64,000 bases of DNA from Bradyrhizobium sp. CB1717 (GTDB taxonomy: Bacteria > Pseudomonadota > Alphaproteobacteria > Rhizobiales > Xanthobacteraceae), in the NCBI RefSeq assembly GCF_029714325.1, contig NZ_CP121666.1, positions 1,674,001 through 1,738,000 on the forward strand, written 5' to 3'. Each line of letters begins with the position of its first letter. Positions within the stretch are counted from its first letter, which is position 1. The notes below the pieces were generated by a model, which was not told the origin of the DNA, did no database searches, and worked only from the letters and a program-made list of their open reading frames with translations. Both the position numbers and the translations under genes were made by a program. Shown here in pieces: positions 1 to 64,000 of this stretch.

Positions 1-1
1 G

Positions 2-112
2 CGTTCCGCGACAGCAGGCGCCGGCAGCTTCACCCGCCAGTTCGACCACATGGCCGAAGTCACGGGCCGCGCCGCCGACCAGATCATCGCCGCGCATCAG
101 CACGCGGCGTGA
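2..112 (+). CDS. C-terminal fragment of an unidentified protein
   Basis: An open frame enters from the left edge and stops at TGA 110-112, giving the last 36 residues of a protein. The visible part is rich in Ala, Gln and His (it ends AAHQHAA) and shows no domain I recognise. GC-rich codon use matches real genes in the window, and a repeat-filled intergenic region follows directly, which is what the end of a gene looks like here. The function cannot be named from this fragment. Confidence 0.5.
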   Translation, partial: RSATAGAGSFTRQFDHMAEVTGRAADQIIAAHQHAA

Positions 113-149
113 ATCTGTCTCTCGCGCAGTGAGGGACGTACGCCTCTCT

Positions 150-195
150 CACTCCCTCTCCCCGTTCTTACGGGGACAGGGAGGGGTGAGGGGCT
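150..195. repeat. Palindromic repeat, CTCCCCGTTCTTACGGGG family
   Basis: The core pairs with itself around a TTCTTA loop and is followed by GGGGTGAGGGG. The same core recurs at about 29281-29330 and, inverted and shortened, at 61465-61495. All copies are intergenic. Confidence 0.75.
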
Positions 196-242
196 GTTCT
201 CACACGTGCGGTGAACGTTGGACTCTCGCGCTCTCCTCCCTA

Positions 243-328
243 CCGTCATTGCGAGCGCAGCGAAGCAATCCAGACTGTCTCCGAGGAGGTCTGGATTGCT
301 TCGTCGCAAGAGCTCCTCGCAATGACGG
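243..328. repeat. Palindromic repeat, GTCATTGCGAGC family
   Basis: An 86-base element begins CCGTCATTGCGAGCG and ends with its complement CGCAATGACGG. It contains the inverted pair AGCAATCCAG / CTGGATTGCT. Copies lie at 33496-33580 and 60799-60886, all between genes. Confidence 0.85.
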
Positions 329-364
329 AGAAGACAGACAGGCAGTCTCTTGCATTCGCCCACA

Positions 365-385
365 AATGATGTATTTTACATCATT
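365..385. promoter_or_regulatory. Perfect inverted repeat, candidate operator of the XRE regulator
   Basis: AATGATGTA and TACATCATT form 9-base arms around a TTT spacer. The repeat sits 48 bases before the XRE start codon and touches the predicted -35 hexamer at 384-389. Such a dyad next to a helix-turn-helix gene is a natural autoregulatory site; that role is inferred. Confidence 0.6.
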
Positions 386-412
386 GTATATGTGCAAGAT
401 ATCACTTATAAC
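384..412 (+). promoter_or_regulatory. Predicted sigma-70 type promoter of the XRE gene
   Basis: TTGTAT (384-389) and TATAAC (407-412) are separated by 17 bases, in an AT-rich island in otherwise GC-rich DNA. The predicted transcript starts near 419, shortly before the GTG codon at 433. Confidence 0.45.
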
Positions 413-432
413 TCCTGATACGTGAGGCCAAG

Positions 433-705
433 GTGATCACCTCGTTCCAGATGCGGGCCGCCCGTGCGCTGCTCGGCATCGACCAGAAAACCCTGGCCGA
501 GCTCGCCGGCGTGTCGCTGCCGACCATCCAGCGGATGGAGGCCTCGACCGGCAATGTGCGCGGCGTGGTCGAGACCTTGATGAGGGTGGTCGAGGCGTTC
601 GACCGGGCCGGCGTCGAGCTGATCGGCGAGCAGGCGCGCAGCGACAGCGGCGGGCGCGGCGTTCGGCTGAAGGAGCCGGGGCCGCCGCGTCGGGTCGGGG
701 CGTGA
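433..705 (+). CDS. Small XRE-family helix-turn-helix regulator
   Basis: This 90-residue protein has an N-terminal Cro/C1-type helix-turn-helix: residues 8-35 read as two helices with the QKTLAELAGVSLPTIQRME recognition segment, followed by a helix ending near residue 60. The last 20 residues are a basic, Gly-rich tail. It starts with GTG at 433. It is likely a DNA-binding repressor that controls itself or the SulP transporter gene about 100 bases downstream in the same direction. Single-domain regulators of this size are often found beside a transporter; here the link rests on proximity and on the upstream palindrome. Confidence 0.85.
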   Translation: MITSFQMRAARALLGIDQKTLAELAGVSLPTIQRMEASTGNVRGVVETLMRVVEAFDRAGVELIGEQARSDSGGRGVRLKEPGPPRRVGA

Positions 706-812
706 TCTCGTGATGATCATGCCTCGAGCAGTTTGAACTAACGCACCGTCGCGCCGACGCACGCGGCCGCACGATGCATCGGAGCGTTGTGGGCAGCGGA
801 GCACTTCGGGGC

Positions 813-2555
813 ATGAGCATCACCAGCGATCACGCAAGCCGGCTGCACCAGCTTCGCAGGCCGACCTTCACCGAACTCTACCTGCCAAAGCTCGTCACCG
901 TCTGGCGTGAAGGCTACGGCATCGCGGACTTTCGCGCCGACGTGTTCGCGGGCCTGACGGTCGCGATCGTCGCGCTGCCGCTGTCGATGGCGATCGCGAT
1001 CGCCTCGGGCGTGACGCCGGACCGCGGCCTCTACACCGCCGTCGTCGGCGGTTTCATCGTGTCGCTGCTCGGGGGCAGCCGCTTCCAGATCGGCGGTCCT
1101 GCGGGTGCCTTCATCGTCTTGGTCGCGGTGACCGCGGAGCGGCACGGCGTCGACGGCGTGATCCTCGCCACCATGATGGCGGGCCTGTTCCTGATCGCCG
1201 CAGGGCTCCTGCGCGTCGGCACCTACATCAAGTTCATTCCCTATCCGGTGACGGTCGGCTTCACCGCCGGCATCGCGGTGATCATTTTTGCGAGCCAGCT
1301 CCGCGATCTCTCAGGGATAACGCTGGCGGGCAAGGAGCCCAGCGAGTTCGTGCCAAAGCTCGCCGCGCTCGCGAGCGGCCTCCACACCGTCAATCCGTCG
1401 GCGGTTGTCGTTGCGCTCGGAAGCATCGCCATCATCGCGGCCTTGCGGGTCTGGCGGCCGTCCTGGCCCGGCATCCTGATCGCGGTCGTGTTCGCGGCCG
1501 TCGCATGCGCGGCGTTCTCGCTGCCGGTCGAGACCATCGGCTCGCGCTTCGGCGGCATTCCGCGCGAATTGCCCTCGCCGGCACTCCCCGTGTTCTCGCT
1601 GGAGAAGGCGAAAGCGGTGCTCCCCGACGCGATTTCCTTTGCGCTGCTGGCGGCAATCGAATCGCTGCTGTCGGCGGTGGTGGCTGACGGCATGACCGGA
1701 CGCCGTCACCGCTCCAATTGCGAGCTGGTGGCGCAAGGCGCGGCCAATATCGGCTCGGCGCTGTTCGGCGGCATCTGCGTCACCGGCCTGATCGCGCGCA
1801 CGGCCACCAACATCCGCGCCGGCGCGCGCGGGCCGCTGGCGGGCATGCTGCACTCGGTCTTCCTGCTGCTGTTCATGCTGATCGCTGCGCCCCTCGCCAG
1901 TTACATCCCGCTCGCCGCGCTCGCCGCGGTGCTCGTGGTGGTCGCCTGGACCATGGCGGAGAAGCAGGAATTCGCCACGCTCCTGCGCTCCTCCTGGGGC
2001 GATGCCGTGGTGCTGCTCGCGACCTTCCTGCTCACGATCTTCCGCGATCTCACCGAAGGCATTTTGGTCGGCTTCGCGCTCGGCGCAGTGCTTTTCATCC
2101 ACCGCATGGCGGAGATGACCGGCATCGAGGAACGCTCCCCGCTGGTGCCGGGCGACCGTCCCGACGACGGCAATGGCGAGCGCGTGCCTTACGACCCCGC
2201 GCTTGCGGTCGATCGCGACGTGCTGGTCTATCGCATCACCGGCGCGTTCTTCTTCGGCGCGGCCTCGGCGATCGGCGGCGTGCTCGACGGCATCGCCGAC
2301 AAGCGCAAGGCCTTCGTGGTCGATTTCGCCGCGGTGCCGTTCCTGGACTCGACGGCGGCGAACGTGCTCGGGCGGGTCGCCGCCAAGGCCCACCGCCAGG
2401 GCATCCGCCTGTTCATCACCGGCGCCTCGCCCGCCGTCCGTCGCGCGCTGCTGACCCATGGCGTGACGCCGCCGCGCGCGCGCTATCGCACGAGCCTCGA
2501 GCGCGCCGTCGCCGACATCAAGAGTCGAGCGGCCGACAAGCCCGCGGCGGGCTGA
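813..2555 (+). CDS. SulP-family inorganic anion transporter with STAS domain
   Basis: The 580-residue protein belongs to the SulP (SLC26) family of sulfate, bicarbonate or chloride transporters of the inner membrane. The first 430 residues hold about 10-12 hydrophobic segments with the family pattern DVFAGLTVAIVALPLSMAIA near the start. A cytoplasmic STAS domain occupies roughly the last 120 residues, with VVDFAAVPFLDSTAANVL matching the phosphoacceptor-loop region of STAS folds. An ATG at 774 would add 13 residues; I prefer 813 because nothing like a ribosome site precedes 774 while GGAG lies ahead of 813, although at long spacing. The substrate cannot be read from sequence. It follows the XRE regulator. 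Confidence 0.9.
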   Translation: MSITSDHASRLHQLRRPTFTELYLPKLVTVWREGYGIADFRADVFAGLTVAIVALPLSMAIAIASGVTPDRGLYTAVVGGFIVSLLGGSRFQIGGPAGAFIVLVAVTAERHGVDGVILATMMAGLFLIAAGLLRVGTYIKFIPYPVTVGFTAGIAVIIFASQLRDLSGITLAGKEPSEFVPKLAALASGLHTVNPSAVVVALGSIAIIAALRVWRPSWPGILIAVVFAAVACAAFSLPVETIGSRFGGIPRELPSPALPVFSLEKAKAVLPDAISFALLAAIESLLSAVVADGMTGRRHRSNCELVAQGAANIGSALFGGICVTGLIARTATNIRAGARGPLAGMLHSVFLLLFMLIAAPLASYIPLAALAAVLVVVAWTMAEKQEFATLLRSSWGDAVVLLATFLLTIFRDLTEGILVGFALGAVLFIHRMAEMTGIEERSPLVPGDRPDDGNGERVPYDPALAVDRDVLVYRITGAFFFGAASAIGGVLDGIADKRKAFVVDFAAVPFLDSTAANVLGRVAAKAHRQGIRLFITGASPAVRRALLTHGVTPPRARYRTSLERAVADIKSRAADKPAAG

Positions 2556-2688
2556 CGGCGCGCACGTCTCGCTCAGGGTGATTTGATCGTCTCCTGCTGC
2601 TGCGCCGCGATGCGGCTCCCGCGCGCTTGACAGCGCCCGCGGGACGCGAAATGGATCGTCACGGAAACGACTGAGGGGAAGGACGACC

Positions 2689-3522
2689 GTGACCAAGGCT
2701 CCCGCAGCCTGCCTGATCGGATGGCCGGCCGCGCATTCGCGCTCGCCGCTGATCCATCGTTACTGGCTGCGTACGCTCGGCATTGAAGGCGGCTACGTCA
2801 TCGAGGCGGTTCCGCCCGAGGATTTGCGCGATTTCGTGCTGCGCCTGTCGCTGCGCGGCTTTGTCGGCGCCAACGTCACCATCCCGCACAAGGAGGCCGT
2901 GCTCGGGCTCTCGACACCTGACGCGCGCGCGCGGGCCGTCGGCGCCGCCAACACGCTGTGGTTCGAAGACGGCGAGCTGCGCTCGACCAACACCGACGTC
3001 GAAGGTTTCATCGGCAATCTCGATGCCAGCGCGCCCGGCTGGGACAAGGCGGAAGAAGCGCTGGTGCTTGGCGCCGGCGGTTCCTCCCGCGCGGTTGTGT
3101 TCGGCCTGCGCGAGCGCGGCATCAAGCGCATCCATCTCGCCAACCGCACCATCGCGCGGGCCGAGACGCTTGCAGGACAGTTCGGTCCGAACGTGCAGCC
3201 TGTGACGTGGGACGCGATCGGCGACGTGCTGCCGCGCGCAAGACTTCTCGTCAACACGACCTCGCTCGGGATGCACGGCCAGCCGTCACTCGACGTCGAC
3301 GTGTCACGCCTGCCGCAAGAAGCCGTCATTGCCGATCTCGTCTACGTTCCCCTGGTGACGCCGTTGCTGGCCGCCGCGCAGGCGCGCGGGCTGAAGACCG
3401 CCGACGGGCTCGGCATGCTGCTGCACCAGGCGGTGCGCGGTTTCGAGCTGTGGTTTGGCCGCAGGCCGCAAGTCACGCCTGAGCTGCGGGCGCTGGTCGA
3501 GGCCGATCTCACAAAGACTTGA
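2689..3522 (+). CDS. aroE: Shikimate dehydrogenase
   Basis: AroE reduces 3-dehydroshikimate to shikimate with NADPH in the cytoplasm, the fourth step of the shikimate pathway. The 277 residues match the usual length. The substrate-binding SRSP motif (17-20) and the NVTIPHK motif with catalytic Lys68 are present, followed by NTD at 101-103 (Asp103 is the catalytic partner), the nucleotide-binding loop LGAGGSSRA near 127-135, and NTTSLGM later. The start is GTG at 2689, preceded by an AGGGGAAGGA ribosome site. It stands alone between the SulP gene and two secreted proteins; no other aromatic-pathway gene is nearby. Confidence 0.95.
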   Translation: MTKAPAACLIGWPAAHSRSPLIHRYWLRTLGIEGGYVIEAVPPEDLRDFVLRLSLRGFVGANVTIPHKEAVLGLSTPDARARAVGAANTLWFEDGELRSTNTDVEGFIGNLDASAPGWDKAEEALVLGAGGSSRAVVFGLRERGIKRIHLANRTIARAETLAGQFGPNVQPVTWDAIGDVLPRARLLVNTTSLGMHGQPSLDVDVSRLPQEAVIADLVYVPLVTPLLAAAQARGLKTADGLGMLLHQAVRGFELWFGRRPQVTPELRALVEADLTKT

Positions 3523-3587
3523 GAGGGTAACGGCGAATAGCACACCACCTCCGGAGTTCTATCCCCGTGGGACAATCGGAGACCGTC

Positions 3588-4214
3588 ATGACTATTCAAC
3601 GTACAACCTTGATACGCCCGCTCGTCGCCGTCGCGATGGTAACCGTCTCGACTCTTGCGGCCGTCGCGCAGAAGGCGCCGGTGCCGACGCGCGTGCGCGG
3701 CACCATCGAAAGCGTCAGCGGCGACACCATGCAGGTCAAGTCGCGCAGCGGCGAGGACGTCAAGCTGCGTATCGCCCCTGACGTCAGCGTGTCGGGAATT
3801 ACAAAGATTTCACTCGCCGACATCAAGGTCGGATCCTTCGTCGGCGCCACCACCGTGCCGGGACCGGACGGCGGCCAGAACGCGGTCGAGGTCCACGTGT
3901 TTCCCGAGAGCATGCGCGGCACCGGCGAAGGCTCGCGGCCCTACGATCTCAAGCCGAATTCCAGCATGACCAATGCGACGGTGTCGGAGAGCGTGGTCGG
4001 CAATGACGGCCATACGCTCTTGGTCAAGTACAAGGACGGCGAGAAGAAGGTGTTTGTTCCCGACAACACGCCGGTCGTGACCTTCGTGCCCGGTGACAAG
4101 GGCGAGCTGAAGCCCGGCGCCAAGGTGATCGCCTTCATGAAGCAGCTGCCGGACGGCTCGTTCGAGACCAACCGCGTCAGCGTCGGCCTCAATGGTCTGA
4201 CCCCGCCGATGTGA
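3588..4214 (+). CDS. Secreted protein, tandem paralogue 1
   Basis: This 208-residue protein starts with a signal peptide (basic start, then a hydrophobic stretch ending AAVAQ), so it is exported. The mature part begins with a small beta-rich region, RVRGTIESVSGDTMQVKSRSG, resembling the OB-like domain of DUF5666-type secreted proteins. A second part carries the YKDGEKKVFVP motif and ends NGLTPPM. The ATG at 3588 has GGAG just upstream; an earlier GTG at 3567 would spoil the signal peptide. The gene at 4377 is about half identical along its length, so the two arose by duplication. The function is unknown; I see no catalytic motif. Confidence 0.8.
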   Translation: MTIQRTTLIRPLVAVAMVTVSTLAAVAQKAPVPTRVRGTIESVSGDTMQVKSRSGEDVKLRIAPDVSVSGITKISLADIKVGSFVGATTVPGPDGGQNAVEVHVFPESMRGTGEGSRPYDLKPNSSMTNATVSESVVGNDGHTLLVKYKDGEKKVFVPDNTPVVTFVPGDKGELKPGAKVIAFMKQLPDGSFETNRVSVGLNGLTPPM

Positions 4215-4224
4215 TGCGCCCTTC

Positions 4225-4310
4225 GTAGCCCGGATGGAGCGTAGCGAAATCCGGGACCTTCTCCGCGGTACGTCTGTCCCGGATTGCGCTGCGCTCCATC
4301 CGGGCTACGG
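4225..4310. repeat. Palindromic repeat, CGTAGCCCGGATGGAGC family
   Basis: CGTAGCCCGGATGGAGCG at the left pairs with GCTCCATCCGGGCTACG at the right. The element fills most of the gap between the two tandem secreted paralogues. Confidence 0.8.
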
Positions 4311-4376
4311 ACCGTTGGAATAGGACGGCACGCGCGGTGTTTATTCCCGGTCCAGCCAACTCCCCGGAGAAACACC

Positions 4377-4985
4377 ATGTCGAAATCGCCTTCGCTCGCG
4401 GCGTTCTTCGCCGTTGCCTTTGCTTCGATCGCCTTGGCGCAGCAGGCGCCGACGGTGCGCATCCGCGGCACCATCGAGAGCGTCGACGGCAACCTGCTCG
4501 GCATCAAGACCCGCGAGGGCAGCGATGTGAAGGTGAAGATGACCGACAATGTCGCCGTCTTCGCCGTGGTCAAGACCGAGCTGTCGGAGATCAAGGAAGG
4601 CTCCTATATCGGCGTCACCGCCATGCCCGAGCCCGACGGCACCCAGAAGGCGATCGCGGTGCACATCTTCCCCGAGAACCAGCGCGGCGCCGCCGAAGGC
4701 TTCCGCCCCTGGGATGCCCGCGCCAACTCGACCATGACCAACGCCACCGTGGCGCAGACGGTGAAGGGCACCGACGGCCAGAACATCACGTTGAAATACA
4801 AGGACGGCGAGAAGAAAGTCGTGGTGCCGCCGGATACGCCCATCGTCACCTTCGTCGCCACCGACAAGTCGGACGTGAAGCCGGGCGCCAGGCTGATCAT
4901 CTTCGGCGCAGCGAAAAAGGAGGATGGGTCGCTGGAGGCCAACCGGGTGAATGTCGGGCGGGATGGGATTACGCCGCCGATGTGA
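4377..4985 (+). CDS. Secreted protein, tandem paralogue 2
   Basis: The 202-residue product has a signal peptide with likely cleavage after ALA (residues 19-21) and a mature chain that aligns end to end with the protein encoded at 3588-4214. Shared blocks include RGTIESV, the SMTNATV/TMTNATV stretch, YKDGEKK and the C-terminal GxTPPM. The start ATG at 4377 has GGAG upstream; the longer upstream reading frame is repeat-derived. It is presumably a periplasmic protein acting with or in place of its neighbour. Conservation of both copies would suggest divergent roles; no enzyme or binding motif is evident. Confidence 0.8.
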   Translation: MSKSPSLAAFFAVAFASIALAQQAPTVRIRGTIESVDGNLLGIKTREGSDVKVKMTDNVAVFAVVKTELSEIKEGSYIGVTAMPEPDGTQKAIAVHIFPENQRGAAEGFRPWDARANSTMTNATVAQTVKGTDGQNITLKYKDGEKKVVVPPDTPIVTFVATDKSDVKPGARLIIFGAAKKEDGSLEANRVNVGRDGITPPM

Positions 4986-5012
4986 GGCGGGACACTGTCT
5001 CCACAATCTCAG

Positions 5013-5164
5013 CTGTCGTCCCGGACAAGCGCGCCCTAAGCGAAGCGGGTCACTCCGAGTCCCCGTAAACCACACCCGCCGGTGGTTATGGGTCCCGGAT
5101 CAGCGCGCAGCTTCCGACAACGCTGCGCGTTGTCGGAAGCTGCGCTTGTCCGGGACGACAGCGG
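5013..5164. repeat. Palindromic repeat, GTCGTCCCGGACAAGCGC family
   Basis: The left end CTGTCGTCCCGGACAAGCGC pairs with GCGCTTGTCCGGGACGACAG at the right end. An inner hairpin (AGCTTCCGACAACGC / GCGTTGTCGGAAGCT) sits in the middle. A fragment with the GGTTATGGGTCC core recurs at about 60968-61005. Confidence 0.8.
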
Positions 5165-5200
5165 AGTTTGTGGCGACGGCATTCCGTCACGTCGAGAACC

Positions 5201-5292
5201 CGTAGGGTGGGCAAAGGCGCACTTGCGCCGTGCCCACGTCTTCTTGCGTGTTACGGACATTGGTGGGCACGCTTCGCTTTGCCCACCCTACG
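5201..5292. repeat. Palindromic repeat, GTAGGGTGGGCAAAG family
   Basis: CGTAGGGTGGGCAAAGGCG pairs with the terminal CTTTGCCCACCCTACGG. Relatives lie at 8327-8426 and 52645-52738, and a variant at 41220-41311. Confidence 0.85.
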
Positions 5293-5307
5293 GCACTGCC
5301 GCTGCGG

Positions 5308-6444
5308 CTACACCGCAATCACGTGATCGTCGATCTCGTCGATCCGGTTGACGCCGCACAGGCCCATGGTGGTGAGCAGCTCCTTCTGGATGATGTCGAT
5401 CGCCTTGGCGACGCCGGCCTGGCCGCCGGCACCGAGGCCGTAGGCATAGGCGCGGCCGATCATGCAGGACTTTGCGCCGAGCGCGAGCGCGCGCATCACG
5501 TCCTGGCCGGAGCGGATGCCGCCGTCGAACATGATCTCCATCTTGTCGCCGACAGCGTCCGCGATCTCCGGCAGCACCTCGATCGAGGACGGCGCGCCGT
5601 CGAGCTGACGGCCGCCATGGTTGGAGACGACGAGGGCCTGTGCGCCGGTCTTGGCGGCTTCCTCGGCGTCCTCGACGTCGAGAATGCCCTTGATGACGAG
5701 CTTGCCCGGCCAGATGCTGCGGACCCACTCGACGTCCTTCCAGTTCAAGGACGTATCGAACTGCGACGCCGTCCACTCGGCGAGGCGGTTGAGATCCTCG
5801 GTGTTCTTCACGTGGCCGGCGATGTTGCCGAAGGTGCGGCGCTTGCCCTGCAGCACGCCGGAGACCCAGGCGGGCTTGCTGGCGAAATCCAGCAGCTTCG
5901 ACAGCGACCATTCGGGCGGCACCGTCATGCCGTTCTTGATGTCGGCGTGGCGCTGGCCGATCACCTGCAGGTCGACGGTGAGCACGAGCGCGCTGCACTT
6001 GGCTGCTGCCGCGCGCTGAATCAGTTCCTTGATGAAGCCGCGGTCCTTCATCACGTAGAGCTGGAACCAGAACGGCTTCTCGACATTGGCAGCGATGTCC
6101 TCGATCGAGCAGATCGACATGGTCGATTGCGTGAACGGGATACCGGCGGCCTGCGCGGCGCGGCAGGCGTAGATTTCGCCGTCGCCATGCTGCATGCCGA
6201 GCAGGCCGACGGGCGCGAGGATCAGCGGCATGGTCGAGGGCTCGCCGAGGATCGTGGTCGAGGTGTCGCGCTTGGAGACGTCGACCAGGATGCGCTGGCG
6301 GAACTTGATCGCCTGCATGTCCTCGCGGTTGGCGCGCAGCGTTTCCTCGGCATAGGAGCCGCGGTCGCAATAGTCGAAGAAGGCCTTCGGCACGCGGCGC
6401 TTATGCAGCGCCCGAAGATCGTCGATACAGGTGATGTGCTTCAT
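5308..6444 (-). CDS. FMN-dependent alpha-hydroxy-acid dehydrogenase (L-lactate dehydrogenase-like)
   Basis: The 378-residue protein is a TIM-barrel flavoenzyme that oxidises L-2-hydroxy acids such as L-lactate to 2-keto acids. Family landmarks appear in order: LAPVGLLGMQHGDGE, the LTVDLQVIGQRHADIKNGM strand, VSNHGGRQLDGAPSS with the catalytic His-Gly-Gly-Arg, and DGGIRSGQDVMRALALGA for the FMN phosphate. The ATG at 6444 follows a GGGAAA ribosome site; a longer frame would add 13 residues without one. The exact substrate (lactate, glycolate or another hydroxy acid) cannot be fixed. It stands alone on the minus strand with palindromic repeats behind its stop codon. Confidence 0.9.
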   Translation of the reverse strand: MKHITCIDDLRALHKRRVPKAFFDYCDRGSYAEETLRANREDMQAIKFRQRILVDVSKRDTSTTILGEPSTMPLILAPVGLLGMQHGDGEIYACRAAQAAGIPFTQSTMSICSIEDIAANVEKPFWFQLYVMKDRGFIKELIQRAAAAKCSALVLTVDLQVIGQRHADIKNGMTVPPEWSLSKLLDFASKPAWVSGVLQGKRRTFGNIAGHVKNTEDLNRLAEWTASQFDTSLNWKDVEWVRSIWPGKLVIKGILDVEDAEEAAKTGAQALVVSNHGGRQLDGAPSSIEVLPEIADAVGDKMEIMFDGGIRSGQDVMRALALGAKSCMIGRAYAYGLGAGGQAGVAKAIDIIQKELLTTMGLCGVNRIDEIDDHVIAV

Positions 6445-6536
6445 GAACGTTTCCCGGCCCGTCTTTACCCAAGAGTCTTGCATCGGAAGATCGAGGGGTC
6501 ATCTAGCATGGTTGGATGCACAGCCAAATCGTTTGA

Positions 6537-6716
<180 letters not shown>

Positions 6717-6935
6717 GGCGAGTTCCGCCTGCTTTCCGCTGGTCACACCGGAACTATAATGTTAACAATGTGTTACCAAGGCGGCCGCGGCGCCGGTTCC
6801 GTAATGATTCATTATATTTTTTGAAGCCAAGTTAGCCGCGATGGCTTTATAAGACCTCAGCAAATCAGGGATGCGGGGCCTGTTCGGCAGCCCGTGGTTG
6901 TAGAGGGGATCCCTGGTTGTTGCTCGGGGGACCAT

Positions 6936-8279
6936 ATGAGTCGCAAATATTTCGGGACGGACGGGATTCGGGGCCGCGCCAACGGACTGATCACGCCGGA
7001 GCTCGCGCTCAAGGTCGGCCAGGCCGCAGGCCTTGCGTTCCAGCGCGGTGATCACCGCCACCGGGTCGTGATCGGCAAGGACACCCGCCTGTCCGGCTAC
7101 ATGATCGAATACGCGATGGTCGCGGGCTTCACCTCGGTCGGCATGGACGTGCTGCTGGTCGGCCCGATGCCGACGCCGGCGGTTGCGATGCTGACCAAGT
7201 CGATGCGCGCCGATCTCGGCGTGATGATCTCGGCCTCGCACAATCTGTTCGAGGACAACGGCATCAAGCTGTTCGGGCCGCAGGGCTTCAAGCTCTCCGA
7301 CGACGTCGAGCGGCAGATCGAGCAGCTGCTCGACGAGCCCATCGACAAGCGTCTCGCACAGAGTGCGAGCCTCGGCCGCGCCCGCCGTATCGACGGCGTG
7401 CATGACCGCTACATCGAATTCGCCAAGCGCACGTTGCCGCGCGATCTCTCGCTCGAGGGCCTGCGCGTCGTGATCGATTGCGCCAACGGCGCCGCCTACA
7501 AGGTGGTACCCGAAGCGCTGTGGGAGCTTGGCGCCGACGTCGTGCCGATCGGCGTCGAGCCCGACGGCTTCAACATCAACAAGGATTGCGGCTCGACCTC
7601 GCCGGAAGCGCTGTCGAAGAAGGTGCGCGAGATGCGCGCCGACATCGGTATTGCGCTCGACGGTGACGCCGATCGCGTCATCCTGGTCGACGAGCGCGGC
7701 CACGTCGTCGACGGCGACCAGCTGCTGGCGGTGATCGCGCAGAGCTGGAAGGAAGACGGTCGGCTGTCGCGTCCCGGCATCGTCGCCACCGTGATGTCCA
7801 ATCTCGGCCTCGAGCGCTTCCTCAAGGGGCAGGGGCTCGATCTCATGCGCACGCCGGTCGGCGACCGCTACGTGCTCGAGCAGATGCTGAACGGCGGCTA
7901 CAATCTCGGCGGCGAGCAGTCCGGCCACATCATCCTGTCCGATTACGCCACCACCGGCGACGGTTTTGTCGCTGCCCTGCAGGTGCTCGCCGTGGTGCAG
8001 AAGCTGCGCCGTCCTGTGTCCGAGGTCTGCCACCGCTTCGATCCGCTGCCGCAGATCCTCAAGAACGTCCGCCACAAGGGCGGGAAGCCGCTCGACGATT
8101 CCGACGTCAAGTCGGCGATCTCCGACGGCGAGAAGCGCCTCAACGGCCACGGCCGCCTTCTGATCCGCTCCTCCGGCACCGAGCCGGTGATCCGCGTCAT
8201 GGGCGAAGGCGAGGACCGCCATCTGGTCGAGGACGTCGTCGATACCATCGTCTCGGCGCTGGGCCAGGCTGCGGCGTAA
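6936..8279 (+). CDS. glmM: Phosphoglucosamine mutase
   Basis: GlmM converts glucosamine-6-phosphate to glucosamine-1-phosphate, on the way to UDP-GlcNAc for peptidoglycan and lipopolysaccharide. The 447-residue product has the expected length. It starts [11 protein letters not shown], carries the active-site phosphoserine loop ISASHN (Ser101), the metal-binding DGDADR loop and the C-terminal RSSGTEP phosphate-binding loop. The ATG at 6936 follows a GGGGGACC stretch; an upstream GTG at 6894 would add an unlikely leader. The neighbour commonly found beside glmM in many bacteria (ftsH/folP) is not here. Confidence 0.96.
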
Positions 8280-8326
8280 GGTCTTTCAAGCACCAGCGGG
8301 GTGGCGTGATCGCACCCCACGGGCAG

Positions 8327-8426
8327 TATCGTAGGGTGGGCAAAGCGACAGCGTGCCCACGCTTCTGGAGCCGTATAGGAAAGATGGTGGGCACGGCGCA
8401 AGGGCGCCTTTGTCCACCCTACGATA
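8327..8426. repeat. Palindromic repeat, GTAGGGTGGGCAAAG family
   Basis: TATCGTAGGGTGGGCAAAG pairs with CCACCCTACGATA. The element lies between glmM and the MFS gene. Just before it, GGGGTG and CACCCC (about 8300-8320) form a small hairpin that could end glmM transcripts, although no T-run follows. Confidence 0.8.
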
Positions 8427-8513
8427 TCGGACTCGCGGAGAGGGTAAGACCCACGCATCCCAGCCATTTGCGTTTGGCGGTGGTTCCACCGCGCGCCGCA
8501 TCGTAATGAGCGG

Positions 8514-9800
8514 ATGCGGCGGTTCGCCGCGCCTGCCGGGATCGCTGCATTGAACAAGCCTGTCGTCGTCTCAGAGGAAACGCTGACCGAGCCCGTCGTC
8601 GTTGCCGACGTCGCGCCCGTTGCCAAGCCGAGCGCGGGGCCGGCCTATGTCGTGCTGGCGGGCATCAGCTTCTCGCACTTCCTCAACGACACCATGCAGT
8701 CGCTGATCGCCTCGGTGTATCCGATCCTGAAGGACACCTACGCGCTCGACTTCGCGCAGATCGGCATGATCACGCTCGCCTTCCAGTTCACGGCCTCGCT
8801 GCTGCAGCCGGTGGTCGGGCACTACACCGACAAGAAGGCGCAGCCTTATTCGCTGTCGATCGGCATGGCCTCGACCTTCTTCGGCTTGTTGCTGCTCAGC
8901 GTCGCGCACCAGTATCTGATCATCCTCGCCGCCGCCGCGCTGGTCGGCCTCGGCTCGGCGGTGTTTCATCCGGAATCCGCGCGCATCGCGCGGCTCGCCT
9001 CCGGCGGCCGCTACGGTTTTGCGCAATCGGTGTTCCAGCTCGGCGGCAGCTTCGGCACGTCGATGGGGCCGGTGCTGGCCGCGCTGATCGTGGTGCCGTT
9101 CGGGCAGGGCAGCATCGCCTGGTTCTCCTCGATCGCGTTCCTCGCGATCGTCGTGCTCTGGCGCATCGGGCGCTGGTACGCGCCGCAGATCACGACCAAG
9201 AAGGTTGCGCCCGTCCACACCCAGCCCGGCGCGCCGAGCTCGCGCCGTGTTGCCGTTGCACTTCTCGTGCTGGTGGCGCTGCTGTTCTCAAAACAGCTCT
9301 ACGTATCGAGCCTGTCGAGCTACTACATCTTCTATCTGATCGACCGGTTCGGCGTGTCGACGCAGGCCGCGCAAATCTATCTCTTCATCTTCCTCGCGGC
9401 GAACGCGGTCGGCGCGTTCTTCGGCGGCCCCTTGGGGGATCGCTTCGGCCGCAAGATCGTGATCTGGATCTCGATCCTCGGCGCGCTGCCGTTCACGCTG
9501 GCGCTGCCTTATGCCGGGCTCTATGCCAGCGCGGTGCTGTCGGTCATCATCGGCCTCATCATCTCCTCGACGACGTCGTCGATCATCGTGTTCGCGCAGG
9601 AGCTGGTGCCACACCGCTTCGGCATGATCTCCGGTGTGTTCTTCGGCGTCGCCTTCGGTATCGGAGGGCTTGGGGCCGCCGTGCTCGGCAAGCTCGCCGA
9701 TCACACCTCGATCGAGTTCGTCTACCAGGTCTGCGCGTACCTGCCGGCGATCGGACTTTTGGCGGTCTTCTTGCCCAAGCTGCAGCAGCCCGCGCGTTAA
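8514..9800 (+). CDS. fsr: MFS transporter of the fosmidomycin-resistance (Fsr) type
   Basis: The 428-residue protein has a 40-residue hydrophilic start followed by about 12 membrane segments. The FSHFLNDTMQSLIASVYPIL opening of the first helix and VFHPESARIARLASGGRYGFAQS after helix 4 are typical of the Fsr branch of the major facilitator superfamily, proton-driven drug exporters of the inner membrane. A second-half MFS loop GGPLGDRFGRK is present. ATG 8514 is used, but TTG 8550 is possible. A strong terminator follows at 9857. Substrate in this organism is unknown; resistance to fosmidomycin is the family's known trait. Confidence 0.88.
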   Translation: MRRFAAPAGIAALNKPVVVSEETLTEPVVVADVAPVAKPSAGPAYVVLAGISFSHFLNDTMQSLIASVYPILKDTYALDFAQIGMITLAFQFTASLLQPVVGHYTDKKAQPYSLSIGMASTFFGLLLLSVAHQYLIILAAAALVGLGSAVFHPESARIARLASGGRYGFAQSVFQLGGSFGTSMGPVLAALIVVPFGQGSIAWFSSIAFLAIVVLWRIGRWYAPQITTKKVAPVHTQPGAPSSRRVAVALLVLVALLFSKQLYVSSLSSYYIFYLIDRFGVSTQAAQIYLFIFLAANAVGAFFGGPLGDRFGRKIVIWISILGALPFTLALPYAGLYASAVLSVIIGLIISSTTSSIIVFAQELVPHRFGMISGVFFGVAFGIGGLGAAVLGKLADHTSIEFVYQVCAYLPAIGLLAVFLPKLQQPAR

Positions 9801-9856
9801 CAAACCTTTCCTTGCTGCCTTGCGGCTTCATCGATCGTTAGCAATTGGGGCGGGCG

Positions 9857-9880
9857 TGCAGCGCCGAGCGCTGCATTTTT
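9857..9880 (+). terminator. Intrinsic terminator after the Fsr-type gene
   Basis: TGCAGCGC and GCGCTGCA form a perfect 8-bp stem around a CGA loop, followed by TTTTT. It lies 57 bases after the stop codon. Confidence 0.8.
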
Positions 9881-10039
9881 GCAACGCTCGCACCGCATCC
9901 GCGTGTGCAGTGAGAAAAAATCAACCTTAAAAATTAGGGTTAAGTGGCGCTTAAACATTTGCTGCCATCGTCCGGGTCGTGAGTTTCCAGAACGTGGGGC
10001 GTCTGCATTTTGCCTCACCGGCCATAAGGACGAAGCCCA

Positions 10040-10873
10040 ATGCGTAGCGTTAAGTCTCTCCTTGCCGCGGGTGCGGCAACCCTGATCTCGTCGATGGCGT
10101 TTGCCGCCGATATGCCGATCGCGGCGCCGCCTCCCATGTACGCCCCGCCGGCTCCGCCCGCCGACTTCGGCGGCTGGTATCTCCGCGGCGACGTCGGCAT
10201 GACCAACCAGCGCGCCAAGAGCATCGATGCCTCCCTGCCGGCCGGCTATACGAAGTCGACGGAAGGTCTCGGATTCGACTCGTCGCCGCTGTTCGATCTC
10301 GGCGTCGGCTATCGCTTCAACAACTGGTTCCGCGCCGACGTGATCGGCCAGTACCGTGGCAAGGCCAACCTGCACGGCAGCGACAACGTCTTCGGACCCG
10401 GCTTCGTCGGCGTCAACAACTACACCGGCAGCAAGTCCGAGTGGGTCGTCATGGCGAATGCCTATGTTGACCTCGGCACCTGGTGGTGCATCACCCCGTT
10501 CATCGGCGCCGGTGTCGGCGGCTCCTACAACAAGATCAGCGGCTTCCGCGACGACGGCGTTTCATTCAGCGGCGGCGCGCTGTCCAACAGCGTCGCCTAC
10601 TTCGCCGACAACGGTAAGTGGAACTTTGCCTGGGCCGCCCACGCCGGTCTCGCCTACAAGGTCAATCCCGGGTTCACCGTCGAACTGGCCTACAGCTACA
10701 TGAACCTCGGCGACGCAGCGCCCGGCAACTTCCGCCTGTTCGACAACAGCGCTTCGGGCCCGACCTCGATCAAGATCAAGGAGCTCACCTCGCACGATCT
10801 GAAGCTCGGCGTGCGCTGGGATCTCAACAGCCCGCCGGCCTACGTGCCGCAGCCGCTCGTCACCAAGGGCTGA
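10040..10873 (+). CDS. Outer-membrane beta-barrel protein
   Basis: The 277-residue protein starts with a signal peptide (cleavage after AFA, residues 20-22) and a short Pro-rich linker (APPPMYAPPAPP). Then follows an eight-stranded OmpA/Omp25-like barrel: WYLRGDVGM, GVGYRFNNWFRADV, YVDLGTWWCITPFIGAGVGG, FTVELAYSYMNLGD and the closing strand LKLGVRWDL. Such proteins are abundant rhizobial surface proteins. It has its own perfect terminator and precedes a second barrel gene about 170 bases further on. A transport or adhesion role cannot be assigned. Confidence 0.85.
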   Translation: MRSVKSLLAAGAATLISSMAFAADMPIAAPPPMYAPPAPPADFGGWYLRGDVGMTNQRAKSIDASLPAGYTKSTEGLGFDSSPLFDLGVGYRFNNWFRADVIGQYRGKANLHGSDNVFGPGFVGVNNYTGSKSEWVVMANAYVDLGTWWCITPFIGAGVGGSYNKISGFRDDGVSFSGGALSNSVAYFADNGKWNFAWAAHAGLAYKVNPGFTVELAYSYMNLGDAAPGNFRLFDNSASGPTSIKIKELTSHDLKLGVRWDLNSPPAYVPQPLVTKG

Positions 10874-10903
10874 TCCTCAAGCCCATCGCTTAACGTCTCT
10901 TAA

Positions 10904-10930
10904 CGGCGCGGGATCATCCCGCGCCGTTTT
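10904..10930 (+). terminator. Intrinsic terminator after the first barrel gene
   Basis: CGGCGCGGGA and TCCCGCGCCG make a perfect 10-bp stem with a TCA loop, then TTTT. It lies 31 bases after the stop codon. Confidence 0.9.
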
Positions 10931-11043
10931 GCTTTGCGGATTTTTCATGGCCCGACGGCGGCGAAATCGCCGGAGGCAACCATTGGTTAAGGTTAACGAG
11001 CCATGATCATGGCGAAAGTTCGAGTCCGATTTGGAGCGTTGCG

Positions 11044-11931
11044 ATGCGTAGGCTTTTGTTGGCGGCGGCGATGTTGGGGACGGTGTCTGCCGCACACGCG
11101 GCCGATATGCCGGATCTCCCGGTCCTGCGCGGCGGCATCACCGACGGCCTGTCGAAGACGTCCCGCAACTGGGACGGCTTCTATGTCGGCGCCAACGCCG
11201 GCTACACCAGCGACGCCAGCGATTTCAGCCAGAGCGTGGTCGGGCTGACCAACTTCATCTTCCGCGACAGCGTTCTCCAGCAGCCGACGTCGACGTGGTC
11301 GCTGATGAACAAGACCAACACGCAAGGCACCAATTTCGGTGGTTTCATCGGCCGCAACTGGCAATGGTATGATGCCATCCTCAGCCTCGAGGGCACCTAC
11401 ACCTATTTCAACAATCTCGCGACGTCGACGTCGGGCTCGAACTCGCTCATGATCGTCAACCCGGCCGGCGAAACGCGCCCCCCGGGCATCACCAACAACT
11501 ATGGCGTGACACTGACCGGTACCGCTGCGGCACAGGTCAAGGACATGATCACGTTGCGCGGGCGCATGGGCTGGGACGGCGGCGGCTTCATGCCCTACAT
11601 GTTCGCCGGAGCGGCCGTCGGACGCATGGACGTGTCCCGCACGGTGACGAGCAACGTGACGTTGCGGCAGGACTCGACGGTCACGGATGCGTTCGGCAAT
11701 GTCATCACGATCATCGGCCCGACCAACCCCGTTCCGGCGCAATCGCAGACCCAGACGCAGCACAGGACCAATAATTTCGCAGTGGGTTGGACCGCCGGTC
11801 TCGGTCTCGAATACTGCATCTGGGACGGCCTGTTCGCGCGCGTCGAATATGAATATGTGAGATTCTCTCCCGTCATGAACACGCAGGTGACGCTGAATAA
11901 CGCGCGCCTCGGCCTCGGCTACAAGTTCTGA
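11044..11931 (+). CDS. Outer-membrane beta-barrel protein
   Basis: The 295-residue product has a signal peptide ending AHA and a barrel of the same broad family as its upstream neighbour: WDGFYVGANAGY, FGGFIGRNWQWYDAILSLEGTY, ITLRGRMGWDGGGFMPYMFAGAAVGRMD, FAVGWTAGLGLEY and LFARVEYEYVRF, with the C-terminal strand ending in Phe (GLGYKF), which the BAM complex recognises. The sequence is clearly diverged from the gene at 10040, so this is a neighbouring family member and not a recent copy. The ATG at 11044 follows GGAGC. Function beyond a surface barrel is unknown. Confidence 0.85.
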   Translation: MRRLLLAAAMLGTVSAAHAADMPDLPVLRGGITDGLSKTSRNWDGFYVGANAGYTSDASDFSQSVVGLTNFIFRDSVLQQPTSTWSLMNKTNTQGTNFGGFIGRNWQWYDAILSLEGTYTYFNNLATSTSGSNSLMIVNPAGETRPPGITNNYGVTLTGTAAAQVKDMITLRGRMGWDGGGFMPYMFAGAAVGRMDVSRTVTSNVTLRQDSTVTDAFGNVITIIGPTNPVPAQSQTQTQHRTNNFAVGWTAGLGLEYCIWDGLFARVEYEYVRFSPVMNTQVTLNNARLGLGYKF

Positions 11932-12001
11932 GCGGTCCGCTTCCTGTTGACAGCTTCGCTTCGTCCTGATGCTCTGTCGTTCCGACAGCGGGGCGGCAGC
12001 G

Positions 12002-12592
12002 ATGAAGATCTACGGCGACAGCAATTCCGGCAATTGTCTCAAGGTGAAGTGGGTCTGCGACAAGCTCGCGCTGCCCTATCAGTGGATCGAGATCGACACA
12101 AGCAAGGGCGAGACGCGCACGCCGCAATTCCTCAAGATGAACGCCGCCGGCCAGGTGCCGACCGTCGCCTTCGACGACGGCCGCTCGCTGGCACAGTCCA
12201 ACGCCATCATCCGCTATCTCGCCCGCGACAGCGTCCTCATTCCGCGTGACGCTTTCGCTGCGGCGAAGATGGACGAATGGCTGTTCTGGGAGCAGTACAG
12301 CCACGAGCCCTATATCGCCGTGTGCCGCTTCCTCATCGTCTATCTCGGCAAGGACGCCTCCGAGCTCGATCCTGAAAAGGTCAAGCGCGGCTATGCGGCG
12401 CTCGACCGCATGGAGCAGCATCTCGCCACCGGCCGCTTCTTCGCCGGCGATATGGTATCGCTCGCCGACGTCTCGCTGCTCGCCTATACGCGCGTCGCGC
12501 ATGAAGGCGGTTTCGATCTCGGTCGCTATGCGGCCATCCGCCGCTGGATCGGCGAGGCCGAGGCCTTTCTCGGCCTGCCGGCGTCGCGCTGA
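12002..12592 (+). CDS. Glutathione S-transferase family protein
   Basis: The 196-residue protein has an N-terminal thioredoxin-like domain (residues 1-78) with the conserved cis-Pro segment QVPTVAFDDG and the QSNAIIRYLA glutathione-binding loop. An all-helical C-terminal domain (about 90-190) ends in the N-capping box region FAGDMVSLADVSLLAY. Cytosolic GSTs conjugate or exchange glutathione for detoxification. The ATG at 12002 begins the fold directly (KIYGDSNSGNCLKV). The stop codon lies inside the first unit of a 13-base tandem repeat. It precedes a GNAT gene. Confidence 0.88.
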   Translation: MKIYGDSNSGNCLKVKWVCDKLALPYQWIEIDTSKGETRTPQFLKMNAAGQVPTVAFDDGRSLAQSNAIIRYLARDSVLIPRDAFAAAKMDEWLFWEQYSHEPYIAVCRFLIVYLGKDASELDPEKVKRGYAALDRMEQHLATGRFFAGDMVSLADVSLLAYTRVAHEGGFDLGRYAAIRRWIGEAEAFLGLPASR

Positions 12593-12636
12593 GTCTTCGC
12601 GCTGAGTCTTCGCGCTGAGTCTTGGCGCTGAGTTTT
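12585..12636 (+). repeat. Four-unit 13-base tandem repeat across the GST stop codon
   Basis: Three exact copies of CGCGCTGAGTCTT (12585-12597, 12598-12610, 12611-12623) and one variant GGCGCTGAGTTTT (12624-12636) stand head to tail. The TGA of the GST gene is inside the first unit, and the array ends 14 bases before the next gene's ATG. Confidence 0.9.
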
Positions 12637-12650
12637 TTGGAGTTTCCCGT

Positions 12651-13115
12651 ATGAACGATAAGTCCGTCTCGATCCGTCCCGCGCGCCGCGAGGACGTGCC
12701 GGCGATCGTGGCGATGCTCGCCGATGACCATCTCGGGCGCGCGCGCGAGCGCGTGGAGGATCCGCTGCCTGCGTCCTACTACGCGGCATTCGAGCGGGTC
12801 GAGCGCGATCCAAATCTGACGCTCGTCGTTGCTGAAAGCGAGGGCAGGGTGGTCGGCTGCCTGCAACTCGCTGTTCTCTCAGGCATCAGCTCGCAGGGCG
12901 GCATCCGCGGACTGCTCGAAGACGTGCGCGTTGCCACTGATTGTCGCAGCCGCGGCATCGGCGAGCAGTTGGTGCAATGGGCCATCGCGGAAGCGAAGGC
13001 GCGCGGCTGCAATCTGGTCGAACTGCTGACGCATCAGACGCGCGTCGATGCGCAGCGCTTCTACATGCGGCTGGGATTCACAGCGAGCCATGTCGGCATG
13101 ACTGTCCGCTTTTGA
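12651..13115 (+). CDS. GNAT-family N-acetyltransferase
   Basis: The 154-residue protein shows the GNAT order: an N-terminal IRPARREDVPAIVAML strand-helix, LTLVVAESEGRVVGCLQLAVL for strands 2-4, the acetyl-CoA pyrophosphate-binding loop region EDVRVATDCRSRGIGEQLVQWA (motif A, about residues 89-112), and a C-terminal AQRFYMRLGFTASHVGM. It transfers an acetyl group from acetyl-CoA to an unknown amine. It follows the GST gene by 58 bases that are mostly the tandem repeat, so the two may be co-transcribed. Confidence 0.9.
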   Translation: MNDKSVSIRPARREDVPAIVAMLADDHLGRARERVEDPLPASYYAAFERVERDPNLTLVVAESEGRVVGCLQLAVLSGISSQGGIRGLLEDVRVATDCRSRGIGEQLVQWAIAEAKARGCNLVELLTHQTRVDAQRFYMRLGFTASHVGMTVRF

Positions 13116-13272
13116 GGCAACACCTCGCAAGCGTTGCGTGATCAGCGAAATCGGAGCGTGCGTTCGTTCATCTTAAGAGCTGATAAACTACCCGTCCGTC
13201 GTTCACGTGGACGCGGGAACGATCGGTGCTAGGCAGCGTCAGACACCGGGCTCGGTCGGTTCGGGGATTTCG

Positions 13273-13479
13273 ATGACAAGCTATTCCATGATCAAGGTCG
13301 GCAACGACTACGTTGTGCAGGCCAACGACAAGTGCATTTTGAAAGTCGGCAGCCGCCGCCGTGCCGCGCAATTGATCAGCGAGGCCACGGACTTGCTGAA
13401 TGCGCTCACTGCCGTCGAGTCCCCGGAAATCGCCCCCGAGGCGCCTTCACTCCAGCGTGAGACGCCCGAACTTCCTTGA
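13273..13479 (+). CDS. Small hypothetical protein
   Basis: The 68-residue protein starts at ATG 13273 after CGGGGATT. It begins MTSYSMIKVGNDYVVQAND, a short beta-hairpin-like stretch, followed by a basic helix (SRRRAAQLISEATDLLNAL) and an acidic, Pro-rich tail. Nothing in it points to a function. Codon use fits real genes here, and it stands about 80 bases ahead of serC on the same strand, so it could share the transcript entering the serC leader. Confidence 0.6.
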   Translation: MTSYSMIKVGNDYVVQANDKCILKVGSRRRAAQLISEATDLLNALTAVESPEIAPEAPSLQRETPELP

Positions 13480-13510
13480 CGACTCTTCCCGTTTCCCGTA
13501 TCAGCCGCCG

Positions 13511-13558
13511 CGGGACACCTCCCCCCAACGGGAGGCTTACTATCTGGAAGGGTAGATC
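13511..13558 (+). ncRNA. serC leader RNA motif
   Basis: The 48 bases before serC form two hairpins: CCTCCC / GGGAGG (13518-13523 and 13530-13535) and CTATC / GGTAG (13540-13544 and 13551-13555), the second holding a GGAAG ribosome-site segment in its loop. This layout matches the alphaproteobacterial serC RNA motif, a conserved cis element upstream of serC whose ligand is not known. The match is from memory of the motif; a covariance-model search would settle it. Confidence 0.65.
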
Positions 13559-14731
<1,173 letters not shown>

Positions 14732-14738
14732 TGTTCTG

Positions 14739-14884
14739 ACCCTCCCCTGGAGGGGGAGGGTCGACGCACCGTCAGGTGCGGCGGGGTGGGGTGATCTCTC
14801 CACACGGCGCACCGGCAATTTTCTTTGTTGCAGCTTCACCCCACCCCGGCGCTTCGCGCCGACCCTCCCCCTCCAGGGGAGGGT
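14739..14884. repeat. Palindromic repeat, CCCTCCCCTGGAGGGGGAGGG family, between serC and serA
   Basis: The ends ACCCTCCCCTGGAGG and CCTCCAGGGGAGGGT pair with each other, and the left and right arms each fold on themselves. Related elements lie at 21927-22102 and 44956-45113. It occupies nearly the whole serC-serA gap. Confidence 0.85.
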
Positions 14885-14902
14885 GTGAAGGAAGACATCC
14901 CC

Positions 14903-16492
14903 ATGACCAAACCCAAAGTTCTCATTTCCGACGCACTCTCGCCCGCCGCCGTGCAGATCTTCAAGGACCGCGGCGTCGAGGTCGACTTCCAGCCCAACCT
15001 CGGCAAGGACAAGGACAAGCTCGCCGAGATCATCGGCAATTACGACGGCCTTGCGATCCGCTCCGCGACCAAGGCGACCGCCAAGATCCTCGAGAAGGCA
15101 ACCAACCTCAAGGTGATCGGCCGCGCCGGCATCGGCGTCGACAATGTCGAGATCCCCGCCGCCACGGCCAAGGGCATCATCGTGATGAACACGCCGTTCG
15201 GCAATTCGATCACGACCGCCGAGCACGCCATCACCCTGATGCTGGCGCTCGCCCGCGAGATCCCGCAGGCCGACGCCTCGACCCAGGCCGGCAAGTGGGA
15301 GAAGAACCGTTTCATGGGCGTCGAGATCACCGGCAAGGTGCTCGGCGTGGTCGGCTGCGGCAATATCGGCTCGATCGTCGCCGACCGCGCGCTCGGCCTG
15401 CGCATGAAGGTCGTCGCCTTCGATCCGTTCCTGTCGCCCGAGCGCGCCAAGGACATCGGCGTCGAGAAGGTCGATCTCGACGATCTCCTCAAGCGCGCCG
15501 ACTTCATCACGCTGCACACCCCGCTGACCGAGAAGACCAAGAACATCATCGACGCGGCCGCGATCGCCAAGATGAAGAAGGGCGTGCGCCTGATCAACTG
15601 TGCCCGCGGCGGCCTCGTCGACGAGCAGGCCGTGGTCGAGGCGCTCAACTCCAAGCACATTGCGGGTGCCGCCTTCGACGTCTTCGTCGAGGAGCCTGCG
15701 ACCTCCAACGTGCTGTTCGGCCATCCCAACGTGATCTGCACCCCGCATCTCGGCGCCTCCACCACGGAAGCGCAGGAGAACGTCGCGCTCCAGGTCGCCG
15801 AGCAGATGTCGGACTACCTCTTGACCGGCGCGATCTCGAACGCTGTCAACTTCCCCTCGATCACCGCGGAAGAAGCGCCGAAGCTGAAGCCGTTCATCGC
15901 GCTCGCCGAGAAGCTCGGCTCGTTCGCCGGCCAGCTCACTGAGTCAGGCATCCTCAAGGTCGAGATCACCTATGAGGGCCACGTCGCCGAGATGAAGATC
16001 AAGGCGATCACCTCCGCGGTGCTGTCGGGCCTGCTGCGGCCGATGCTGGGCGAGGTCAACGTCGTCTCGGCGCCCGTCGTCGCCAAGGAGCGCGGCATGG
16101 TCGTCGACGAGATCGTGCGCGCGGCCCAGAGCGACTATGAGAGCCTGATCACCGTGACCGTCGCGACCGAACGTCAGGAGCGCTCGGTCTCCGGCACCGT
16201 CTATCACGACGGCAAGCCGCGCCTCGTCGACGTCAAGGGCATCCGGGTCGACGCCGAGTTCGGCAAGTCGATGATCTACATCACCAACGAGGACAAGCCG
16301 GGCTTCATCGGCAGGTTCGCAAGCCTGCTCGGCGATGCCAAGATCAACATCGCCACCTTCCATCTCGGCCGCGTCGCTCCCGGCAGCGATGCCATTGCGC
16401 TGGTCGAGGTCGACGGCGCGGTGCCGCCCGACCTGCTCGCCAAGGTGCAGGCCCTGCCGCAGGTCAAGCAGGCCAAGGCGCTGACGTTCTAA
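14903..16492 (+). CDS. serA: D-3-phosphoglycerate dehydrogenase
   Basis: SerA oxidises 3-phosphoglycerate with NAD, the committed step of serine synthesis. The 529-residue long-form enzyme shows the substrate domain start (residues 1-100), the NAD-binding GCGNIGS loop at 151-157, the catalytic Arg in INCARGGLVDE, the catalytic His in TPHLGAST, an intervening domain (about 320-450) and a C-terminal ACT domain (KPGFIGRFASLLGDAKINIA), the usual site of serine feedback. The ATG at 14903 follows GAAGGAAG; the upstream open frame runs into repeat DNA and is not used. A strong terminator follows. Confidence 0.96.
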   Translation: MTKPKVLISDALSPAAVQIFKDRGVEVDFQPNLGKDKDKLAEIIGNYDGLAIRSATKATAKILEKATNLKVIGRAGIGVDNVEIPAATAKGIIVMNTPFGNSITTAEHAITLMLALAREIPQADASTQAGKWEKNRFMGVEITGKVLGVVGCGNIGSIVADRALGLRMKVVAFDPFLSPERAKDIGVEKVDLDDLLKRADFITLHTPLTEKTKNIIDAAAIAKMKKGVRLINCARGGLVDEQAVVEALNSKHIAGAAFDVFVEEPATSNVLFGHPNVICTPHLGASTTEAQENVALQVAEQMSDYLLTGAISNAVNFPSITAEEAPKLKPFIALAEKLGSFAGQLTESGILKVEITYEGHVAEMKIKAITSAVLSGLLRPMLGEVNVVSAPVVAKERGMVVDEIVRAAQSDYESLITVTVATERQERSVSGTVYHDGKPRLVDVKGIRVDAEFGKSMIYITNEDKPGFIGRFASLLGDAKINIATFHLGRVAPGSDAIALVEVDGAVPPDLLAKVQALPQVKQAKALTF

Positions 16493-16560
16493 GGCGCGGT
16501 CGTCCCGCGGTGTGCACACCGCGGAATGACGGCCATCATATATTCCGACACGCGGAACAA

Positions 16561-16592
16561 CGCCGTCTCCATCGCCGGAGGCGGCGTTTTTA
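16561..16592 (+). terminator. Intrinsic terminator after serA
   Basis: CGCCGTCTCC and GGAGGCGGCG form a 10-bp stem (one T-G pair) around ATCGCC, followed by TTTTTATTTT. It lies about 70 bases past the serA stop. Confidence 0.9.
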
Positions 16593-16686
16593 TTTTCCCC
16601 GCACCAGCCAATCTCAGTGTACCAATGGCGTCCAGGACGCCTCGTAACTACGCTCCGTTCAAAATCGTTCGACAAGGGAGAAAACA

Positions 16687-17859
16687 ATGCGTGAAGCCGT
16701 CATCGTTTCCTATGCGCGCACGGGCCTCGCAAAATCCGGCCGCGGCGGGTTCAACATCACGCCGCCGATGTCGCTCGCGGCGCATGCCATCCACCATGCG
16801 GTCGACCGCGCCGGCGTCGAGAAGGACTATGTCGAGGACTGCTATCTCGGCAATTGCGCCCATGGCGCGCCGAACATCGGCCGCCAGGCCGCGCTGCTCG
16901 CGGGCCTGCCGAAGACCACGGCCGGCGTCTCGGTCAACCGCTTCTGCTCCTCGGGCCTGCAGACGATCGCGATGGCCGCGAACTCGATCCGCTCCGATGG
17001 CGCCGACTGCATCGTCGCCGGCGGCGTCGAGAGCATCTCGATCCCCGGCGGCGGCTCGCCGAAGGAATGGGTCGATCCGGAACTGCTCAAGGTCGCCCCC
17101 GACATCTTCATGGCGATGATCGACACCGCCGACATCGTCGCCGAGCGCTACAAGCTCAGCCGCGAATACCAGGACGAGTTCTCGCTGGAATCGCAGCGCC
17201 GCATGGCCGCGTCCCAGCAGGCGGGCAAGTACAAGGACGAGATCGTCCCGATGAAGACGAAGATGAAGGTCGTCGACAAGCAGACCAAGGCCGAGAGCAT
17301 CGTCGACTACGTCGTCGATCGCGACGAATGCAACCGGCCGGAGACCACGATGGAGGGCCTCGCCAAGCTCGAGCCGGTGAAGGGCCCCGGCAAGTTCGTC
17401 ACCGCCGGCAATGCCAGCCAGCTCTCCGACGGCGCCGCCGCCGTGGTGCTGATGGAAGCCAAGGACGCCGAGAAGCGCGGGCTCAAGCCGCTCGGCCGCT
17501 TCGTCGCCTGGGCAACCGCCGGCTGCGAGCCCGACGAAATGGGCATCGGTCCGGTGTTCGCGATCCCGAAGCTCCTCAAGCGCACCGGCCTCAAGATCGA
17601 CGACATCGATCTGTGGGAGCTCAACGAGGCCTTCGCCAGCCAGTGCCTGTATTGCCGCGACAAGCTCGAGATCGATCCCGCCAAGTACAACGTCAACGGC
17701 GGCTCGATCGCGATCGGCCATCCCTTCGGCATGACCGGCGCGCGTCTCACCGGCCATCTGCTGCAGGAAGGCGCGCGGCGCAAGGCCAAGTGGGGCGTGG
17801 TGACCATGTGCATTGGCGGCGGCCAGGGCGGCGCCGGCCTGTTCGAGATCTACAGCTGA
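16687..17859 (+). CDS. Thiolase (acetyl-CoA C-acyltransferase)
   Basis: The 390-residue thiolase either cleaves 3-ketoacyl-CoA or condenses two acetyl-CoA. The nucleophilic Cys87 lies in VNRFCSSGLQTIA, the GHPFGMTGARLTGHLL block carries the active-site His, and the second catalytic Cys is in MCIGGGQGGAGLFE. NEAFASQ is also present. The start follows AAGGGAGAAAACA. It is alone between two strong terminators, so it is a one-gene transcription unit. Degradative (FadA-like) or biosynthetic (PhaA-like) use cannot be told from the sequence. Confidence 0.92.
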   Translation: MREAVIVSYARTGLAKSGRGGFNITPPMSLAAHAIHHAVDRAGVEKDYVEDCYLGNCAHGAPNIGRQAALLAGLPKTTAGVSVNRFCSSGLQTIAMAANSIRSDGADCIVAGGVESISIPGGGSPKEWVDPELLKVAPDIFMAMIDTADIVAERYKLSREYQDEFSLESQRRMAASQQAGKYKDEIVPMKTKMKVVDKQTKAESIVDYVVDRDECNRPETTMEGLAKLEPVKGPGKFVTAGNASQLSDGAAAVVLMEAKDAEKRGLKPLGRFVAWATAGCEPDEMGIGPVFAIPKLLKRTGLKIDDIDLWELNEAFASQCLYCRDKLEIDPAKYNVNGGSIAIGHPFGMTGARLTGHLLQEGARRKAKWGVVTMCIGGGQGGAGLFEIYS

Positions 17860-17879
17860 TCTGAACGCCTGGACTAACG

Positions 17880-17912
17880 AAAGGCACGGCGCTTGCGGCG
17901 CCGTGCCTTTTT
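17880..17912 (+). terminator. Intrinsic terminator after the thiolase gene
   Basis: AAGGCACGGCGC and GCGCCGTGCCTT make a perfect 12-bp stem with loop TTGCG, followed by more T residues. It is 20 bases past the stop codon. Confidence 0.93.
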
Positions 17913-17946
17913 CATTGCGCACGATTCGGCGAAAACCGTATTGGTC

Positions 17947-17964
17947 ATGTGAACCTGTTCACAT
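17947..17964. promoter_or_regulatory. Perfect inverted repeat upstream of the DUF1127 gene
   Basis: ATGTGAAC and GTTCACAT flank a CT spacer. The dyad lies about 110 bases before the DUF1127 start and after the preceding terminator, where a regulator site for that gene would be expected. The protein that binds it is unknown. Confidence 0.5.
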
Positions 17965-18073
17965 TCGGGAACACCGCGGCAGGGTACCCTTCGCAGGTCA
18001 GCCGTACGCCGAGCATTATCTCGCATCGCCTGGCACACACATCCGATGAAAAGCAACACCCGGGGGAGATGCT

Positions 18074-18319
18074 GTGATGAGCATAACCTATGGTGCAGCA
18101 GGACCAGGACGGACCGCGACAAGGGCGCGGCACGTTTCCAGTTTCTTCAAGCGATATTGGCATGCATTTCAGCAATGGCGCAGCCACGAGAGGGTGCGGG
18201 CCGACCTGTGCAACCTGAGTGACAGGGAGCTCATGGATATCGGCACCACGCGCGGCGAGATCGACTACGTCGCCTCGAACCAGTGGCGCGATCCGCGGGG
18301 GATCCGATCCCTCGAATAG
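18074..18319 (+). CDS. DUF1127 (YjiS-like) small protein
   Basis: The 81-residue protein has a variable start and a conserved C-terminal DUF1127 segment (about residues 25-75): a basic amphipathic FFKRYWHAFQQWRSHERV helix followed by LCNLSDRELMDIGTTRGEIDYVA. Small DUF1127 proteins in Rhizobiales are known to affect RNA turnover and phosphate or carbon responses; which applies here is not known. The GGGGGAGATG ribosome site precedes tandem ATG codons at 18074 and 18077. It converges with the large kinase gene, their ends 24 bases apart. Confidence 0.85.
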   Translation: MMSITYGAAGPGRTATRARHVSSFFKRYWHAFQQWRSHERVRADLCNLSDRELMDIGTTRGEIDYVASNQWRDPRGIRSLE

Positions 18320-18342
18320 CAGCTGCGTGTCGGGGGCGTGAT

Positions 18343-21300
18343 CTACGCCTTCGCCAGCGCCGGTGCGAACACCACTTCGATCAGCGTGCCGGAATTCCCT
18401 GAACTCTTGATGTTGAACCGGGCGCGATTGGCTTCGACCAGCGCTTTCGTCAGCGACAGATTGAGCGCGGAATTGTCGGCGGCATCCCCTGGCGGCGGGG
18501 TGCGGAACGGCTCCATGGCGGCGGCGACCTCGCGCTCCGAGAGGCCATGGCCGGTGTCGCGAATGCGCAGCGCGATCTCGCCGCGGTCGGTCATCGCCGT
18601 GGAGACGATGACCTGGCCGCCGGCGCTCGCCAGCCGGATCGAGTTCGAGATCAAATTCATGGTGATCTGCCGCATCGCGCGCGCGTCGACGCTCACCTGC
18701 GGCAGCGCATGCGCGAGCGAGGTGCGGATGATGATGCGCTCGCGATTGGCCTGCGGCTGCATCACGGTGACGCAGGCTTCGACGAGGTCGTTGAGGTTGA
18801 GATTGGCGAAGGTGAGGTCGAGCTTGCCGGTCTCGATCCGCGACAGCTCCAGCAGATCGTCGATGATGGCGATGACGCGCTCGCCGGAGGCGCGGATGTC
18901 CTTCATGTATTCGCCGTAGCGCTCGTTGCCGAGCGTGCCGAAGCGCTCCGAGATCATCACCTCGGCAAAGCCGATGATGGCGTTGAGCGGGGTGCGGATC
19001 TCGTGGCTGATGCGCGCCAGCATGTCGGCCTTGGCATTCGCCGCGCCGTCGACGAGGCGGCGCGCCTGCGTCAATTCGCTCTCGCCCTTCTTGCTCTGGG
19101 AGAGATCGCGGAACACGGCGAAGAAGTTCGGGCCGTCGGGCCGGGTGCGGCCCATGATCATCGCGAGCGGAATGACGCCGCCCTTCTTCTCGCGTCCCAG
19201 CACCTCGCGGCCGTGGTCGAGCAGGCTCGCGATGTCCTGGCCCTTCACGCTGTCGAGATAGTCGGCGACGACCTGCTGGCTCTCGGGCGCGAACAGCGTC
19301 GCCAGATTCTGCTCGAGCAGCGCCTCGCCGTCATAGCCGAACAGCGCCTCGGCGCTGCGGTTGCAGGCGTGGATGTTGCCTTCGGCATCGAACATGACGA
19401 TGCCCTCGGCCGTGGTGTCGAGGATCGCGGCGAGATCTTCCGCGTCGGCATCGCCGGCCGCAGGCTCGAGATCGGGCGCGTAGGGAAAGGACTCGGGGAC
19501 GATGGGCTCGGCAACGACGGGCGGCGCTGCGACCGCCAGGGCAGCGGGTGCGGCTTGCGGCAGCGCGCAGATCAGCGCATGCGCGCTGTCGCCGTCCCAG
19601 TCGATGCTGTGCAGATGCGCGTCGGTCGTCGGCAGCGGCGCTTCGCCGTTGGCAAGCGTCGCGCTGATCGTCACCGGCGTGCCGCCTTGCGAGGTGCTAG
19701 AGGCCGACGACACGCCCGGCTCGACATAGAGCGCGTCCAGCCCGCCGGCATGCTCCAGCGCGCTGAGGTTGTCATAGCCCATGCGCGCGAGGAACGCCGG
19801 GTTGGCGTAGAGCAGGCGGTCGAGGCGATAGATCAAAATGCCTGAAGGCAACAGGTCGAGCAGCGTGCGGTCGCGCAGGCTGGTGCCGCGCGCCGGCGGC
19901 GCCGCCTCGGTCAGCCATTCGGCTGGGGCGGGCGGCGGCAGAGGTTCGGGCTCAGGCTCGGGCGGCAGCTCGGCTGTGATCTCCGCGGCCGCCGGCTCGG
20001 CGCCGGCTGCTGCGATGCTCTCGCGCTCGCGTTCGAGCCGCTCGGACAATTGCCGCGCGAGCTCGTTGAACGCGCTGTTCTCGACCGGCGTCAGCGTCGG
20101 CGATCTGGTATCGCCGGGGCTGCGGAACGGCACGACGTTGGGAGGCGTTTCCACTGGCGTTTCCAAGTCGGTTGGGTGTGAATTCGCTTCGGTGGTTGGT
20201 TCGGGCAGTTCAGCGACGGGCTCAGGTGTCGGCTCAGGCTCAGGTGCCGGTGGCTCGATCGGCGGCGCCGCTGCCTCCGGCTCGGGCTCCGGCTCGACGC
20301 TATCGGCGGACGGGCTTTGCGGCCCGTGCGGTTCGACGAGCAGCTCGAAGCGGCGCAGCGCATCGAGCCGGTTGAGGCCGTCGAGATCGCGGCAGACGCC
20401 AAAGCCCCGAAAACCCGCAAAGTTGCGATCGCGGTCGTAGACCGGCAGGCCGGCGAGCTCGACCGGCAGATGCTCGCCGCCGTCGGCCGGCCAGTTCACG
20501 GTGATCCCGGCCCAGGTGTCGTGGCTGGCCAGCGCCTGCGCGACGCGCCCCTCGGGATCGAGCGAAAATTCCTCGGCGATCTCGCGCCAGGGGCGGCCGA
20601 AGCCGGCCGCGGTGTGCGCGCCCATCAGGCGGATGAAGTCGCTGGACGCCAGCACGAAGCGGCCCTCCGCATCCATCTGCCAGAGGAAACGCAGCGGATG
20701 CTGGCGCGGTGGCTCTGCGGGAGCGGGCGGCGGCTCGACCATGCCACCAGTGGTGGGCACGGCCTGCGGCGGCACAATGGCTGCGTGCGGGTTTTCAACC
20801 GGAGTCTTTGGCGCGGTGTCGCTGGCTTCGCCGGTCGTTTCCGTTGCCGGCGGCTCGCTCGCCGCAGCCGTCTCGGCCGGCTCGGCAAAGGCGTCGAACA
20901 GCGTGATGCCGGATGCCTCGTTCGGCTGTGCAGACTGCACATTCTCCGGCGCCGTGGCGGGAGGCACGGGAGCTTCGCGCGCAGCATCCGTGCTCGCAGC
21001 CGCCGTCTGCGCCGCCGCCGGCTCGATCAGCGCGACCAGGCCGACATCGGCGCCCGTGCCGACCCGTTGCAGCACCATCTGCCCGATGCCGATCGGCGTC
21101 TCGACGCGGCCGCTTCTCAGCGCATCGCTGCGCGCCTGTTCGAGGCCGGCCTCGTCGAGGTCGCGGAAGCCGAGCAGGGAGCGGGCGGCCTCGCTGGCTC
21201 CGACGAACAGGCCGTCGGGCGCGAACGCCGCCATCGGCACCTTCGCGGCCTCGACCAGCCGATGCAGCCGCTCGACCAGCGGCATGGCTTGTCCGGTCGG

Positions 21301-21663
21301 ATCCAGCGCGGTGACGAGCACGCCGTTCTTGCCGTCGGCGAAGTCGAGCCGCGCGCAGGCGCAGGTCATCAGGGTGCCGAGCCGGGCGCCGAAGCCGCGC
21401 AGCCGCTCCAGCCGCACGCCGCCGCTCGCCGGCAACTGGCGGGCGAGCCGGGCGACCTGGCGGCGGTGGCTGTCGGCGGGGCCGAAAATCTTCTCTGCTA
21501 GGGCCGTGGCATGGGCCGCGCCGAACAATCTTGCGCCGACCGGATTGGCCCACAGCACGCGGGTGCCGTCGATCGCGAAGAGCCAGGTGGGGAGCTGCGA
21601 GGTCGAATGCACGGCCAGCCGCGGATCGCCCACACCTCGCAACTGGAAATCCGAACTACTCAT
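18343..21663 (-). CDS. PAS-domain sensor histidine kinase, PdhS-like
   Basis: The 1106-residue soluble kinase resembles PdhS, a PleC/DivJ-type kinase of alphaproteobacterial cell-cycle control. The N-terminal third (residues 1-330) holds PAS-like sensor segments (TWLFAIDGTRVLWANPVGARLF near 27-48). A PAS at about 345-430 is followed by a Pro/Glu-rich linker (about 455-600), a PAS near 610-720 and another near 745-850 with GIVMFDAEGNI. The HisKA domain has phospho-acceptor His887 in ARISHEIRTPLNAIIGFAE, and the HATPase domain follows with NLISNSIRLASAGG and RDTGHGL. No membrane segment is evident. Known relatives phosphorylate DivK. Confidence 0.88.
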   Translation of the reverse strand: MSSSDFQLRGVGDPRLAVHSTSQLPTWLFAIDGTRVLWANPVGARLFGAAHATALAEKIFGPADSHRRQVARLARQLPASGGVRLERLRGFGARLGTLMTCACARLDFADGKNGVLVTALDPTGQAMPLVERLHRLVEAAKVPMAAFAPDGLFVGASEAARSLLGFRDLDEAGLEQARSDALRSGRVETPIGIGQMVLQRVGTGADVGLVALIEPAAAQTAAASTDAAREAPVPPATAPENVQSAQPNEASGITLFDAFAEPAETAAASEPPATETTGEASDTAPKTPVENPHAAIVPPQAVPTTGGMVEPPPAPAEPPRQHPLRFLWQMDAEGRFVLASSDFIRLMGAHTAAGFGRPWREIAEEFSLDPEGRVAQALASHDTWAGITVNWPADGGEHLPVELAGLPVYDRDRNFAGFRGFGVCRDLDGLNRLDALRRFELLVEPHGPQSPSADSVEPEPEPEAAAPPIEPPAPEPEPTPEPVAELPEPTTEANSHPTDLETPVETPPNVVPFRSPGDTRSPTLTPVENSAFNELARQLSERLERERESIAAAGAEPAAAEITAELPPEPEPEPLPPPAPAEWLTEAAPPARGTSLRDRTLLDLLPSGILIYRLDRLLYANPAFLARMGYDNLSALEHAGGLDALYVEPGVSSASSTSQGGTPVTISATLANGEAPLPTTDAHLHSIDWDGDSAHALICALPQAAPAALAVAAPPVVAEPIVPESFPYAPDLEPAAGDADAEDLAAILDTTAEGIVMFDAEGNIHACNRSAEALFGYDGEALLEQNLATLFAPESQQVVADYLDSVKGQDIASLLDHGREVLGREKKGGVIPLAMIMGRTRPDGPNFFAVFRDLSQSKKGESELTQARRLVDGAANAKADMLARISHEIRTPLNAIIGFAEVMISERFGTLGNERYGEYMKDIRASGERVIAIIDDLLELSRIETGKLDLTFANLNLNDLVEACVTVMQPQANRERIIIRTSLAHALPQVSVDARAMRQITMNLISNSIRLASAGGQVIVSTAMTDRGEIALRIRDTGHGLSEREVAAAMEPFRTPPPGDAADNSALNLSLTKALVEANRARFNIKSSGNSGTLIEVVFAPALAKA

Positions 21664-21926
21664 CCAACCGGCTTCACGTCTCGCTGTCGGCGTCTTGGCG
21701 GGGCGGCTTGCCGGAATGGCAGCCTTAAGAAAGGGTTAGTATCGCCCGCGGGCGCGGGCAGGTCCACGGCCCCGGCCCCGAAAGGCAGGTCCAAAGCCGC
21801 GATAACCTTAATCCGGTCGAACCCGCAAGCCGCAGCCCGCCTGCATCCGCAGGATTCGCTGGGCGCGACGATCATCAGGCCGGCTGCCGAGGCTGAGCTG
21901 GCTGCCCGCCGCACGATGCGGTGCCG

Positions 21927-22102
21927 ACCCTCCCCTGGAGGGGGAGGGTCGATCGCGCGCAGCGCGAGCGGGGTGGGGTGATCTCTCCCCTCGGGCACCG
22001 CCTCCGTTGAGGGACTGTCACCCACCCCGTCTCGCATCGCTACGCGCTGCGAGCCGACCCACGGGCGAGCTTCGCTCGTCCCGGACCCCTCCAGGGGAGG
22101 GT
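21927..22102. repeat. Palindromic repeat, CCCTCCCCTGGAGGGGGAGGG family
   Basis: GACCCTCCCCTGGAGGGGG at the left and CCCCTCCAGGGGAGGGT at the right are complementary. Inner hairpins include a GAGCTTCGCTC-type segment. It is longer than the copy between serC and serA because of inserted inner palindromes. Confidence 0.82.
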
Positions 22103-22221
22103 AAGAAAGCCCGCTGCCTTCACCGTGCCTCCCGCACCCGACTACCTCAACCTCGGGTTCCCTCCCTGAGGAACCTCGCCTTCCCCGAGATTAAATTTCG
22201 CGCCGCACCCGCCCGATGCAT

Positions 22222-22233
22222 TGCGCTGCACAA
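22222..22233. promoter_or_regulatory. PhaR-like binding site upstream of the phasin gene
   Basis: TGCGCTGCACAA lies about 160 bases before the phasin start. It fits the consensus TGCRNYGCASMA that I recall for the Bradyrhizobium polyhydroxybutyrate regulator PhaR, which represses phasin genes. The consensus is from memory and should be checked. Confidence 0.5.
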
Positions 22234-22393
22234 TGTTGACATGTTAGGCAGCCACAATGCTGGGCGCTGGGCGAGTCATCTCGTTTGTTTCGCGTATCCA
22301 GTCTTCGTACCCGCCAACAGATGGCCCCGGTTGGCCGGCGGGCGCGCCGTAAGGCTCACTCCATTTTTTGCAAGATTAGCGTGAGGGACAACC

Positions 22394-22828
22394 ATGACAG
22401 GTGCGACTGATCCGTTTTCTGCCTCGATCATTCCGTTCGAGGTCCCCGAGCAGATGCGTGCGTTCGCCGAGAAGGGCGTGTCGCAGGCCCGCGAAAGCTA
22501 CGCCAAGTTCAAGGACGTGGCCGAGACCCACAACGGCACCGTCGAGGCCGTGTTCACCTGCGCCTCCAAGGGCGCCAGCGAGTACACAGCCAAGCTGGTC
22601 GAGTTCATGAAGGCCAACTCCACGGCCTCGCTGGACTTCGCCCAGGAGCTGCTCGGCGCCAAGTCGCCGTCGGACGCGTTCGCGCTCTGGAACGGCCACG
22701 CCCGCAAGCAGCTCGAGACCTTCCAGGCCCAGGCCAAGGAGCTGGTCGAGATCAGCCAGCGCGTCGCCAACGAGACCGCCGAGCCGATCAAGGCGAGTGC
22801 TGCGAAGTTCTACAAGCCCGCCGCCTGA
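22394..22828 (+). CDS. Phasin family protein
   Basis: The 144-residue protein is a granule-associated phasin that coats polyhydroxybutyrate inclusions. Almost the whole chain is amphipathic helix: EQMRAFAEKGVSQARESYAKFKDVAE, then EAVFTCASKGASEYTAKLVEFMKANSTASLDFAQELLGAKSP, where the family's conserved block lies, and KQLETFQAQAKELVEISQRVANETAEPIKAS. The start ATG at 22394 follows GTGAGGGACAACC. It has a strong terminator and a PhaR-like site upstream, so it is a single-gene unit probably induced when polymer accumulates. Confidence 0.92.
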   Translation: MTGATDPFSASIIPFEVPEQMRAFAEKGVSQARESYAKFKDVAETHNGTVEAVFTCASKGASEYTAKLVEFMKANSTASLDFAQELLGAKSPSDAFALWNGHARKQLETFQAQAKELVEISQRVANETAEPIKASAAKFYKPAA

Positions 22829-22855
22829 GCGGACCGGCGGATCGATCAAGTTAAG

Positions 22856-22882
22856 AAACCCGGGCCCCAGGGCCCGGGTTTT
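22856..22882 (+). terminator. Intrinsic terminator after the phasin gene
   Basis: AAACCCGGGCCC and GGGCCCGGGTTT form a near-perfect stem around CA, followed by T and GTTC. It lies 28 bases after the stop. Confidence 0.88.
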
Positions 22883-23023
22883 GTTCTGGAATAAGGTGAT
22901 TTTGGCCGGATTTTAGCCCGGCAGCGGCCTTGCCAAACGGAGCCGTTGCACCTAGTTTCCGCCCCGTCCAGCTCCCTCGGCGTCAGGCCTTTTCAGGCGT
23001 CCCCCAGGGCGGCTCGCAAGGAT

Positions 23024-23100
23024 GCAGTTGTAGCTCAGTTGGTTAGAGCGCCTGTCTGTGGAACAGGAGGTCGGTGGTTCGAGCCCACCCAACTGTACCA
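23024..23100 (+). tRNA. tRNA-His (anticodon GTG)
   Basis: The 77-base gene folds as a full cloverleaf: acceptor GCAGTTG / CAACTGT, D arm GCTC/GAGC, anticodon stem CCTGT/ACAGG with loop CTGTGGA (anticodon GTG), variable AGGTC, T arm GGTGG/CCACC with loop TTCGAGC, and an encoded CCA. The discriminator base is A73, and no G-1/C73 pair is present, as is known for this alphaproteobacterial clade. The first acceptor pair is G-U. A decayed gene region starts directly downstream. Confidence 0.95.
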
Positions 23101-23301
23101 GCGAAAATCCAGAGCATTCGCTGCGCGTCCGATCTTAGGTGAACGCTGCGGTCTTCTGACCGTCCAAGGCGGCCCACGGCCGGTGGACTGCTGATAGCGC
23201 TCGCGCAAACCGTGCCTCAACTCCATGAAACAAGCATAGATAGGATATCTTGATCAGGTTCCTTTCCCTGATTCGGAGACGATATTCGTTCGTGCGCTAA
23301 A

Positions 23302-23822
23302 ATGACTTCCACCGACTACCGGCATAATCACTACGTCCCCGAGTGGTATCAGCGCCGCTTCATGCTATCGGGGCAAAACAAATATTTTCGGTTGGACCTT
23401 CACCCGACGAGGTCACGAGCCCCGGTGGTCATAAGTACACGCGTCATGATGTCCATGAGTGGTCGCCAGCGCAGATATTCGCCGAGGATGATCTCTACAC
23501 GATACAATGGGGGCGGATCACCAACACGGAGATCGAGCGGTTCTTTTTTGGCAAGCTCGACAACGATGGGCCAAAGGCGCTGGACTATTTCACCGGTTTC
23601 AAACATCCGAGTGCAGACGGTCCGGCCTATCAGACCTTTCTTCGTTATATGAGCGTCCAAAAGCTGCGCACCCCGAAGGGGATCGCCTATCTCGAAAGTC
23701 TCGGCGGCAGCAAGCACAAGAACATCACGCTGATGATGCTTCAGCGTACGGGAGCAGTGTGGTGCGGCCGTCGTTGTGGTTATTTGGAGTTTTCGCAGCA
23801 GGTGCTGCGGCTTTTGCGCTGA
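23302..23822 (+). pseudogene. Frameshifted DUF4238 family gene
   Basis: The opening NHYVPEWYQRRF (residues 8-19 of the first frame) is the hallmark of DUF4238 proteins. The match runs to about 23400 and then continues in another frame (DEVTSPGGHKYTRHDVHE, later QIFAEDDLYTIQWG), so an indel near 23400-23404 breaks the gene. The second frame reads on through TEIERFFFGKLDNDGPKAL to about 23745, where the homologous sequence appears to end early; the family is usually over 250 residues. The gene is thus broken at least once and truncated. DUF4238 proteins are often in mobile or defence-like contexts; their function is unknown. Confidence 0.75.
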
Positions 23823-24046
23823 CGCCAATACATTGCGGCATGCGGATGCCGGTCAGGCTTGCCGTTAAACTGAGCTTTGCAAATATTTTCGTTTTCTTGC
23901 CTGATAGGCGAGAGATCATGACGATGGATATGGTCGAATGCCTATCGGACACGACGCGGGCGATCGGCGCGCTGCAGTCAATATCGGGTGTAGCTCTACT
24001 CTTTTTGCTTGGTCTGGCGCTACGCAATCGTTTTCGAATGAAGTAG
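23747..24046 (+). pseudogene. Remnant of a membrane-protein C-terminus
   Basis: In the third frame, two hydrophobic segments remain: LWLFGVFAAGAAAFAL and SISGVALLFLLGLALRNRF just before the stop. The FLLGLALRNRF ending is typical of the last helix of several pentapeptide-repeat or channel-like membrane proteins, which is a loose resemblance. There is no proper start, and the segment overlaps the end of the DUF4238 remnant in another frame. I interpret it as a deletion-joined fragment of a lost gene. Confidence 0.4.
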
Positions 24047-24091
24047 CCCGTGAACTGCACGCCGCTACCTAACCACCCACACCACCACCGT

Positions 24092-24172
24092 GATTACGGT
24101 GACAGTGCACTAAACTACCGATGGTGCACGGGCGTGCTCCGAAGATCAATTTAATGCACTGTCACCGCAATC
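24092..24172. repeat. 81-base inverted-repeat hairpin element, copy 1
   Basis: GATTACGGTGACAGTGCAC at the left and GTGACAGTGCATTAAA (read on the other strand) at the right give arms of about 23 bases with only two mismatches. The centre is 35 bases. The element at 24781-24870 shares the GATTACGGTGACAGTGCAC arm, so this is a small dispersed family, REP- or MITE-like. No transposase is nearby. Confidence 0.75.
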
Positions 24173-24304
24173 GCCGCCGCCGGTCAACGAAAAAGAGTAT
24201 GCAGGTACATGCACCACTTTAGTGCATTCCTACGCGCAGGAAACTTCTCGGCACCTGTAGGTTTTTCGTGCACGAGTGCATCGAGCACTGGCGATCGGCG
24301 TGCC

Positions 24305-24485
24305 ATGAACATCCTGCGAGAATTGCACGCTGCCGAGAAGGAACTGGTCGGCAGGGCCGTCGTCTTGACCGACGGCAAGGGCGGCACAATTGACGGCGTC
24401 TATCTCGATGATGAGCACTCGCATCTCGGTCGCGGGACATGAAGGTCGATGGCCGATCTCGACGGTGAAGCACATCGAAAACTGA
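24305..24485 (+). pseudogene. Frameshifted small PRC-barrel-like gene
   Basis: From ATG 24305 the frame reads MNILRELHAAEKELVGRAV, then LTDGKGGTIDGVYLDDEH, and then loses sense. Shifting frame at about 24423 restores a natural ending (ISVAGHEGRWPISTVKHIEN, stop at 24483-24485). About five bases appear to be missing, compared with the DEHGLRISV order I would expect. The intact protein would have about 60 residues with a beta-rich fold like small PRC-barrel domains. The family resemblance is from memory; the frame change is seen directly. Confidence 0.6.
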
Positions 24486-24580
24486 TCATCTCGGTTTCGC
24501 GACTTACCAGCACCCACGAGGCGCAGTACCGAAGCAGCTACCTCACCGCAGTGCATAACGCGAATCGCGACAACCCGTCC

Positions 24581-24673
24581 TCAGCCATAGAAAAAGACCA
24601 GCGGCAGAAACACGTACGTCCACCACGCGAGGCCGGCCAATCCGGACAGGATGAGCATATCCTGGTCGCTCAT
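24581..24673 (-). CDS. Possible 30-residue single-pass membrane peptide
   Basis: On the minus strand GGAGAT lies 6 bases before ATG 24673, and the frame encodes a 30-residue peptide: a short acidic head (MSDQDM) and a hydrophobic run of about 22 residues (LILSGLAGLAWWTYVFLPLV). That is the shape of bacterial small membrane proteins. It lies in a region of decayed genes and has no recognised homologue, so it may also be chance. Confidence 0.35.
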   Translation of the reverse strand: MSDQDMLILSGLAGLAWWTYVFLPLVFFYG

Positions 24674-24780
24674 GGGGGGATCTCCGAGAACAGTTTCTAT
24701 TATTCTCCAACCAACGAGCGGAGTACGCGGTTTCAATTCGCGCACCAAATTCTCATGGAACCTGCTCGCCGGGATTACGG

Positions 24781-24870
24781 GATTACGGTGACAGTGCACA
24801 AAACTCTCGACCCGGGGAGTGCTCCTTCGGTAACGCTGCTCAAAGCCAATTTGTGCGCTGTCACCGTGGC
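24781..24870. repeat. 90-base inverted-repeat hairpin element, copy 2
   Basis: The left arm GATTACGGTGACAGTGCACA and the right arm (CACGGTGACAGCGCACAAA on the other strand) pair with few mismatches. The left arm is the same as in the element at 24092. GATTACGG is doubled at its left edge (GGGATTACGGGATTACGG). Confidence 0.75.
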
Positions 24871-24929
24871 TCCGCGGCTCGCAATACGCTATCGGTAGCG
24901 AGCCAAAAACAAGCCGGGCGAAAAAGATC

Positions 24930-25604
24930 GTGAGTTTCTTCGAGCGTCTCAAGACAGAGGCATCCGCTGAGTGGCGGGCCTACACCGAGCATCCCTTCAC
25001 GAACGCATTGGCGGACGGCTCGCTCCCCGAAGCGGCGTTTCGTCACTACCTCGTTCAGGACTATTTGTTCCTCATCGAGTTTGCTCGCTCCTACGCGCTC
25101 GCGGTCTACAAGTCGCCCAGGCTTGCCGACATGCGCGAAACCGCGGCCGGCCTTTCGGCCATCCTCGATGTCGAGATGAACCTGCACGTGAAGCTCTGTG
25201 CCGATTGGGGTCTATCCCCGGCCGACCTTGAACGGGCCCCTCCGGCGGCCGAGATGCTGGCCTATACGCGCTACGTGCTCGACGCGGGAATGCGCGGCGA
25301 TCTGCTGGCACTCAAGGTGGCGCTTGCCCCTTGCGTGATCGGGTACGCGGAGATCGCATCGCGGCTCACCTCGCGCCCCGATGCGGACGCTGCGACCAAC
25401 GCCTACCGGGTCTGGATCGCCGAGTACGCCGGCGTGCCGTACCAGGAGGTCGCTGCCAAAGCGCGGGCGCACCTGGAGCACCTCGCCGATCTCTACGCCA
25501 CGCCGGCCCGCGAGGCCGAGTTGATTGCGATCTTCAAGGAAGCCACCCGGCTCGAGGCAGACTTCTGGGAGATGGCCTGGCGCGTGGGCCAGCGTATTGA
25601 ATAG
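24930..25604 (+). CDS. tenA: TenA family aminopyrimidine aminohydrolase
   Basis: TenA proteins hydrolyse aminomethyl-HMP (thiamin salvage) or thiamin itself. The 224-residue chain is all helical. Residues expected for the active site are present at the same numbers as in the Bacillus enzyme: Asp44 in VQDYLFLIEF and Cys135 in ALAPCVIGY, with Glu209 in RLEADFW near the end. The start is GTG at 24930. No other thiamin gene and no TPP-riboswitch-like leader is visible upstream, so regulation is unclear. It is the first intact gene after the decayed region and converges with an AEC transporter. Confidence 0.92.
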   Translation: MSFFERLKTEASAEWRAYTEHPFTNALADGSLPEAAFRHYLVQDYLFLIEFARSYALAVYKSPRLADMRETAAGLSAILDVEMNLHVKLCADWGLSPADLERAPPAAEMLAYTRYVLDAGMRGDLLALKVALAPCVIGYAEIASRLTSRPDADAATNAYRVWIAEYAGVPYQEVAAKARAHLEHLADLYATPAREAELIAIFKEATRLEADFWEMAWRVGQRIE

Positions 25605-25628
25605 CGGCTTTCGCAGTCGTCAGGCGCC

Positions 25629-26573
25629 CTACCTCGCCCCCGCCACCATCATCACCACCACCGGCAACGTCACCGCCGCCAGCACCGTGCCCAGCGCCAC
25701 CGCGCCCGACACCGGGTTCACCAGCCGCTGATACTGGACCGCGAAGATGTAGGCGTTGGCGCCGGTCGGCATCGCCGCGAACAGCACGATGACGCCGGCA
25801 GCAACCGGCGGCAGGGCGAGCAGCTTTGCCAGCGCGAACGCTGCGGCCGGCATCGCCAGCAGCTTGAGCGCGCACAGCACGAGGATGCTCAGCTTCTCGC
25901 CCTTCACCTCGAACCGGAACAGGTTGATGCCGAGCGCGATCAGCGCGGCCGGCGAGCCCGCCTGCGCCAGCAGCTCGATCGTCCGGTCGACGACGGGATT
26001 GAGGCCGAGGCCCGTAAAACGCCAGACCACGCCGAAGCCTATTCCCAGCATCAGCGGATTGCGTGAGAGATCGGCGAGCACCGGCCAGATGATCGACAGC
26101 GGCGAGCCGGTCCGCTTTTGGCTGACGAGCTCCATCTGCAGGATGCCGCAGAGCCAGAGCAGCGGCGTGTTCACCGACAGGATCAGCGCCATGGGGCCTG
26201 CGGCCTCATTGCCGAGCGCGGAGAGCACCAGCGGAATGCCGAGCATCACGATGTTGCCGTAGACCGAGCCGATCGCGAACACGACGCCGTCTTCGTGATC
26301 CTCGCGCCGTGCGCGCAAGAGGGCCGAGAGCATCAGCGCCGCGACCCAGGTCAGCGCGAGCGCGCCGTAATAGCTGCCCCACATCCGCCAGGGGCTGACG
26401 TCGGGGAATTCCGACACGACGATGGTGCGAAACAGCAGCGCGGGGATCGCGATGCTGAAGGCGAATTCGGAGATGCCCTTGTGCGCGGTCTCGGAGACGA
26501 AGCGAAACAGCACCGCGGCATAGCCCGCCGCGATCAGGGCGAACACCGGTGCGACGATCAGGATGGTGGCCAT
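25629..26573 (-). CDS. AEC family transporter (auxin-efflux-carrier type)
   Basis: The 314-residue protein has about ten hydrophobic segments in the two five-helix halves typical of AEC permeases: a start of MATILIVAPVFALIAAGYAAV, LGIPLVLSALGNEAAGP in the first half and MPTGANAYIFAVQYQRL in the last. These inner-membrane carriers move malonate, malate or other organic anions in bacteria. The ATG at 26573 starts the first helix; a longer frame would add 20 basic residues. It converges with tenA, 25 bases apart. The substrate is unknown. Confidence 0.88.
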   Translation of the reverse strand: MATILIVAPVFALIAAGYAAVLFRFVSETAHKGISEFAFSIAIPALLFRTIVVSEFPDVSPWRMWGSYYGALALTWVAALMLSALLRARREDHEDGVVFAIGSVYGNIVMLGIPLVLSALGNEAAGPMALILSVNTPLLWLCGILQMELVSQKRTGSPLSIIWPVLADLSRNPLMLGIGFGVVWRFTGLGLNPVVDRTIELLAQAGSPAALIALGINLFRFEVKGEKLSILVLCALKLLAMPAAAFALAKLLALPPVAAGVIVLFAAMPTGANAYIFAVQYQRLVNPVSGAVALGTVLAAVTLPVVVMMVAGAR

Positions 26574-27045
26574 GCGCCCCTTTGACCTCACGGGGATCGG
26601 CCGACCACCCCACGCAATTTTCGATGCTGGCATTATGCCCCTGTTTTGCCCGACGAGTCAAAACGGATTCGTAAAATCCGTAGGATCATCAAGGCCCGGC
26701 TACTGTGCATGGGGTTGTTTTCGCAGTTTTTGTTTTGAGGGCGCCGGGGCCGGCGAGAGGAGCCGATCTCGCCAGTCTCGTCAGAGGGTTAGCCGCAGTC
26801 TTCCCCCACACACAGCTGTCATCCTCCGCGAAAGCGGGGGATCCAGTACGCCGCGGCCCCTCGGGGAACGTCAGGCGTCTCTGGAATACTGGGTCACCCG
26901 GTCAAGCCGGGTGACGACAGCGGAGGTTGTGGCGAACCGCCGCCTGTTGCCGAGACCGCACACGTCTGAGCTTTCGCCTTGGCCCTCGTTGCCAACGAAC
27001 CGCGGTTCACCCACACTCCGCCCCGGTCAGACATTGGGGGGATCG
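26574..27045. other. Gene-free stretch with one palindromic repeat
   Basis: The 470-base gap separates the divergent AEC gene and the Cys-repeat protein. It holds a palindromic repeat (26816-26923), and otherwise I see no gene, operator dyad or RNA in it. Confidence 0.6.
26816..26923. repeat. Palindromic repeat, CTGTCATCCTCCGCGAAAGCG family
   Basis: CTGTCATCCTCCGCGAAAGCG leads into GGGGGATCCAGTA. The inner half carries CTGGAATACTGGGTCACCCGG and ends TGACGACAG, complementary to the left end. A related copy lies at 56268-56376. Confidence 0.8.
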
Positions 27046-27420
27046 ATGCCGGCGCTTCGCTCTGGGAAATCCGTTCTTGCTGCAATCGCCGGGGTTGCCC
27101 TGGCCGCGCTGGTTCAGCCGGGTGCAGGCTTTGCCTACACGCCGGAGCAGCAGCAGGCCTGCACGCCGGATGCGATGCGGCTGTGCGGCGAGTTCGTTCC
27201 GAACGTCGATGCCATCACCGCCTGCATGATCCAGAAGAAGGCGCAGCTGTCGCCGCAGTGCAAGGCGTTCTTCCGCCAGGGCCCCGAGCCCGGCGAGACC
27301 CGCGCCGGCCGGCCGACCAACATCGCGCCCAAGGCTACGTCAAGGAGCGCATCGTCGGCGAAGAAGAGCAGCAAGCCGGCGGCGAAGGCGAGCAAGAAGA
27401 AGAAAACCGACGAGGGCTGA
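27046..27420 (+). CDS. Secreted Cys-repeat protein with Lys-rich tail
   Basis: The 124-residue protein has a signal peptide (hydrophobic 9-27, cleavage near GAGFA). The mature part carries a four-Cys pattern in ACTPDAMRLCGEFVPNVDAITACMIQKKAQLSPQCKAFF, spaced like one cysteine-rich repeat of the Golgi-apparatus-protein-1 type, which predicts two disulfides. The rest is a Ser/Ala/Lys-rich tail ending KKKKTDEG, probably unstructured and positively charged. The start ATG at 27046 follows GGGGGGATCG. Proteins like this are frequent in Bradyrhizobium; their role is unknown. Confidence 0.8.
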   Translation: MPALRSGKSVLAAIAGVALAALVQPGAGFAYTPEQQQACTPDAMRLCGEFVPNVDAITACMIQKKAQLSPQCKAFFRQGPEPGETRAGRPTNIAPKATSRSASSAKKSSKPAAKASKKKKTDEG

Positions 27421-27908
27421 GCGCCCCGCACGCGCGTTCCTTGTTTGAAACCTGCTGATGCCCGGGCGCCTCGTCACGATCGATGCCCCGGGCATTTGCA
27501 TGTCCCGCGCTGTCCTCCGATCGCGGGAGGCGTGAAAGCGGTTTCTTCGATCCTCGAACCAGATGATTGCGGCGTCAGCCCTGCGACAGCGCCGGACTCG
27601 TTTTGTTCGCAGCCCAAGCGCGCGGACCTGCGGCGATTACCGCTACATGCGGCCGAAAAGAGTTGGAAGAAGGTTTGCCCGGCAAGGTTGCATTCGGTTT
27701 TGCCGCCGCGCTGCTCAAAAACCGCACATATGCACGCTTCAAGCGCGATTCATTGCGGTTTGTGTCTCGTCGCGTGCAGCAGTGTGACTCAAAAGCCAAC
27801 ACGACTTGTTATTTCGTGGCGGCCAAGCAACTCCCGGTAAATTTTTCTTTCCCGAATCAGCGCGCTGATTCATTTTCGCAGCCTGGGGTCAATCTGGAGG
27901 CCAAGGGT
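27421..27908. other. Gene-free stretch upstream of the ParA gene
   Basis: This 488-base gap has no convincing gene. The ParA frame stays open far upstream (to about 27567), but that part has poor codon use and the ribosome site GGAGG is at the internal ATG 27909. I see no strong hairpin or dyad here. Confidence 0.6.
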
Positions 27909-28586
27909 ATGAACGTTATTGTTTTTGCATCGCGTAAAGGCGGCTCGGGCAAGAGTACCCTGGCTGCACATCTCGCCGCGCAGATCAAGGCGAGCAAGCA
28001 GGTGATGCTCGTGGACGCGGATCCGCAGGGCTCGCTGACGCTGTGGCACAAGCTGCGCGGTACCAACGAGCCGCCGATCAAGGCCGCCGTGAACTCGGTC
28101 AGCGGCATCGTCTCCGCTGCCAAGCGCGACGGTTATGAATGGGTGTTGATCGACACGCCGCCGAACCTCTCGGCCGTCGTCGACGACGCGATCAAGAATG
28201 CCACCATGGTGGTCATCCCCGCCCGTCCCGGCGTGTTCGACGTCAACGCGGTGCAGGAAACCATCCAGATGTGCCGCGCGGCGCGCAAGCCCTACGCGGT
28301 CGTGCTCAACGGTGCTCCCGCCAAGCGCGACGAAGCCGAAAGCCCGATCGTCACCATCGCCCGCGAGGCGCTGGCGAAATTCCGCGCTCCGGTGTGGGGC
28401 GGTCAGATCACCAATCGTTCGGATTTGTTGATGGCGCTCAGCCACGGCGAAGGCGCGCGCGAGTATCAGGCCGAGAGCCGCGCGGCTCAGGAAATCGCAA
28501 GGTTGTGGGCGGCGATCGAGCGTTCGGTCAAGGCCATTCGCGGCTCGGCGTCGGCATCCGGCGCAATGCACAAGCAGGCGGCGTAA
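27909..28586 (+). CDS. ParA family ATPase, orphan
   Basis: The 225-residue P-loop ATPase has a deviant Walker A motif KGGSGKST at residues 10-17, LVDADPQGS for the A-prime motif and LIDTPPNLS for Walker B. Later comes VVIPARPGVFDVNAV, a typical MinD/ParA switch region. It lacks the N-terminal DNA-binding domain of plasmid ParA. No parB or parS-like neighbour is present, so it likely positions another cargo (such as chemoreceptors, carboxysomes or polymer granules) or acts in another spatial system. GGAGG precedes ATG 27909 and a perfect terminator follows. Confidence 0.9.
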   Translation: MNVIVFASRKGGSGKSTLAAHLAAQIKASKQVMLVDADPQGSLTLWHKLRGTNEPPIKAAVNSVSGIVSAAKRDGYEWVLIDTPPNLSAVVDDAIKNATMVVIPARPGVFDVNAVQETIQMCRAARKPYAVVLNGAPAKRDEAESPIVTIAREALAKFRAPVWGGQITNRSDLLMALSHGEGAREYQAESRAAQEIARLWAAIERSVKAIRGSASASGAMHKQAA

Positions 28587-28611
28587 TTTTCATAAATCAT
28601 TCCCCGGACGG

Positions 28612-28639
28612 AAAACGCGCGGGAAGGTCCGCGCGTTTT
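28612..28639 (+). terminator. Intrinsic terminator after the ParA gene
   Basis: AAAACGCGCGG and CCGCGCGTTTT make a perfect 11-bp stem around GAAGGT. It is 25 bases past the stop and is symmetric enough to work on both strands. Confidence 0.85.
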
Positions 28640-28658
28640 GCGTTTCCGGGCTTCTCTT

Positions 28659-28700
28659 GTCATTCCGGGATGGCGCGTCAGCGCCAGACCCGGAATCCCG
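28659..28700. repeat. Short palindromic repeat, GTCATTCCGGG family
   Basis: GTCATTCCGGGATGGCGCG pairs in part with CGCCAGACCCGGAATCCC. Relatives lie at 41915-41956, 54099-54174 and 62127-62237. Confidence 0.6.
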
Positions 28701-28709
28701 AGATGAGGC

Positions 28710-28910
28710 TTACGCCACCATCAGCATGTAGAACACGATGACCGGCGACAGGGTCAGGATCACCGACCAGATGCCGACGGCCCAGAGAATGTCCCCGGTG
28801 GTGAAGCTCTCCTCGGTGGACAGGTGCTGCTGTCCGGCGCCGAAATGCGACGCCATTTCATTATGACTATTCACAAACGCCCCCGCGATTTCTTCGCTTA
28901 TGGGCATCAC
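28710..28910 (-). CDS. Small single-pass membrane protein
   Basis: The 66-residue protein has an acidic, His-containing hydrophilic first half (residues 1-38) and one hydrophobic helix (ILWAVGIWSVILTLSPVIVFYMLMVA) running to the C-terminus. The order suggests a C-tail anchored topology. The next gene on the minus strand (29006-29158) also encodes a small protein with a C-terminal helix, so these two resemble each other in layout. Function is unknown. Confidence 0.65.
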   Translation of the reverse strand: MMPISEEIAGAFVNSHNEMASHFGAGQQHLSTEESFTTGDILWAVGIWSVILTLSPVIVFYMLMVA

Positions 28911-29005
28911 GCTACGCGGGATGTTTTAAATTTCCGGCTTGCAAGCCCGCTCGCATTTTGAGCGCATTTGCCACTTGCGTTTAACCATCCGCGCGGGTCG
29001 CTGCC

Positions 29006-29158
29006 TCAGGCCAGCCAGACCCGAAACACCAGCACCGGCACCAGGCCGAGCACCACCGCCCAGAACCCGAACGACGAGACGACGAGAATTCCCTGCATGA
29101 GATCGGCGGGCGCGAATTGCTGCGCGGCCGTAGGCCGGGTGCGATACCCCATGGTCAT
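29006..29158 (-). CDS. Small C-tail membrane protein
   Basis: The 50-residue protein begins at ATG 29158 after AGGGGGGA, a good ribosome site; a longer frame to 29227 lacks one. The hydrophilic head (MTMGYRTRPTAAQQFAPADL) is followed by one hydrophobic helix (ILVVSSFGFWAVVLGLVPVLVF) and a short tail. It lies about 95 bases upstream of the similar small protein at 28710-28910, on the same strand, so they may share a transcript. Function is unknown. Confidence 0.65.
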   Translation of the reverse strand: MTMGYRTRPTAAQQFAPADLMQGILVVSSFGFWAVVLGLVPVLVFRVWLA

Positions 29159-29280
29159 TCCCCCCTTTTGGTCGACTTTGGGAAGAACGATAGGCGCGGT
29201 CTCGTAAACGAGCCGTGGATGCACCATGCGGCAGGCGCGAAGGGTGTTGGTGCGCGGTTAACCAAGCGGGCACGCTGCTT

Positions 29281-29432
29281 CACTCCCTCTCCCCGTTCTT
29301 ACGGGGAGAGGGTGGGGTGAGGGGCTGCCTCCGCAAATGCGTTGGCAGCTGGCCTCGTGGAAGCTCCCCTTCACCCGGAATTTGCGCAGGCGCAAATTCC
29401 GGCCTCTCCCCGCAAGCGGGGCGAGGCGAAGG
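29281..29432. repeat. Palindromic repeat cluster, CTCCCCGTTCTTACGGGG family
   Basis: CTCTCCCCGTTCTTACGGGGAGAG (29287 on) is a near-perfect hairpin, followed by GGAATTTGCGC / GCGCAAATTCC (about 29379-29402) and CTCCCCGCAAGCGGGGCGAG (about 29404-29424). Together they fill the gap up to the dapA-like stop codon. Confidence 0.75.
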
Positions 29433-29437
29433 AAGCG

Positions 29438-30346
29438 CTACGCCGCGACTTTCATCCGCCGTTCGATCTCGCGATCGATCGTGGCGGCAAGCTCGCTGCT
29501 CACCTCCACCATCGGCAGGCGCACTTCGGGGCTGTCGATCAAACCGCTGCGCCATAACCAGTACTTCGCCGGCGCGGGGCTCGGCTCGGTGAACAGCAGC
29601 TTCGTCAGCTCGGCGACCTCATTCCAGCGCGCCTGCGCTGCGTCATGGTTACCGCGCTTCACTTCAGTGTACACCGCCGCGAACGTCGCGGTCTCGACAT
29701 GAGCGGACAGCACGATGCCGCCGTCGGCGCCGTCGGTGAGCGCCTCGAGATAGTTCGCGTCCTCGCCGGTCAGCACGCGAAAACCCTTCGGCCTGTCGCG
29801 CAGCAGTGCGATCGACTGCTCGCGGCTGGCGCCGCAATCCTTGAGGCCGACGATGTTGGGATGCTCGGCGAGCCGCAGCATGGTCTGGTTGGTGATGTTG
29901 ACCGCGCAGCGATAGGGAATGTTGTAGAGCGCGATCGGCCACGCCGCGTGGTCGGCGAGCGTCTCGAAATGCGCCAGCAACCCTCGCTGCGACGGCCGCA
30001 CGTAATAAGGGCTCGCGATCAGGTAGCCCTCGATCGGCCAGTCCGCGGTTTCATCGAGGCGGTCCTTCAGCCGTGCGGTGTCGGCGCCCGACAGGCCGAG
30101 GCAGATCGGAACGTTGCGGCGGCCGGATGCCATCTCGTCGCGGACGATTGCGACGAGGCGCTCGAGCTCGCCCTCCCGCAGTGTCATGCCTTCTCCCGAG
30201 GTTGCCCCCAGAATGAAGCCGTCGACGGCTTGGGCGCTGTAATGCCGCGTCAGCCTTCGCAGCGAGGTCTCGTCCAGCTTGCCATCACGGAACGGCGTCA
30301 CCAGCGGCAGCCAGAGCCCGTGCAAATGTTCGCGTAGTCCGGTCAT
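29438..30346 (-). CDS. Dihydrodipicolinate synthase family aldolase (dapA-like)
   Basis: The 302-residue protein is a class I aldolase of the DapA/NAL family, which in its main form condenses pyruvate with aspartate semialdehyde for lysine and peptidoglycan synthesis. The Schiff-base lysine is Lys169 in IVGLKDCGAS, the proton-relay Tyr is Tyr141 in ALYNIPYR with Arg146 behind it, and the phosphate-loop equivalent is GATSGE at 47-52 (canonical GTTGE). The ATG at 30346 follows GGAGATGGA. The TS in place of TT and the Tyr in YNIPYR leave room for another pyruvate aldolase activity. Its leader contains a promoter, a short ORF and a terminator just upstream. Confidence 0.87.
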   Translation of the reverse strand: MTGLREHLHGLWLPLVTPFRDGKLDETSLRRLTRHYSAQAVDGFILGATSGEGMTLREGELERLVAIVRDEMASGRRNVPICLGLSGADTARLKDRLDETADWPIEGYLIASPYYVRPSQRGLLAHFETLADHAAWPIALYNIPYRCAVNITNQTMLRLAEHPNIVGLKDCGASREQSIALLRDRPKGFRVLTGEDANYLEALTDGADGGIVLSAHVETATFAAVYTEVKRGNHDAAQARWNEVAELTKLLFTEPSPAPAKYWLWRSGLIDSPEVRLPMVEVSSELAATIDREIERRMKVAA

Positions 30347-30390
30347 GTTCCATCTCCTTCTCGGGAAAAACCTGAGACGGAGGGCACATG

Positions 30391-30419
30391 AAAAAACCCC
30401 GTCCAGGCGGCGGGGTTTT
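30391..30419 (-). terminator. Intrinsic terminator in the leader of the dapA-like gene
   Basis: On the minus strand AAAACCCCG and CGGGGTTTT form a 9-bp stem followed by six T residues in all. The hairpin ends 45 bases before the start codon at 30346, too close for a full promoter between, so transcripts must read through it. It therefore looks like an attenuator. Confidence 0.7.
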
Positions 30420-30447
30420 CGGGATTTAGCTCGCGATGACGAAGCCG

Positions 30448-30525
30448 TTAAAAGCGCGCGCAAAACTCCGAGGTCCCCGGATGGGGGCCTTTTTTCGAAA
30501 CGCGTGCGCACGACTTCGTGATCAT
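30448..30525 (-). CDS. Possible 25-codon leader peptide upstream of the dapA-like gene
   Basis: ATG 30525 opens 25 codons beginning MITKSCARVSKKGPH and ending FCARF. The start coincides with the predicted transcription start, so it would be read from a leaderless end. It has three Lys, three Arg and two Cys, not a strong run of any one amino acid. It precedes the attenuator hairpin by about 30 bases. Evidence is positional only. Confidence 0.3.
   Translation of the reverse strand: MITKSCARVSKKGPHPGTSEFCARF
30472..30495 (+). terminator. Terminator-like hairpin on the plus strand
   Basis: GGTCCCC and GGGGGCC form a 7-bp stem around GGAT, followed by TTTTTT on the plus strand. No plus-strand gene ends here; a small ORF (ATG 30388, product MKKPRPGGGVFGI) with an ACGGAGGG ribosome site lies just upstream, so a small transcript from the dapA promoter region is possible. 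Confidence 0.4.
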
Positions 30526-30531
30526 TTGCAA

Positions 30532-30560
30532 ATGATGCGGGGGATAGGTGGAACTGTCAA
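30532..30560 (-). promoter_or_regulatory. Predicted promoter of the dapA-like gene
   Basis: On the minus strand TTGACA (30560-30555) and CATCAT (30537-30532) are 17 bases apart. The -35 box is perfect. The start would fall near 30525, about 180 bases before the gene. Confidence 0.6.
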
Positions 30561-30592
30561 TACACGCGGAAGGCGAACGCCGGATTCGGCAG

Positions 30593-30622
30593 AAAAAAAG
30601 CCGGACCCGAAGGGCCCGGCTT
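30593..30622 (-). terminator. Intrinsic terminator behind the LysR gene
   Basis: On the minus strand AAGCCGGGCCC and GGGTCCGGCTT form an 11-bp stem with one mismatch around TTC, followed by T residues (seven in all). It ends transcription from trxB and the LysR gene ahead of the next promoter. Confidence 0.75.
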
Positions 30623-30794
30623 AGGTATTGGCCACGTGAGGCCGACACAATCACCTTCCAAGAGGGATTACTGAACTCCCGCGCCACTGGAGGAGGGGGA
30701 CAAATGCGCAACGCGAAGGCTCAGCGTGCAAACAGTATGGGCTTGACGAGCGCCATGCAGCAACAGCCGAGGCCGCATGTCAGACATGCGGAAA

Positions 30795-31718
30795 TCAGGA
30801 CGGCCAGCGCTGCGCCTTGCTCACCACGAAGTCGCGGAACACCTGCACGCGCGCGACTGTCTTCAACTCCTCGGGATAGACGAAATAGGTGTCGAGCTGG
30901 ATCGAATCCGATTCGCCGAACAGTTGTACGAGCTTGCTCTGCTCTTCGACCAGATAGTCGGGCAGCGCGGCGATGCCGAGGCCCTGCTGACAGGCGCGCA
31001 CGAGGCCAAGGATGTTGTTGACCTTGAAGTACGCCTCGCGCGGACCCGAGCCGTTGCGCGCGGCTTCGACCAGCCAGTTGCGGTTCTGCAGATGCGGCGC
31101 GAAGTTGCCGTCGGAGAGCGTGATGATGCGGTGGGAGTCGAGTTCCTCCAGCGTCCGCGGCGTGCCGAAGCGCTTGATGTATTCCGGCGAGCAATAGGCG
31201 TGGAATCCCATCGCGAACAGCTTGCGCTGGATCAGATCCGGCTGCGTCGGCTTGCGGGTGCGGATGGCAACGTCAGCCTCGCGCATCGACAGATCGAGCT
31301 CCTCGTCGGTGACGATCAGCGAGATGCGGATCTCCGGATAGAGCGCGGTGAATTCGCCGAGCCGCGGGATCAGCCAGTTGATGCCGACGCCGGGCGTGGT
31401 GGTGATCTTGAGATCGCCGCTCGGCCGCTCGCGGCTGTCGGTCAGTTTCGCGCGCGCCGCCTGGAGCTGCATGAACACGTCATGCGCGGTGCGGAACAAC
31501 AGGTCGCCCTGCTCGGTGAGGATCAGGCCGCGGGCGTGGCGGTGGAACAGCGAGACCGATAGCTCCTGCTCCAGCGCCGAGACCTGGCGGGAGACCGCCG
31601 ATTGCGACAGGCCGAGCTGCTCGCCCGCATGCGTGAAGCTGCCCGCTTCCGCCGCCGCGTGAAACACCTTCAGCTTGTCCCAGTCCATATCCGTAAATCC
31701 GTCGCGTGTTCGGGGCAT
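30795..31718 (-). CDS. LysR family transcriptional regulator
   Basis: The 307-residue protein has a winged helix-turn-helix at residues 11-70 (LKVFHAAAEAGSFTHAGEQL, then SQSAVSRQVSALEQEL) and a periplasmic-binding-like effector domain from about 100 to the end (DLKITTTPGVGINWLIPRL). An internal ATG at 31688 (MDWDKLKVF) may be the true start. It lies 5 bases after the trxB stop codon, so the two are one transcript, unlike the usual divergent arrangement for LysR. A target gene cannot be named; the neighbouring dapA-like gene is one possibility. Confidence 0.9.
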   Translation of the reverse strand: MPRTRDGFTDMDWDKLKVFHAAAEAGSFTHAGEQLGLSQSAVSRQVSALEQELSVSLFHRHARGLILTEQGDLLFRTAHDVFMQLQAARAKLTDSRERPSGDLKITTTPGVGINWLIPRLGEFTALYPEIRISLIVTDEELDLSMREADVAIRTRKPTQPDLIQRKLFAMGFHAYCSPEYIKRFGTPRTLEELDSHRIITLSDGNFAPHLQNRNWLVEAARNGSGPREAYFKVNNILGLVRACQQGLGIAALPDYLVEEQSKLVQLFGESDSIQLDTYFVYPEELKTVARVQVFRDFVVSKAQRWPS

Positions 31719-31723
31719 GATCT

Positions 31724-32689
31724 TTATTCCGCTGCGGCGCGCTCGCTGGCGCGCAGGGCCAGGAAACGTTCGGCTTCGAGTGCTGCCATGCAGCCGAGGC
31801 CGGCGGCCGTTACGGCCTGGCGATAGGTCTCGTCGGCGACGTCGCCGGCGGCGAACAGGCCGGGCACCGAGGTCGCGGTCGAGTTCGGGGCGACCTCGAC
31901 ATAGCCCGACGGTTTGAGCTTGACCTGACCCTTGACCAGCTCGGTCGCCGGGGCATGGCCGATGGCAATGAAGATGCCGTCAGTCTTCACGTCCGTGAGC
32001 GCGCCGGTCTTGACGTTCTTCAGGCGGACATGGGTGACCTTGTTCGGGTTCTCGGTGCCGCAGATCTCGTCGACGGCGGAGTCCCAGATCACCTTGATCT
32101 TCGGGTGCTTGAACAGGCGTTCCTGCAGGATGCGCTCGGCACGGAAGTGATCGCGACGATGCACGATGGTGACCTGCGAGGCATGGTTGGTGAGGTACAG
32201 GGCCTCCTCGACCGCGGTGTTGCCGCCGCCGACCACCACGACCTCCTTGTTGCGGTAGAAGAAGCCGTCGCAGGTGGCGCAAGCCGAGACGCCGCCGCCC
32301 TGGAACTTCGCTTCGGACGGCAGCCCGAGCCAGCGCGCCTGCGCGCCGGTGGCGAGGATGACGGCGTCGGCGAGATAGACGTCGCCGCTGTCGCAGGTGA
32401 GGCGGAACGGCCGCTGCATCGTGTCAAGCTTGATGACCAGATCGGTGACGATCTTGGTGCCGACGTGGACCGCCTGCTTCTCCATCTGCTCCATCAGCCA
32501 GGGACCCTGGATCACGTCGGCGAAGCCCGGATAGTTCTCGACGTCGGTGGTGATGGTGAGCTGGCCGCCCGGCTGGATGCCCTGGATCAGGATCGGCTCG
32601 AGCATCGCGCGCGCGGCGTAGATCGCGGCGGTGTAACCGGCGGGGCCGGAGCCAATAATGACGACCTTTGCATGAACAGGAGCGGACAT
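31724..32689 (-). CDS. trxB: Thioredoxin reductase
   Basis: TrxB passes electrons from NADPH via FAD to thioredoxin. The 321 residues match the bacterial low-molecular-weight type: the FAD-binding GSGPAG at 13-18, the redox pair Cys137-Ala-Thr-Cys140 in SACATCDGFFYRNKEV, the NADPH-binding VGGGNTAVEEA and the FAD motif LFAAGDVADE near the end. It begins just after a divergent Lrp regulator region and is followed directly by the LysR gene. Confidence 0.96.
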   Translation of the reverse strand: MSAPVHAKVVIIGSGPAGYTAAIYAARAMLEPILIQGIQPGGQLTITTDVENYPGFADVIQGPWLMEQMEKQAVHVGTKIVTDLVIKLDTMQRPFRLTCDSGDVYLADAVILATGAQARWLGLPSEAKFQGGGVSACATCDGFFYRNKEVVVVGGGNTAVEEALYLTNHASQVTIVHRRDHFRAERILQERLFKHPKIKVIWDSAVDEICGTENPNKVTHVRLKNVKTGALTDVKTDGIFIAIGHAPATELVKGQVKLKPSGYVEVAPNSTATSVPGLFAAGDVADETYRQAVTAAGLGCMAALEAERFLALRASERAAAE

Positions 32690-32851
32690 TTCGATGGACG
32701 CCTTTCACGGGGGATTTGCAGCGCGGGCGCGGAACGTGCCGGGAGGCCTCGCGGAGGCGCTGAAATATCAGAGCTAATCTAAGCCTTCTGGTGAGCTATG
32801 CAAGAATTGCATTCCCTGTCGGCGGATTTTTCCAACAGGGAACAAAATTCG

Positions 32852-32880
32852 ATTGCGCTGCACGCGCAATAAAATTGCGC
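32852..32880. promoter_or_regulatory. ATTGCGC half-site cluster between trxB and the Lrp gene
   Basis: ATTGCGC (32852-32858), GCGCAAT (32864-32870, inverted) and a third ATTGCGC (32874-32880) lie about 80 bases before the Lrp start. The spaced dyad plus direct copy is a good candidate for the local Lrp-type regulator's own site. This role is inferred. Confidence 0.45.
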
Positions 32881-32956
32881 TAACCGTGCGGACTAAGCTA
32901 TGAGGATTGCGACAGACCCACCCAATACCGCCGCAAAGGCCAGGAGTTCCAATCAC

Positions 32957-33436
32957 GTGTCGCGGAGCCTAGACGAGATCGACCTGAAAATTCTCACCGA
33001 GATTCAGGCCGACGGTCGAATCACCAATGTCGAGCTGGCCAAGCGCGTCGGCATCTCGCCGCCGCCCTGCCTGCGCCGGGTCCGGGCGCTGGAAGAGGAG
33101 GGCTACATCCACGGCTATCGCGGGCTGCTGGATGCGCGAAAGCTGGGTTTCGACGTCACGGTGTTCGCGGCCGTGCACCTGTCCAGCCAGGCCGAGGCTG
33201 ACTTGCGCGCCTTCGAGGAGTTCGTCCGCGCCGAGCCGCTGGTGCGGGAGTGCTGGATGCTGTCGGGCGAGGTCGATTTCATCCTGAAATGCGTCGCGCC
33301 AGACATGGCGACGTTCCAGGATTTCGTGACGCACCTGACCGCCGCTCCGCACGTGCGCAACGTGCGGACGTCACTGGTGCTGCATAATTCGAAATACGAG
33401 GCGGCGGTGCCGCTCGAGGTGAAGGGACGGCGGTAG
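32957..33436 (+). CDS. Lrp/AsnC family transcriptional regulator
   Basis: The 159-residue protein begins SRSLDEIDLKILTEIQADGRI, the N-terminal helix-turn-helix of Lrp proteins (residues 3-62, with ELAKRVGISPPPCLRRVRAL as the recognition part), and then the C-terminal RAM/ACT-like ligand domain (VFAAVHLSSQAEADLRAFE, VRTSLVLHNSKYE). GTG 32957 has AGGAG 10 bases upstream; an ATG at 32900 would add 19 residues without a ribosome site and is less likely. It is divergent from trxB. The genes it controls are unknown. Confidence 0.9.
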   Translation: MSRSLDEIDLKILTEIQADGRITNVELAKRVGISPPPCLRRVRALEEEGYIHGYRGLLDARKLGFDVTVFAAVHLSSQAEADLRAFEEFVRAEPLVRECWMLSGEVDFILKCVAPDMATFQDFVTHLTAAPHVRNVRTSLVLHNSKYEAAVPLEVKGRR

Positions 33437-33495
33437 CTCTACTCCGACCTCCCCCCACAGGCGGGGAGAAGGTGAAGACCAGCTCGCGGTCTGCT

Positions 33496-33580
33496 CCGTC
33501 ATTGCGAGCGCAGCGAAGCAATCCAGAGTCTTTCCGCAGAGGGCAGTCTGGATTGCTTCGCTGCGCTCGCAATAACGCGG
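33496..33580. repeat. Palindromic repeat, GTCATTGCGAGC family
   Basis: CCGTCATTGCGAGCGCAGCG pairs with CGCTGCGCTCGCAATAACG at its right end; the inner CAATCCAG / CTGGATTG pair is kept. It lies between the convergent Lrp and greA genes. Confidence 0.85.
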
Positions 33581-33620
33581 TGAGAGTGCGAGTTCACGTC
33601 GCGCACAACACCCCGAAACA

Positions 33621-33647
33621 AAAAGGCCGCGCATCGCGCGGCCTTTT
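33621..33647. terminator. Bidirectional terminator between the Lrp gene and greA
   Basis: AAAAGGCCGCGC and GCGCGGCCTTTT form a perfect 12-bp stem with an ATC loop, with A and T runs on both sides. It serves the two converging genes. Confidence 0.9.
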
Positions 33648-33679
33648 CGAAACGTCATCTTACCCGCAGCGGCAAATGC

Positions 33680-34153
33680 TTACCGCCACTCCACCTTGGT
33701 GATCTCATACGCCTTGGCGCCGCCGGGGGCATTGACCTCGACGGTCGAGCCCTTCTTCTTGCCGATCAGCGCGCGGGCGAGCGGCGAGGTGATGGAGATG
33801 CGGCCCTTCTTGGCGTCGGCCTCGACCTCGCCGACGATCTGCCACACCGTCTTCTTCTCGGTGTCCTCGTCGACCAGCGTCACGGTGGCGCCGAACTTGA
33901 TGGTGTCGCCGGACAGTTTCGAGATGTCGATGATGTCGGCGCGCGCGAGCTTGTCCTCGAGCTCGGCGATGCGGCCCTCATTGTGGGACTGCTCTTCCTT
34001 CGCGGCATGGTATTCCGCGTTTTCCGACAGGTCTCCGTGCGAGCGCGCCTCGGCGATGTGCTCGATGATCCGCGGACGGTCCTCCGACTGGCGCTTCTTC
34101 AATTCTTCCCCGAGCGCGACAAAGCCGGCCTGGGTCATCGGAACCTTTTCCAT
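33680..34153 (-). CDS. greA: Transcription elongation factor GreA
   Basis: GreA rescues backtracked RNA polymerase by stimulating RNA cleavage. The 157-residue protein has an N-terminal coiled-coil hairpin (residues 1-75) with the tip acidic residues in [14 protein letters not shown] and a C-terminal FKBP-like domain ([36 protein letters not shown]). ATG 34153 gives the usual length (about 158); the frame to 34234 adds an unlikely extension. It lies downstream of carB on the same strand, as in many Rhizobiales. Confidence 0.95.
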
Positions 34154-34332
34154 CTCTTCTCTCGTCCTTCGGCCGGCGCGCCCCACAGAGGGGCGCGGCA
34201 ACCTTGATTCGTCGATATTTCCGGGGCTGAACACGCCGCCACCGGAACGTTATGTGGGTCTGGCGCCGGAACAGAACAACCACATGGCCGGGACAGTTCC
34301 TCCGGCCATTGTAGCTTCATTGCCAATCACTT

Positions 34333-34353
34333 AGCGGCGGGTTCACCGCCGCT
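34333..34353 (-). terminator. Hairpin just downstream of carB
   Basis: AGCGGCGG and CCGCCGCT pair perfectly around GTTCA (TGAAC on the minus strand), 5 bases after the carB stop. There is no T-run, so it is a weak or protein-assisted terminator at best. Confidence 0.4.
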
Positions 34354-34358
34354 CGCGA

Positions 34359-37815
<3,457 letters not shown>

Positions 37816-37823
<8 letters not shown>

Positions 37824-37965
37824 CACCGCTCGCGGGCTGGATTTTGGGCACAAAAAAAGGGCGCGCTTGCCGCGCGTCCCTTGAGCGAGAGCGCGGGGGT
37901 CTCCCTCGCGCGCGGGTGGGTCTTAGACCAGTTTTCGGGGCGGCGAAACCCCGAAAAACGCCCAT
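37816..37965 (-). CDS. Possible 49-codon Arg-rich leader ORF ahead of carB
   Basis: On the minus strand ATG at 37965-37963 overlaps the MFS stop codon (TGATG), and the frame runs 49 codons to TAA at 37818-37816, overlapping the carB start by 8 bases. The peptide has ten Arg, most of them in the middle ([15 protein letters not shown]). Because carbamoyl phosphate feeds arginine synthesis, an Arg-rich ORF containing a terminator hairpin looks like an attenuation leader. GC-rich hairpins can also give Arg codons by chance, so this is tentative. Confidence 0.35.
37852..37882 (-). terminator. Intrinsic terminator 28 bases upstream of carB
   Basis: On the minus strand AAGGG-CGCGC and GCGCGCCCTT form a 10-bp stem with one bulged base and loop GGCAA, followed by T residues (seven in all). 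A promoter cannot fit between it and the carB ATG at 37823, so carB mRNA must pass through it. Confidence 0.75.
37932..37957 (-). terminator. Terminator-like hairpin behind the MFS gene
   Basis: TTTTCGGGG and CCCCGAAAA form a 9-bp stem around an 8-base loop, beginning 8 bases after the MFS stop. It lies upstream of the second terminator and could pair differently with it. Confidence 0.6.
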
Positions 37966-39134
37966 CAACCGGCAATTTTGACCGGTTTTGGCCGGGCCTG
38001 CCAGCCACGGGCGAGATGCACCAGAAGCGAGGCCGCGACGCTCGATCCGCCGATCCAGCCGAGGTCGGTCGGCGACAGGGTGGCCAGCACCGCTCCCCCC
38101 AAGGCCCCGCCGATGGCGAAGCCGAGATACATCGAGGAGGCGTTGAGCGAGAGCGCGATCATCGAGGCCTGCGGCTCGATCCGGATGATGCTGGCGATCT
38201 GGGCCGGATAGAACGCCCAGCCCGAGATGCCCCACAGGAAGATCGCGCCCAGCACGGCGTAATGCGCCTGCCCGGGCATCAATTTGAGGACCAGCGAATG
38301 CAGGATCAGCGCAGCGGCCATGCCGGCGAGCCCGAGGGCTGCGGTGGTCAGCGTGCCGAGCCGGTCGGCCAGCGCGCCGCCGAGCATGTTCCCGATCGCA
38401 GCCGCGCCGCCGAACACCAGCAGCGCCAGGCTGATCTGCGAGGCATCAAAGCCGAGGCCGCGCAGCGGCACCGCGAAATAGGTGAACACGGTGAAGCCGC
38501 CGAGCGCCCATAAAATCGTGATCACAAGCGCGACCAGCACGTTGCCGTGCCGCGCTACTGCCAGCCGGTCGCTGAGCGAAGCCGTGTTGCGCGGCAGGCC
38601 GCGGGGCAGGCCAAGCGGCAGGCCGGCGAGTGCGACAGCGCCGATCAGCGCCACCATGGCAAAAGTCGCGCGCCAGCCGAACAAGCTCCCGACGAGATTG
38701 CCGAGGGGAACGCCGATGACGGTCGCAACCGTGAGGCCCGAGGTCACCAATGCCACCGCGCGGCCACGCCGTTCGGGCGAGGCGACGGCGACCGATACGG
38801 CGAGCGCTGTCGGCATGCACAGCCCGGACCCCAGCGCCATCAGCATCCGCGAGGCCAGCAGCAGGGCGTAGTTGGAGGCCACCATCGCCGCGAGGTTTCC
38901 GGCAATGAAGGTCGTCAGTGCCAAGGCCAGCACGGTGCGGCGGTCGATGTTGTTCAGCGCGACCGCCAGGATGGGGGAGCCCACGGCGTAGGTGAGGGCG
39001 TAGGCGGTGACCAATTGGCCCGCGGCCGAGACCGAGATCGACAGGTCGCTCGCAATCGCAGGCAAAAGCCCAGCAATCACAAAGCCTTCAGTGCCGATCG
39101 CAAAGGCCCCGAGGGCCAGCCAGAAGACGCTCAT
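37965..39134 (-). CDS. MFS transporter, DHA1 type
   Basis: The 389-residue protein has 12 predicted membrane segments. The start MSVFWLALGAFAIGTEGFVIAGLLPAIA and ASRMLMALGSGLCMPTALAVSVAVASPERRGRAVA are typical of drug:H+ antiporter-1 members related to AraJ or PbuE exporters of the inner membrane. ATG 39134 is used; ATG 39143 (three residues more) is equally possible. It is divergent from a helix-turn-helix gene, with two operator dyads in the 113 bases between them. Substrate is unknown. Confidence 0.88.
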   Translation of the reverse strand: MSVFWLALGAFAIGTEGFVIAGLLPAIASDLSISVSAAGQLVTAYALTYAVGSPILAVALNNIDRRTVLALALTTFIAGNLAAMVASNYALLLASRMLMALGSGLCMPTALAVSVAVASPERRGRAVALVTSGLTVATVIGVPLGNLVGSLFGWRATFAMVALIGAVALAGLPLGLPRGLPRNTASLSDRLAVARHGNVLVALVITILWALGGFTVFTYFAVPLRGLGFDASQISLALLVFGGAAAIGNMLGGALADRLGTLTTAALGLAGMAAALILHSLVLKLMPGQAHYAVLGAIFLWGISGWAFYPAQIASIIRIEPQASMIALSLNASSMYLGFAIGGALGGAVLATLSPTDLGWIGGSSVAASLLVHLARGWQARPKPVKIAG

Positions 39135-39150
39135 TGCAAACAATTCCTAT

Positions 39151-39216
39151 GTTCAACGTTTATTGAACTATTGAACGAAGCGATATCAGTGTCAATTAGT
39201 TCAAGAACTATTGAAC
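39151..39216. promoter_or_regulatory. Twin operators GTTCAA-N6-TTGAAC with facing promoters
   Basis: Two identical-format dyads, GTTCAA-CGTTTA-TTGAAC (39151-39168) and GTTCAA-GAACTA-TTGAAC (39199-39216), lie between divergent genes. A half-site TTGAAC is at 39171-39176, and GAACTATTGAAC occurs twice. The MFS promoter is TTGACA (39195-39190, minus) with AATAGT (39172-39167); the regulator promoter is TTGAAC (39211-39216) with TATGAT (39233-39238). The operators overlap both. Confidence 0.7.
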
Positions 39217-39247
39217 ATTGCGGTCGCATCGCTATGATTTTCGGACC

Positions 39248-39625
39248 ATGAGCCGCACGCCCCACCATCCCACCCGCGAGCAAATCGAACTGCCGATGGT
39301 GCTGGATTGCCTGAGCGATCCGATCCGTCTGGCGATCGTCTACCAGCTCGCCCAGCAGGAACGTGTCAGCAGCGAACTCCGCTGCAGTGACTTCAGCGCG
39401 CTCAGCGGCAAGTCGAACCTCGCCTATCACTTCGCCAAGCTGCGCGACTGCGGCCTGATGCGGACGCGCCTGGCGGGCACCAACCGTTTCATGCGGTTGC
39501 GCCGTGAGGATCTGGAGGCGCGCTTCCCGGGCCTGCTCGACGCCGTGCTCAGCTCCGCAGCCAAGGATGCCGACCGGCTGCCGCTCGTGTCCGGCTGCGA
39601 ATTGGTCGAGGTTGACCGAAAATGA
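39248..39625 (+). CDS. ArsR-like winged-helix regulator
   Basis: The 125-residue protein reads as a winged helix-turn-helix of the ArsR type: LDCLSDPIRLAIVYQLAQQE, then SSELRCSDFSALSGKSNLAYHFAKLRDCGLMRTR (recognition helix and wing). No metal-binding CXC motif is apparent, though several Cys occur. ATG 39248 follows a GGACC stretch; an upstream ATG at 39218 lies inside the promoter region and is rejected. It most likely represses itself and the divergent MFS gene through the two operators. The inducer is unknown, perhaps a substrate of the exporter. Confidence 0.85.
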   Translation: MSRTPHHPTREQIELPMVLDCLSDPIRLAIVYQLAQQERVSSELRCSDFSALSGKSNLAYHFAKLRDCGLMRTRLAGTNRFMRLRREDLEARFPGLLDAVLSSAAKDADRLPLVSGCELVEVDRK

Positions 39626-39741
39626 GACGGTTGCGCGTGGAGGCAAAGCCCGTCTTCGCCCAGCCGAACCCGCCGCCGCTCTGCGAGCTATGGCGCGGCA
39701 AGGCTGGCTTGCCTAGCCGAAGCTGCGTAAGCAGCGAAGGC

Positions 39742-39817
39742 TGGAGACCCGGCCTGGATTTGAACCAGGATGAAGAGCGTTGCACCGCCCTCGCGTAGAC
39801 GCTTCCGCCACCGGGCC
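39742..39817 (-). tRNA. tRNA-like sequence with Cys-type anticodon and U73
   Basis: The 76-base minus-strand segment folds as acceptor GGCCCGG / CCGGGTC (one G-U pair), D arm GCG/CGC with a loop lacking the usual GG, anticodon stem AGGGC/GCTCT with an 8-base loop GGTGCAAC, four-base variable loop, perfect T arm CCTGG-TTCAAAT-CCAGG and an encoded CCA. If T33 is the loop T, the anticodon is GCA (Cys) and the discriminator is U, as in tRNA-Cys. The D and anticodon loops are non-canonical, so it may be a divergent or decayed tRNA. Confidence 0.55.
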
Positions 39818-39871
39818 GGCGCGATCATTACCAGTTGCGGTGCGACAAGCCACAACGGCTAATTGTTATGC

Positions 39872-40573
39872 TTAACGAACCATGGGAGGTCGCGCGACGA
39901 AGGTCATGCGCCAGCGATTGTGGCCGATATTGGTATGGGCGCGCTGGACCGCGAAGCCGGCCGCCTTCAGCTTCGCAGTGATCTCGTCCTCGCTGTAGCG
40001 CTGCAGCCCGATCTTCGAGCGCAACTGACGGTAATCCGACAGTGCAGTGCTGATCAGCCCGATCAGCGCGTCCTTCAGGAAGCCGTGACGCAGACCGAAG
40101 CCGAGCAGCGCAATCACGTCCCTGAACATGCCGACCTGGGGCTGAAGGATGTCGCCGAGCACCAGCTTCCCGGACCGCGTCAGCAATCGCCGGATATTGA
40201 GCAGCGCGGCATCGAGCTCCTCGCCCGTCATGTATTGCGCGACCGAGTTCATCACCACGAGATCGACGGACTGGTCCTGCATCTTGCGGACGTCATCGAG
40301 CGAGCGGACGCGGATCTTGGTGTTGGGGGCAAACCGCGCGATCAGCCGGCCGCGCACGCCCGGCGCCGGTTCGGCCAGGATCAGCTTGCCGCAGGCGGCC
40401 GCCACCTGGTTCGCCGACAGCGCCTCGCCGCAGGCGTAGTCGAGCACGGTCGCCTCGGGCGAGGTGATGTAGCCGATGATGTCCCGCGCAATGATCTGGA
40501 AGTGCAAGTCGCGATGCAGCTTGCTGACATAGATCGTATGCGTCGAGTCGTAATAATCGATCCAATCGTCCAT
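39872..40573 (-). CDS. Class I SAM-dependent methyltransferase
   Basis: The 233-residue protein has the Rossmann order of SAM methyltransferases: motif I as TVLDYACGEALSANQVAAA (about residues 42-60), an acidic second strand end LILAEPAP, and motif post-I to III in VDLVVMNSVAQYM and LLTRSGKLVLGDIL. ATG 40573 is chosen; the frame extends upstream only to a TTG codon without a ribosome site. The substrate is not evident (small molecule or lipid types are common). It stands between the tRNA-like sequence and the divergent Dps gene. Confidence 0.85.
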   Translation of the reverse strand: MDDWIDYYDSTHTIYVSKLHRDLHFQIIARDIIGYITSPEATVLDYACGEALSANQVAAACGKLILAEPAPGVRGRLIARFAPNTKIRVRSLDDVRKMQDQSVDLVVMNSVAQYMTGEELDAALLNIRRLLTRSGKLVLGDILQPQVGMFRDVIALLGFGLRHGFLKDALIGLISTALSDYRQLRSKIGLQRYSEDEITAKLKAAGFAVQRAHTNIGHNRWRMTFVARPPMVR

Positions 40574-40687
40574 GGTATCCGAGGGTCCCGGCCAAAGGGT
40601 TCCTGCCAAGGAACTGGGGCTGCCCGCCTTGCGTTAGGGGTGCGACGGCGCGCCGTCAATGTCCGCGTCCTAACAGGAAGGTTTCCC

Positions 40688-41212
40688 GTGAGCAAAACCA
40701 ACAACAAGGTCTCGCCCGATCTCGACACCCCCACCGATCTGTCGCCAGACGGGGTCAAGAAGGTCTCGGAGCAACTGAACGTGCTTCTGGCCGACGCGTT
40801 CGCACTGTATCTGAAGACCAAGAATTTCCACTGGCACGTCAGCGGCCGGCACTTCCGGGACTACCATCTGCTGCTCGACGAGCAGTCGGACCAGATCTTC
40901 GCCACCACCGACCAGCTCGCCGAGCGCGTCCGCAAGATCGGCGGCACCACGCTGAAATCGATCGGCCAGGTCGCAAAACTCCAGACCATCAAGGACAACA
41001 ACGAGGACTACGTCCCGCCACGCGAGATGCTGCGCGAGCTGATGCAGGACAACAAGCACGTCGCGGCAGCGATGCGCAAGGCGCACGACGTCTGCGACGA
41101 GGCCGGCGACGTCGCCAGCGCCAGCATCCTCGAAGTCTTCATCGACGAGACCGAGCGTCGGACATGGTTCCTGTTCGAGGCAACCCGGCAAGAAGGCAGC
41201 AACGCGGCGTAG
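40688..41212 (+). CDS. dps: Dps family ferritin-like DNA-protection protein
   Basis: Dps dodecamers oxidise iron with peroxide, store it and bind DNA in stress. The 174-residue protein starts at GTG 40688, 5 bases after AGGAAGG. The inter-subunit ferroxidase residues are present in KNFHWHVSGRHFRDYHLLLDEQSDQI (about residues 45-70), and the four-helix bundle ends in SILEVFIDETERRTWFLFEAT. The N-terminal arm (residues 1-28) is Lys/Asp/Thr-rich, fitting a DNA-contact tail. It is likely stress-induced; no operator was recognised upstream. Confidence 0.93.
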   Translation: MSKTNNKVSPDLDTPTDLSPDGVKKVSEQLNVLLADAFALYLKTKNFHWHVSGRHFRDYHLLLDEQSDQIFATTDQLAERVRKIGGTTLKSIGQVAKLQTIKDNNEDYVPPREMLRELMQDNKHVAAAMRKAHDVCDEAGDVASASILEVFIDETERRTWFLFEATRQEGSNAA

Positions 41213-41219
41213 GCACTGC

Positions 41220-41311
41220 TGTAGGGTGGGTTAGCGTAGCGTAACCCACCTCTTCTGCTTCCTCGGAGATGGATGGTGGTGGGTTACGCCTTCGGCTAAC
41301 CCACCCTACGG
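41220..41311. repeat. Palindromic repeat, GTAGGGTGGGTTAGCG variant
   Basis: GTAGGGTGGGTTAGCGTAGC pairs with GGCTAACCCACCCTAC. The ends match the GTAGGGTGGGCAAAG family, while the middle (GTAACCCACC / GGTGGGTTACG) is distinct. Confidence 0.8.
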
Positions 41312-41325
41312 CACTGCGCGTGCTG

Positions 41326-41847
41326 CTACCCCCACAACCGCATCAGCGCGCCATCCTTCCCCGTCACGGGATCAGCAGGCGGCAGCGCAACCTTCGGAAT
41401 CGTCTTCAGCGCTTTCGCGTGGTTCTCCGCCGTCGCCCGCGTGATCTCCATCTTGCTGCCTGGCGGGTAGGCGCCGATGATGCAGAAATCATCGCTCGCC
41501 TTGATGCACTGATGCCCGGTGCCGGCCGGCAGGATCGCGACATCGCCGGCCTTGATCTCGAGCTCCTGGCCATGATCTCCGCCGAAGCGGACGCGGGCAT
41601 TGCCCCGCGCGACGCCGAGCACCTCATGCACCGTCGCATGATAGTGCAGATAGTCGTAGACGCCGTTGCGCCACGTCCCGCCCCATCCGTTCGCTTCGAA
41701 CAGGTTTTCGACGGTCTCTTCCGGCTGCTTCGGATCGAGCTTCACCGCGCCCTGGTAGACCAGGAATGGAAGGATGTTGTTCGGCACGAGCCCGTCATCC
41801 TCGAACACGATGGCGAGCGGCTCGGCCTTGTCGCGGACGACGGACAT
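41326..41847 (-). CDS. Cupin domain protein
   Basis: The 173-residue protein is a single cupin beta-barrel. The first cupin motif appears as DYLHYHATVHEVLGVARGNARVRFGG (two His and a Glu-like set for metal binding, about residues 82-108) and the second as GDVAILPAGTGHQCI (His at about 131). Related proteins are small metal-dependent isomerases, dioxygenases or sugar-binding proteins; which type applies cannot be told. It is convergent with the Dps gene and lies downstream of carA on the minus strand. Confidence 0.82.
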   Translation of the reverse strand: MSVVRDKAEPLAIVFEDDGLVPNNILPFLVYQGAVKLDPKQPEETVENLFEANGWGGTWRNGVYDYLHYHATVHEVLGVARGNARVRFGGDHGQELEIKAGDVAILPAGTGHQCIKASDDFCIIGAYPPGSKMEITRATAENHAKALKTIPKVALPPADPVTGKDGALMRLWG

Positions 41848-41914
41848 GATCAGACTCCCGCGCGGAGGATACCAGGGATCAACGAGCGGCGTGAGACGGC
41901 GTTCCTCGTTCCAC

Positions 41915-41956
41915 CGTCATTCCGGGGCGACTCGCAGCGTCGAGCCCGGAATGACG
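41915..41956. repeat. Short palindromic repeat, GTCATTCCGGGGC family
   Basis: CGTCATTCCGGGGCGACTCG pairs with CGTCGAGCCCGGAATGACG. It lies between the cupin gene and the carA terminator. Confidence 0.75.
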
Positions 41957-41957
41957 A

Positions 41958-41984
41958 AAAAGCCCGGGGCGAGCCCGGGCTTTT
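41958..41984 (-). terminator. Intrinsic terminator after carA
   Basis: AAAAGCCCGGG and CCCGGGCTTTT form a perfect 11-bp stem around GCGAG (CTCGC on the minus strand), with T residues following on the minus strand. It lies 30 bases past the carA stop. Confidence 0.9.
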
Positions 41985-42013
41985 GTCGTGAAGTGTTTCG
42001 CGGAGAACGCGCC

Positions 42014-43204
42014 TTACGCGCTCTTCTTCTGCCGCATCAGATCGGCGAAGCGCTGGAACAGATAGTGCGAGTCGCGCGGGCCGGGCGAGGCTTCGGGGTG
42101 ATACTGCACCGAGAACACCGGCTTGCCGTCGAGCTGGATGCCGCAATTGGAGCCGTCGAACAGCGAGATGTGGGTCTGCGTCGCGCCCTTCGGCAAGGTC
42201 TTTTCGTCCACGGCGAAACCGTGGTTCATCGAGGTGATCTCGACCTTGCCGGTGGTCTCGTCCTTGACCGGGTGATTGGCGCCGTGATGGCCCTGATGCA
42301 TCTTCTTGGTTCTGGCGCCGACCGCGAGGCCGAGCATCTGGTGGCCGAGGCAAATCCCGAAGGTCGGCGTGCCCGACTTGATCACGTCCTGGATGACAGG
42401 CACCGCGTACTTGCCGGTCGCGGCCGGATCGCCCGGGCCGTTGGACAGGAACACGCCGTCCGGCTTCATCGCCAGGATGTCTTCGGACGAGGTCGTCGCC
42501 GGCACCACCGTCACCTTGCAGCCGACGCCTGCGAGCAGGCGCAGGATGTTGCGCTTGATGCCGTAGTCGATGGCGACGACGTTGAACTCGGACTTCTCCT
42601 GCCGGCCAAAGCCCTTGTCCCACAGCCACGGCGTCTCGTCCCAGGTGAAGCGCTGGCCGCTCGTGACCATCGGCACGAGGTCCATGCCTTCGAGACCGGG
42701 CCATTCGCGCGCTTCTTCCTTGAGGCCGTGCAGGTCGAACTCGCCGGTCTTGGAATGCGCGATCACGGCATTGGGCATGCCCTTGCTGCGGATCAGCGCG
42801 GTCAGGGCGCGGGTGTCGATGCCGGAGAGGCCGATGATGCCGCGTGCCTTCAGCCAGGCGTCGAGATGCTTGGTGGCGCGGTAGTTCGAAGGATCGGTGA
42901 TCGCGGTGCGCAGGATCACGCCGCGCGCGCCGGGCGTCGCGGCCATGTTCACCGTCTCGATGTCTTCCTCGTTGGTACCGACATTGCCGATATGCGGGAA
43001 GGTGAAGGTGATGAGCTGGCCGGCATAGGAGGGATCGGTGAGGATCTCCTCATAGCCGGTCATCGCGGTGTTGAAGCAGACCTCGCCGACGGCGTGGCCC
43101 TCGGCGCCGAGACCAAAGCCTTCGAGCACCGTGCCATCGGCAAGCACGAGGAGCGCGGTCGGTTTGTGGTCCGGCCAAGCGGGATCGTTGTCATGTTGTG
43201 TCAT
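42014..43204 (-). CDS. carA: Carbamoyl-phosphate synthase small subunit
   Basis: CarA is the glutaminase that feeds ammonia to CarB. The 396-residue protein has the N-terminal CarA domain (ALLVLADGTVLEGFGLGAEG start) and a C-terminal class I amidotransferase domain with the nucleophilic Cys in FGICLGHQMLGLA and the His-Glu pair in QYHPEASPGP. ATG 43204 fits. It is 4.2 kb from carB on the same strand with several plus-strand genes between, so the two are separate units. The 147-base upstream region also serves the divergent hydrolase; it contains a GC-rich hairpin (GGCCCCC / GGGGGC on the minus strand). Confidence 0.95.
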   Translation of the reverse strand: MTQHDNDPAWPDHKPTALLVLADGTVLEGFGLGAEGHAVGEVCFNTAMTGYEEILTDPSYAGQLITFTFPHIGNVGTNEEDIETVNMAATPGARGVILRTAITDPSNYRATKHLDAWLKARGIIGLSGIDTRALTALIRSKGMPNAVIAHSKTGEFDLHGLKEEAREWPGLEGMDLVPMVTSGQRFTWDETPWLWDKGFGRQEKSEFNVVAIDYGIKRNILRLLAGVGCKVTVVPATTSSEDILAMKPDGVFLSNGPGDPAATGKYAVPVIQDVIKSGTPTFGICLGHQMLGLAVGARTKKMHQGHHGANHPVKDETTGKVEITSMNHGFAVDEKTLPKGATQTHISLFDGSNCGIQLDGKPVFSVQYHPEASPGPRDSHYLFQRFADLMRQKKSA

Positions 43205-43350
43205 GAGCCCGTTTCATAAGCCCCCAACACGCGCCCGTCAAAGCGGGAGGGGGCCGATTCACATGCGTTTTTGCATATTTGACAGCCGGTCTCGGCCACT
43301 TAAGCTCGGCCGCATAATTTCCGGCAATTTGAGGGGCTTGCGAGGCAATA

Positions 43351-44052
43351 ATGGACCAGACCACCCCGATTCTGCTGATTCCGGGGCTGGCTTCCTCGGC
43401 CCGGATCTATGCCCCGGTTCTCCCTGCCTTGTGGCGGCTCGGTCCGGTGATGATTGCCAACCATATCCGCGACAACAGCATGGCGGCGATCGCCGCCCGG
43501 GTCCTGGGCGAGGCGCCGCCGCGCTTCGCGCTCGCCGGCCATTCCATGGGCGGCTACATCGCGCTCGAGATCATGCGCCAGGCGCCCGAGCGGGTTTTGA
43601 AGCTTGCACTGATCAACACCCAGGCCCGACCCGATACGCCGGAGGCGACCGCGCGCCGGCGCGGCCTGATGGAGCGCGCCAGGCGCGGCGAGCTGCGCGC
43701 GGCGCGCGAGGAGATGTTTCCCGAACTGGTGCACCCATCGCGCCGTGACGATGCAAGCATCCGCCAGCTCGTGCACGAGCAGGGCGAGGACGTCGGCGTC
43801 GAGGGCTATCTGCGGCAGCAGACCGCGATCATCGCGCGAGTGGACTCACGCCCGACGCTTTCAGCCATCAAGTGTCCAACATTGGTGCTGACGGGCGACG
43901 CGGACAACACGATCCCCAACGCGTTCTCGAAGGAGATGGCGGAGGGCATTGCCGGCGCCAGGCTCGTGATCCTCGAGCGCTGCGGGCACCTGCCGCAACC
44001 GGAACAGCCGGAAGCGACGGCGCAGGCGCTCACCGAATGGTTCGCGAGTTAG
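43351..44052 (+). CDS. Alpha/beta hydrolase
   Basis: The 233-residue protein has the alpha/beta hydrolase triad: nucleophile Ser65 in LAGHSMGGYIALEI, acid Asp in LVLTGDADNTIP (about residue 183) and His in LERCGHLPQPEQP (about 212). The opening ILLIPGLASSARIYAPVLPAL gives the oxyanion region. The Ala-Arg-rich cap (about 95-150) is helical. Esterase or lactonase activity is possible, substrate unknown. It is divergent from carA and converges with the membrane protein at 44057. Confidence 0.88.
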   Translation: MDQTTPILLIPGLASSARIYAPVLPALWRLGPVMIANHIRDNSMAAIAARVLGEAPPRFALAGHSMGGYIALEIMRQAPERVLKLALINTQARPDTPEATARRRGLMERARRGELRAAREEMFPELVHPSRRDDASIRQLVHEQGEDVGVEGYLRQQTAIIARVDSRPTLSAIKCPTLVLTGDADNTIPNAFSKEMAEGIAGARLVILERCGHLPQPEQPEATAQALTEWFAS

Positions 44053-44056
44053 CCGC

Positions 44057-44416
44057 TCACCCGCAATAGGCGGCTTTGGTCCACAGCGGCAGGAGGAAGA
44101 AGCCCGCCACGGCAACATCGACCACGTAGAGGACGCGCCGGGCCTTCGTCGATACCGGATTCGTCGAGTGCTCGCCTTCGTAGACCACGAGCGGATTGAA
44201 CTTCGTCTCCCAGCCGAGCTTGGGGGATATGAAATCGTAGACCGGCAGGTACAGCAGAAGGATCAGAAAGAGGCCATTCACGGCGACGGCGAGCCAGGAC
44301 GAGCTGGTTTCGCTGGTGAAGCCCGGCAGCGCGCCGCAGGAATAGGGGCCGAAACGGCTTGCCCAGAGCACCCCGAGGCAGGCCGCCAACATGGCGAGAT
44401 GCTTTCCGGTCTTCAT
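44057..44416 (-). CDS. Hypothetical membrane protein
   Basis: The 119-residue protein starts at ATG 44416 and has three hydrophobic segments: LAMLAACLGVLWASRF at the start, SWLAVAVNGLFLILLLYLPVYDFI in the middle and VLYVVDVAVAGFFLLPLWTKA at the end. Two Cys are present (one in PYSCGALPG, one near the C-terminus). No family is recognised. It is convergent with the alpha/beta hydrolase gene (5 bases apart) and divergent from the YqeY gene. Confidence 0.65.
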   Translation of the reverse strand: MKTGKHLAMLAACLGVLWASRFGPYSCGALPGFTSETSSSWLAVAVNGLFLILLLYLPVYDFISPKLGWETKFNPLVVYEGEHSTNPVSTKARRVLYVVDVAVAGFFLLPLWTKAAYCG

Positions 44417-44490
44417 GCAAGCACCTATATTGACCCCCGATCTTGTTGTAGACCACGAGTCTTTCCGGACTGTTTCCAAACGAGGCGATC

Positions 44491-44946
44491 ATGCTGCGCG
44501 ACGACATCAACAATGCGGTCAAGGAGGCCATGAAGGCCAAGGACGAGCGCAAGCTGTCCACGCTGCGCATGGTCAACTCGACCATCAAGAACGCCGACAT
44601 CGACGCGCGCGGCCAGGGCAAGCCGCCGCTGACGGACGCCGACCTGCTCGCGGTGCTGCAGAAGATGATCAAGCAGCGCCAGGAATCAGTGGAGCTCTAC
44701 GACAAGGGCGGCCGCGCCGAGCTCGCCGCGCAAGAGCGGGAAGAGATCGCGGTGATTTCGGCGTATCTGCCGAAGCAGATGTCCGAGGACGAGGTGAAGA
44801 AGGCGATCGCGGACGCGATCGCTGAAACCGGCGCCGCCGGCATGAAGGACATGGGCAAGGTCATCGCCGTGCTGCGCGCGAAATACGCGGGGCAGATGGA
44901 TTTCGGCAAGGCGAGCGGCCTGGTGAAGGCCGCGCTGTCGGGCTAG
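44491..44946 (+). CDS. GatB/YqeY domain protein
   Basis: The 151-residue YqeY-type protein shares the small helical domain found at the end of GatB of the tRNA amidotransferase. It opens MLRDDINNAVKEAMKAKDERKLSTLRM, typical of the family, then KMIKQRQESVELYDKGGR and AVISAYLPKQMSEDEVKKAI, ending MGKVIAVLRAKYAGQMDFGKASGLVKAAL. Its role in tRNA-dependent reactions is suggested but unproven. In many Rhizobiales carA, this gene and dnaG are adjacent; here dnaG is about 17.4 kb away. Confidence 0.93.
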   Translation: MLRDDINNAVKEAMKAKDERKLSTLRMVNSTIKNADIDARGQGKPPLTDADLLAVLQKMIKQRQESVELYDKGGRAELAAQEREEIAVISAYLPKQMSEDEVKKAIADAIAETGAAGMKDMGKVIAVLRAKYAGQMDFGKASGLVKAALSG

Positions 44947-44955
44947 CTCGTTCGT

Positions 44956-45113
44956 ACCCTCCCCTGGAGGGGGAGGGTCGATCGCGCGTAGCGCGAGCGG
45001 GGTGGGGTGATCTCTCCACTCGGGCAGCGTTTCCGCGGAGAGACTGTCACCCCACCTCGGTTCGCATGCCGCTTCGCTCTATGCGAACCGATCCTCCCCC
45101 TCCAGGGGAGGAT
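44956..45113. repeat. Palindromic repeat, CCCTCCCCTGGAGGGGGAGGG family
   Basis: ACCCTCCCCTGGAGGGGGAG at the left pairs with CTCCCCCTCCAGGGGAGGAT at the right. The inner half contains a CGCGAGCGGGGTGGGGTGATC stretch shared with the copy at 21927-22102. Confidence 0.85.
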
Positions 45114-45179
45114 GGGTATCTTTGATGCGGCATCAGTTCGGTCTACTCTCTTTCGACAAGAAAAATGGGGAGCCAACCG

Positions 45180-46319
45180 ATGACCGGCGCCATCAAACCG
45201 TTCCGCATCGCCATCAGCGACGACATCCTCACTGACCTCAAATCGCGCCTCGCGCGCACGCGCTGGCCGGAGGCGGAGCTCGTCGATGACTGGAGCCAGG
45301 GCGCGCCGCTGCAATGGATCCAGGAGATCTGCACCTATTGGGCTGATGGCTACGACTGGCGCGCCCGCGAGGCAAAACTCAATCGCTTCGAGCAATTCAC
45401 CACCGAGATCGACGAGCTCGACATCCATTTCATCCATGTGCGTTCGAAAGAGCCAAACGCGCTGCCGCTGATCATCACCCATGGCTGGCCCGGCTCGATC
45501 GTCGAATTCCACAAGGTGATCGTGCCGCTCACCGATCCCGTCGCGCATGGCGGCAGTCCCGCCGATGCCTTCCACGTCATCTGTCCCTCGCTGCCGGGCT
45601 TCGGCTTCTCCGCCAAGCCGAAGAGTACCGGCTGGGGCGTCGACCGCATCGCGGCGACCTGGGCGAAGCTGATGGACGTGCTCGGCTATGCACGCTACGG
45701 CGCGCAAGGCGGCGACTGGGGCTCGGCAGTGACGACCTCGCTCGGCGCGCAGGACGCCGAGCACTGTGCTGGCATCCACATCACGCTCGCCTTCAACGCG
45801 GCGCCGAAGGTCGAGGGCGAGCCGACAGCGGAGGAGAAGCGCGCGCTCGTCGGCCTCAAGCACTACGTTGATCTCGACTCCGGCTATTCAAGACAGCAGT
45901 CGACGCGGCCGCAGACGCTCGGCTATGGCCTGACGGATTCGCCGAGCGGGCAGGCGGCCTGGATTTTGGAAAAATTCTGGGCCTGGACCGATTGCAACGG
46001 CCATCCCGAAAACATCTTCACTAGGGACGAGCTGCTCGACAACGTCATGCTGTACTGGGCGACGGAGACGGCGACCTCGTCGGTGCGGCTCTATTGGGAG
46101 AGCTTCGGCAAGCGCCGCACGACGCCGGTCGTCAAGGTGCCGACGGGCGTCGCGGTGTTCCCGAAGGAGATCATCACGCCGGTGCGACGCTGGATGGAAC
46201 CGAACTTCCACAACATCACCCATTGGAGCGAGATGGAGATGGGTGGCCATTTCGCCGCCTTCGAGCAGCCGGAGCTGTTCGTGCGCGATGTCAGGAAGTT
46301 CTTCGCGACCGTGCGGTGA
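45180..46319 (+). CDS. Epoxide hydrolase with EHN domain
   Basis: The 379-residue enzyme has the N-terminal epoxide hydrolase domain (residues 1-110, with PFRIAISDDILTDLKSRLARTRWP) followed by the alpha/beta hydrolase core. HGWPGS at 101-106 is the oxyanion element, nucleophilic Asp179 lies in GAQGGDWGSAV, and His in MGGHFAAFEQPE closes the triad. The enzyme opens epoxides to diols, as juvenile-hormone-type and microsomal relatives do. ATG 45180 follows GGGAG; ATG 45165 lies upstream of that site. It is the first gene of a catabolic-looking group with the CoA ligase. Confidence 0.9.
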   Translation: MTGAIKPFRIAISDDILTDLKSRLARTRWPEAELVDDWSQGAPLQWIQEICTYWADGYDWRAREAKLNRFEQFTTEIDELDIHFIHVRSKEPNALPLIITHGWPGSIVEFHKVIVPLTDPVAHGGSPADAFHVICPSLPGFGFSAKPKSTGWGVDRIAATWAKLMDVLGYARYGAQGGDWGSAVTTSLGAQDAEHCAGIHITLAFNAAPKVEGEPTAEEKRALVGLKHYVDLDSGYSRQQSTRPQTLGYGLTDSPSGQAAWILEKFWAWTDCNGHPENIFTRDELLDNVMLYWATETATSSVRLYWESFGKRRTTPVVKVPTGVAVFPKEIITPVRRWMEPNFHNITHWSEMEMGGHFAAFEQPELFVRDVRKFFATVR

Positions 46320-46362
46320 ACCTGTGCAATAACAACAAGACACCGGGAAGACGACCAAGCCG

Positions 46363-47973
46363 ATGCTGACCGAAGCCGCAACCTACGACGAGCTCTATCG
46401 CAACTTCCGCTGGGACATCCCCGCGCGCTTCAACATGGCGGAGGCGTGCTGCGATCGCCATGCCGACGGCACCGGGCGCCTCGCGCTGATCTATGTCGAC
46501 GAGAACGGCGTCACCACGCGCACCTCATTCGACGAGGTCGCGGACATGTCGCGCCGCTTCGCCAATGTATTGAAGGCGGATGGGCTAGTCCGCGGCGACC
46601 GCGTCGCGGTCTTTTTGTCGCAGTCGCTGGAGCTCCCGATCGCGCATATGGCCGCGTTCCGCTCCGGGCTGATCTCGATCCCGCTGTTTGCGCTGTTCGG
46701 CGAGGACGCGCTGGAATTCCGCCTGTCGAATTCGCAGGCAAGAGCCATCATCACCGATGAGGCTGGCTGGGAGAAGCTCACGAAGATCCGCGATCGGCTG
46801 CCCTATCTGCAGGACATCTATGTCACGAGCGGCGCCGTCCACGCCGGCGCAAAGCCGTTCTGGTCAGCGATCGAGACCGCGTCCGAAGATTTTGCAAACG
46901 TCGACACCTCGGCCGATGATCCCGCGCTGATCATCTACACCTCCGGCACCACGGGCAACCCGAAGGGCGCGCTGCATGCGCATCGCGTCGTGCTCGGCCA
47001 TCTCCCGAATGTGGAGATGTGTCACAACTTCCTGCCGCGGCCCGGCGATCTGATGTGGACGCCGGCCGACTGGGCCTGGATCGGCGGCCTCGTCAACGGC
47101 CTGCTGGCATTCTGGTATCACGGCATCCCGCTGGTCGGCCATCGCGCGCGAAAATTCGAGCCGCAGGCGGCGATGCAGATGATGGCCGATCTTTCCGTCC
47201 GCAACGTCTTCCTGCCGCCGACCGCGCTGAAGCTGATGCGCCAGGCCGGCGTGAAGCATCCCGGCGTCAGGCTGCGCAGCATTTTTACGGGCGGCGAATC
47301 CCTCGGCGGCGAATTGCTGGGATGGGTGCGCGAGACTTTTGGCATCGACGCGCATGAGGTGTTCGGCCAGACCGAGTGCAACCTCGTGATCGGCAGCAAC
47401 TCAAATCTCTTTCCGATCCGCCCCGGTGCCATGGGCAAGGCGACGCCGGGCTTCGACGTCCGCATCGTCAACGACAAGGGCGAGGAATTGCCGCGCGGTC
47501 AGCGCGGCATCATCGGCGTGCGCCAGCCGTGCCCGGTCACCATGCTCGAATACTGGCGCAATCCGGAGGCGACGGCGAAGAAGTATGCCGGCGAGTTTTT
47601 GCTCACCGGCGATCTCGGCGTGCAGGACGAGGACGGCTATTTCTGGTATGTCAGCCGTGAGGACGACGTCATCACCACCGCCGGCTATCGCGTCGGCCCG
47701 TCCGAGATCGAGCACACGCTGATGAAGCATCCGTCGGCGGCGATGGCCGCCGTGGTCGGCATCCCCGATCCGATCCGTACCGAGTCGATCAAGGCGTGGA
47801 TCGTGCTGCGTCCAGGCTTTACCGGCAACGACGCGCTCGCGCGCGAGATCCAGGAATTCGTGAAGGTGCAGCTCGCCGCGCACGAATATCCGCGCTACGT
47901 GGAGTTCGCCGAGACGCTGCCGATGACGGCCACGGGCAAGGTGCTGCGGCGCGAGCTGCGGGCGAGGGGTTAG
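46363..47973 (+). CDS. Acyl-CoA synthetase (AMP-forming)
   Basis: The 536-residue enzyme activates a carboxylic acid to its CoA thioester. The P-loop IIYTSGTTGNPKG (about residues 190-202), the adenine motif in HEVFGQTECNLVIGSN and the hinge/aspartate motif LTGDLGVQDEDGYFWYVSREDD (about 406-427) are in place, ending in TATGKVLRREL with the catalytic Lys. The type resembles medium-chain or benzoate-like CoA ligases rather than acetyl-CoA synthetase. It starts 43 bases after the epoxide hydrolase and precedes a MarR gene by 8 bases, so the three form an operon. Confidence 0.9.
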   Translation: MLTEAATYDELYRNFRWDIPARFNMAEACCDRHADGTGRLALIYVDENGVTTRTSFDEVADMSRRFANVLKADGLVRGDRVAVFLSQSLELPIAHMAAFRSGLISIPLFALFGEDALEFRLSNSQARAIITDEAGWEKLTKIRDRLPYLQDIYVTSGAVHAGAKPFWSAIETASEDFANVDTSADDPALIIYTSGTTGNPKGALHAHRVVLGHLPNVEMCHNFLPRPGDLMWTPADWAWIGGLVNGLLAFWYHGIPLVGHRARKFEPQAAMQMMADLSVRNVFLPPTALKLMRQAGVKHPGVRLRSIFTGGESLGGELLGWVRETFGIDAHEVFGQTECNLVIGSNSNLFPIRPGAMGKATPGFDVRIVNDKGEELPRGQRGIIGVRQPCPVTMLEYWRNPEATAKKYAGEFLLTGDLGVQDEDGYFWYVSREDDVITTAGYRVGPSEIEHTLMKHPSAAMAAVVGIPDPIRTESIKAWIVLRPGFTGNDALAREIQEFVKVQLAAHEYPRYVEFAETLPMTATGKVLRRELRARG

Positions 47974-47981
47974 TTTTTTCC

Positions 47982-48449
47982 ATGCCGAAGACGTCTCAAG
48001 CCGCGGGGCTGCATCGCGCTTCGCTCGCGAAGCTGCACGATCTCGATGCGGCGCTGGAGCTCATGTATTACGGCTGGCGCGGGATGACGCTGGAGGCCGA
48101 CGACTATCTCGCCAAGCAGGGTCTGTCGCGCCCGCACCATCGCATCCTCTACGTCGTGGCGCGCCGGCCCGATATCGCGATCGGCGCGCTGATCGAGATC
48201 CTCGGCATTTCCAAGCAGGCCCTGAACCGGCCGCTCAACCTGCTGCTGGAGCGCAAGCTCCTGACGTCGAAGCGCTCGCCCGAGCAGCATCGCTCGAAAT
48301 TGCTGCGCCTGACGGCTGCGGGGCAACGCATCGAGCAAAGGGCATCGGACCACGAGCGCAAGGTCATGCGCCAGGCGTTCGATCGCGCCGGGGCATCTGG
48401 TACGGCGGCCTGGATGACCGTCATGGAGGCGATCGCCGACAACAATTGA
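47982..48449 (+). CDS. MarR family transcriptional regulator
   Basis: The 155-residue protein has the winged helix-turn-helix of MarR: RPHHRILYVVARRPDIAIGALIEIL, KQALNRPLNLLLERKLL (recognition helix) and the wing SKRSPEQHRSKLLRLTAAG, with flanking dimer helices. ATG 47982 lies 8 bases after the stop of the acyl-CoA synthetase, so it is translated from the same message. It could respond to an aromatic or acyl compound handled by that operon. An inverted repeat follows at 48462, and no dyad was noticed at the operon's own start. Confidence 0.88.
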   Translation: MPKTSQAAGLHRASLAKLHDLDAALELMYYGWRGMTLEADDYLAKQGLSRPHHRILYVVARRPDIAIGALIEILGISKQALNRPLNLLLERKLLTSKRSPEQHRSKLLRLTAAGQRIEQRASDHERKVMRQAFDRAGASGTAAWMTVMEAIADNN

Positions 48450-48461
48450 CCCGCTTCTCAA

Positions 48462-48476
48462 GTCAATATGGTTGAC
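48462..48476. promoter_or_regulatory. GTCAA-N5-TTGAC inverted repeat
   Basis: GTCAA and TTGAC flank TATGG, 13 bases past the MarR stop and 55 bases before the NTF2-like gene. It is a candidate binding site for the MarR regulator, or a promoter element (TTGACA-like box at 48472). Confidence 0.45.
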
Positions 48477-48530
48477 ATGAGAGCGCGGCTTTGCCACTTT
48501 CCGGCCAACGGGTCAGGGGAGGGCTCTGCC

Positions 48531-48899
48531 ATGAGCGCAGGGAAGATGGATCGCGCGGCGGCCGAACGTTTCGTCGCGGCATGGTGCGCGAACTGGTGCA
48601 AGGTCGATATCGACGCGGTCGTCGCGCATTTCGCCGACGATGCGCAGATGCGCAGTCCTCTCGCGCTCGAACTGACCGGATCGCCCACCGTCACCGGCGC
48701 GGAGAACATCCGCGCCTATTGGCGGCAAGCCTATGGCCACATCGAAAGCGCGGACCTGAAGATCGTCAGCTGGAGTTGGGACGAGACGATCGCGCGGCTG
48801 ACGGTGTGGTGGCAATTGGGTGGCACGCGCGCCAGCGAATTCATGGACTTCGACGATGCGGGCCGTGTGATCCGCAGCGAAGCTTTTTACGGAAAATAG
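48531..48899 (+). CDS. NTF2-like (SnoaL-type) protein
   Basis: The 122-residue protein has the cone-shaped NTF2/SnoaL fold: a first helix pair MDRAAAERFVAAWCANWCKVDIDAVVAHFADDAQMRSPL followed by beta strands (VTGAENIRAYWRQAY, LKIVSWSWDETIARLTVWWQLGG, ASEFMDFDDAGRVI). Such proteins act as small isomerases or hydrolases, or bind ligands. ATG 48531 has GGGAGGG upstream; the frame further up lacks such a site. It is followed after 2 bases by a membrane protein gene, so both are in one operon. Confidence 0.82.
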   Translation: MSAGKMDRAAAERFVAAWCANWCKVDIDAVVAHFADDAQMRSPLALELTGSPTVTGAENIRAYWRQAYGHIESADLKIVSWSWDETIARLTVWWQLGGTRASEFMDFDDAGRVIRSEAFYGK

Positions 48900-48901
48900 T
48901 C

Positions 48902-49345
48902 ATGCGTCTCTTGGATATCGTTCTGCTCCTCAACACGCTCTGGTTTGTCGGTGCCTTCATCCAGTTCAGCATCGCCCAACGCAATACGCTGAAGATATTG
49001 CTGCCGCGGGAAGAGCGCAGCAATCCGATCGCGCCAACCCTGGCAGCGAGCGTCGCGTTCCTCGGCGGCATGAACCTGCCGATCGGGCTGTTGTCGTTCT
49101 ATCTCCTGGCTGCGCGTCCGCTGTTCTTCCAGCCGGTCCAGGCGCAGCTCGTGCTGTTCCTGTTCTTCTCTGCCTGCCATTTCAGCCAGTTCGTCTACAA
49201 CCTTCCCGTGCTGATGCGCGGCGGACGTGTCGGCGTCGCTTACTGGCCCGTGTTGAAAGGCCCGATGCTCCGGATCTTCGTCATCGACGCGGCGTTGTTC
49301 GCGGCCAATCTCGGCGTGGCGCTCCAGCTCGCGTTCTCGTCCTGA
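48902..49345 (+). CDS. Four-helix integral membrane protein
   Basis: The 147-residue protein starts at ATG 48902, 2 bases after the NTF2-like stop. Four hydrophobic segments are visible: LLDIVLLLNTLWFVGAFIQF, LAASVAFLGGMNLPIGLLSFYLLA, QLVLFLFFSACHFSQFVYNLPVLM and MLRIFVIDAALFAANLGVALQL. I do not recognise a named family. It converges with the hybrid kinase gene (their ends are about 1 base apart). Confidence 0.72.
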   Translation: MRLLDIVLLLNTLWFVGAFIQFSIAQRNTLKILLPREERSNPIAPTLAASVAFLGGMNLPIGLLSFYLLAARPLFFQPVQAQLVLFLFFSACHFSQFVYNLPVLMRGGRVGVAYWPVLKGPMLRIFVIDAALFAANLGVALQLAFSS

Positions 49346-49346
49346 T

Positions 49347-51578
49347 TTATCGCGACGGCGCCGACAGGGCGGCCCGCAGCATCGCGGCAAGATCCTTGCG
49401 CCGGAACGGCTTTGTCAGGATGCGGGCGTTGCCGACCCCGTCGGGCGTCTTGACCGGATCCTGCGTGTAGCCGGAGGTGAAGAGCACCTTGAGCCCGGGC
49501 CGCAGCGCCGTTGCTTGCCGCGCAAGCTCCGGTCCGAACATGCCGCCGGGCATCACGACGTCGGTGAACAGCAAATGGACGTCGCCGCGCTGGCGCAACA
49601 GGTCCAGCGCCGCGGGACCGTTCGACCGCGCGATCACGCGGTAGCCGAGCGCCTTCAGCTCGTTCTCGACATAGGCCCGCACCATGTCGTCGTCCTCGAC
49701 GACGAGAATGGTCTCGCTGCCATCGGGCGCTGCGGTCCGCTCTGCCGGCAATGGATCCTCGGCCGGCGGCGTCGCAAGACGGGGAAAGAACAGCCTGACG
49801 ACGCTGCCGTGTCCCGGTTCGGACTGCATCTGCACCAGCCCGCCGGACTGTCGCACGAAACCGTAGACCATGCTGAGGCCGAGCCCGGTGCCCTTGCCGA
49901 CCTCCTTGGTGGTGAAGAAAGGCTCGAAGGCGCGGCTCGCCACCTCGGCGGTCATGCCGGTGCCGGTGTCGGTCACGGCCACCATGACGTAGTCGCCCGG
50001 CCGCGGCTCGCCGTTGACGTCGAGGTCGGAGTCGCCGAGCGAGATGTTGCGCGCCTCGACCGTCAGCTTGCCGCCGTCGGGCAAAGCGTCGCGCGCGTTG
50101 AGCACGAGGTTGAGCAGCGCGGTCGCCAGCTGGCCGGGATCGACGCTGGTCATCCATAGATCCGCATCGAGCGCGAAGGTGCACTCGACGTGCTCGCCCA
50201 GCGATCTGCGCAGCAACGGTTCCATTTCGAGCAGCTTGCCGGCGATGTCGATGTCGCGCGGCCTCAAGGGCTGCTTGCGCGCGAAGGCGAGCAGGCTCCG
50301 CGTCAGGTCGGAGCCGCGCTCGGCGGCGGTCGCGATGTCGCCGGCGATCCGGTGCAATTCCTTGTTGCCCGCCAGTTGGTCGGCCAGATGCTCCGAGTTG
50401 CCGAGAATGACGGTCAGGAGATTGTTGAAATCGTGCGCCACGCCGCCGGTGAGCTGGCCCATGGCTTCCATCTTCTGCGACTGGCTGAGCTTCTGGTTGA
50501 GGTCGGCGATGGCGGCGCGTTGCTGCTGCAGCGATTCGGCGGTGTCGTTGAGCAGGGTCATCAGCCCCCCGAGCTCGCCGCCCGGATGGGGCGGCGGAAT
50601 CCGCGCGCTGAGATCGCCGCGCCCGAGCTTCTTCGCCATCGCGGCGAGCCGTCCGACCTGGCGCCCAACGCTCACGGTCGCGAGGATCAAGACCGCCGCC
50701 AGCAGCAGCAGCGAGGCCACGGTGAGGATCGCCAGGTCCTCGTAGAGCCGGCGGTTCGCCGCCGCGACCAGTCCATCCTTGGACCGTCCGACCAGGATGT
50801 AGAGACCGGCATCCCGGGTCGATGGCGAGCGGGCGGCGACGCTCCAGACATGGGTGCGGCCCTCGCCATCGGTCACCTCGTGAAAGGACTCCCGGTCGGG
50901 CGCTGCCGCGAAGCGGAACAGTTCGGATCCCGCGATCGACCCGCCGACGGGCACGGACCAGCCTGCTCCGGAGGGAGCGACCAGAACCGTGCCCTTGCCG
51001 TCGACCAGCAGGACATCCTTCTCGGCGAGCAGGCGCCTGTGGTGAAACTCCGCGAATTTGCGCAGGTTGAACGAAGCCAGCAGGATCAGCTTCAATGCGC
51101 CCGCTTCCGTCCGCACCGGATAAGCGATCTGGAGCACCGATATTCCGGTCAAACGGCCAAACACCGGTTCGAGCACGACGCGGTTCGAGGCCAGGGCCTG
51201 CTTGAAATAGGCGCGATCCCGGAGATCGAGGCTGCGGTTGGTCCGCAGCGAGTCGCAGAACAGGCTGCCGTCGGGATCGATGGTCAATATTCCGGTGAAC
51301 TGCGGGTATTCCTCGCGCACTTCCGACAGGAACGCCGAGCACGCCGCCTTGTCGCGGGTGTCGAGGTCGCGGGCGCGGGCTAGACCATAGTGAAGCTGCG
51401 CGGTGCCCTGGATCTTCTCGTTCAGGTCGCTTGCAATCTCGTCGGCCGCCGCCGCCAGATTGGTCAGGGCGGCGTTGATGTCGCTGCTGCGGTTCTGCAT
51501 GAAGCGCAAGCCGACGAGGCCCGCGGGCACCAGCATGGCCGCGATGACGAGGATCAGTAGCCGGGTACGCAAGCTCAT
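49347..51578 (-). CDS. Hybrid sensor histidine kinase with receiver domain
   Basis: The 743-residue inner-membrane kinase has a membrane helix (7-25), a periplasmic dCache-type sensor (about 30-275; YPQFTGILTIDPDGSLFCDSL), a second membrane helix (about 283-305), HAMP (306-360), HisKA with His382 in GGVAHDFNNLLTVILG, HATPase (NLVLNARDALPDGG, DTGTGM, TGLGLSMVYGF) and a C-terminal receiver with phospho-accepting Asp673 in LLFTDVVMPGG. A separate response regulator is not adjacent, so signalling may go by the receiver to a distant partner. The trigger is unknown. Confidence 0.9.
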   Translation of the reverse strand: MSLRTRLLILVIAAMLVPAGLVGLRFMQNRSSDINAALTNLAAAADEIASDLNEKIQGTAQLHYGLARARDLDTRDKAACSAFLSEVREEYPQFTGILTIDPDGSLFCDSLRTNRSLDLRDRAYFKQALASNRVVLEPVFGRLTGISVLQIAYPVRTEAGALKLILLASFNLRKFAEFHHRRLLAEKDVLLVDGKGTVLVAPSGAGWSVPVGGSIAGSELFRFAAAPDRESFHEVTDGEGRTHVWSVAARSPSTRDAGLYILVGRSKDGLVAAANRRLYEDLAILTVASLLLLAAVLILATVSVGRQVGRLAAMAKKLGRGDLSARIPPPHPGGELGGLMTLLNDTAESLQQQRAAIADLNQKLSQSQKMEAMGQLTGGVAHDFNNLLTVILGNSEHLADQLAGNKELHRIAGDIATAAERGSDLTRSLLAFARKQPLRPRDIDIAGKLLEMEPLLRRSLGEHVECTFALDADLWMTSVDPGQLATALLNLVLNARDALPDGGKLTVEARNISLGDSDLDVNGEPRPGDYVMVAVTDTGTGMTAEVASRAFEPFFTTKEVGKGTGLGLSMVYGFVRQSGGLVQMQSEPGHGSVVRLFFPRLATPPAEDPLPAERTAAPDGSETILVVEDDDMVRAYVENELKALGYRVIARSNGPAALDLLRQRGDVHLLFTDVVMPGGMFGPELARQATALRPGLKVLFTSGYTQDPVKTPDGVGNARILTKPFRRKDLAAMLRAALSAPSR

Positions 51579-51842
51579 CGGTCGAATGGTCCACTCTGGT
51601 CATCGCGTGTGGGGGGCGGAGGTACAATTTGCGGCACCGCCCTCCGCTCCGTCCATAGGCATCGTGCCGAAAAGCGAGGAAAGATTTTGACGCACACGCT
51701 TGGCGGGTGGCCGAGGAGGCGCTGCGGGCTCACCGCGATACCGTCGTTCCGTGGTCAACTTGCGCGTGCGCGAGGTGCGGGAGGGCGTTAATATCGAGGT
51801 CGCGTGCGACGGAGATCGCGCCGGCAAATCAGGAGGAAGCTG

Positions 51843-52613
51843 ATGTCCATCTCGGGCAAGGTCGATCCGGTCGTGCGTCCCGTCGTGGCGACCGACATCG
51901 CCGAGGCGCTGGTCGAGGGTCTGCGCGACTTCCAGGCGCTGCCGCTTTACGGGCTTTGCTTCGGCGCGCTCTACGCCGCCGGCGGCATCGCCATCATGCT
52001 CTGCCTCACCGCCTTCGGCATGGTCTATCTGGTCTATCCCCTGGCTGCCGGTTTCGCGCTGATCGGCCCGTTCGTGGCGATCGGCCTCTACGAAGTCAGC
52101 CGCCGCCGCGAGCGGGGCGAGCCGGTTTCGTTCGGCGCGATCTGGTCGGCGGTCCGCGCGCGCAGCGAAATTGGCTGGATGGCGTTCGTCACGCTGTTCG
52201 TGTTCGTGATCTGGATGTACCAGGTGCGGCTGCTGATCGCGCTGCTGCTCGGCTTGCATGCCTCGTTCTCGAGCCTGCAGGAATTCATGACGGTGGTGCT
52301 GACGACCAACGAAGGCCTGCTGTTCCTGGCCATCGGCAACGCGGTCGGCGCCGCGCTGTCGCTGATCCTGTTCTCGCTGACCGTGGTGTCGTTTCCGCTG
52401 CTGCTCGATCGCGAGGTCGATTTCGTCACGGCCATGGTGACGAGCGTGCGGGCGGTGGTGACCAGCCCGCTGCCGATGATCGGCTGGGCCGCCGTGATCG
52501 TGATGCTGCTGATCGTCTCGGCGCTGCCGTATTTTCTCGGCCTGATCGTGACACTGCCCGTGCTCGGGCACGCGACGTGGCATTTGTACCGGCGGCTGGT
52601 GGTGCCGGTGTAG
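51843..52613 (+). CDS. DUF2189 family membrane protein
   Basis: The 256-residue protein has six hydrophobic segments and the DUF2189 opening: EALVEGLRDFQALPLYGLCFGALYAAGGI, VYPLAAGFALIGPFVAIGLYEVSRRRERG. ATG 51843 follows AGGAGGAAGCTG, an ideal ribosome site; upstream frames do not have one. These inner-membrane proteins are often encoded near cytochrome-oxidase genes in other alphaproteobacteria, but here it stands alone beside the kinase gene. The function is unknown. Confidence 0.85.
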   Translation: MSISGKVDPVVRPVVATDIAEALVEGLRDFQALPLYGLCFGALYAAGGIAIMLCLTAFGMVYLVYPLAAGFALIGPFVAIGLYEVSRRRERGEPVSFGAIWSAVRARSEIGWMAFVTLFVFVIWMYQVRLLIALLLGLHASFSSLQEFMTVVLTTNEGLLFLAIGNAVGAALSLILFSLTVVSFPLLLDREVDFVTAMVTSVRAVVTSPLPMIGWAAVIVMLLIVSALPYFLGLIVTLPVLGHATWHLYRRLVVPV

Positions 52614-52644
52614 CTTATCGCTCCCTCCACCCCTTGGGCGGTGC

Positions 52645-52738
52645 CGTAGGGTGGGCAAAGCGAAGCGTGCCCACCGCGTCTGTGCTGTATTGGGTCAGTG
52701 GTGGGCACGGCGCAAGTGCGCCTTTGCCCACCCTACGA
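52645..52738. repeat. Palindromic repeat, GTAGGGTGGGCAAAG family
   Basis: CGTAGGGTGGGCAAAGCGAA pairs with GCGCCTTTGCCCACCCTACG. It sits between the DUF2189 gene and the converging AHSA1 gene. Confidence 0.87.
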
Positions 52739-52767
52739 TACCGAGTTCGCGGAGACCCTCGGCGCAT

Positions 52768-53280
52768 CTACGGCGTCTTGATCCCCATCGCCCTCAACGC
52801 GTCGAGCATCCGCTGCGGCGGGCCCATTTTCACCACCAGCGGCTTGCCGGTCTCGAGCACGCTCTTGAGGCTGGAGAGGATCGCCGGCCAACCCTGCCGT
52901 CCACCTTCGAGTATATCGTCGCTGAGCGGCCGGTCATGGCCTTCGCTCATGGTGAGACGAACCGCATCGCCGACCTGTTCGATCTCGTAGGTCACGAGCG
53001 TCGGGCCGAGCTTTTCGATCAGCTCCGGCCAGTTGACGTTGAAGGTGACGGAGAGCTTTCGCGGCGGGTCATAGGCGAGGACCTCGCCGCTGATGTGCAG
53101 CGCGCCATCAGGCGTGCGCACGATGAACGCGCCGCCAAGGCGCGGCTCGACCTCCACGGCATTGCCGAAGAAATACTGCCTGCTGAACTCGGTCGAGGTC
53201 AGCGCTTCCCACACCTTCTCCGGCGTCGCGGCGATGTAGATGGTGTAGACCGTGAGCGGCCTGAATTGATCGAGGTTCAT
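52768..53280 (-). CDS. SRPBCC (AHSA1-type) protein 2 of the ArsR operon
   Basis: The 170-residue protein is an AHSA1/START-like domain: YTIYIAATPEKVWEALTSTEFSRQYFFG at the N-terminus, then SGEVLAYDPPRKLSVTFNVNWP and a C-terminal helix beginning GWPAILSSLKSVLETGKPL. Such domains bind small hydrophobic ligands. Its ATG overlaps the stop codon of the upstream AHSA1 gene (53277-53280), a sign of translational coupling. It is the last gene of the ArsR-AHSA1-AHSA1 operon and carries a C-terminal extension of about 20 residues that its neighbour lacks. Confidence 0.87.
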   Translation of the reverse strand: MNLDQFRPLTVYTIYIAATPEKVWEALTSTEFSRQYFFGNAVEVEPRLGGAFIVRTPDGALHISGEVLAYDPPRKLSVTFNVNWPELIEKLGPTLVTYEIEQVGDAVRLTMSEGHDRPLSDDILEGGRQGWPAILSSLKSVLETGKPLVVKMGPPQRMLDALRAMGIKTP

Positions 53281-53747
53281 TTTGCATCGAATCCCTTGTT
53301 CAGGGCTGCGCGCGGAATGCCGAGCAGCTTGCCGGTCTCGAGCAGGCTCTTGAGCTGGGACAGGATCGCCGGCCAGCCGTTGGAGACGGCGCCGAGATAT
53401 TTGCCGCCCTCGACGAAGCCGTCATGCAACACGGTCAAACGCACGAGCGCGCCGAATGGTTCGATGGTGAAGAGGACGCGTGAGATCGGCTCGCCGCGCA
53501 GTTCCTCGAACTTGTGGTGCTTGAAGCTGTAAGAGAGGCGCCGCGTCGGATCGGCTTCGAGGATTTCGCCGGAATCGGTGACCTCGCCATCGAGCAGAAG
53601 CGCGAAGGGCGAGCCGACCTTCCAGTCCGATTTCACCTCGGCGCCGAACCAGTATTGCTTGGTGAACGCGCTCGACGTCAGCGCCTCCCACAGTTTTTCC
53701 GGCGTGGTCTCGATATAGCTCACATAGACGAATTGCGGCTTACTCAT
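53277..53747 (-). CDS. SRPBCC (AHSA1-type) protein 1 of the ArsR operon
   Basis: The 156-residue AHSA1-like protein starts YVSYIETTPEKLWEALTSSAFTKQYWFG, with a middle SGEILEADPTRRLSYSF and the C-terminal helix NGWPAILSQLKSLLETGKLL. It is clearly related to the next gene (same ordering of motifs), so the two are tandem paralogues. The start ATG overlaps the ArsR stop codon by 8 bases. Ligand unknown; the operon's regulator suggests induction by a small compound. Confidence 0.87.
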   Translation of the reverse strand: MSKPQFVYVSYIETTPEKLWEALTSSAFTKQYWFGAEVKSDWKVGSPFALLLDGEVTDSGEILEADPTRRLSYSFKHHKFEELRGEPISRVLFTIEPFGALVRLTVLHDGFVEGGKYLGAVSNGWPAILSQLKSLLETGKLLGIPRAALNKGFDAK

Positions 53748-54054
53748 CGCGCTTCTCCAACTGGCGTTTCAACTCGCCGAGCGCGACGAGCTTGTCGCGC
53801 TCGAACTTCCTGATCCAGCGTTCGCCGATCTGATGGATCGGCACCGGGTTGAGGTAGTGCAGCTTCTCGCGGCCGTGCCTGATGGTCGTGACCAGATTGG
53901 CCTCTTCGAGAATGGCAAGGTGCTTGGTGACGGCCTGCCGCGTCATCGCGAGTCCCTCGCAAAGTTCGTTCAGCGTCTGGCCGTTCCTGGCGTGAAGCCT
54001 GTCCAAGAGCGAGCGTCGGGACGCGTCGGCGAGCGCTTTGAAGACTTCATCCAT
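53740..54054 (-). CDS. ArsR family regulator of the AHSA1 operon
   Basis: The 104-residue protein is an ArsR-type winged helix: MDEVFKALADASRRSLLDRL, NGQTLNELCEGLAMTRQAVTKHLAILEEANLV (recognition helix QAVTKHLAIL) and the wing TTIRHGREKLHYLNPVPI. It lacks the CXCXXC metal motif, like most members coupled to AHSA1 proteins. ATG 54054 lies 8 bases behind the -10 box of a predicted promoter whose spacer is the operator, so a longer start at 54072 is excluded and the transcript may be leaderless. It probably represses its own operon. Confidence 0.92.
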   Translation of the reverse strand: MDEVFKALADASRRSLLDRLHARNGQTLNELCEGLAMTRQAVTKHLAILEEANLVTTIRHGREKLHYLNPVPIHQIGERWIRKFERDKLVALGELKRQLEKRDE

Positions 54055-54061
54055 GGCGGTG

Positions 54062-54091
54062 ATAATAGGCAACCAAATGGTTGCATGTCAA
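54062..54091 (-). promoter_or_regulatory. Operator within the ArsR operon promoter
   Basis: On the minus strand TTGACA (54091-54086) and TATTAT (54067-54062) are 18 bases apart, and the spacer holds the perfect dyad GCAACCA-TT-TGGTTGC (54084-54069). The predicted start is at or next to the ATG at 54054. Repressor binding would block polymerase directly. Confidence 0.75.
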
Positions 54092-54098
54092 GCCCGAC

Positions 54099-54174
54099 GT
54101 CATTCCGGAAACCGCGCAGCGGTTATCCGGAATCTCGAGATTCCGGGTTCGCACTTCGTGCGCCCCGGAATGAC
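54099..54174. repeat. Palindromic repeat, GTCATTCCGGAA family
   Basis: GTCATTCCGGAAACCGCGCA leads to a GGAATCTCGAGATTCC centre and ends CCCCGGAATGAC. It lies between the ArsR promoter and the LVIVD gene. Confidence 0.78.
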
Positions 54175-54261
54175 CGCCGCGAAATCGTGTTTTGGTCGCT
54201 CGCAAATGCCTGTGTTAGCCTTTCATCTCAGCCAACGCAGATTGGTTCCGGGAGGACATTG

Positions 54262-55707
54262 ATGTTCCGTTGTGTCTTGACTGCCGCAGGCCTCGTTCTT
54301 TTCGCCTGCGGCACCGCGGCCTACGCGCAGAAGCAGACCATCGGCGCGCCGCCGGAGGCTTCCAACATGAAGCTGGTCGGCACCAACGACCTCCAGGCGC
54401 GCAGCGCCTATCAGCCAACCATCCACCATCAGGGCGATCGCTGGATCGCCTATATCGGCCATCACGGCGGCACCGACGATGTGCCCGCGCCCGTCAATCC
54501 GATGACGGGGCAGGCGGAGCCGAACGGAACCTCGATCGTCGACGTCACCGATCCCGCGCGTCCAAAGTATCTGCGGCATCTGCCGGGGCAGGAGGGCAAG
54601 TATGAGTCCGGCGGCGCACAGATGGTGCGGGTCTGCGACGGCAAGGCGTTGCCGAAGGGCGATCCCAGCGCAGTCTATATGCTGCGCACCTTCGGCAGCG
54701 AGGCGCATGAGATCTGGAACGTCACTGATCCCGCCAGCCCCGTGCTCATCACGCGCATCGCCGGCCTGAAGGACACGCACAAGAGCTGGTGGGAATGCGA
54801 AACCGGCATCGCCTTTCTCGTCTCGGGTGCGCCGGACTGGCGCACCCGCCGCATGACGCAGGTCTATGACCTCTCAGATCCCGCGCATCCGCAGAAGATC
54901 CGCGACTTCGGCCTGCCGGGTCAGGAGCCGGGTTCGACCGGCGCGGTGCCGACCGAATTACACGGGCCGATCTCGACCGGGCCGAGCGGCAACCGCGTCT
55001 ATTTCGGCTACGGCACCAACAAGGGCGGCATATTGCAGATCGTCGATCGCGAGAAGCTGTTGAGCGGGCCGAAGGAGCCAACGGCGGACAATCTCCGCTT
55101 TCCCGAGATTGCGCGCATGCCGATGTCCGCCTTCAATGGCGCCCATACCACGTTCCCGATGCTCGACATGCCGGTTGCGGAGTTTGCCGAGGACAAGGAC
55201 GGCAAGACGCGCGACATCGTCATGATCGTGGACGAGGCGATCCTCAACGAATGCGGCGAGGCGCGGCAGATGGTGTGGTTTGCCGACGTCACCACCGAGA
55301 CGCGGCCGATGATGATCTCGAGCTATACCGTGCCGGAGGCGAGCGGGCAGTTCTGCCAGCGCGGCGGCCGGTTCGGCTCGCATTCGTCGAACGAGAGCAT
55401 GACGCCGGTCTACTACAAGAAGCTGGCCTTCATCGCCTTCTTCAACGCCGGCGTACGCGCGCTCGATATCCGCGATCCCTATCATCCGAAGGAAGTCGGC
55501 TATTTCATCCCGGCGATCACTGCGGCGACCGACAAGCGCTGCATTCCCGTCGAGGGCGGCGAGCGCTGCAAAGTCGCGATCCAGACCAACAATGTCGAGA
55601 CCGATGATCGCGGCTACATCTACATCGTCGACCGCGCCAATACCGGCCTGCACATTCTCGAACTGACGGGTCCCGCGCGCGCTGTGGCCGGTTTGCCGAG
55701 GAACTGA
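54262..55707 (+). CDS. Secreted LVIVD-repeat beta-propeller protein
   Basis: The 481-residue protein has a signal peptide (residues 1-21, ending AAYA) and repeated LVIVD-type blades: TSIVDVTDPARPKYLRHL, EIWNVTDPASPVLITRIA, QVYDLSDPAHPQKIRDF, VRALDIRDPYHPKEVGYF, YIYIVDRANTGLHILEL. Conserved Asp and Pro spacing supports a propeller fold in the periplasm or at the surface. ATG 54262 follows GGGAGGACATTG. The next gene starts at its stop codon (TGATG overlap), so the pair is translationally coupled. Its ligand is unknown; many LVIVD proteins are surface-associated. Confidence 0.86.
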   Translation: MFRCVLTAAGLVLFACGTAAYAQKQTIGAPPEASNMKLVGTNDLQARSAYQPTIHHQGDRWIAYIGHHGGTDDVPAPVNPMTGQAEPNGTSIVDVTDPARPKYLRHLPGQEGKYESGGAQMVRVCDGKALPKGDPSAVYMLRTFGSEAHEIWNVTDPASPVLITRIAGLKDTHKSWWECETGIAFLVSGAPDWRTRRMTQVYDLSDPAHPQKIRDFGLPGQEPGSTGAVPTELHGPISTGPSGNRVYFGYGTNKGGILQIVDREKLLSGPKEPTADNLRFPEIARMPMSAFNGAHTTFPMLDMPVAEFAEDKDGKTRDIVMIVDEAILNECGEARQMVWFADVTTETRPMMISSYTVPEASGQFCQRGGRFGSHSSNESMTPVYYKKLAFIAFFNAGVRALDIRDPYHPKEVGYFIPAITAATDKRCIPVEGGERCKVAIQTNNVETDDRGYIYIVDRANTGLHILELTGPARAVAGLPRN

Positions 55708-56240
55708 TGCGGCACGCAATGAACATCGCGGCTGCGGTGATCGCGCTCGGTGCGGTTGCGAGCATGCATGCCGATGGGACGGAGCGCGGCGGGCGATGGC
55801 GGGAGATCGCGTGGCCGTTTCCCCGCGACGGCTGGCCCGCGGGCCGCGCGTTCCGCTGTATCGCCGGCGGATGCGATGGTGCCGAGCTCTACATCCGCGC
55901 CAAGCGCGGCTTCTGCAATTGCGACACTGGCGTTGCCGATGACGACGAGGTCGACCGCGTCACCGACATCGACCTGATCAGTCCGCGCTTTGCCCCCGTC
56001 GCACCGGGGCACGCCGTGGGCATCGCCGCCATGCAGGGCCGCATCAGGCACTACGACCTCGACATGCCCGACGGCACCCGCCACGCCGCCGCCGGCCTCG
56101 CGCTGTCGCGCCGCTGCGATCTGCTGGTCGCGGTGGCGCAAGGCGCAGGCGAGGCGAATGCCGTGCAGCGTGCGGCGCTGGTGTTCCTGGAAACGGAGGA
56201 GATGAAGAGGTGGATGGCCGAAGCATTGGACGGTCGGTGA
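55707..56240 (+). CDS. Secreted partner of the LVIVD protein
   Basis: The 177-residue product has a signal-like hydrophobic start (MNIAAAVIALGAVASMHA) and four Cys in the mature part (FRCIAGGCDGAELYIRAKRGFCNCDTG), suggesting two disulfides. The rest carries no family I recognise. The ATG shares its A with the TGA of the LVIVD gene, so the two proteins are made together in a fixed ratio and are probably exported together. ATG 55719 is a second possible start nearer the hydrophobic run. Confidence 0.75.
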   Translation: MRHAMNIAAAVIALGAVASMHADGTERGGRWREIAWPFPRDGWPAGRAFRCIAGGCDGAELYIRAKRGFCNCDTGVADDDEVDRVTDIDLISPRFAPVAPGHAVGIAAMQGRIRHYDLDMPDGTRHAAAGLALSRRCDLLVAVAQGAGEANAVQRAALVFLETEEMKRWMAEALDGR

Positions 56241-56267
56241 TGCTCGTACGCCCGCTTCCACATTCTC

Positions 56268-56376
56268 CGCTGTCATTCCCCCGCGAAGGTGGGGGATCCA
56301 GTATTCCAGAGACGCATGTGTGATACGGAGAGGCCGCGGCGTACTGGATACCCCGCCTTCGCGGGGTATGACACCG
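56268..56376. repeat. Palindromic repeat, CTGTCATTCCCCCGCGAAGG family
   Basis: CGCTGTCATTCCCCCGCGAA leads to GGGGGATCCAGTATTCCAGA and ends CTTCGCGGGGTATGACACCG. The middle matches the element at 26816-26923 in inverted order. Confidence 0.8.
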
Positions 56377-56468
56377 CTGACTGCCGCGCGCCCTGCGCTC
56401 ATCTCGCTTCCGTTCCCGCCCATCCCATGCATTAATACCCCCAATCCGCCCTCAGCCGAGTCCTCCCC

Positions 56469-57089
56469 ATGATGTCCATGCAAGCCTATCTCGCCTTCGT
56501 CGCCGCCTGCATTGCGCTGGCGTTGCTGCCGGGTCCGATCGTGACGCTCGTCATCGCCAACGGCCTGCGCCATGGCACGCGCGCGGCGCTGACCAACGTT
56601 GCCGGCGCGCAAGCGGGTCTTGCCATCGTCATCGGCATCGTCGCGATCGGCCTGACCTCGCTGATGGCGACCATGGGCTACTGGTTCGACTGGGTGCGCT
56701 TTGCCGGCGCGGCCTATCTGGTCTGGCTCGGCATCAGGCTGATCTGGGCGCCGGTCGAGGGCGTCGATGTCGACGCGCCGCCTCCGCCGCCGCGCGGCGG
56801 GTTCTTCCTGCAAGGCTTCCTGGTGTTGCTGTCGAACCCGAAGGTGCTGGTGTTCTTCGGCGCTTTCATTCCGCAGTTCATGGACATGAGCCAGCCGCAC
56901 TTTCCGCAAGTCGCGCTGCTCGGCGCCACCTTCATGGTCACCGCGGTGATGACGGACGCGCTCTATGCCATCGCAGCCGGCCGCGCCCGGAAATTCTTCT
57001 CGGCCCGCCGCACCCGGATGATGTCGCGTATCTCCGGCGGCTTCATGATCGGCGGCGGTATCTGGCTGGCGCTGACAAGGGCCAAATGA
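56469..57089 (+). CDS. LysE family amino-acid exporter
   Basis: The 206-residue membrane protein has about six hydrophobic segments and the LysE/RhtB features: LAFVAACIALALLPGPIVTLVIANGLRHGTRAALTNVAGAQAGL at the start (residues 7-51), YLVWLGIRLIW, and KVLVFFGAFIPQF in the middle. Members export lysine, threonine, homoserine or related compounds. The frame is chosen from ATG 56469 with CTCCCC upstream; an ATG at 56472 is also possible. It is an independent gene following a palindromic repeat. Confidence 0.9.
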   Translation: MMSMQAYLAFVAACIALALLPGPIVTLVIANGLRHGTRAALTNVAGAQAGLAIVIGIVAIGLTSLMATMGYWFDWVRFAGAAYLVWLGIRLIWAPVEGVDVDAPPPPPRGGFFLQGFLVLLSNPKVLVFFGAFIPQFMDMSQPHFPQVALLGATFMVTAVMTDALYAIAAGRARKFFSARRTRMMSRISGGFMIGGGIWLALTRAK

Positions 57090-57165
57090 GCAGACAGCCC
57101 GGTTGAACCTGCGGCGGCGGTGATGCGTCCAAGGAAGCATTGCCGTTGACCCAAGGATTTTGACC

Positions 57166-58149
57166 GTGCCGAATTTGCCGCCGCTCGTCTACGCGATGCT
57201 GCTTGCGCCGCTCGCGCTCATCCTGATTGCCGCCATCGTCAAGACCTGGCAGGCGCGCGAGGCGCGAAGCTGGCCGCAAGCCGCGGGCAAGGTCATCACC
57301 TCGGTCGCCGAGGTGCGCGAGGTCAAGGTGTCCGATGACGAGCGCGAGGATGGCTACCGCACCGAGAGCCGCAACTTCGCCAACGTCACTTACGAATATT
57401 CGGTCGGCGGCCGCAAGCTGCGCGGCAGCCGCATCTCGATCGGCGAGGACCTCGGCAATTTCCAGGTCGCCGAGAAGCTGGCGAAATATCCGGCCGGCAG
57501 CATCGTCTCCGTCTACTACAATCCGCGCCATCCCGATCAGGCGGTGCTGGAGCGGGACCTGCCGAAGGGGCTGTGGGGCTGCCTCGGCATCGGCTCGGCG
57601 ATCGTGCTCGCCATCATCTTCGGCTCGGTCTTCGGCCTCAACCAGAGCTACCAATATTTCGCCCATCACATCGGCCGGCCCGACCTTGCCGGCCTCGTCG
57701 TCGCCTTCGGCGCGTTCGGCCTCGTCATCGCGCTGATGGCGTGGGCCGTGCAGCGGCAGGCGTCGATGGCGACGCGCTGGCCGGTCGTGCCGGGCACGAT
57801 CAAGCTGTCGGGCATCGAGGAGTATCACGAGGCCAGCGAGCCCGGCGAGGCGCGTGGCCTCGAGATGTTCGGCAAGCGCGTGACCTACACCTATCGCTAC
57901 CAGAACATCAGTTACACCAATGAATGCGCGCGCGTCGCGGCGGAAACGCCGTCGGCTTCCGACGAGATGCTGAAGAAGCTGATGTCTCGCTACCAGGACG
58001 GCGCGACCGTCGAGGTCCGCGTCAATCCCGACAATCCGGCCGAAGCCACGTTAGAGGCCCGCGGCGACGGCCGCATGGCCTACGTGCTGTGGGGCATCGC
58101 CGCGATCTTCGCCGCGCTGGCGCTGTTCGTCGCAACGCGGGGTGGCTAG
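57166..58149 (+). CDS. Membrane protein with two DUF3592 domains
   Basis: The 327-residue protein has a leading membrane helix (about 5-25), a DUF3592 domain (residues 30-130, with AGKVITSVAEVREV and VSVYYNPRHPDQAVLE), two central helices (about 145-200), a second DUF3592 domain (about 205-300, with PGTIKLSGIEEYHEA and VEVRVNPDNPAEATLE) and a last helix. The two domains are related, so this is an internal duplication. GTG 57166 has AAGGA 8 bases upstream; TTG 57160 is too close. Stop codons of this gene and the next (minus strand) overlap. Function unknown. Confidence 0.82.
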   Translation: MPNLPPLVYAMLLAPLALILIAAIVKTWQAREARSWPQAAGKVITSVAEVREVKVSDDEREDGYRTESRNFANVTYEYSVGGRKLRGSRISIGEDLGNFQVAEKLAKYPAGSIVSVYYNPRHPDQAVLERDLPKGLWGCLGIGSAIVLAIIFGSVFGLNQSYQYFAHHIGRPDLAGLVVAFGAFGLVIALMAWAVQRQASMATRWPVVPGTIKLSGIEEYHEASEPGEARGLEMFGKRVTYTYRYQNISYTNECARVAAETPSASDEMLKKLMSRYQDGATVEVRVNPDNPAEATLEARGDGRMAYVLWGIAAIFAALALFVATRGG

Positions 58150-58951
58150 TCGACCAACCTCTCCGCCCGCAGCTCCACTTCGATCTCCGCAAAAATCCGC
58201 GCCAGCCGCTCCGCCCATTGCTGCTGGCCGGACTGGTCCGCGATCAGGTCCTGGCGGATCTCGATGCCGGTGTTGGCGAGGCCGCGGGCTTCGCCATGCA
58301 CGGGGATGGTGTAGTCGGTGAGGTCGCTCACCGCATAGGGCTCGTTGTCGCCGACGACGAGATCGCTCTCGCTGCGAAGATGTTTCAGCAACAGCCGCGG
58401 CAGCACGGGGTCGCGATTGTACAGCGCGCCGATGTGCCAGGGCCGGGCGACACCGGCATAAACAGGCGTGAAGCTGTGCAGCGACACCAGCACGGTCGGG
58501 CGCTTGTCGTGCAGGCGCCGGCCGATCGTCGTGTCGATACGATGATGATAGGGCTCGAAGATCTCGCGCCGCCGCGCGGCGCGCTCGGCGTCGGAGATCG
58601 CCTCGTTGCGCGGGATCGTGGTTGCCTCTGATATCACGGGGATCGAGCTCGCAACGCCGGGAGGACGGTTGCAGTCGATCACCAGCCGCGAATAGCGCTG
58701 CGCGATCAGATGCGCATCGAGCATGTGGGCGAGGCGCTCGGCGACCCCTGCGATGCCGATGTCCAGCCGATGTGCCTGACGAGCTCGCTCTCGGGAATGC
58801 CGAGATCGCCGAGCGCGCGCGGCAGCACCCGTCCGTAGTGATCGGAGGTCAGCAGGAAGGGCGATGTGCCTTCCGCATTCACCTCATGCACTGGCGGAAT
58901 GTCACCCTCGCCGAGCAGTTGATCGGCCGCGCCGGCTGTGTCTAAAGCCAT
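58146..58951 (-). pseudogene. N-formylglutamate amidohydrolase with a one-base frameshift
   Basis: The minus-strand frame from ATG 58951 gives the N-terminal part of an N-formylglutamate amidohydrolase (LLTSDHYGRVLPRALGDLG, then ELVRHIGW). It then runs out of frame at about 58763 (TSASQGSPSASP). In the next frame, GIAGVAERLAHMLDAHLIAQ followed by VIDCNRPPGVASSIPV continues to the stop at 58146. One base is missing in TGGACATC where TGGGACATC is expected (58761-58765). Whether it is a true mutation or a sequencing error cannot be told here. Intact enzyme would cleave N-formylglutamate in histidine breakdown or related salvage. Confidence 0.75.
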
Positions 58952-59042
58952 CCTGATTGCCTATGGAAAAAGCAGTCACCCCGAAAATTGGGCAGGAATC
59001 GGTATAGATTGGTCCGCCCAAAATCACCATGATTGCCGGACG

Positions 59043-59954
59043 ATGCCGTTGCTCACGATTCATCACAAGACCGAATATCGCTACAACCGCCCCGTGGCGT
59101 TCGGCGAACACCGCATCATGCTGCGTCCGCGCGACGGGCATGATCTGCGCGTGCTCGAATCCAGGCTCGAGATCTCGCCCGAGCCGATGTCGCTGCGCTG
59201 GATCCACGACGTGTTCGGCAACTCGGTTGCGATCGCCAGTTTCGACGAGCGCGCGGATCATCTGACCTTCGATTGGCACGTTACCGTCGAGCACAATCCG
59301 GTCGACGAGTTCGCGCTGACCGCGGACGATGCCGCCTATTTCTATCCGTTCGTCTATGACGACGAGGAGTTTGCCGACCTCGTCCAGTACATCACGCCGC
59401 AATATGCCGATCCCGACGCCGAGATCGGAGAATGGGCGCGCGGCTTCCTCGACGAGGAGGCGCCGACGCCGACCTTCAAGATCCTGAGCGGCATGACGCA
59501 CGCCATCCGCAAGCAGTTCAAATACCGCAAGCGTCACGAGCCCGGCACGCAGCATCCGCTTCATACTTTGCAGTCGGGCACAGGAACCTGCCGGGACTAT
59601 GCGCTGTTCATGATCGAGGCGCTGCGCCAGCTCGGCATCGCCGCGCGCTTCGTCTCGGGCTACATCTTCGTGCCCGAGGATATCGCGCAGCGCCATGTCG
59701 GCGGCGGCTCGACCCACGCCTGGGTGCAGGTGTACTTGCCGAGCGCGGGGTGGATCGAGTTCGATCCGACCAACGGCATCGTCGGCACCCGCGACCTCAT
59801 CCGCGTCGCGGTCGCCCGCGACCCGCGTCAGGCGATCCCGCTGCATGGCGTCTATATCGGCTCCGAGGACGCCTTCGACGAGATGGAAGTGAACATCAAG
59901 GTGGTCTCGGACGACCAGGACAGCGATGCAGAGATGGAGACAGAGGTTTCGTAG
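59043..59954 (+). CDS. Transglutaminase-like protein 1
   Basis: The 303-residue protein has an N-terminal beta-sandwich region (LTIHHKTEYRYNRPVAFGEHRIMLRPRDGHDLRV, residues 1-95) and a transglutaminase core with Cys183 in GTGTCRDYALFMIEALR, His225 in GGSTHAWVQVYLP and Asp241 in FDPTNG, a full Cys-His-Asp triad. These proteins probably act as cysteine proteases or amidases on peptides or peptidoglycan. ATG 59043 starts the family domain; the frame from 58938 includes poor sequence. Only 1 base separates it from the next gene. Confidence 0.9.
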   Translation: MPLLTIHHKTEYRYNRPVAFGEHRIMLRPRDGHDLRVLESRLEISPEPMSLRWIHDVFGNSVAIASFDERADHLTFDWHVTVEHNPVDEFALTADDAAYFYPFVYDDEEFADLVQYITPQYADPDAEIGEWARGFLDEEAPTPTFKILSGMTHAIRKQFKYRKRHEPGTQHPLHTLQSGTGTCRDYALFMIEALRQLGIAARFVSGYIFVPEDIAQRHVGGGSTHAWVQVYLPSAGWIEFDPTNGIVGTRDLIRVAVARDPRQAIPLHGVYIGSEDAFDEMEVNIKVVSDDQDSDAEMETEVS

Positions 59955-60785
59955 ATGGAGATCAGGGTCGGCTTCGAGATCACCTACGCGGCGGTGCAGC
60001 CGACGCCGATGGTGATCATGCTGAACATCCACCCCTCGCGGCAGGCCGACATCATCGGCCGGGAGACGGTGGTTGCCGAGCCCGACGTTCCGATCCGCTT
60101 CTATCACGATGGTTTCGGCAATGTGTGCGGCCGCCTCATGGCGCCGGCCGGCGGCGTGACGCTGAAGGGCAGCGCGCTGGTGCGCGACAGCGGCCTGCCC
60201 GACGAGGTGATGCCGGATGCGCAGCAGATTCCGATCGAGCAATTGCCGAACGAACTGCTGCTCTATCTGATGCCGAGCCGCTATTGCGAGACCGACAAGC
60301 TCACGGACATCGCCTGGTCGCTGTTCGCTAAGACGGAGCCCGGTTGGAATCGAGTCGCGGCGCTCACCGCATTCGTGCATCAGCATGTCACCTTCGGCTA
60401 TGAGCATGCCCATCACATGAAGTCGGCGCACGACGTCTACGAGCAGAAGACCGGCGTCTGCCGCGACTTCGCGCATTTGGCCGTCGCGCTCTGCCGCTGC
60501 ATGGGCATCCCCGCGCGCTACTGCACCGGCTACATGGGCGACATCGGCATCCCGGCCGAACCGTTCCCGATGGATTTCTCCGGCTGGTTTCAGGCCTGGC
60601 TCTCGGGCCAATGGTTCACCTTCGACGCCCGCCACAACACCCCCCGCATCGGCCGCATCCTGATGGCCACCGGCCGCGACGCCGCCGACGTCGCGCTGTC
60701 GACGAGCTTCGGCCGGATGGAGCTGAAGAAATTCGTGGTGGTGAGCGAGGAGGTGGTCGGCGCGGACGTGGTGAAGGCGGGGTGA
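59955..60785 (+). CDS. Transglutaminase-like protein 2
   Basis: The 276-residue protein is a shorter relative: an N-terminal beta domain, then the core with Cys169 in TGVCRDFAHLAVALCRCMGI and Asp224 in FDARHNTPRIGR. The position of the catalytic His (HAW in the neighbour) reads SGW here (Ser209-Gly210), so the classical triad is incomplete. It is translationally coupled to transglutaminase-like protein 1 (stop at 59954, start at 59955). It may be a partner or regulatory subunit, or use another base; this is not known. Confidence 0.88.
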   Translation: MEIRVGFEITYAAVQPTPMVIMLNIHPSRQADIIGRETVVAEPDVPIRFYHDGFGNVCGRLMAPAGGVTLKGSALVRDSGLPDEVMPDAQQIPIEQLPNELLLYLMPSRYCETDKLTDIAWSLFAKTEPGWNRVAALTAFVHQHVTFGYEHAHHMKSAHDVYEQKTGVCRDFAHLAVALCRCMGIPARYCTGYMGDIGIPAEPFPMDFSGWFQAWLSGQWFTFDARHNTPRIGRILMATGRDAADVALSTSFGRMELKKFVVVSEEVVGADVVKAG

Positions 60786-60798
60786 GGGGGTCCAAGCT

Positions 60799-60886
60799 CG
60801 TCATTGCGAGCGAAGCGAAGCAATCCAATCTGTTTCCGCAGTGACAGCCTGGATTGCTTCGTCGCAAGAGCTCCTCGCAATGACGG
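60799..60886. repeat. Palindromic repeat, GTCATTGCGAGC family
   Basis: CGTCATTGCGAGCGAAGCG pairs in part with GAGCTCCTCGCAATGACGG. The AGCAATCCA / TGGATTGC pair is conserved. Confidence 0.87.
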
Positions 60887-60967
60887 TAGCGGGCACGATG
60901 CTTCCCCAACGTCGTCCTGGCCTTAGTGTGGCGCGATGTCGCCATCAGGTTGCCCATTCCCACATTC

Positions 60968-61005
60968 GGTGGTTATGGGTCCTGGCTTTCGCCAGGACGA
61001 CGGCG
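60968..61005. repeat. Short palindrome, GGTTATGGGTCCTGG family
   Basis: GTGGTTATGGGTCCTGGC is followed by TTTCGCCAGGACGACGG. A longer relative lies at about 5081-5100 in the repeat at 5013-5164. Confidence 0.6.
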
Positions 61006-61051
61006 GTTTGTAAAGCTGTCGCTCCGCATCAATCGCAGCTATAGACCCCCC

Positions 61052-61450
61052 ATGACCCCCAACCGTCTCTTCGTCTACGGCACCCTGATGCGCGGCTTCG
61101 ACCATCCGATGGCGCGGCTGCTTGCGCAGCACGCGGACTTCATCGGCGAGGCAACCTGCCGCGGCCGGCTGTTCCTCATCAAGCATTATCCGGGATTGCT
61201 GTTGTCGGACGCGTCCTCCGACCTCGTCCATGGCGAGCTCTTTCAGATGCGCGTGGCCGACGAGCTGCTGCGCGAGCTCGACATGTATGAAGCCTGCGGC
61301 GAAGGCTTTCCCGAGCCGACCGAATATCTGCGCGAGCTGATCGACGTGACGCTGCCGGACGGCACATCCGAGAAGGCCTGGACCTATATCTACAACTGGC
61401 CCGTCACCGATCTGCCCCGCATCGCGTCGGGACGCTTCCTCAACCACTGA
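61052..61450 (+). CDS. Gamma-glutamylcyclotransferase-like (GGCT) protein
   Basis: The 132-residue protein has the GGCT/AIG2 opening NRLFVYGTLMRGFDHPMARLL (YGTL loop), with SSDLVHGELFQMRVADELLRELDMYE further on; the Glu in LDMYE-like position is the family's catalytic acid. Such proteins release pyroglutamate from gamma-glutamyl peptides, but many members act on other amides. ATG 61052 follows ATAGACCCCC without a good ribosome site. It is isolated, between repeats. Confidence 0.83.
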   Translation: MTPNRLFVYGTLMRGFDHPMARLLAQHADFIGEATCRGRLFLIKHYPGLLLSDASSDLVHGELFQMRVADELLRELDMYEACGEGFPEPTEYLRELIDVTLPDGTSEKAWTYIYNWPVTDLPRIASGRFLNH

Positions 61451-61464
61451 TCGCAGATGCGGAC

Positions 61465-61495
61465 TTCACCTCTCCCCGTAAGAACGGGGCGGGGG
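61465..61495. repeat. Short palindromic repeat, CTCCCCGTAAGAACGGGG type
   Basis: CTCTCCCCGTAAGAACGGGGCGGG is the inverted form of the cores at 150-195 and 29287 on. It lies between the GGCT and chlorite-dismutase genes. Confidence 0.7.
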
Positions 61496-61515
61496 AGCGC
61501 ACCGTCATCGTGGTT

Positions 61516-62079
61516 CTACGCCGACAGCACTTCCTTCACCACGCGCACGTCGACCTCGCGCTCGACGTAGCTCCATTCCTCGGTCTGCCTGAGCATCGCC
61601 ACCAGCTCCTCGAACAGCGAGGCATCCGCGGGCGCGAACTCGAACCAGGTCAGGAAATCGAAGGGCTCGGCGAGGTCGCGGCAGTGATAGAGCTGACGCG
61701 CGATCGCGGGCAGGAAACGAAGACTGCCGGCGATGTGATGCGACCGGTCTTCGAAGATATTGCGGCGCTCTTCCTGGGTCAGTTCCCACCAGGCCTGCGA
61801 CTTGCGGATCGGGATCAGCGCTGCGCTGGTGGCCTCAGGGCGGCCAAGCCCGGCCTGCACGGCCACGAGCTGCTGCTTCTCGGACCGCTCGGTGTAGCGC
61901 AAGCTGCTGGCAACGCCGACCAGCCGCCAGGCATTGCGCGAGGGCACCAGCGGCAACGAGACCGCGTCGCTGTCGGTCACCGACAGCGCCGGCATGAAGG
62001 GCAGGGGCTCGCCCGTCACCGATGAAATCGAGGTGACGCGCCAGCCCCCGCTGTGGCCGCCTCGAAAGGTCCTGAACAT
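61516..62079 (-). CDS. cld: Chlorite dismutase family heme protein (short, clade-2 type)
   Basis: The 187-residue protein belongs to the chlorite dismutase family, heme enzymes that turn chlorite into chloride and O2; short relatives of this length are the dimeric Nitrobacter-type (clade 2). Key sequence: RYTERSEKQQ, LGRPEATSAALIPIRKSQAWWEL, TQEERRNIFEDRSHHIAGS and RQLYHCRDL. A proximal heme His fits His115 (or His114) and a distal Arg fits Arg128. ATG 62079 is the family start; the frame to 62181 is repeat-derived. True chlorite dismutation should be tested, as many relatives are not. Confidence 0.82.
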   Translation of the reverse strand: MFRTFRGGHSGGWRVTSISSVTGEPLPFMPALSVTDSDAVSLPLVPSRNAWRLVGVASSLRYTERSEKQQLVAVQAGLGRPEATSAALIPIRKSQAWWELTQEERRNIFEDRSHHIAGSLRFLPAIARQLYHCRDLAEPFDFLTWFEFAPADASLFEELVAMLRQTEEWSYVEREVDVRVVKEVLSA

Positions 62080-62126
62080 GGGGGTATGGAAGCGTGGAAC
62101 CGGGCGGGGTTCAAGTGGCTCTCGCC

Positions 62127-62237
62127 GGTCATTCGGGGGCGCGTCACTTGGCGCGAGCCCGGAATCCATTTCTCCGAGCATCCCGGCGGCGCCATGGATT
62201 CCGGGCTCGATGCTTTCGCATCGCCCCGGAATGACGG
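62127..62237. repeat. Palindromic repeat, GTCATTCGGGGGCGCG family
   Basis: GGTCATTCGGGGGCGCGTCA ends with CGCCCCGGAATGACGG. The centre carries CCGGAATCCATTTC / GGATTCCGGGCTC. It lies between the chlorite-dismutase gene and dnaG. Confidence 0.78.
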
Positions 62238-62367
62238 GGAGATGACGGAAGCCCTGTGCATAGGTCGAATAACCCGGATAACCCGCCTAAACCTGACTTT
62301 TGGCGAGGCCGTCCCTATATCCCTGATCCTTCGCCCGACTCACACGGTTTCGCGCTAGACAGACGCC

Positions 62368-64000
62368 ATGCGCTTCACGCCCCAATTTCTCGACGAGCTT
62401 CGTGCCCGGCTTTCGGTTTCCGAAGTCGTGGGCAAGCGCGTCAAGCTGAAGAAGGCGGGAAGGGAGTGGAAGGGGCTGTCGCCGTTCCAGCAGGAGAAGA
62501 CGCCGTCCTTCTACGTCAACGACCAGAAGGGTTTTTACCACGACTTCTCCTCCGGCAAGCACGGCGACATCATCAATTTCGTGATGGAAACCGACGGCCT
62601 GCCGTTCGCCGAGGCGGTCGAGCGGCTCGCGAACATGGCGGGCCTGCCGCTGCCGGCGGTGACGCCCAACGCGGCGCGCGAGGAGCAGCGGCGGCGCTCG
62701 CTGCATGACGTCATGGATCTCGCCGCCAAGTATTTTGCGGAGACGCTGGCCTCGCGAGTCGGCGCGAAAGCGCGCGGCTATCTCGCGGACCGCGCCATTT
62801 CGCCGGCGACGCAATTGCAGTTCCGTCTCGGCTACGCCTCGCCCGATCGCTTCGCGCTGAAGGAGCATCTCGGCAAGCTCGGAATCTCCGTCGACGACAT
62901 GGTCGAGACCGGGCTGCTCGTGGCCGGCAACGATATTCCCGTTCCTTACGACCGCTTCCGCGATCGCGTGATGTTTCCGATCACCGATTTGCGCGGCCGC
63001 GTCATCGCCTTCGGCGGGCGCGCGCTGGAGAAGGACGTTCCGGCAAAATACCTGAACTCGCCGGAGACCCCGCTCTTCCACAAGGGCGACAATCTCTACA
63101 ACCACCAGACCGCGCGCAAAGCCACCCATGACGGCGCATCGCTGATCGTGGTCGAAGGCTATGTCGACGTCATCGCCATGGTCACCGCGGGCTTTTCAGG
63201 CGCCGTTGCGCCGCTCGGCACCGCGCTGACCGAAAGCCAGCTCGCGCTGCTCTGGAAGATGGCGGACGAGCCGATCCTCTGCTTCGACGGCGACCGCGCC
63301 GGACAGAAGGCGGCCTATCGCGCTGCCGATCTTGCGCTGCCTTTCCTTGCGCCCGGCAAGAGTCTTCGTTTTGCGCTGCTGCCGGAAGGGCAGGACCCCG
63401 ACGATCTCGTGCGCTCCGGCGGCCGTGGCGCGATGGAAGAGGTGATTGCGGCCGCGCGTCCGCTGGCCGACATGCTCTGGTCGCGCGAGCTCGAAGGCGG
63501 CAATTTTGCCACCCCGGAGCGTCGTGCCGCGCTGGAAGCGCGCATCAAGGAATTGTCCAACGGCATCCGCGACGAGGTGGTGCGGCGCTATTACCGCGAC
63601 GATTTCGTCGAGCGGCTGCAGCGCACCTTCGCTCCCGAAGGCGGGCGCGGCGGCTTTGGCGGGCGCGGCAATTTCCGCCCCGGTCAGGGCGGCCGGTCGT
63701 TCCAGCCGCGGGGCGGGGGCGGTGCGAATCGATTCGGCGGCCAGGGATTCGGTGGAGGATTTGGCGGCGGCCGCCGCGGCGCCCCCGGTCCGACCCTGCT
63801 GCCCTCCGGCCCCTACCAGGCGGCGAGCCCGCAGCTGGCGGCCAGCCCGATCATGCGCGGACAGAGAAGTGCCATTTCCCGCCGCGAGGCCCTGATCCTG
63901 CAAATCCTGATCAACCATCCCTGGCTGCTACACGACCACCTGGAGGAGGTGGCCGCCCTGGAGCTGGCCCATCCCGAGGCCCACAAGCTCCGGGCCGGCA
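62368..64000 (+). CDS. dnaG: DNA primase, 3' end beyond the window
   Basis: DnaG makes RNA primers at replication forks. The 544 residues visible hold the N-terminal CHC2-type domain (1-100), the TOPRIM core (about 255-340; VEGYVDVIAM, FDGDRAGQKAAYRA) and part of the helicase-binding region. The four usual zinc ligands are replaced (Ser38, Gln41, Asp59, Ser62 in KGLSPFQQEK and FYHDFSSGKHG), as I recall for Rhizobiales. A Gly/Arg/Phe-rich segment (about residues 421-475) separates core and C-terminal domain. ATG 62368 begins MRFTPQFLDELRARL. Confidence 0.95.
   Translation, partial: MRFTPQFLDELRARLSVSEVVGKRVKLKKAGREWKGLSPFQQEKTPSFYVNDQKGFYHDFSSGKHGDIINFVMETDGLPFAEAVERLANMAGLPLPAVTPNAAREEQRRRSLHDVMDLAAKYFAETLASRVGAKARGYLADRAISPATQLQFRLGYASPDRFALKEHLGKLGISVDDMVETGLLVAGNDIPVPYDRFRDRVMFPITDLRGRVIAFGGRALEKDVPAKYLNSPETPLFHKGDNLYNHQTARKATHDGASLIVVEGYVDVIAMVTAGFSGAVAPLGTALTESQLALLWKMADEPILCFDGDRAGQKAAYRAADLALPFLAPGKSLRFALLPEGQDPDDLVRSGGRGAMEEVIAAARPLADMLWSRELEGGNFATPERRAALEARIKELSNGIRDEVVRRYYRDDFVERLQRTFAPEGGRGGFGGRGNFRPGQGGRSFQPRGGGGANRFGGQGFGGGFGGGRRGAPGPTLLPSGPYQAASPQLAASPIMRGQRSAISRREALILQILINHPWLLHDHLEEVAALELAHPEAHKLRAG

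Follow-up and report, generated by a model that had tools for sequence, protein, structure and literature searches.

A conserved leader with a premature terminator ahead of carB in Bradyrhizobium and its family, a candidate transcription attenuator

The block of DNA upstream of carB in Bradyrhizobium sp. CB1717 is probably the 5′ leader of carB, working as a premature-terminator attenuator whose tuning likely depends on a termination or antitermination factor. Comparison among relatives delineates the anatomy of this predicted leader and shows it to be conserved and linked to carB. The wide distribution of the leader, its near-invariant terminator, and the lack of a conserved leader peptide or an enriched antiterminator together point to factor-dependent attenuation.

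Results

Gene layout at carB

The window (the whole stretch analyzed, 64,000 nucleotides at positions 1,674,001 to 1,738,000 of contig NZ_CP121666.1) contains carB between an MFS transporter gene and greA, the latter following after a gap of 205 bases (Table 1). The start of the MFS gene (ATG 39134) is the analyst's choice. Over its N-terminal 120 residues, CarB is 98 to 99% identical to the proteins encoded by five Bradyrhizobium contigs. The carA gene lies 4.2 kb from carB, and no comparable leader or terminator was seen there by eye. A first-pass annotation of this DNA had described an intrinsic terminator shortly ahead of carB and argued that carB messages must read through it. The terminator is present in the sequence, its T-run spaced 28 bases from the carB ATG, and because it lies within the carB leader, the read-through argument holds for transcripts begun upstream. 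Elsewhere in the window, positions 13508 to 13560 (plus strand) match the serC leader (RF00517 in Rfam), a described alphaproteobacterial leader RNA, and a tRNA-like gene at 39742 to 39817 (minus strand), which lacks a normal anticodon according to ARAGORN and has no Rfam match at the gathering threshold, may be a decayed tRNA.

Table 1. Features of the carB region, in window coordinates
Feature	Position	Strand	Description
MFS transporter gene	37965..39134	minus	Pfam MFS_1; variable upstream neighbor, outside the leader element
Conserved DNA block upstream of the −10	37931..37968	minus	TTGATGGGCGTTTTTCGGGGTTTCGC...; putative promoter upstream region
Inferred extended −10 of the carB promoter	37930-37922	minus	TGGTCTAAG; start expected near 37917
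P1, 5′ hairpin of the leader RNA	37911-37891	minus	GCGCGAGGGAGACCCCCGCGC; folds in the window; covariation
Intrinsic terminator	37882-37852	minus	AAGGGACGCGCGGCAAGCGCGCCC + T7
Terminator stem arms and T-run	T7 at 37858-37852	minus	arms AAGGGACGCGC / GCGCGCCC
GTGCC right behind the T-run	37847..37851	minus	conserved though past the termination point
Arg-rich 49-codon ORF	37816..37965	minus	judged not to be a gene: unconserved, chance-level, no Pfam match
carB, carbamoyl-phosphate synthase large subunit	34359..37823	minus	Pfam CPSase_L_D1/D2/D3 + MGS; ATG begins at 37823
greA, transcription elongation factor	33680..34153	minus	Pfam GreA_GreB; next after carB

A loose consensus scan gave 10 terminator-like sites in 12 kb versus 8.0 expected and is insufficient by itself; conservation is what marks the predicted terminator as real beyond chance. 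The sequence from 37965 to 37820, when folded as a whole, does not stand out (z −1.23; 22 of 200 shuffles were equally or more stable).

The leader follows carB rather than the upstream gene

Relatives were drawn from whole genomes (59 of 60 gave a match) and from contigs (the best 80 of at least 587), giving 126 loci, with a carB start obtained in 122. A first leader pattern matched 42 of these 122 carB loci. Within the genus sample, the leader was present at all 35 carB loci, 34 recognized by the pattern and one (L033) by eye, the latter having been missed because its −10 box differs in one letter. These 35 loci were combined with six contig loci (L047 to L052) into a 41-locus set, of which 23 have the MFS gene adjoining the leader (in two of them recognized by partial matches) and 18 yielded no MFS gene. 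A terminator tied to the upstream gene was rejected on the strength of those 18 loci; as judged from these neighborhoods, the MFS gene is a lineage-specific neighbor and the leader is conserved with carB independently of it.

A covariance model of the leader (R1), built from 20 sequences, had a single strong match in the 9.23 Mb genome of the strain itself (E 2.8e-20; the next match had E 0.28). Among family genomes, it matched 103 of 159, in 32 of 46 genera. At the level of the order, 14 of 249 genomes were matched, nine of them inside the family; the other five matches were weak (E 0.004 to 0.008), and no carB start was seen in their stretches. A further 115 loci (L127 to L241) comprised most of the family matches and, in addition, weak or second matches found in the strain itself, across the order, or in the family; a carB start was found in 94 (one genome, G259, being counted twice). 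In 92 of the 94, the 400 bases upstream of carB include a GCGC stem followed by a T-run (L147 and L224 are the exceptions), and the distance from T-run to carB ATG in these 92 ranges from 15 to 212 bases with a median of 30. The 21 loci without a carB start are weak or second matches except for L214, which resembles the leader but shows no carB start in its fetched stretch. Fifteen loci without a carB start were inspected: five have a terminator elsewhere, one is the leader-like L214, and nine show no pattern. Further copies of the element were considered and discarded, as the weak matches in this and other genomes show no carB start in their stretches. The earlier proposal of a candidate attenuator ahead of carB is supported, with a leader conserved far beyond close relatives.

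Genomes missed by the model and the wider class

To the 103 matched genomes correspond 56 unmatched ones in the family, of which 20 were examined and 18 gave carB. A hairpin with a T-rich window lies within 200 bases upstream of 17 of these 18 carB genes, as compared to 9 of 90 shuffled sequences. The stems differ in sequence and are still paired (e.g., GGACGCGT/ACGCGTCC and GGGCTTCGCG/CGCGAAGCC), which supports a structural role and argues, in those relatives, against a strictly sequence-specific factor. At one locus (L250), the scan chose another hairpin, with a weaker one visible by eye before the T-run; at L249, no hairpin with a T-rich tract was found upstream of carB. Outside the family, 16 of 48 alphaproteobacterial carB upstream regions scored, as compared to 11 of 96 shuffled sequences; several of the 16 scoring hairpins are far from carB, and the terminator is patchy in this wider set. 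An analogous hairpin with a CCGG stem and a T-rich tract is present in Ensifer (L067), Agrobacterium (L071), Shinella (L082), and L038, and these hairpins of the Rhizobiaceae and L038 come after a CCTATAAG promoter-like box.

A promoter-like block upstream of the terminator

Identity was profiled per ten-base block in 17 of the 18 loci without the MFS gene. Mean identity is 0.79 to 0.96 in the DNA block upstream of the −10 and 0 to 0.74 further upstream. Across much of the promoter, leader, and terminator, it is 0.89 to 1.0, dipping to 0.79 to 0.87 in P1 and the stretch up to the terminator loop. The sequence TTCTGGTCTAAAG or near variants of it recur across the family ahead of carB terminators, and a pattern picked by eye, TGG-N-N-TA(A/G), precedes 14 of the 17 terminators of model-negative genomes, with a CTCC-type variant in three. 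In the −10 hexamer TCTAAG, position 2 is not the usual A, and the inferred promoter shows no recognizable −35. From this arrangement, we infer that carB has its own promoter ahead of the terminator, with a start near 37917.

The first-pass annotation had pointed to another stem-loop at 37932 to 37957; it exists as an inverted repeat (TTTTCGGGG..CCCCGAAAA) in the promoter region, but by eye it has been lost from several relatives without the MFS gene (e.g., L014 and L017) and was dropped as an element. A palindrome around the −10, GGTC-TAA-GACC, is retained in most Bradyrhizobium leaders; as an RNA hairpin or operator it was rejected because it is broken, by eye, in the wider family, and it is therefore read as promoter. 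Of 90 distinct leaders, 63 have one of two pentamers directly after the T-run (GTGCC in 53, ATGCC in 10), and from there to the ATG both the letters and the length differ across the family. In several Bradyrhizobium genomes, REP-like palindromic insertions of ∼110 bases occur in or just after P1 (L015, L029, L033, and L048), sparing the P1 start and the terminator.

Leader structure

Ninety distinct leaders were aligned by fitting to the covariance model, so that the alignment leans toward it. Both sides have changed in 7 of 9 P1 pairs and in 1 of 10 terminator pairs; such two-sided change is seen in 42 cells, all but one of which (41) belong to P1, versus 15.9 in shuffled alignments and at most 14 in slid controls. 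In contrast to this result, RNAalifold on the first 20 sequences gave weak covariation, with both-side change in just 1 of 27 pairs, and an outer stem that it proposed was omitted from the model as it would pair the −10 box with sequence beyond the T-run. The five-pair terminator core CGCGC/GCGCG is identical in 90 of 90 leaders and is followed by T7 in 87 and T8 in three, an invariance that is partly one of ascertainment since the model set was selected for stem sequence. Folding of the P1 region is weakly better than that of shuffles (mean z −0.96, n = 90; 15 of 90 worse than the mean). Pairing of the leader with the 5′ arm of the terminator was in excess over composition shuffles (longest complement 6.0 versus 4.2), but against dinucleotide shuffles antiterminator pairing is not enriched (mean z −0.47 in the 90 leaders and −0.23 in the 17 model-negative ones). 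No Rfam match was found in the carB leader region, either at the gathering threshold or up to E 5.

The Arg-rich ORF

The first-pass annotation had proposed that ribosomes stalling at Arg codons decide the folding of the terminator. The ORF on which this rests is there as claimed, running from 37965 to 37816 with 49 codons and ten Arg, its ATG overlapping the MFS stop by a single base and its stop reaching 8 bases into carB. It begins, however, ∼50 bases ahead of where transcription is thought likely to start. When the ORF body was shuffled with dinucleotides preserved, 2754 of 5000 sequences stayed open, 628 of which carry at least ten Arg, which bears out the caution, voiced with the proposal, that the Arg codons may be chance. 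Among 40 Bradyrhizobium-type leaders, an ATG stands at the ORF start in 32 and is absent in eight; of the 32, 12 reach the T-run in frame 0, 6 in frame 1, and 14 in frame 2. Relatives that keep the hairpin have thus lost the frame, one of two losses named beforehand as telling against the ORF; the other, that of the Arg codons, was not seen, the Arg count in the first 50 residues being 4 to 11 across Bradyrhizobium-type leaders. Arg codons are thus still fairly numerous, as they also are in GC-rich shuffles. A loose pattern for the ORF start, which overlooked some visible motifs, was recognized in 54 of 125 leaders (ATG in 33, ACG in 8, ATC in 6, and ATT in 4). Between the inferred start and the T-run, the window leader contains no ATG, GTG, or TTG, and the same holds for 21 of 42 leaders, the window included. 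Start codons occur inside the inferred transcript in 48 of 90 leaders versus 40.8 expected, ATG in nine. The ORF has no Pfam match. On these sequence grounds, it is judged not to be a gene, with no sign of a translated leader ORF bearing conserved regulatory codons. The stalling proposal fails on the unconserved start and frame, on an ORF at chance level, and on a promoter-like block downstream of the ORF start.

greA as a constant neighbor

All 33 family genomes tested carry greA in the same orientation, 3.5 to 4.0 kb behind the leader (for three genomes with no model match, the distance was taken from the carB start). The gap between carB and greA measures 115 to 343 bases in the window and in 10 of 20 fetched genomes, those where the greA start pattern worked. 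A hairpin with a T-rich window falls in this gap in 3 of the 10 genomes, and also in the window, so that a transcript shared by carB and greA is hypothetical.

Discussion

The start site, termination itself, and the control of read-through by a factor are reconstructed here as follows. RNA polymerase would start at carB's own promoter ∼95 bases before the ATG, and the transcript would form P1 before polymerase reaches the intrinsic terminator. Most or some transcripts would end there as an RNA of ∼65 nt, the remainder reading through into carB and possibly greA. Since neither a conserved leader peptide nor an enriched antiterminator was found, termination would be the default, and read-through would either be constant in proportion or depend on a factor. 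Most likely, the balance would be set at the terminator hairpin or at paused polymerase by a termination or antitermination factor, leader peptide translation having no part in it. Two known types of regulator were considered and rejected. A PyrR-type attenuator lacks its protein, as no PyrR match (NF003549, E up to 1e-5) was found in the strain's own genome (G000), in a search whose control matched 7 of 14 genomes. For ANTAR control, one ANTAR protein is present in the genome, yet the loops of the carB leader are, we assume, unlike the dual-hexaloop ANTAR target.

Several other readings of the same DNA were weighed. Leader-peptide attenuation, in which ribosomes stalled at the Arg codons of the ORF in arginine scarcity would block terminator folding, draws on an existing ORF with ten Arg that overlaps a gene feeding arginine synthesis. 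We regard it as highly improbable given an ATG and frame that relatives do not keep, openness and Arg content at chance level, a beginning upstream of the inferred transcription start, and start codons in the inferred transcript near expectation. Just as improbable is an RNA-only switch, in which P1 would bind a small ligand such as a pyrimidine nucleotide or arginine and compete with the terminator: P1 does covary, and the GCGC segments of both hairpins could pair alternatively in excess of composition shuffles, but that pairing is unenriched against dinucleotide shuffles. Moreover, neither a conserved loop nor a conserved junction was seen in this small hairpin, which is interrupted or flanked by large palindromic insertions in L015, L029, and L048, and Rfam yielded nothing.

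The terminator could instead end the MFS transcript, with carB transcribed from a promoter concealed within the hairpin or the 28 bases ahead of its ATG. Its closeness to the MFS stop fits such a role, and gene-end terminators are common. This reading is nevertheless improbable, as the MFS gene is missing at 18 of 41 loci that have the leader, the conserved promoter-like block is upstream of the terminator, and the sequence from GTGCC to the ATG is variable across the family, as is the spacing from T-run to ATG. An independent small RNA of ∼65 nt that acts on targets elsewhere, carB being a mere neighbor expressed by read-through or otherwise, has a slightly better but still small chance of being correct. 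A promoter-like box, a hairpin, and a terminator do amount to a complete small-RNA gene, and the GraL leader RNA is described as also acting in trans (PMC6829880, PMC2965389). Against it stand the link to carB in 94 of 115 loci and the failure to find a conserved unpaired seed, P1 being variable and the conserved part mostly paired. A small RNA and attenuation are not mutually exclusive.

Attenuation of carB would belong to a known kind of control, that of premature-terminator leaders. The leader-peptide attenuators of trp, his, and pyrBI likewise place a terminator in the leader of a biosynthetic gene; the carB leader differs from them in having no conserved ORF and no enriched alternative pairing. 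A closer likeness is to the rimP leader, which also has a premature terminator ahead of a housekeeping gene, a conserved stem, no visible antiterminator, and a variable distance to the start codon (PMC2965389). There, the conserved terminator stem and the missing antiterminator were taken as a sign of a recognizing protein (PMC2965389). The carB leader appears to be of this type, with a core invariance that comes from a model-selected set. It differs in gene, phylogenetic range, and stem (GGGc..gCCC for rimP), and unlike the rimP leader it has a covarying hairpin, P1, before the terminator.

The neighboring gene suggests a further comparison. GraL, the leader of Escherichia coli greA, has its own promoter and a short leader terminator, and its sequence is reported to be required for feedback in vivo by GreA and an unidentified factor (PMC6829880). 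The carB leader resembles it in a (predicted) promoter of its own, in a short leader ending at an intrinsic terminator, and in adjoining greA by way of carB; it differs in that GraL is directly before greA and here carB stands between. The likeness is one of architecture, and an effect of GreA in the family of the carB leader is hypothetical. Operons of the form carA-orf-carB-greA are described for Xanthomonas and, as cited there, Pseudomonas, and expression of the Xanthomonas operon is lowered by uracil and arginine (PMC4619228). The position of greA after carB is shared, but the Xanthomonas operon has one promoter before carA (PMC4619228), whereas here carA is distant and carB seemingly has its own promoter. 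Taking these together, a control of a carB-greA unit by the carB leader, with GreA or another elongation or termination factor recognizing the sequence-constrained terminator or acting at it and feeding back on nucleotide-precursor supply, is an unlikely but not negligible extension of the proposed attenuator.

No description of a carB leader in alphaproteobacteria was found in Rfam or in the literature searched, which included the accessible text of PMC2965389, PMC11109978, PMC3616915, PMC2873474, PMC1273637, PMC4842269, PMC5082802, PMC6829880, and PMC4619228, with supplementary tables and most subscription papers outside the search. Arginine and pyrimidine synthesis diverge at carbamoyl phosphate, and how this compound is controlled in Bradyrhizobium and relatives is undescribed in the same literature. 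The carB leader offers a precise target of 100 bases, and neighboring greA a concrete candidate. If the extension to greA were true, elongation capacity would be coupled to pyrimidine and arginine synthesis, in effect a GraL-like loop moved upstream of carB.
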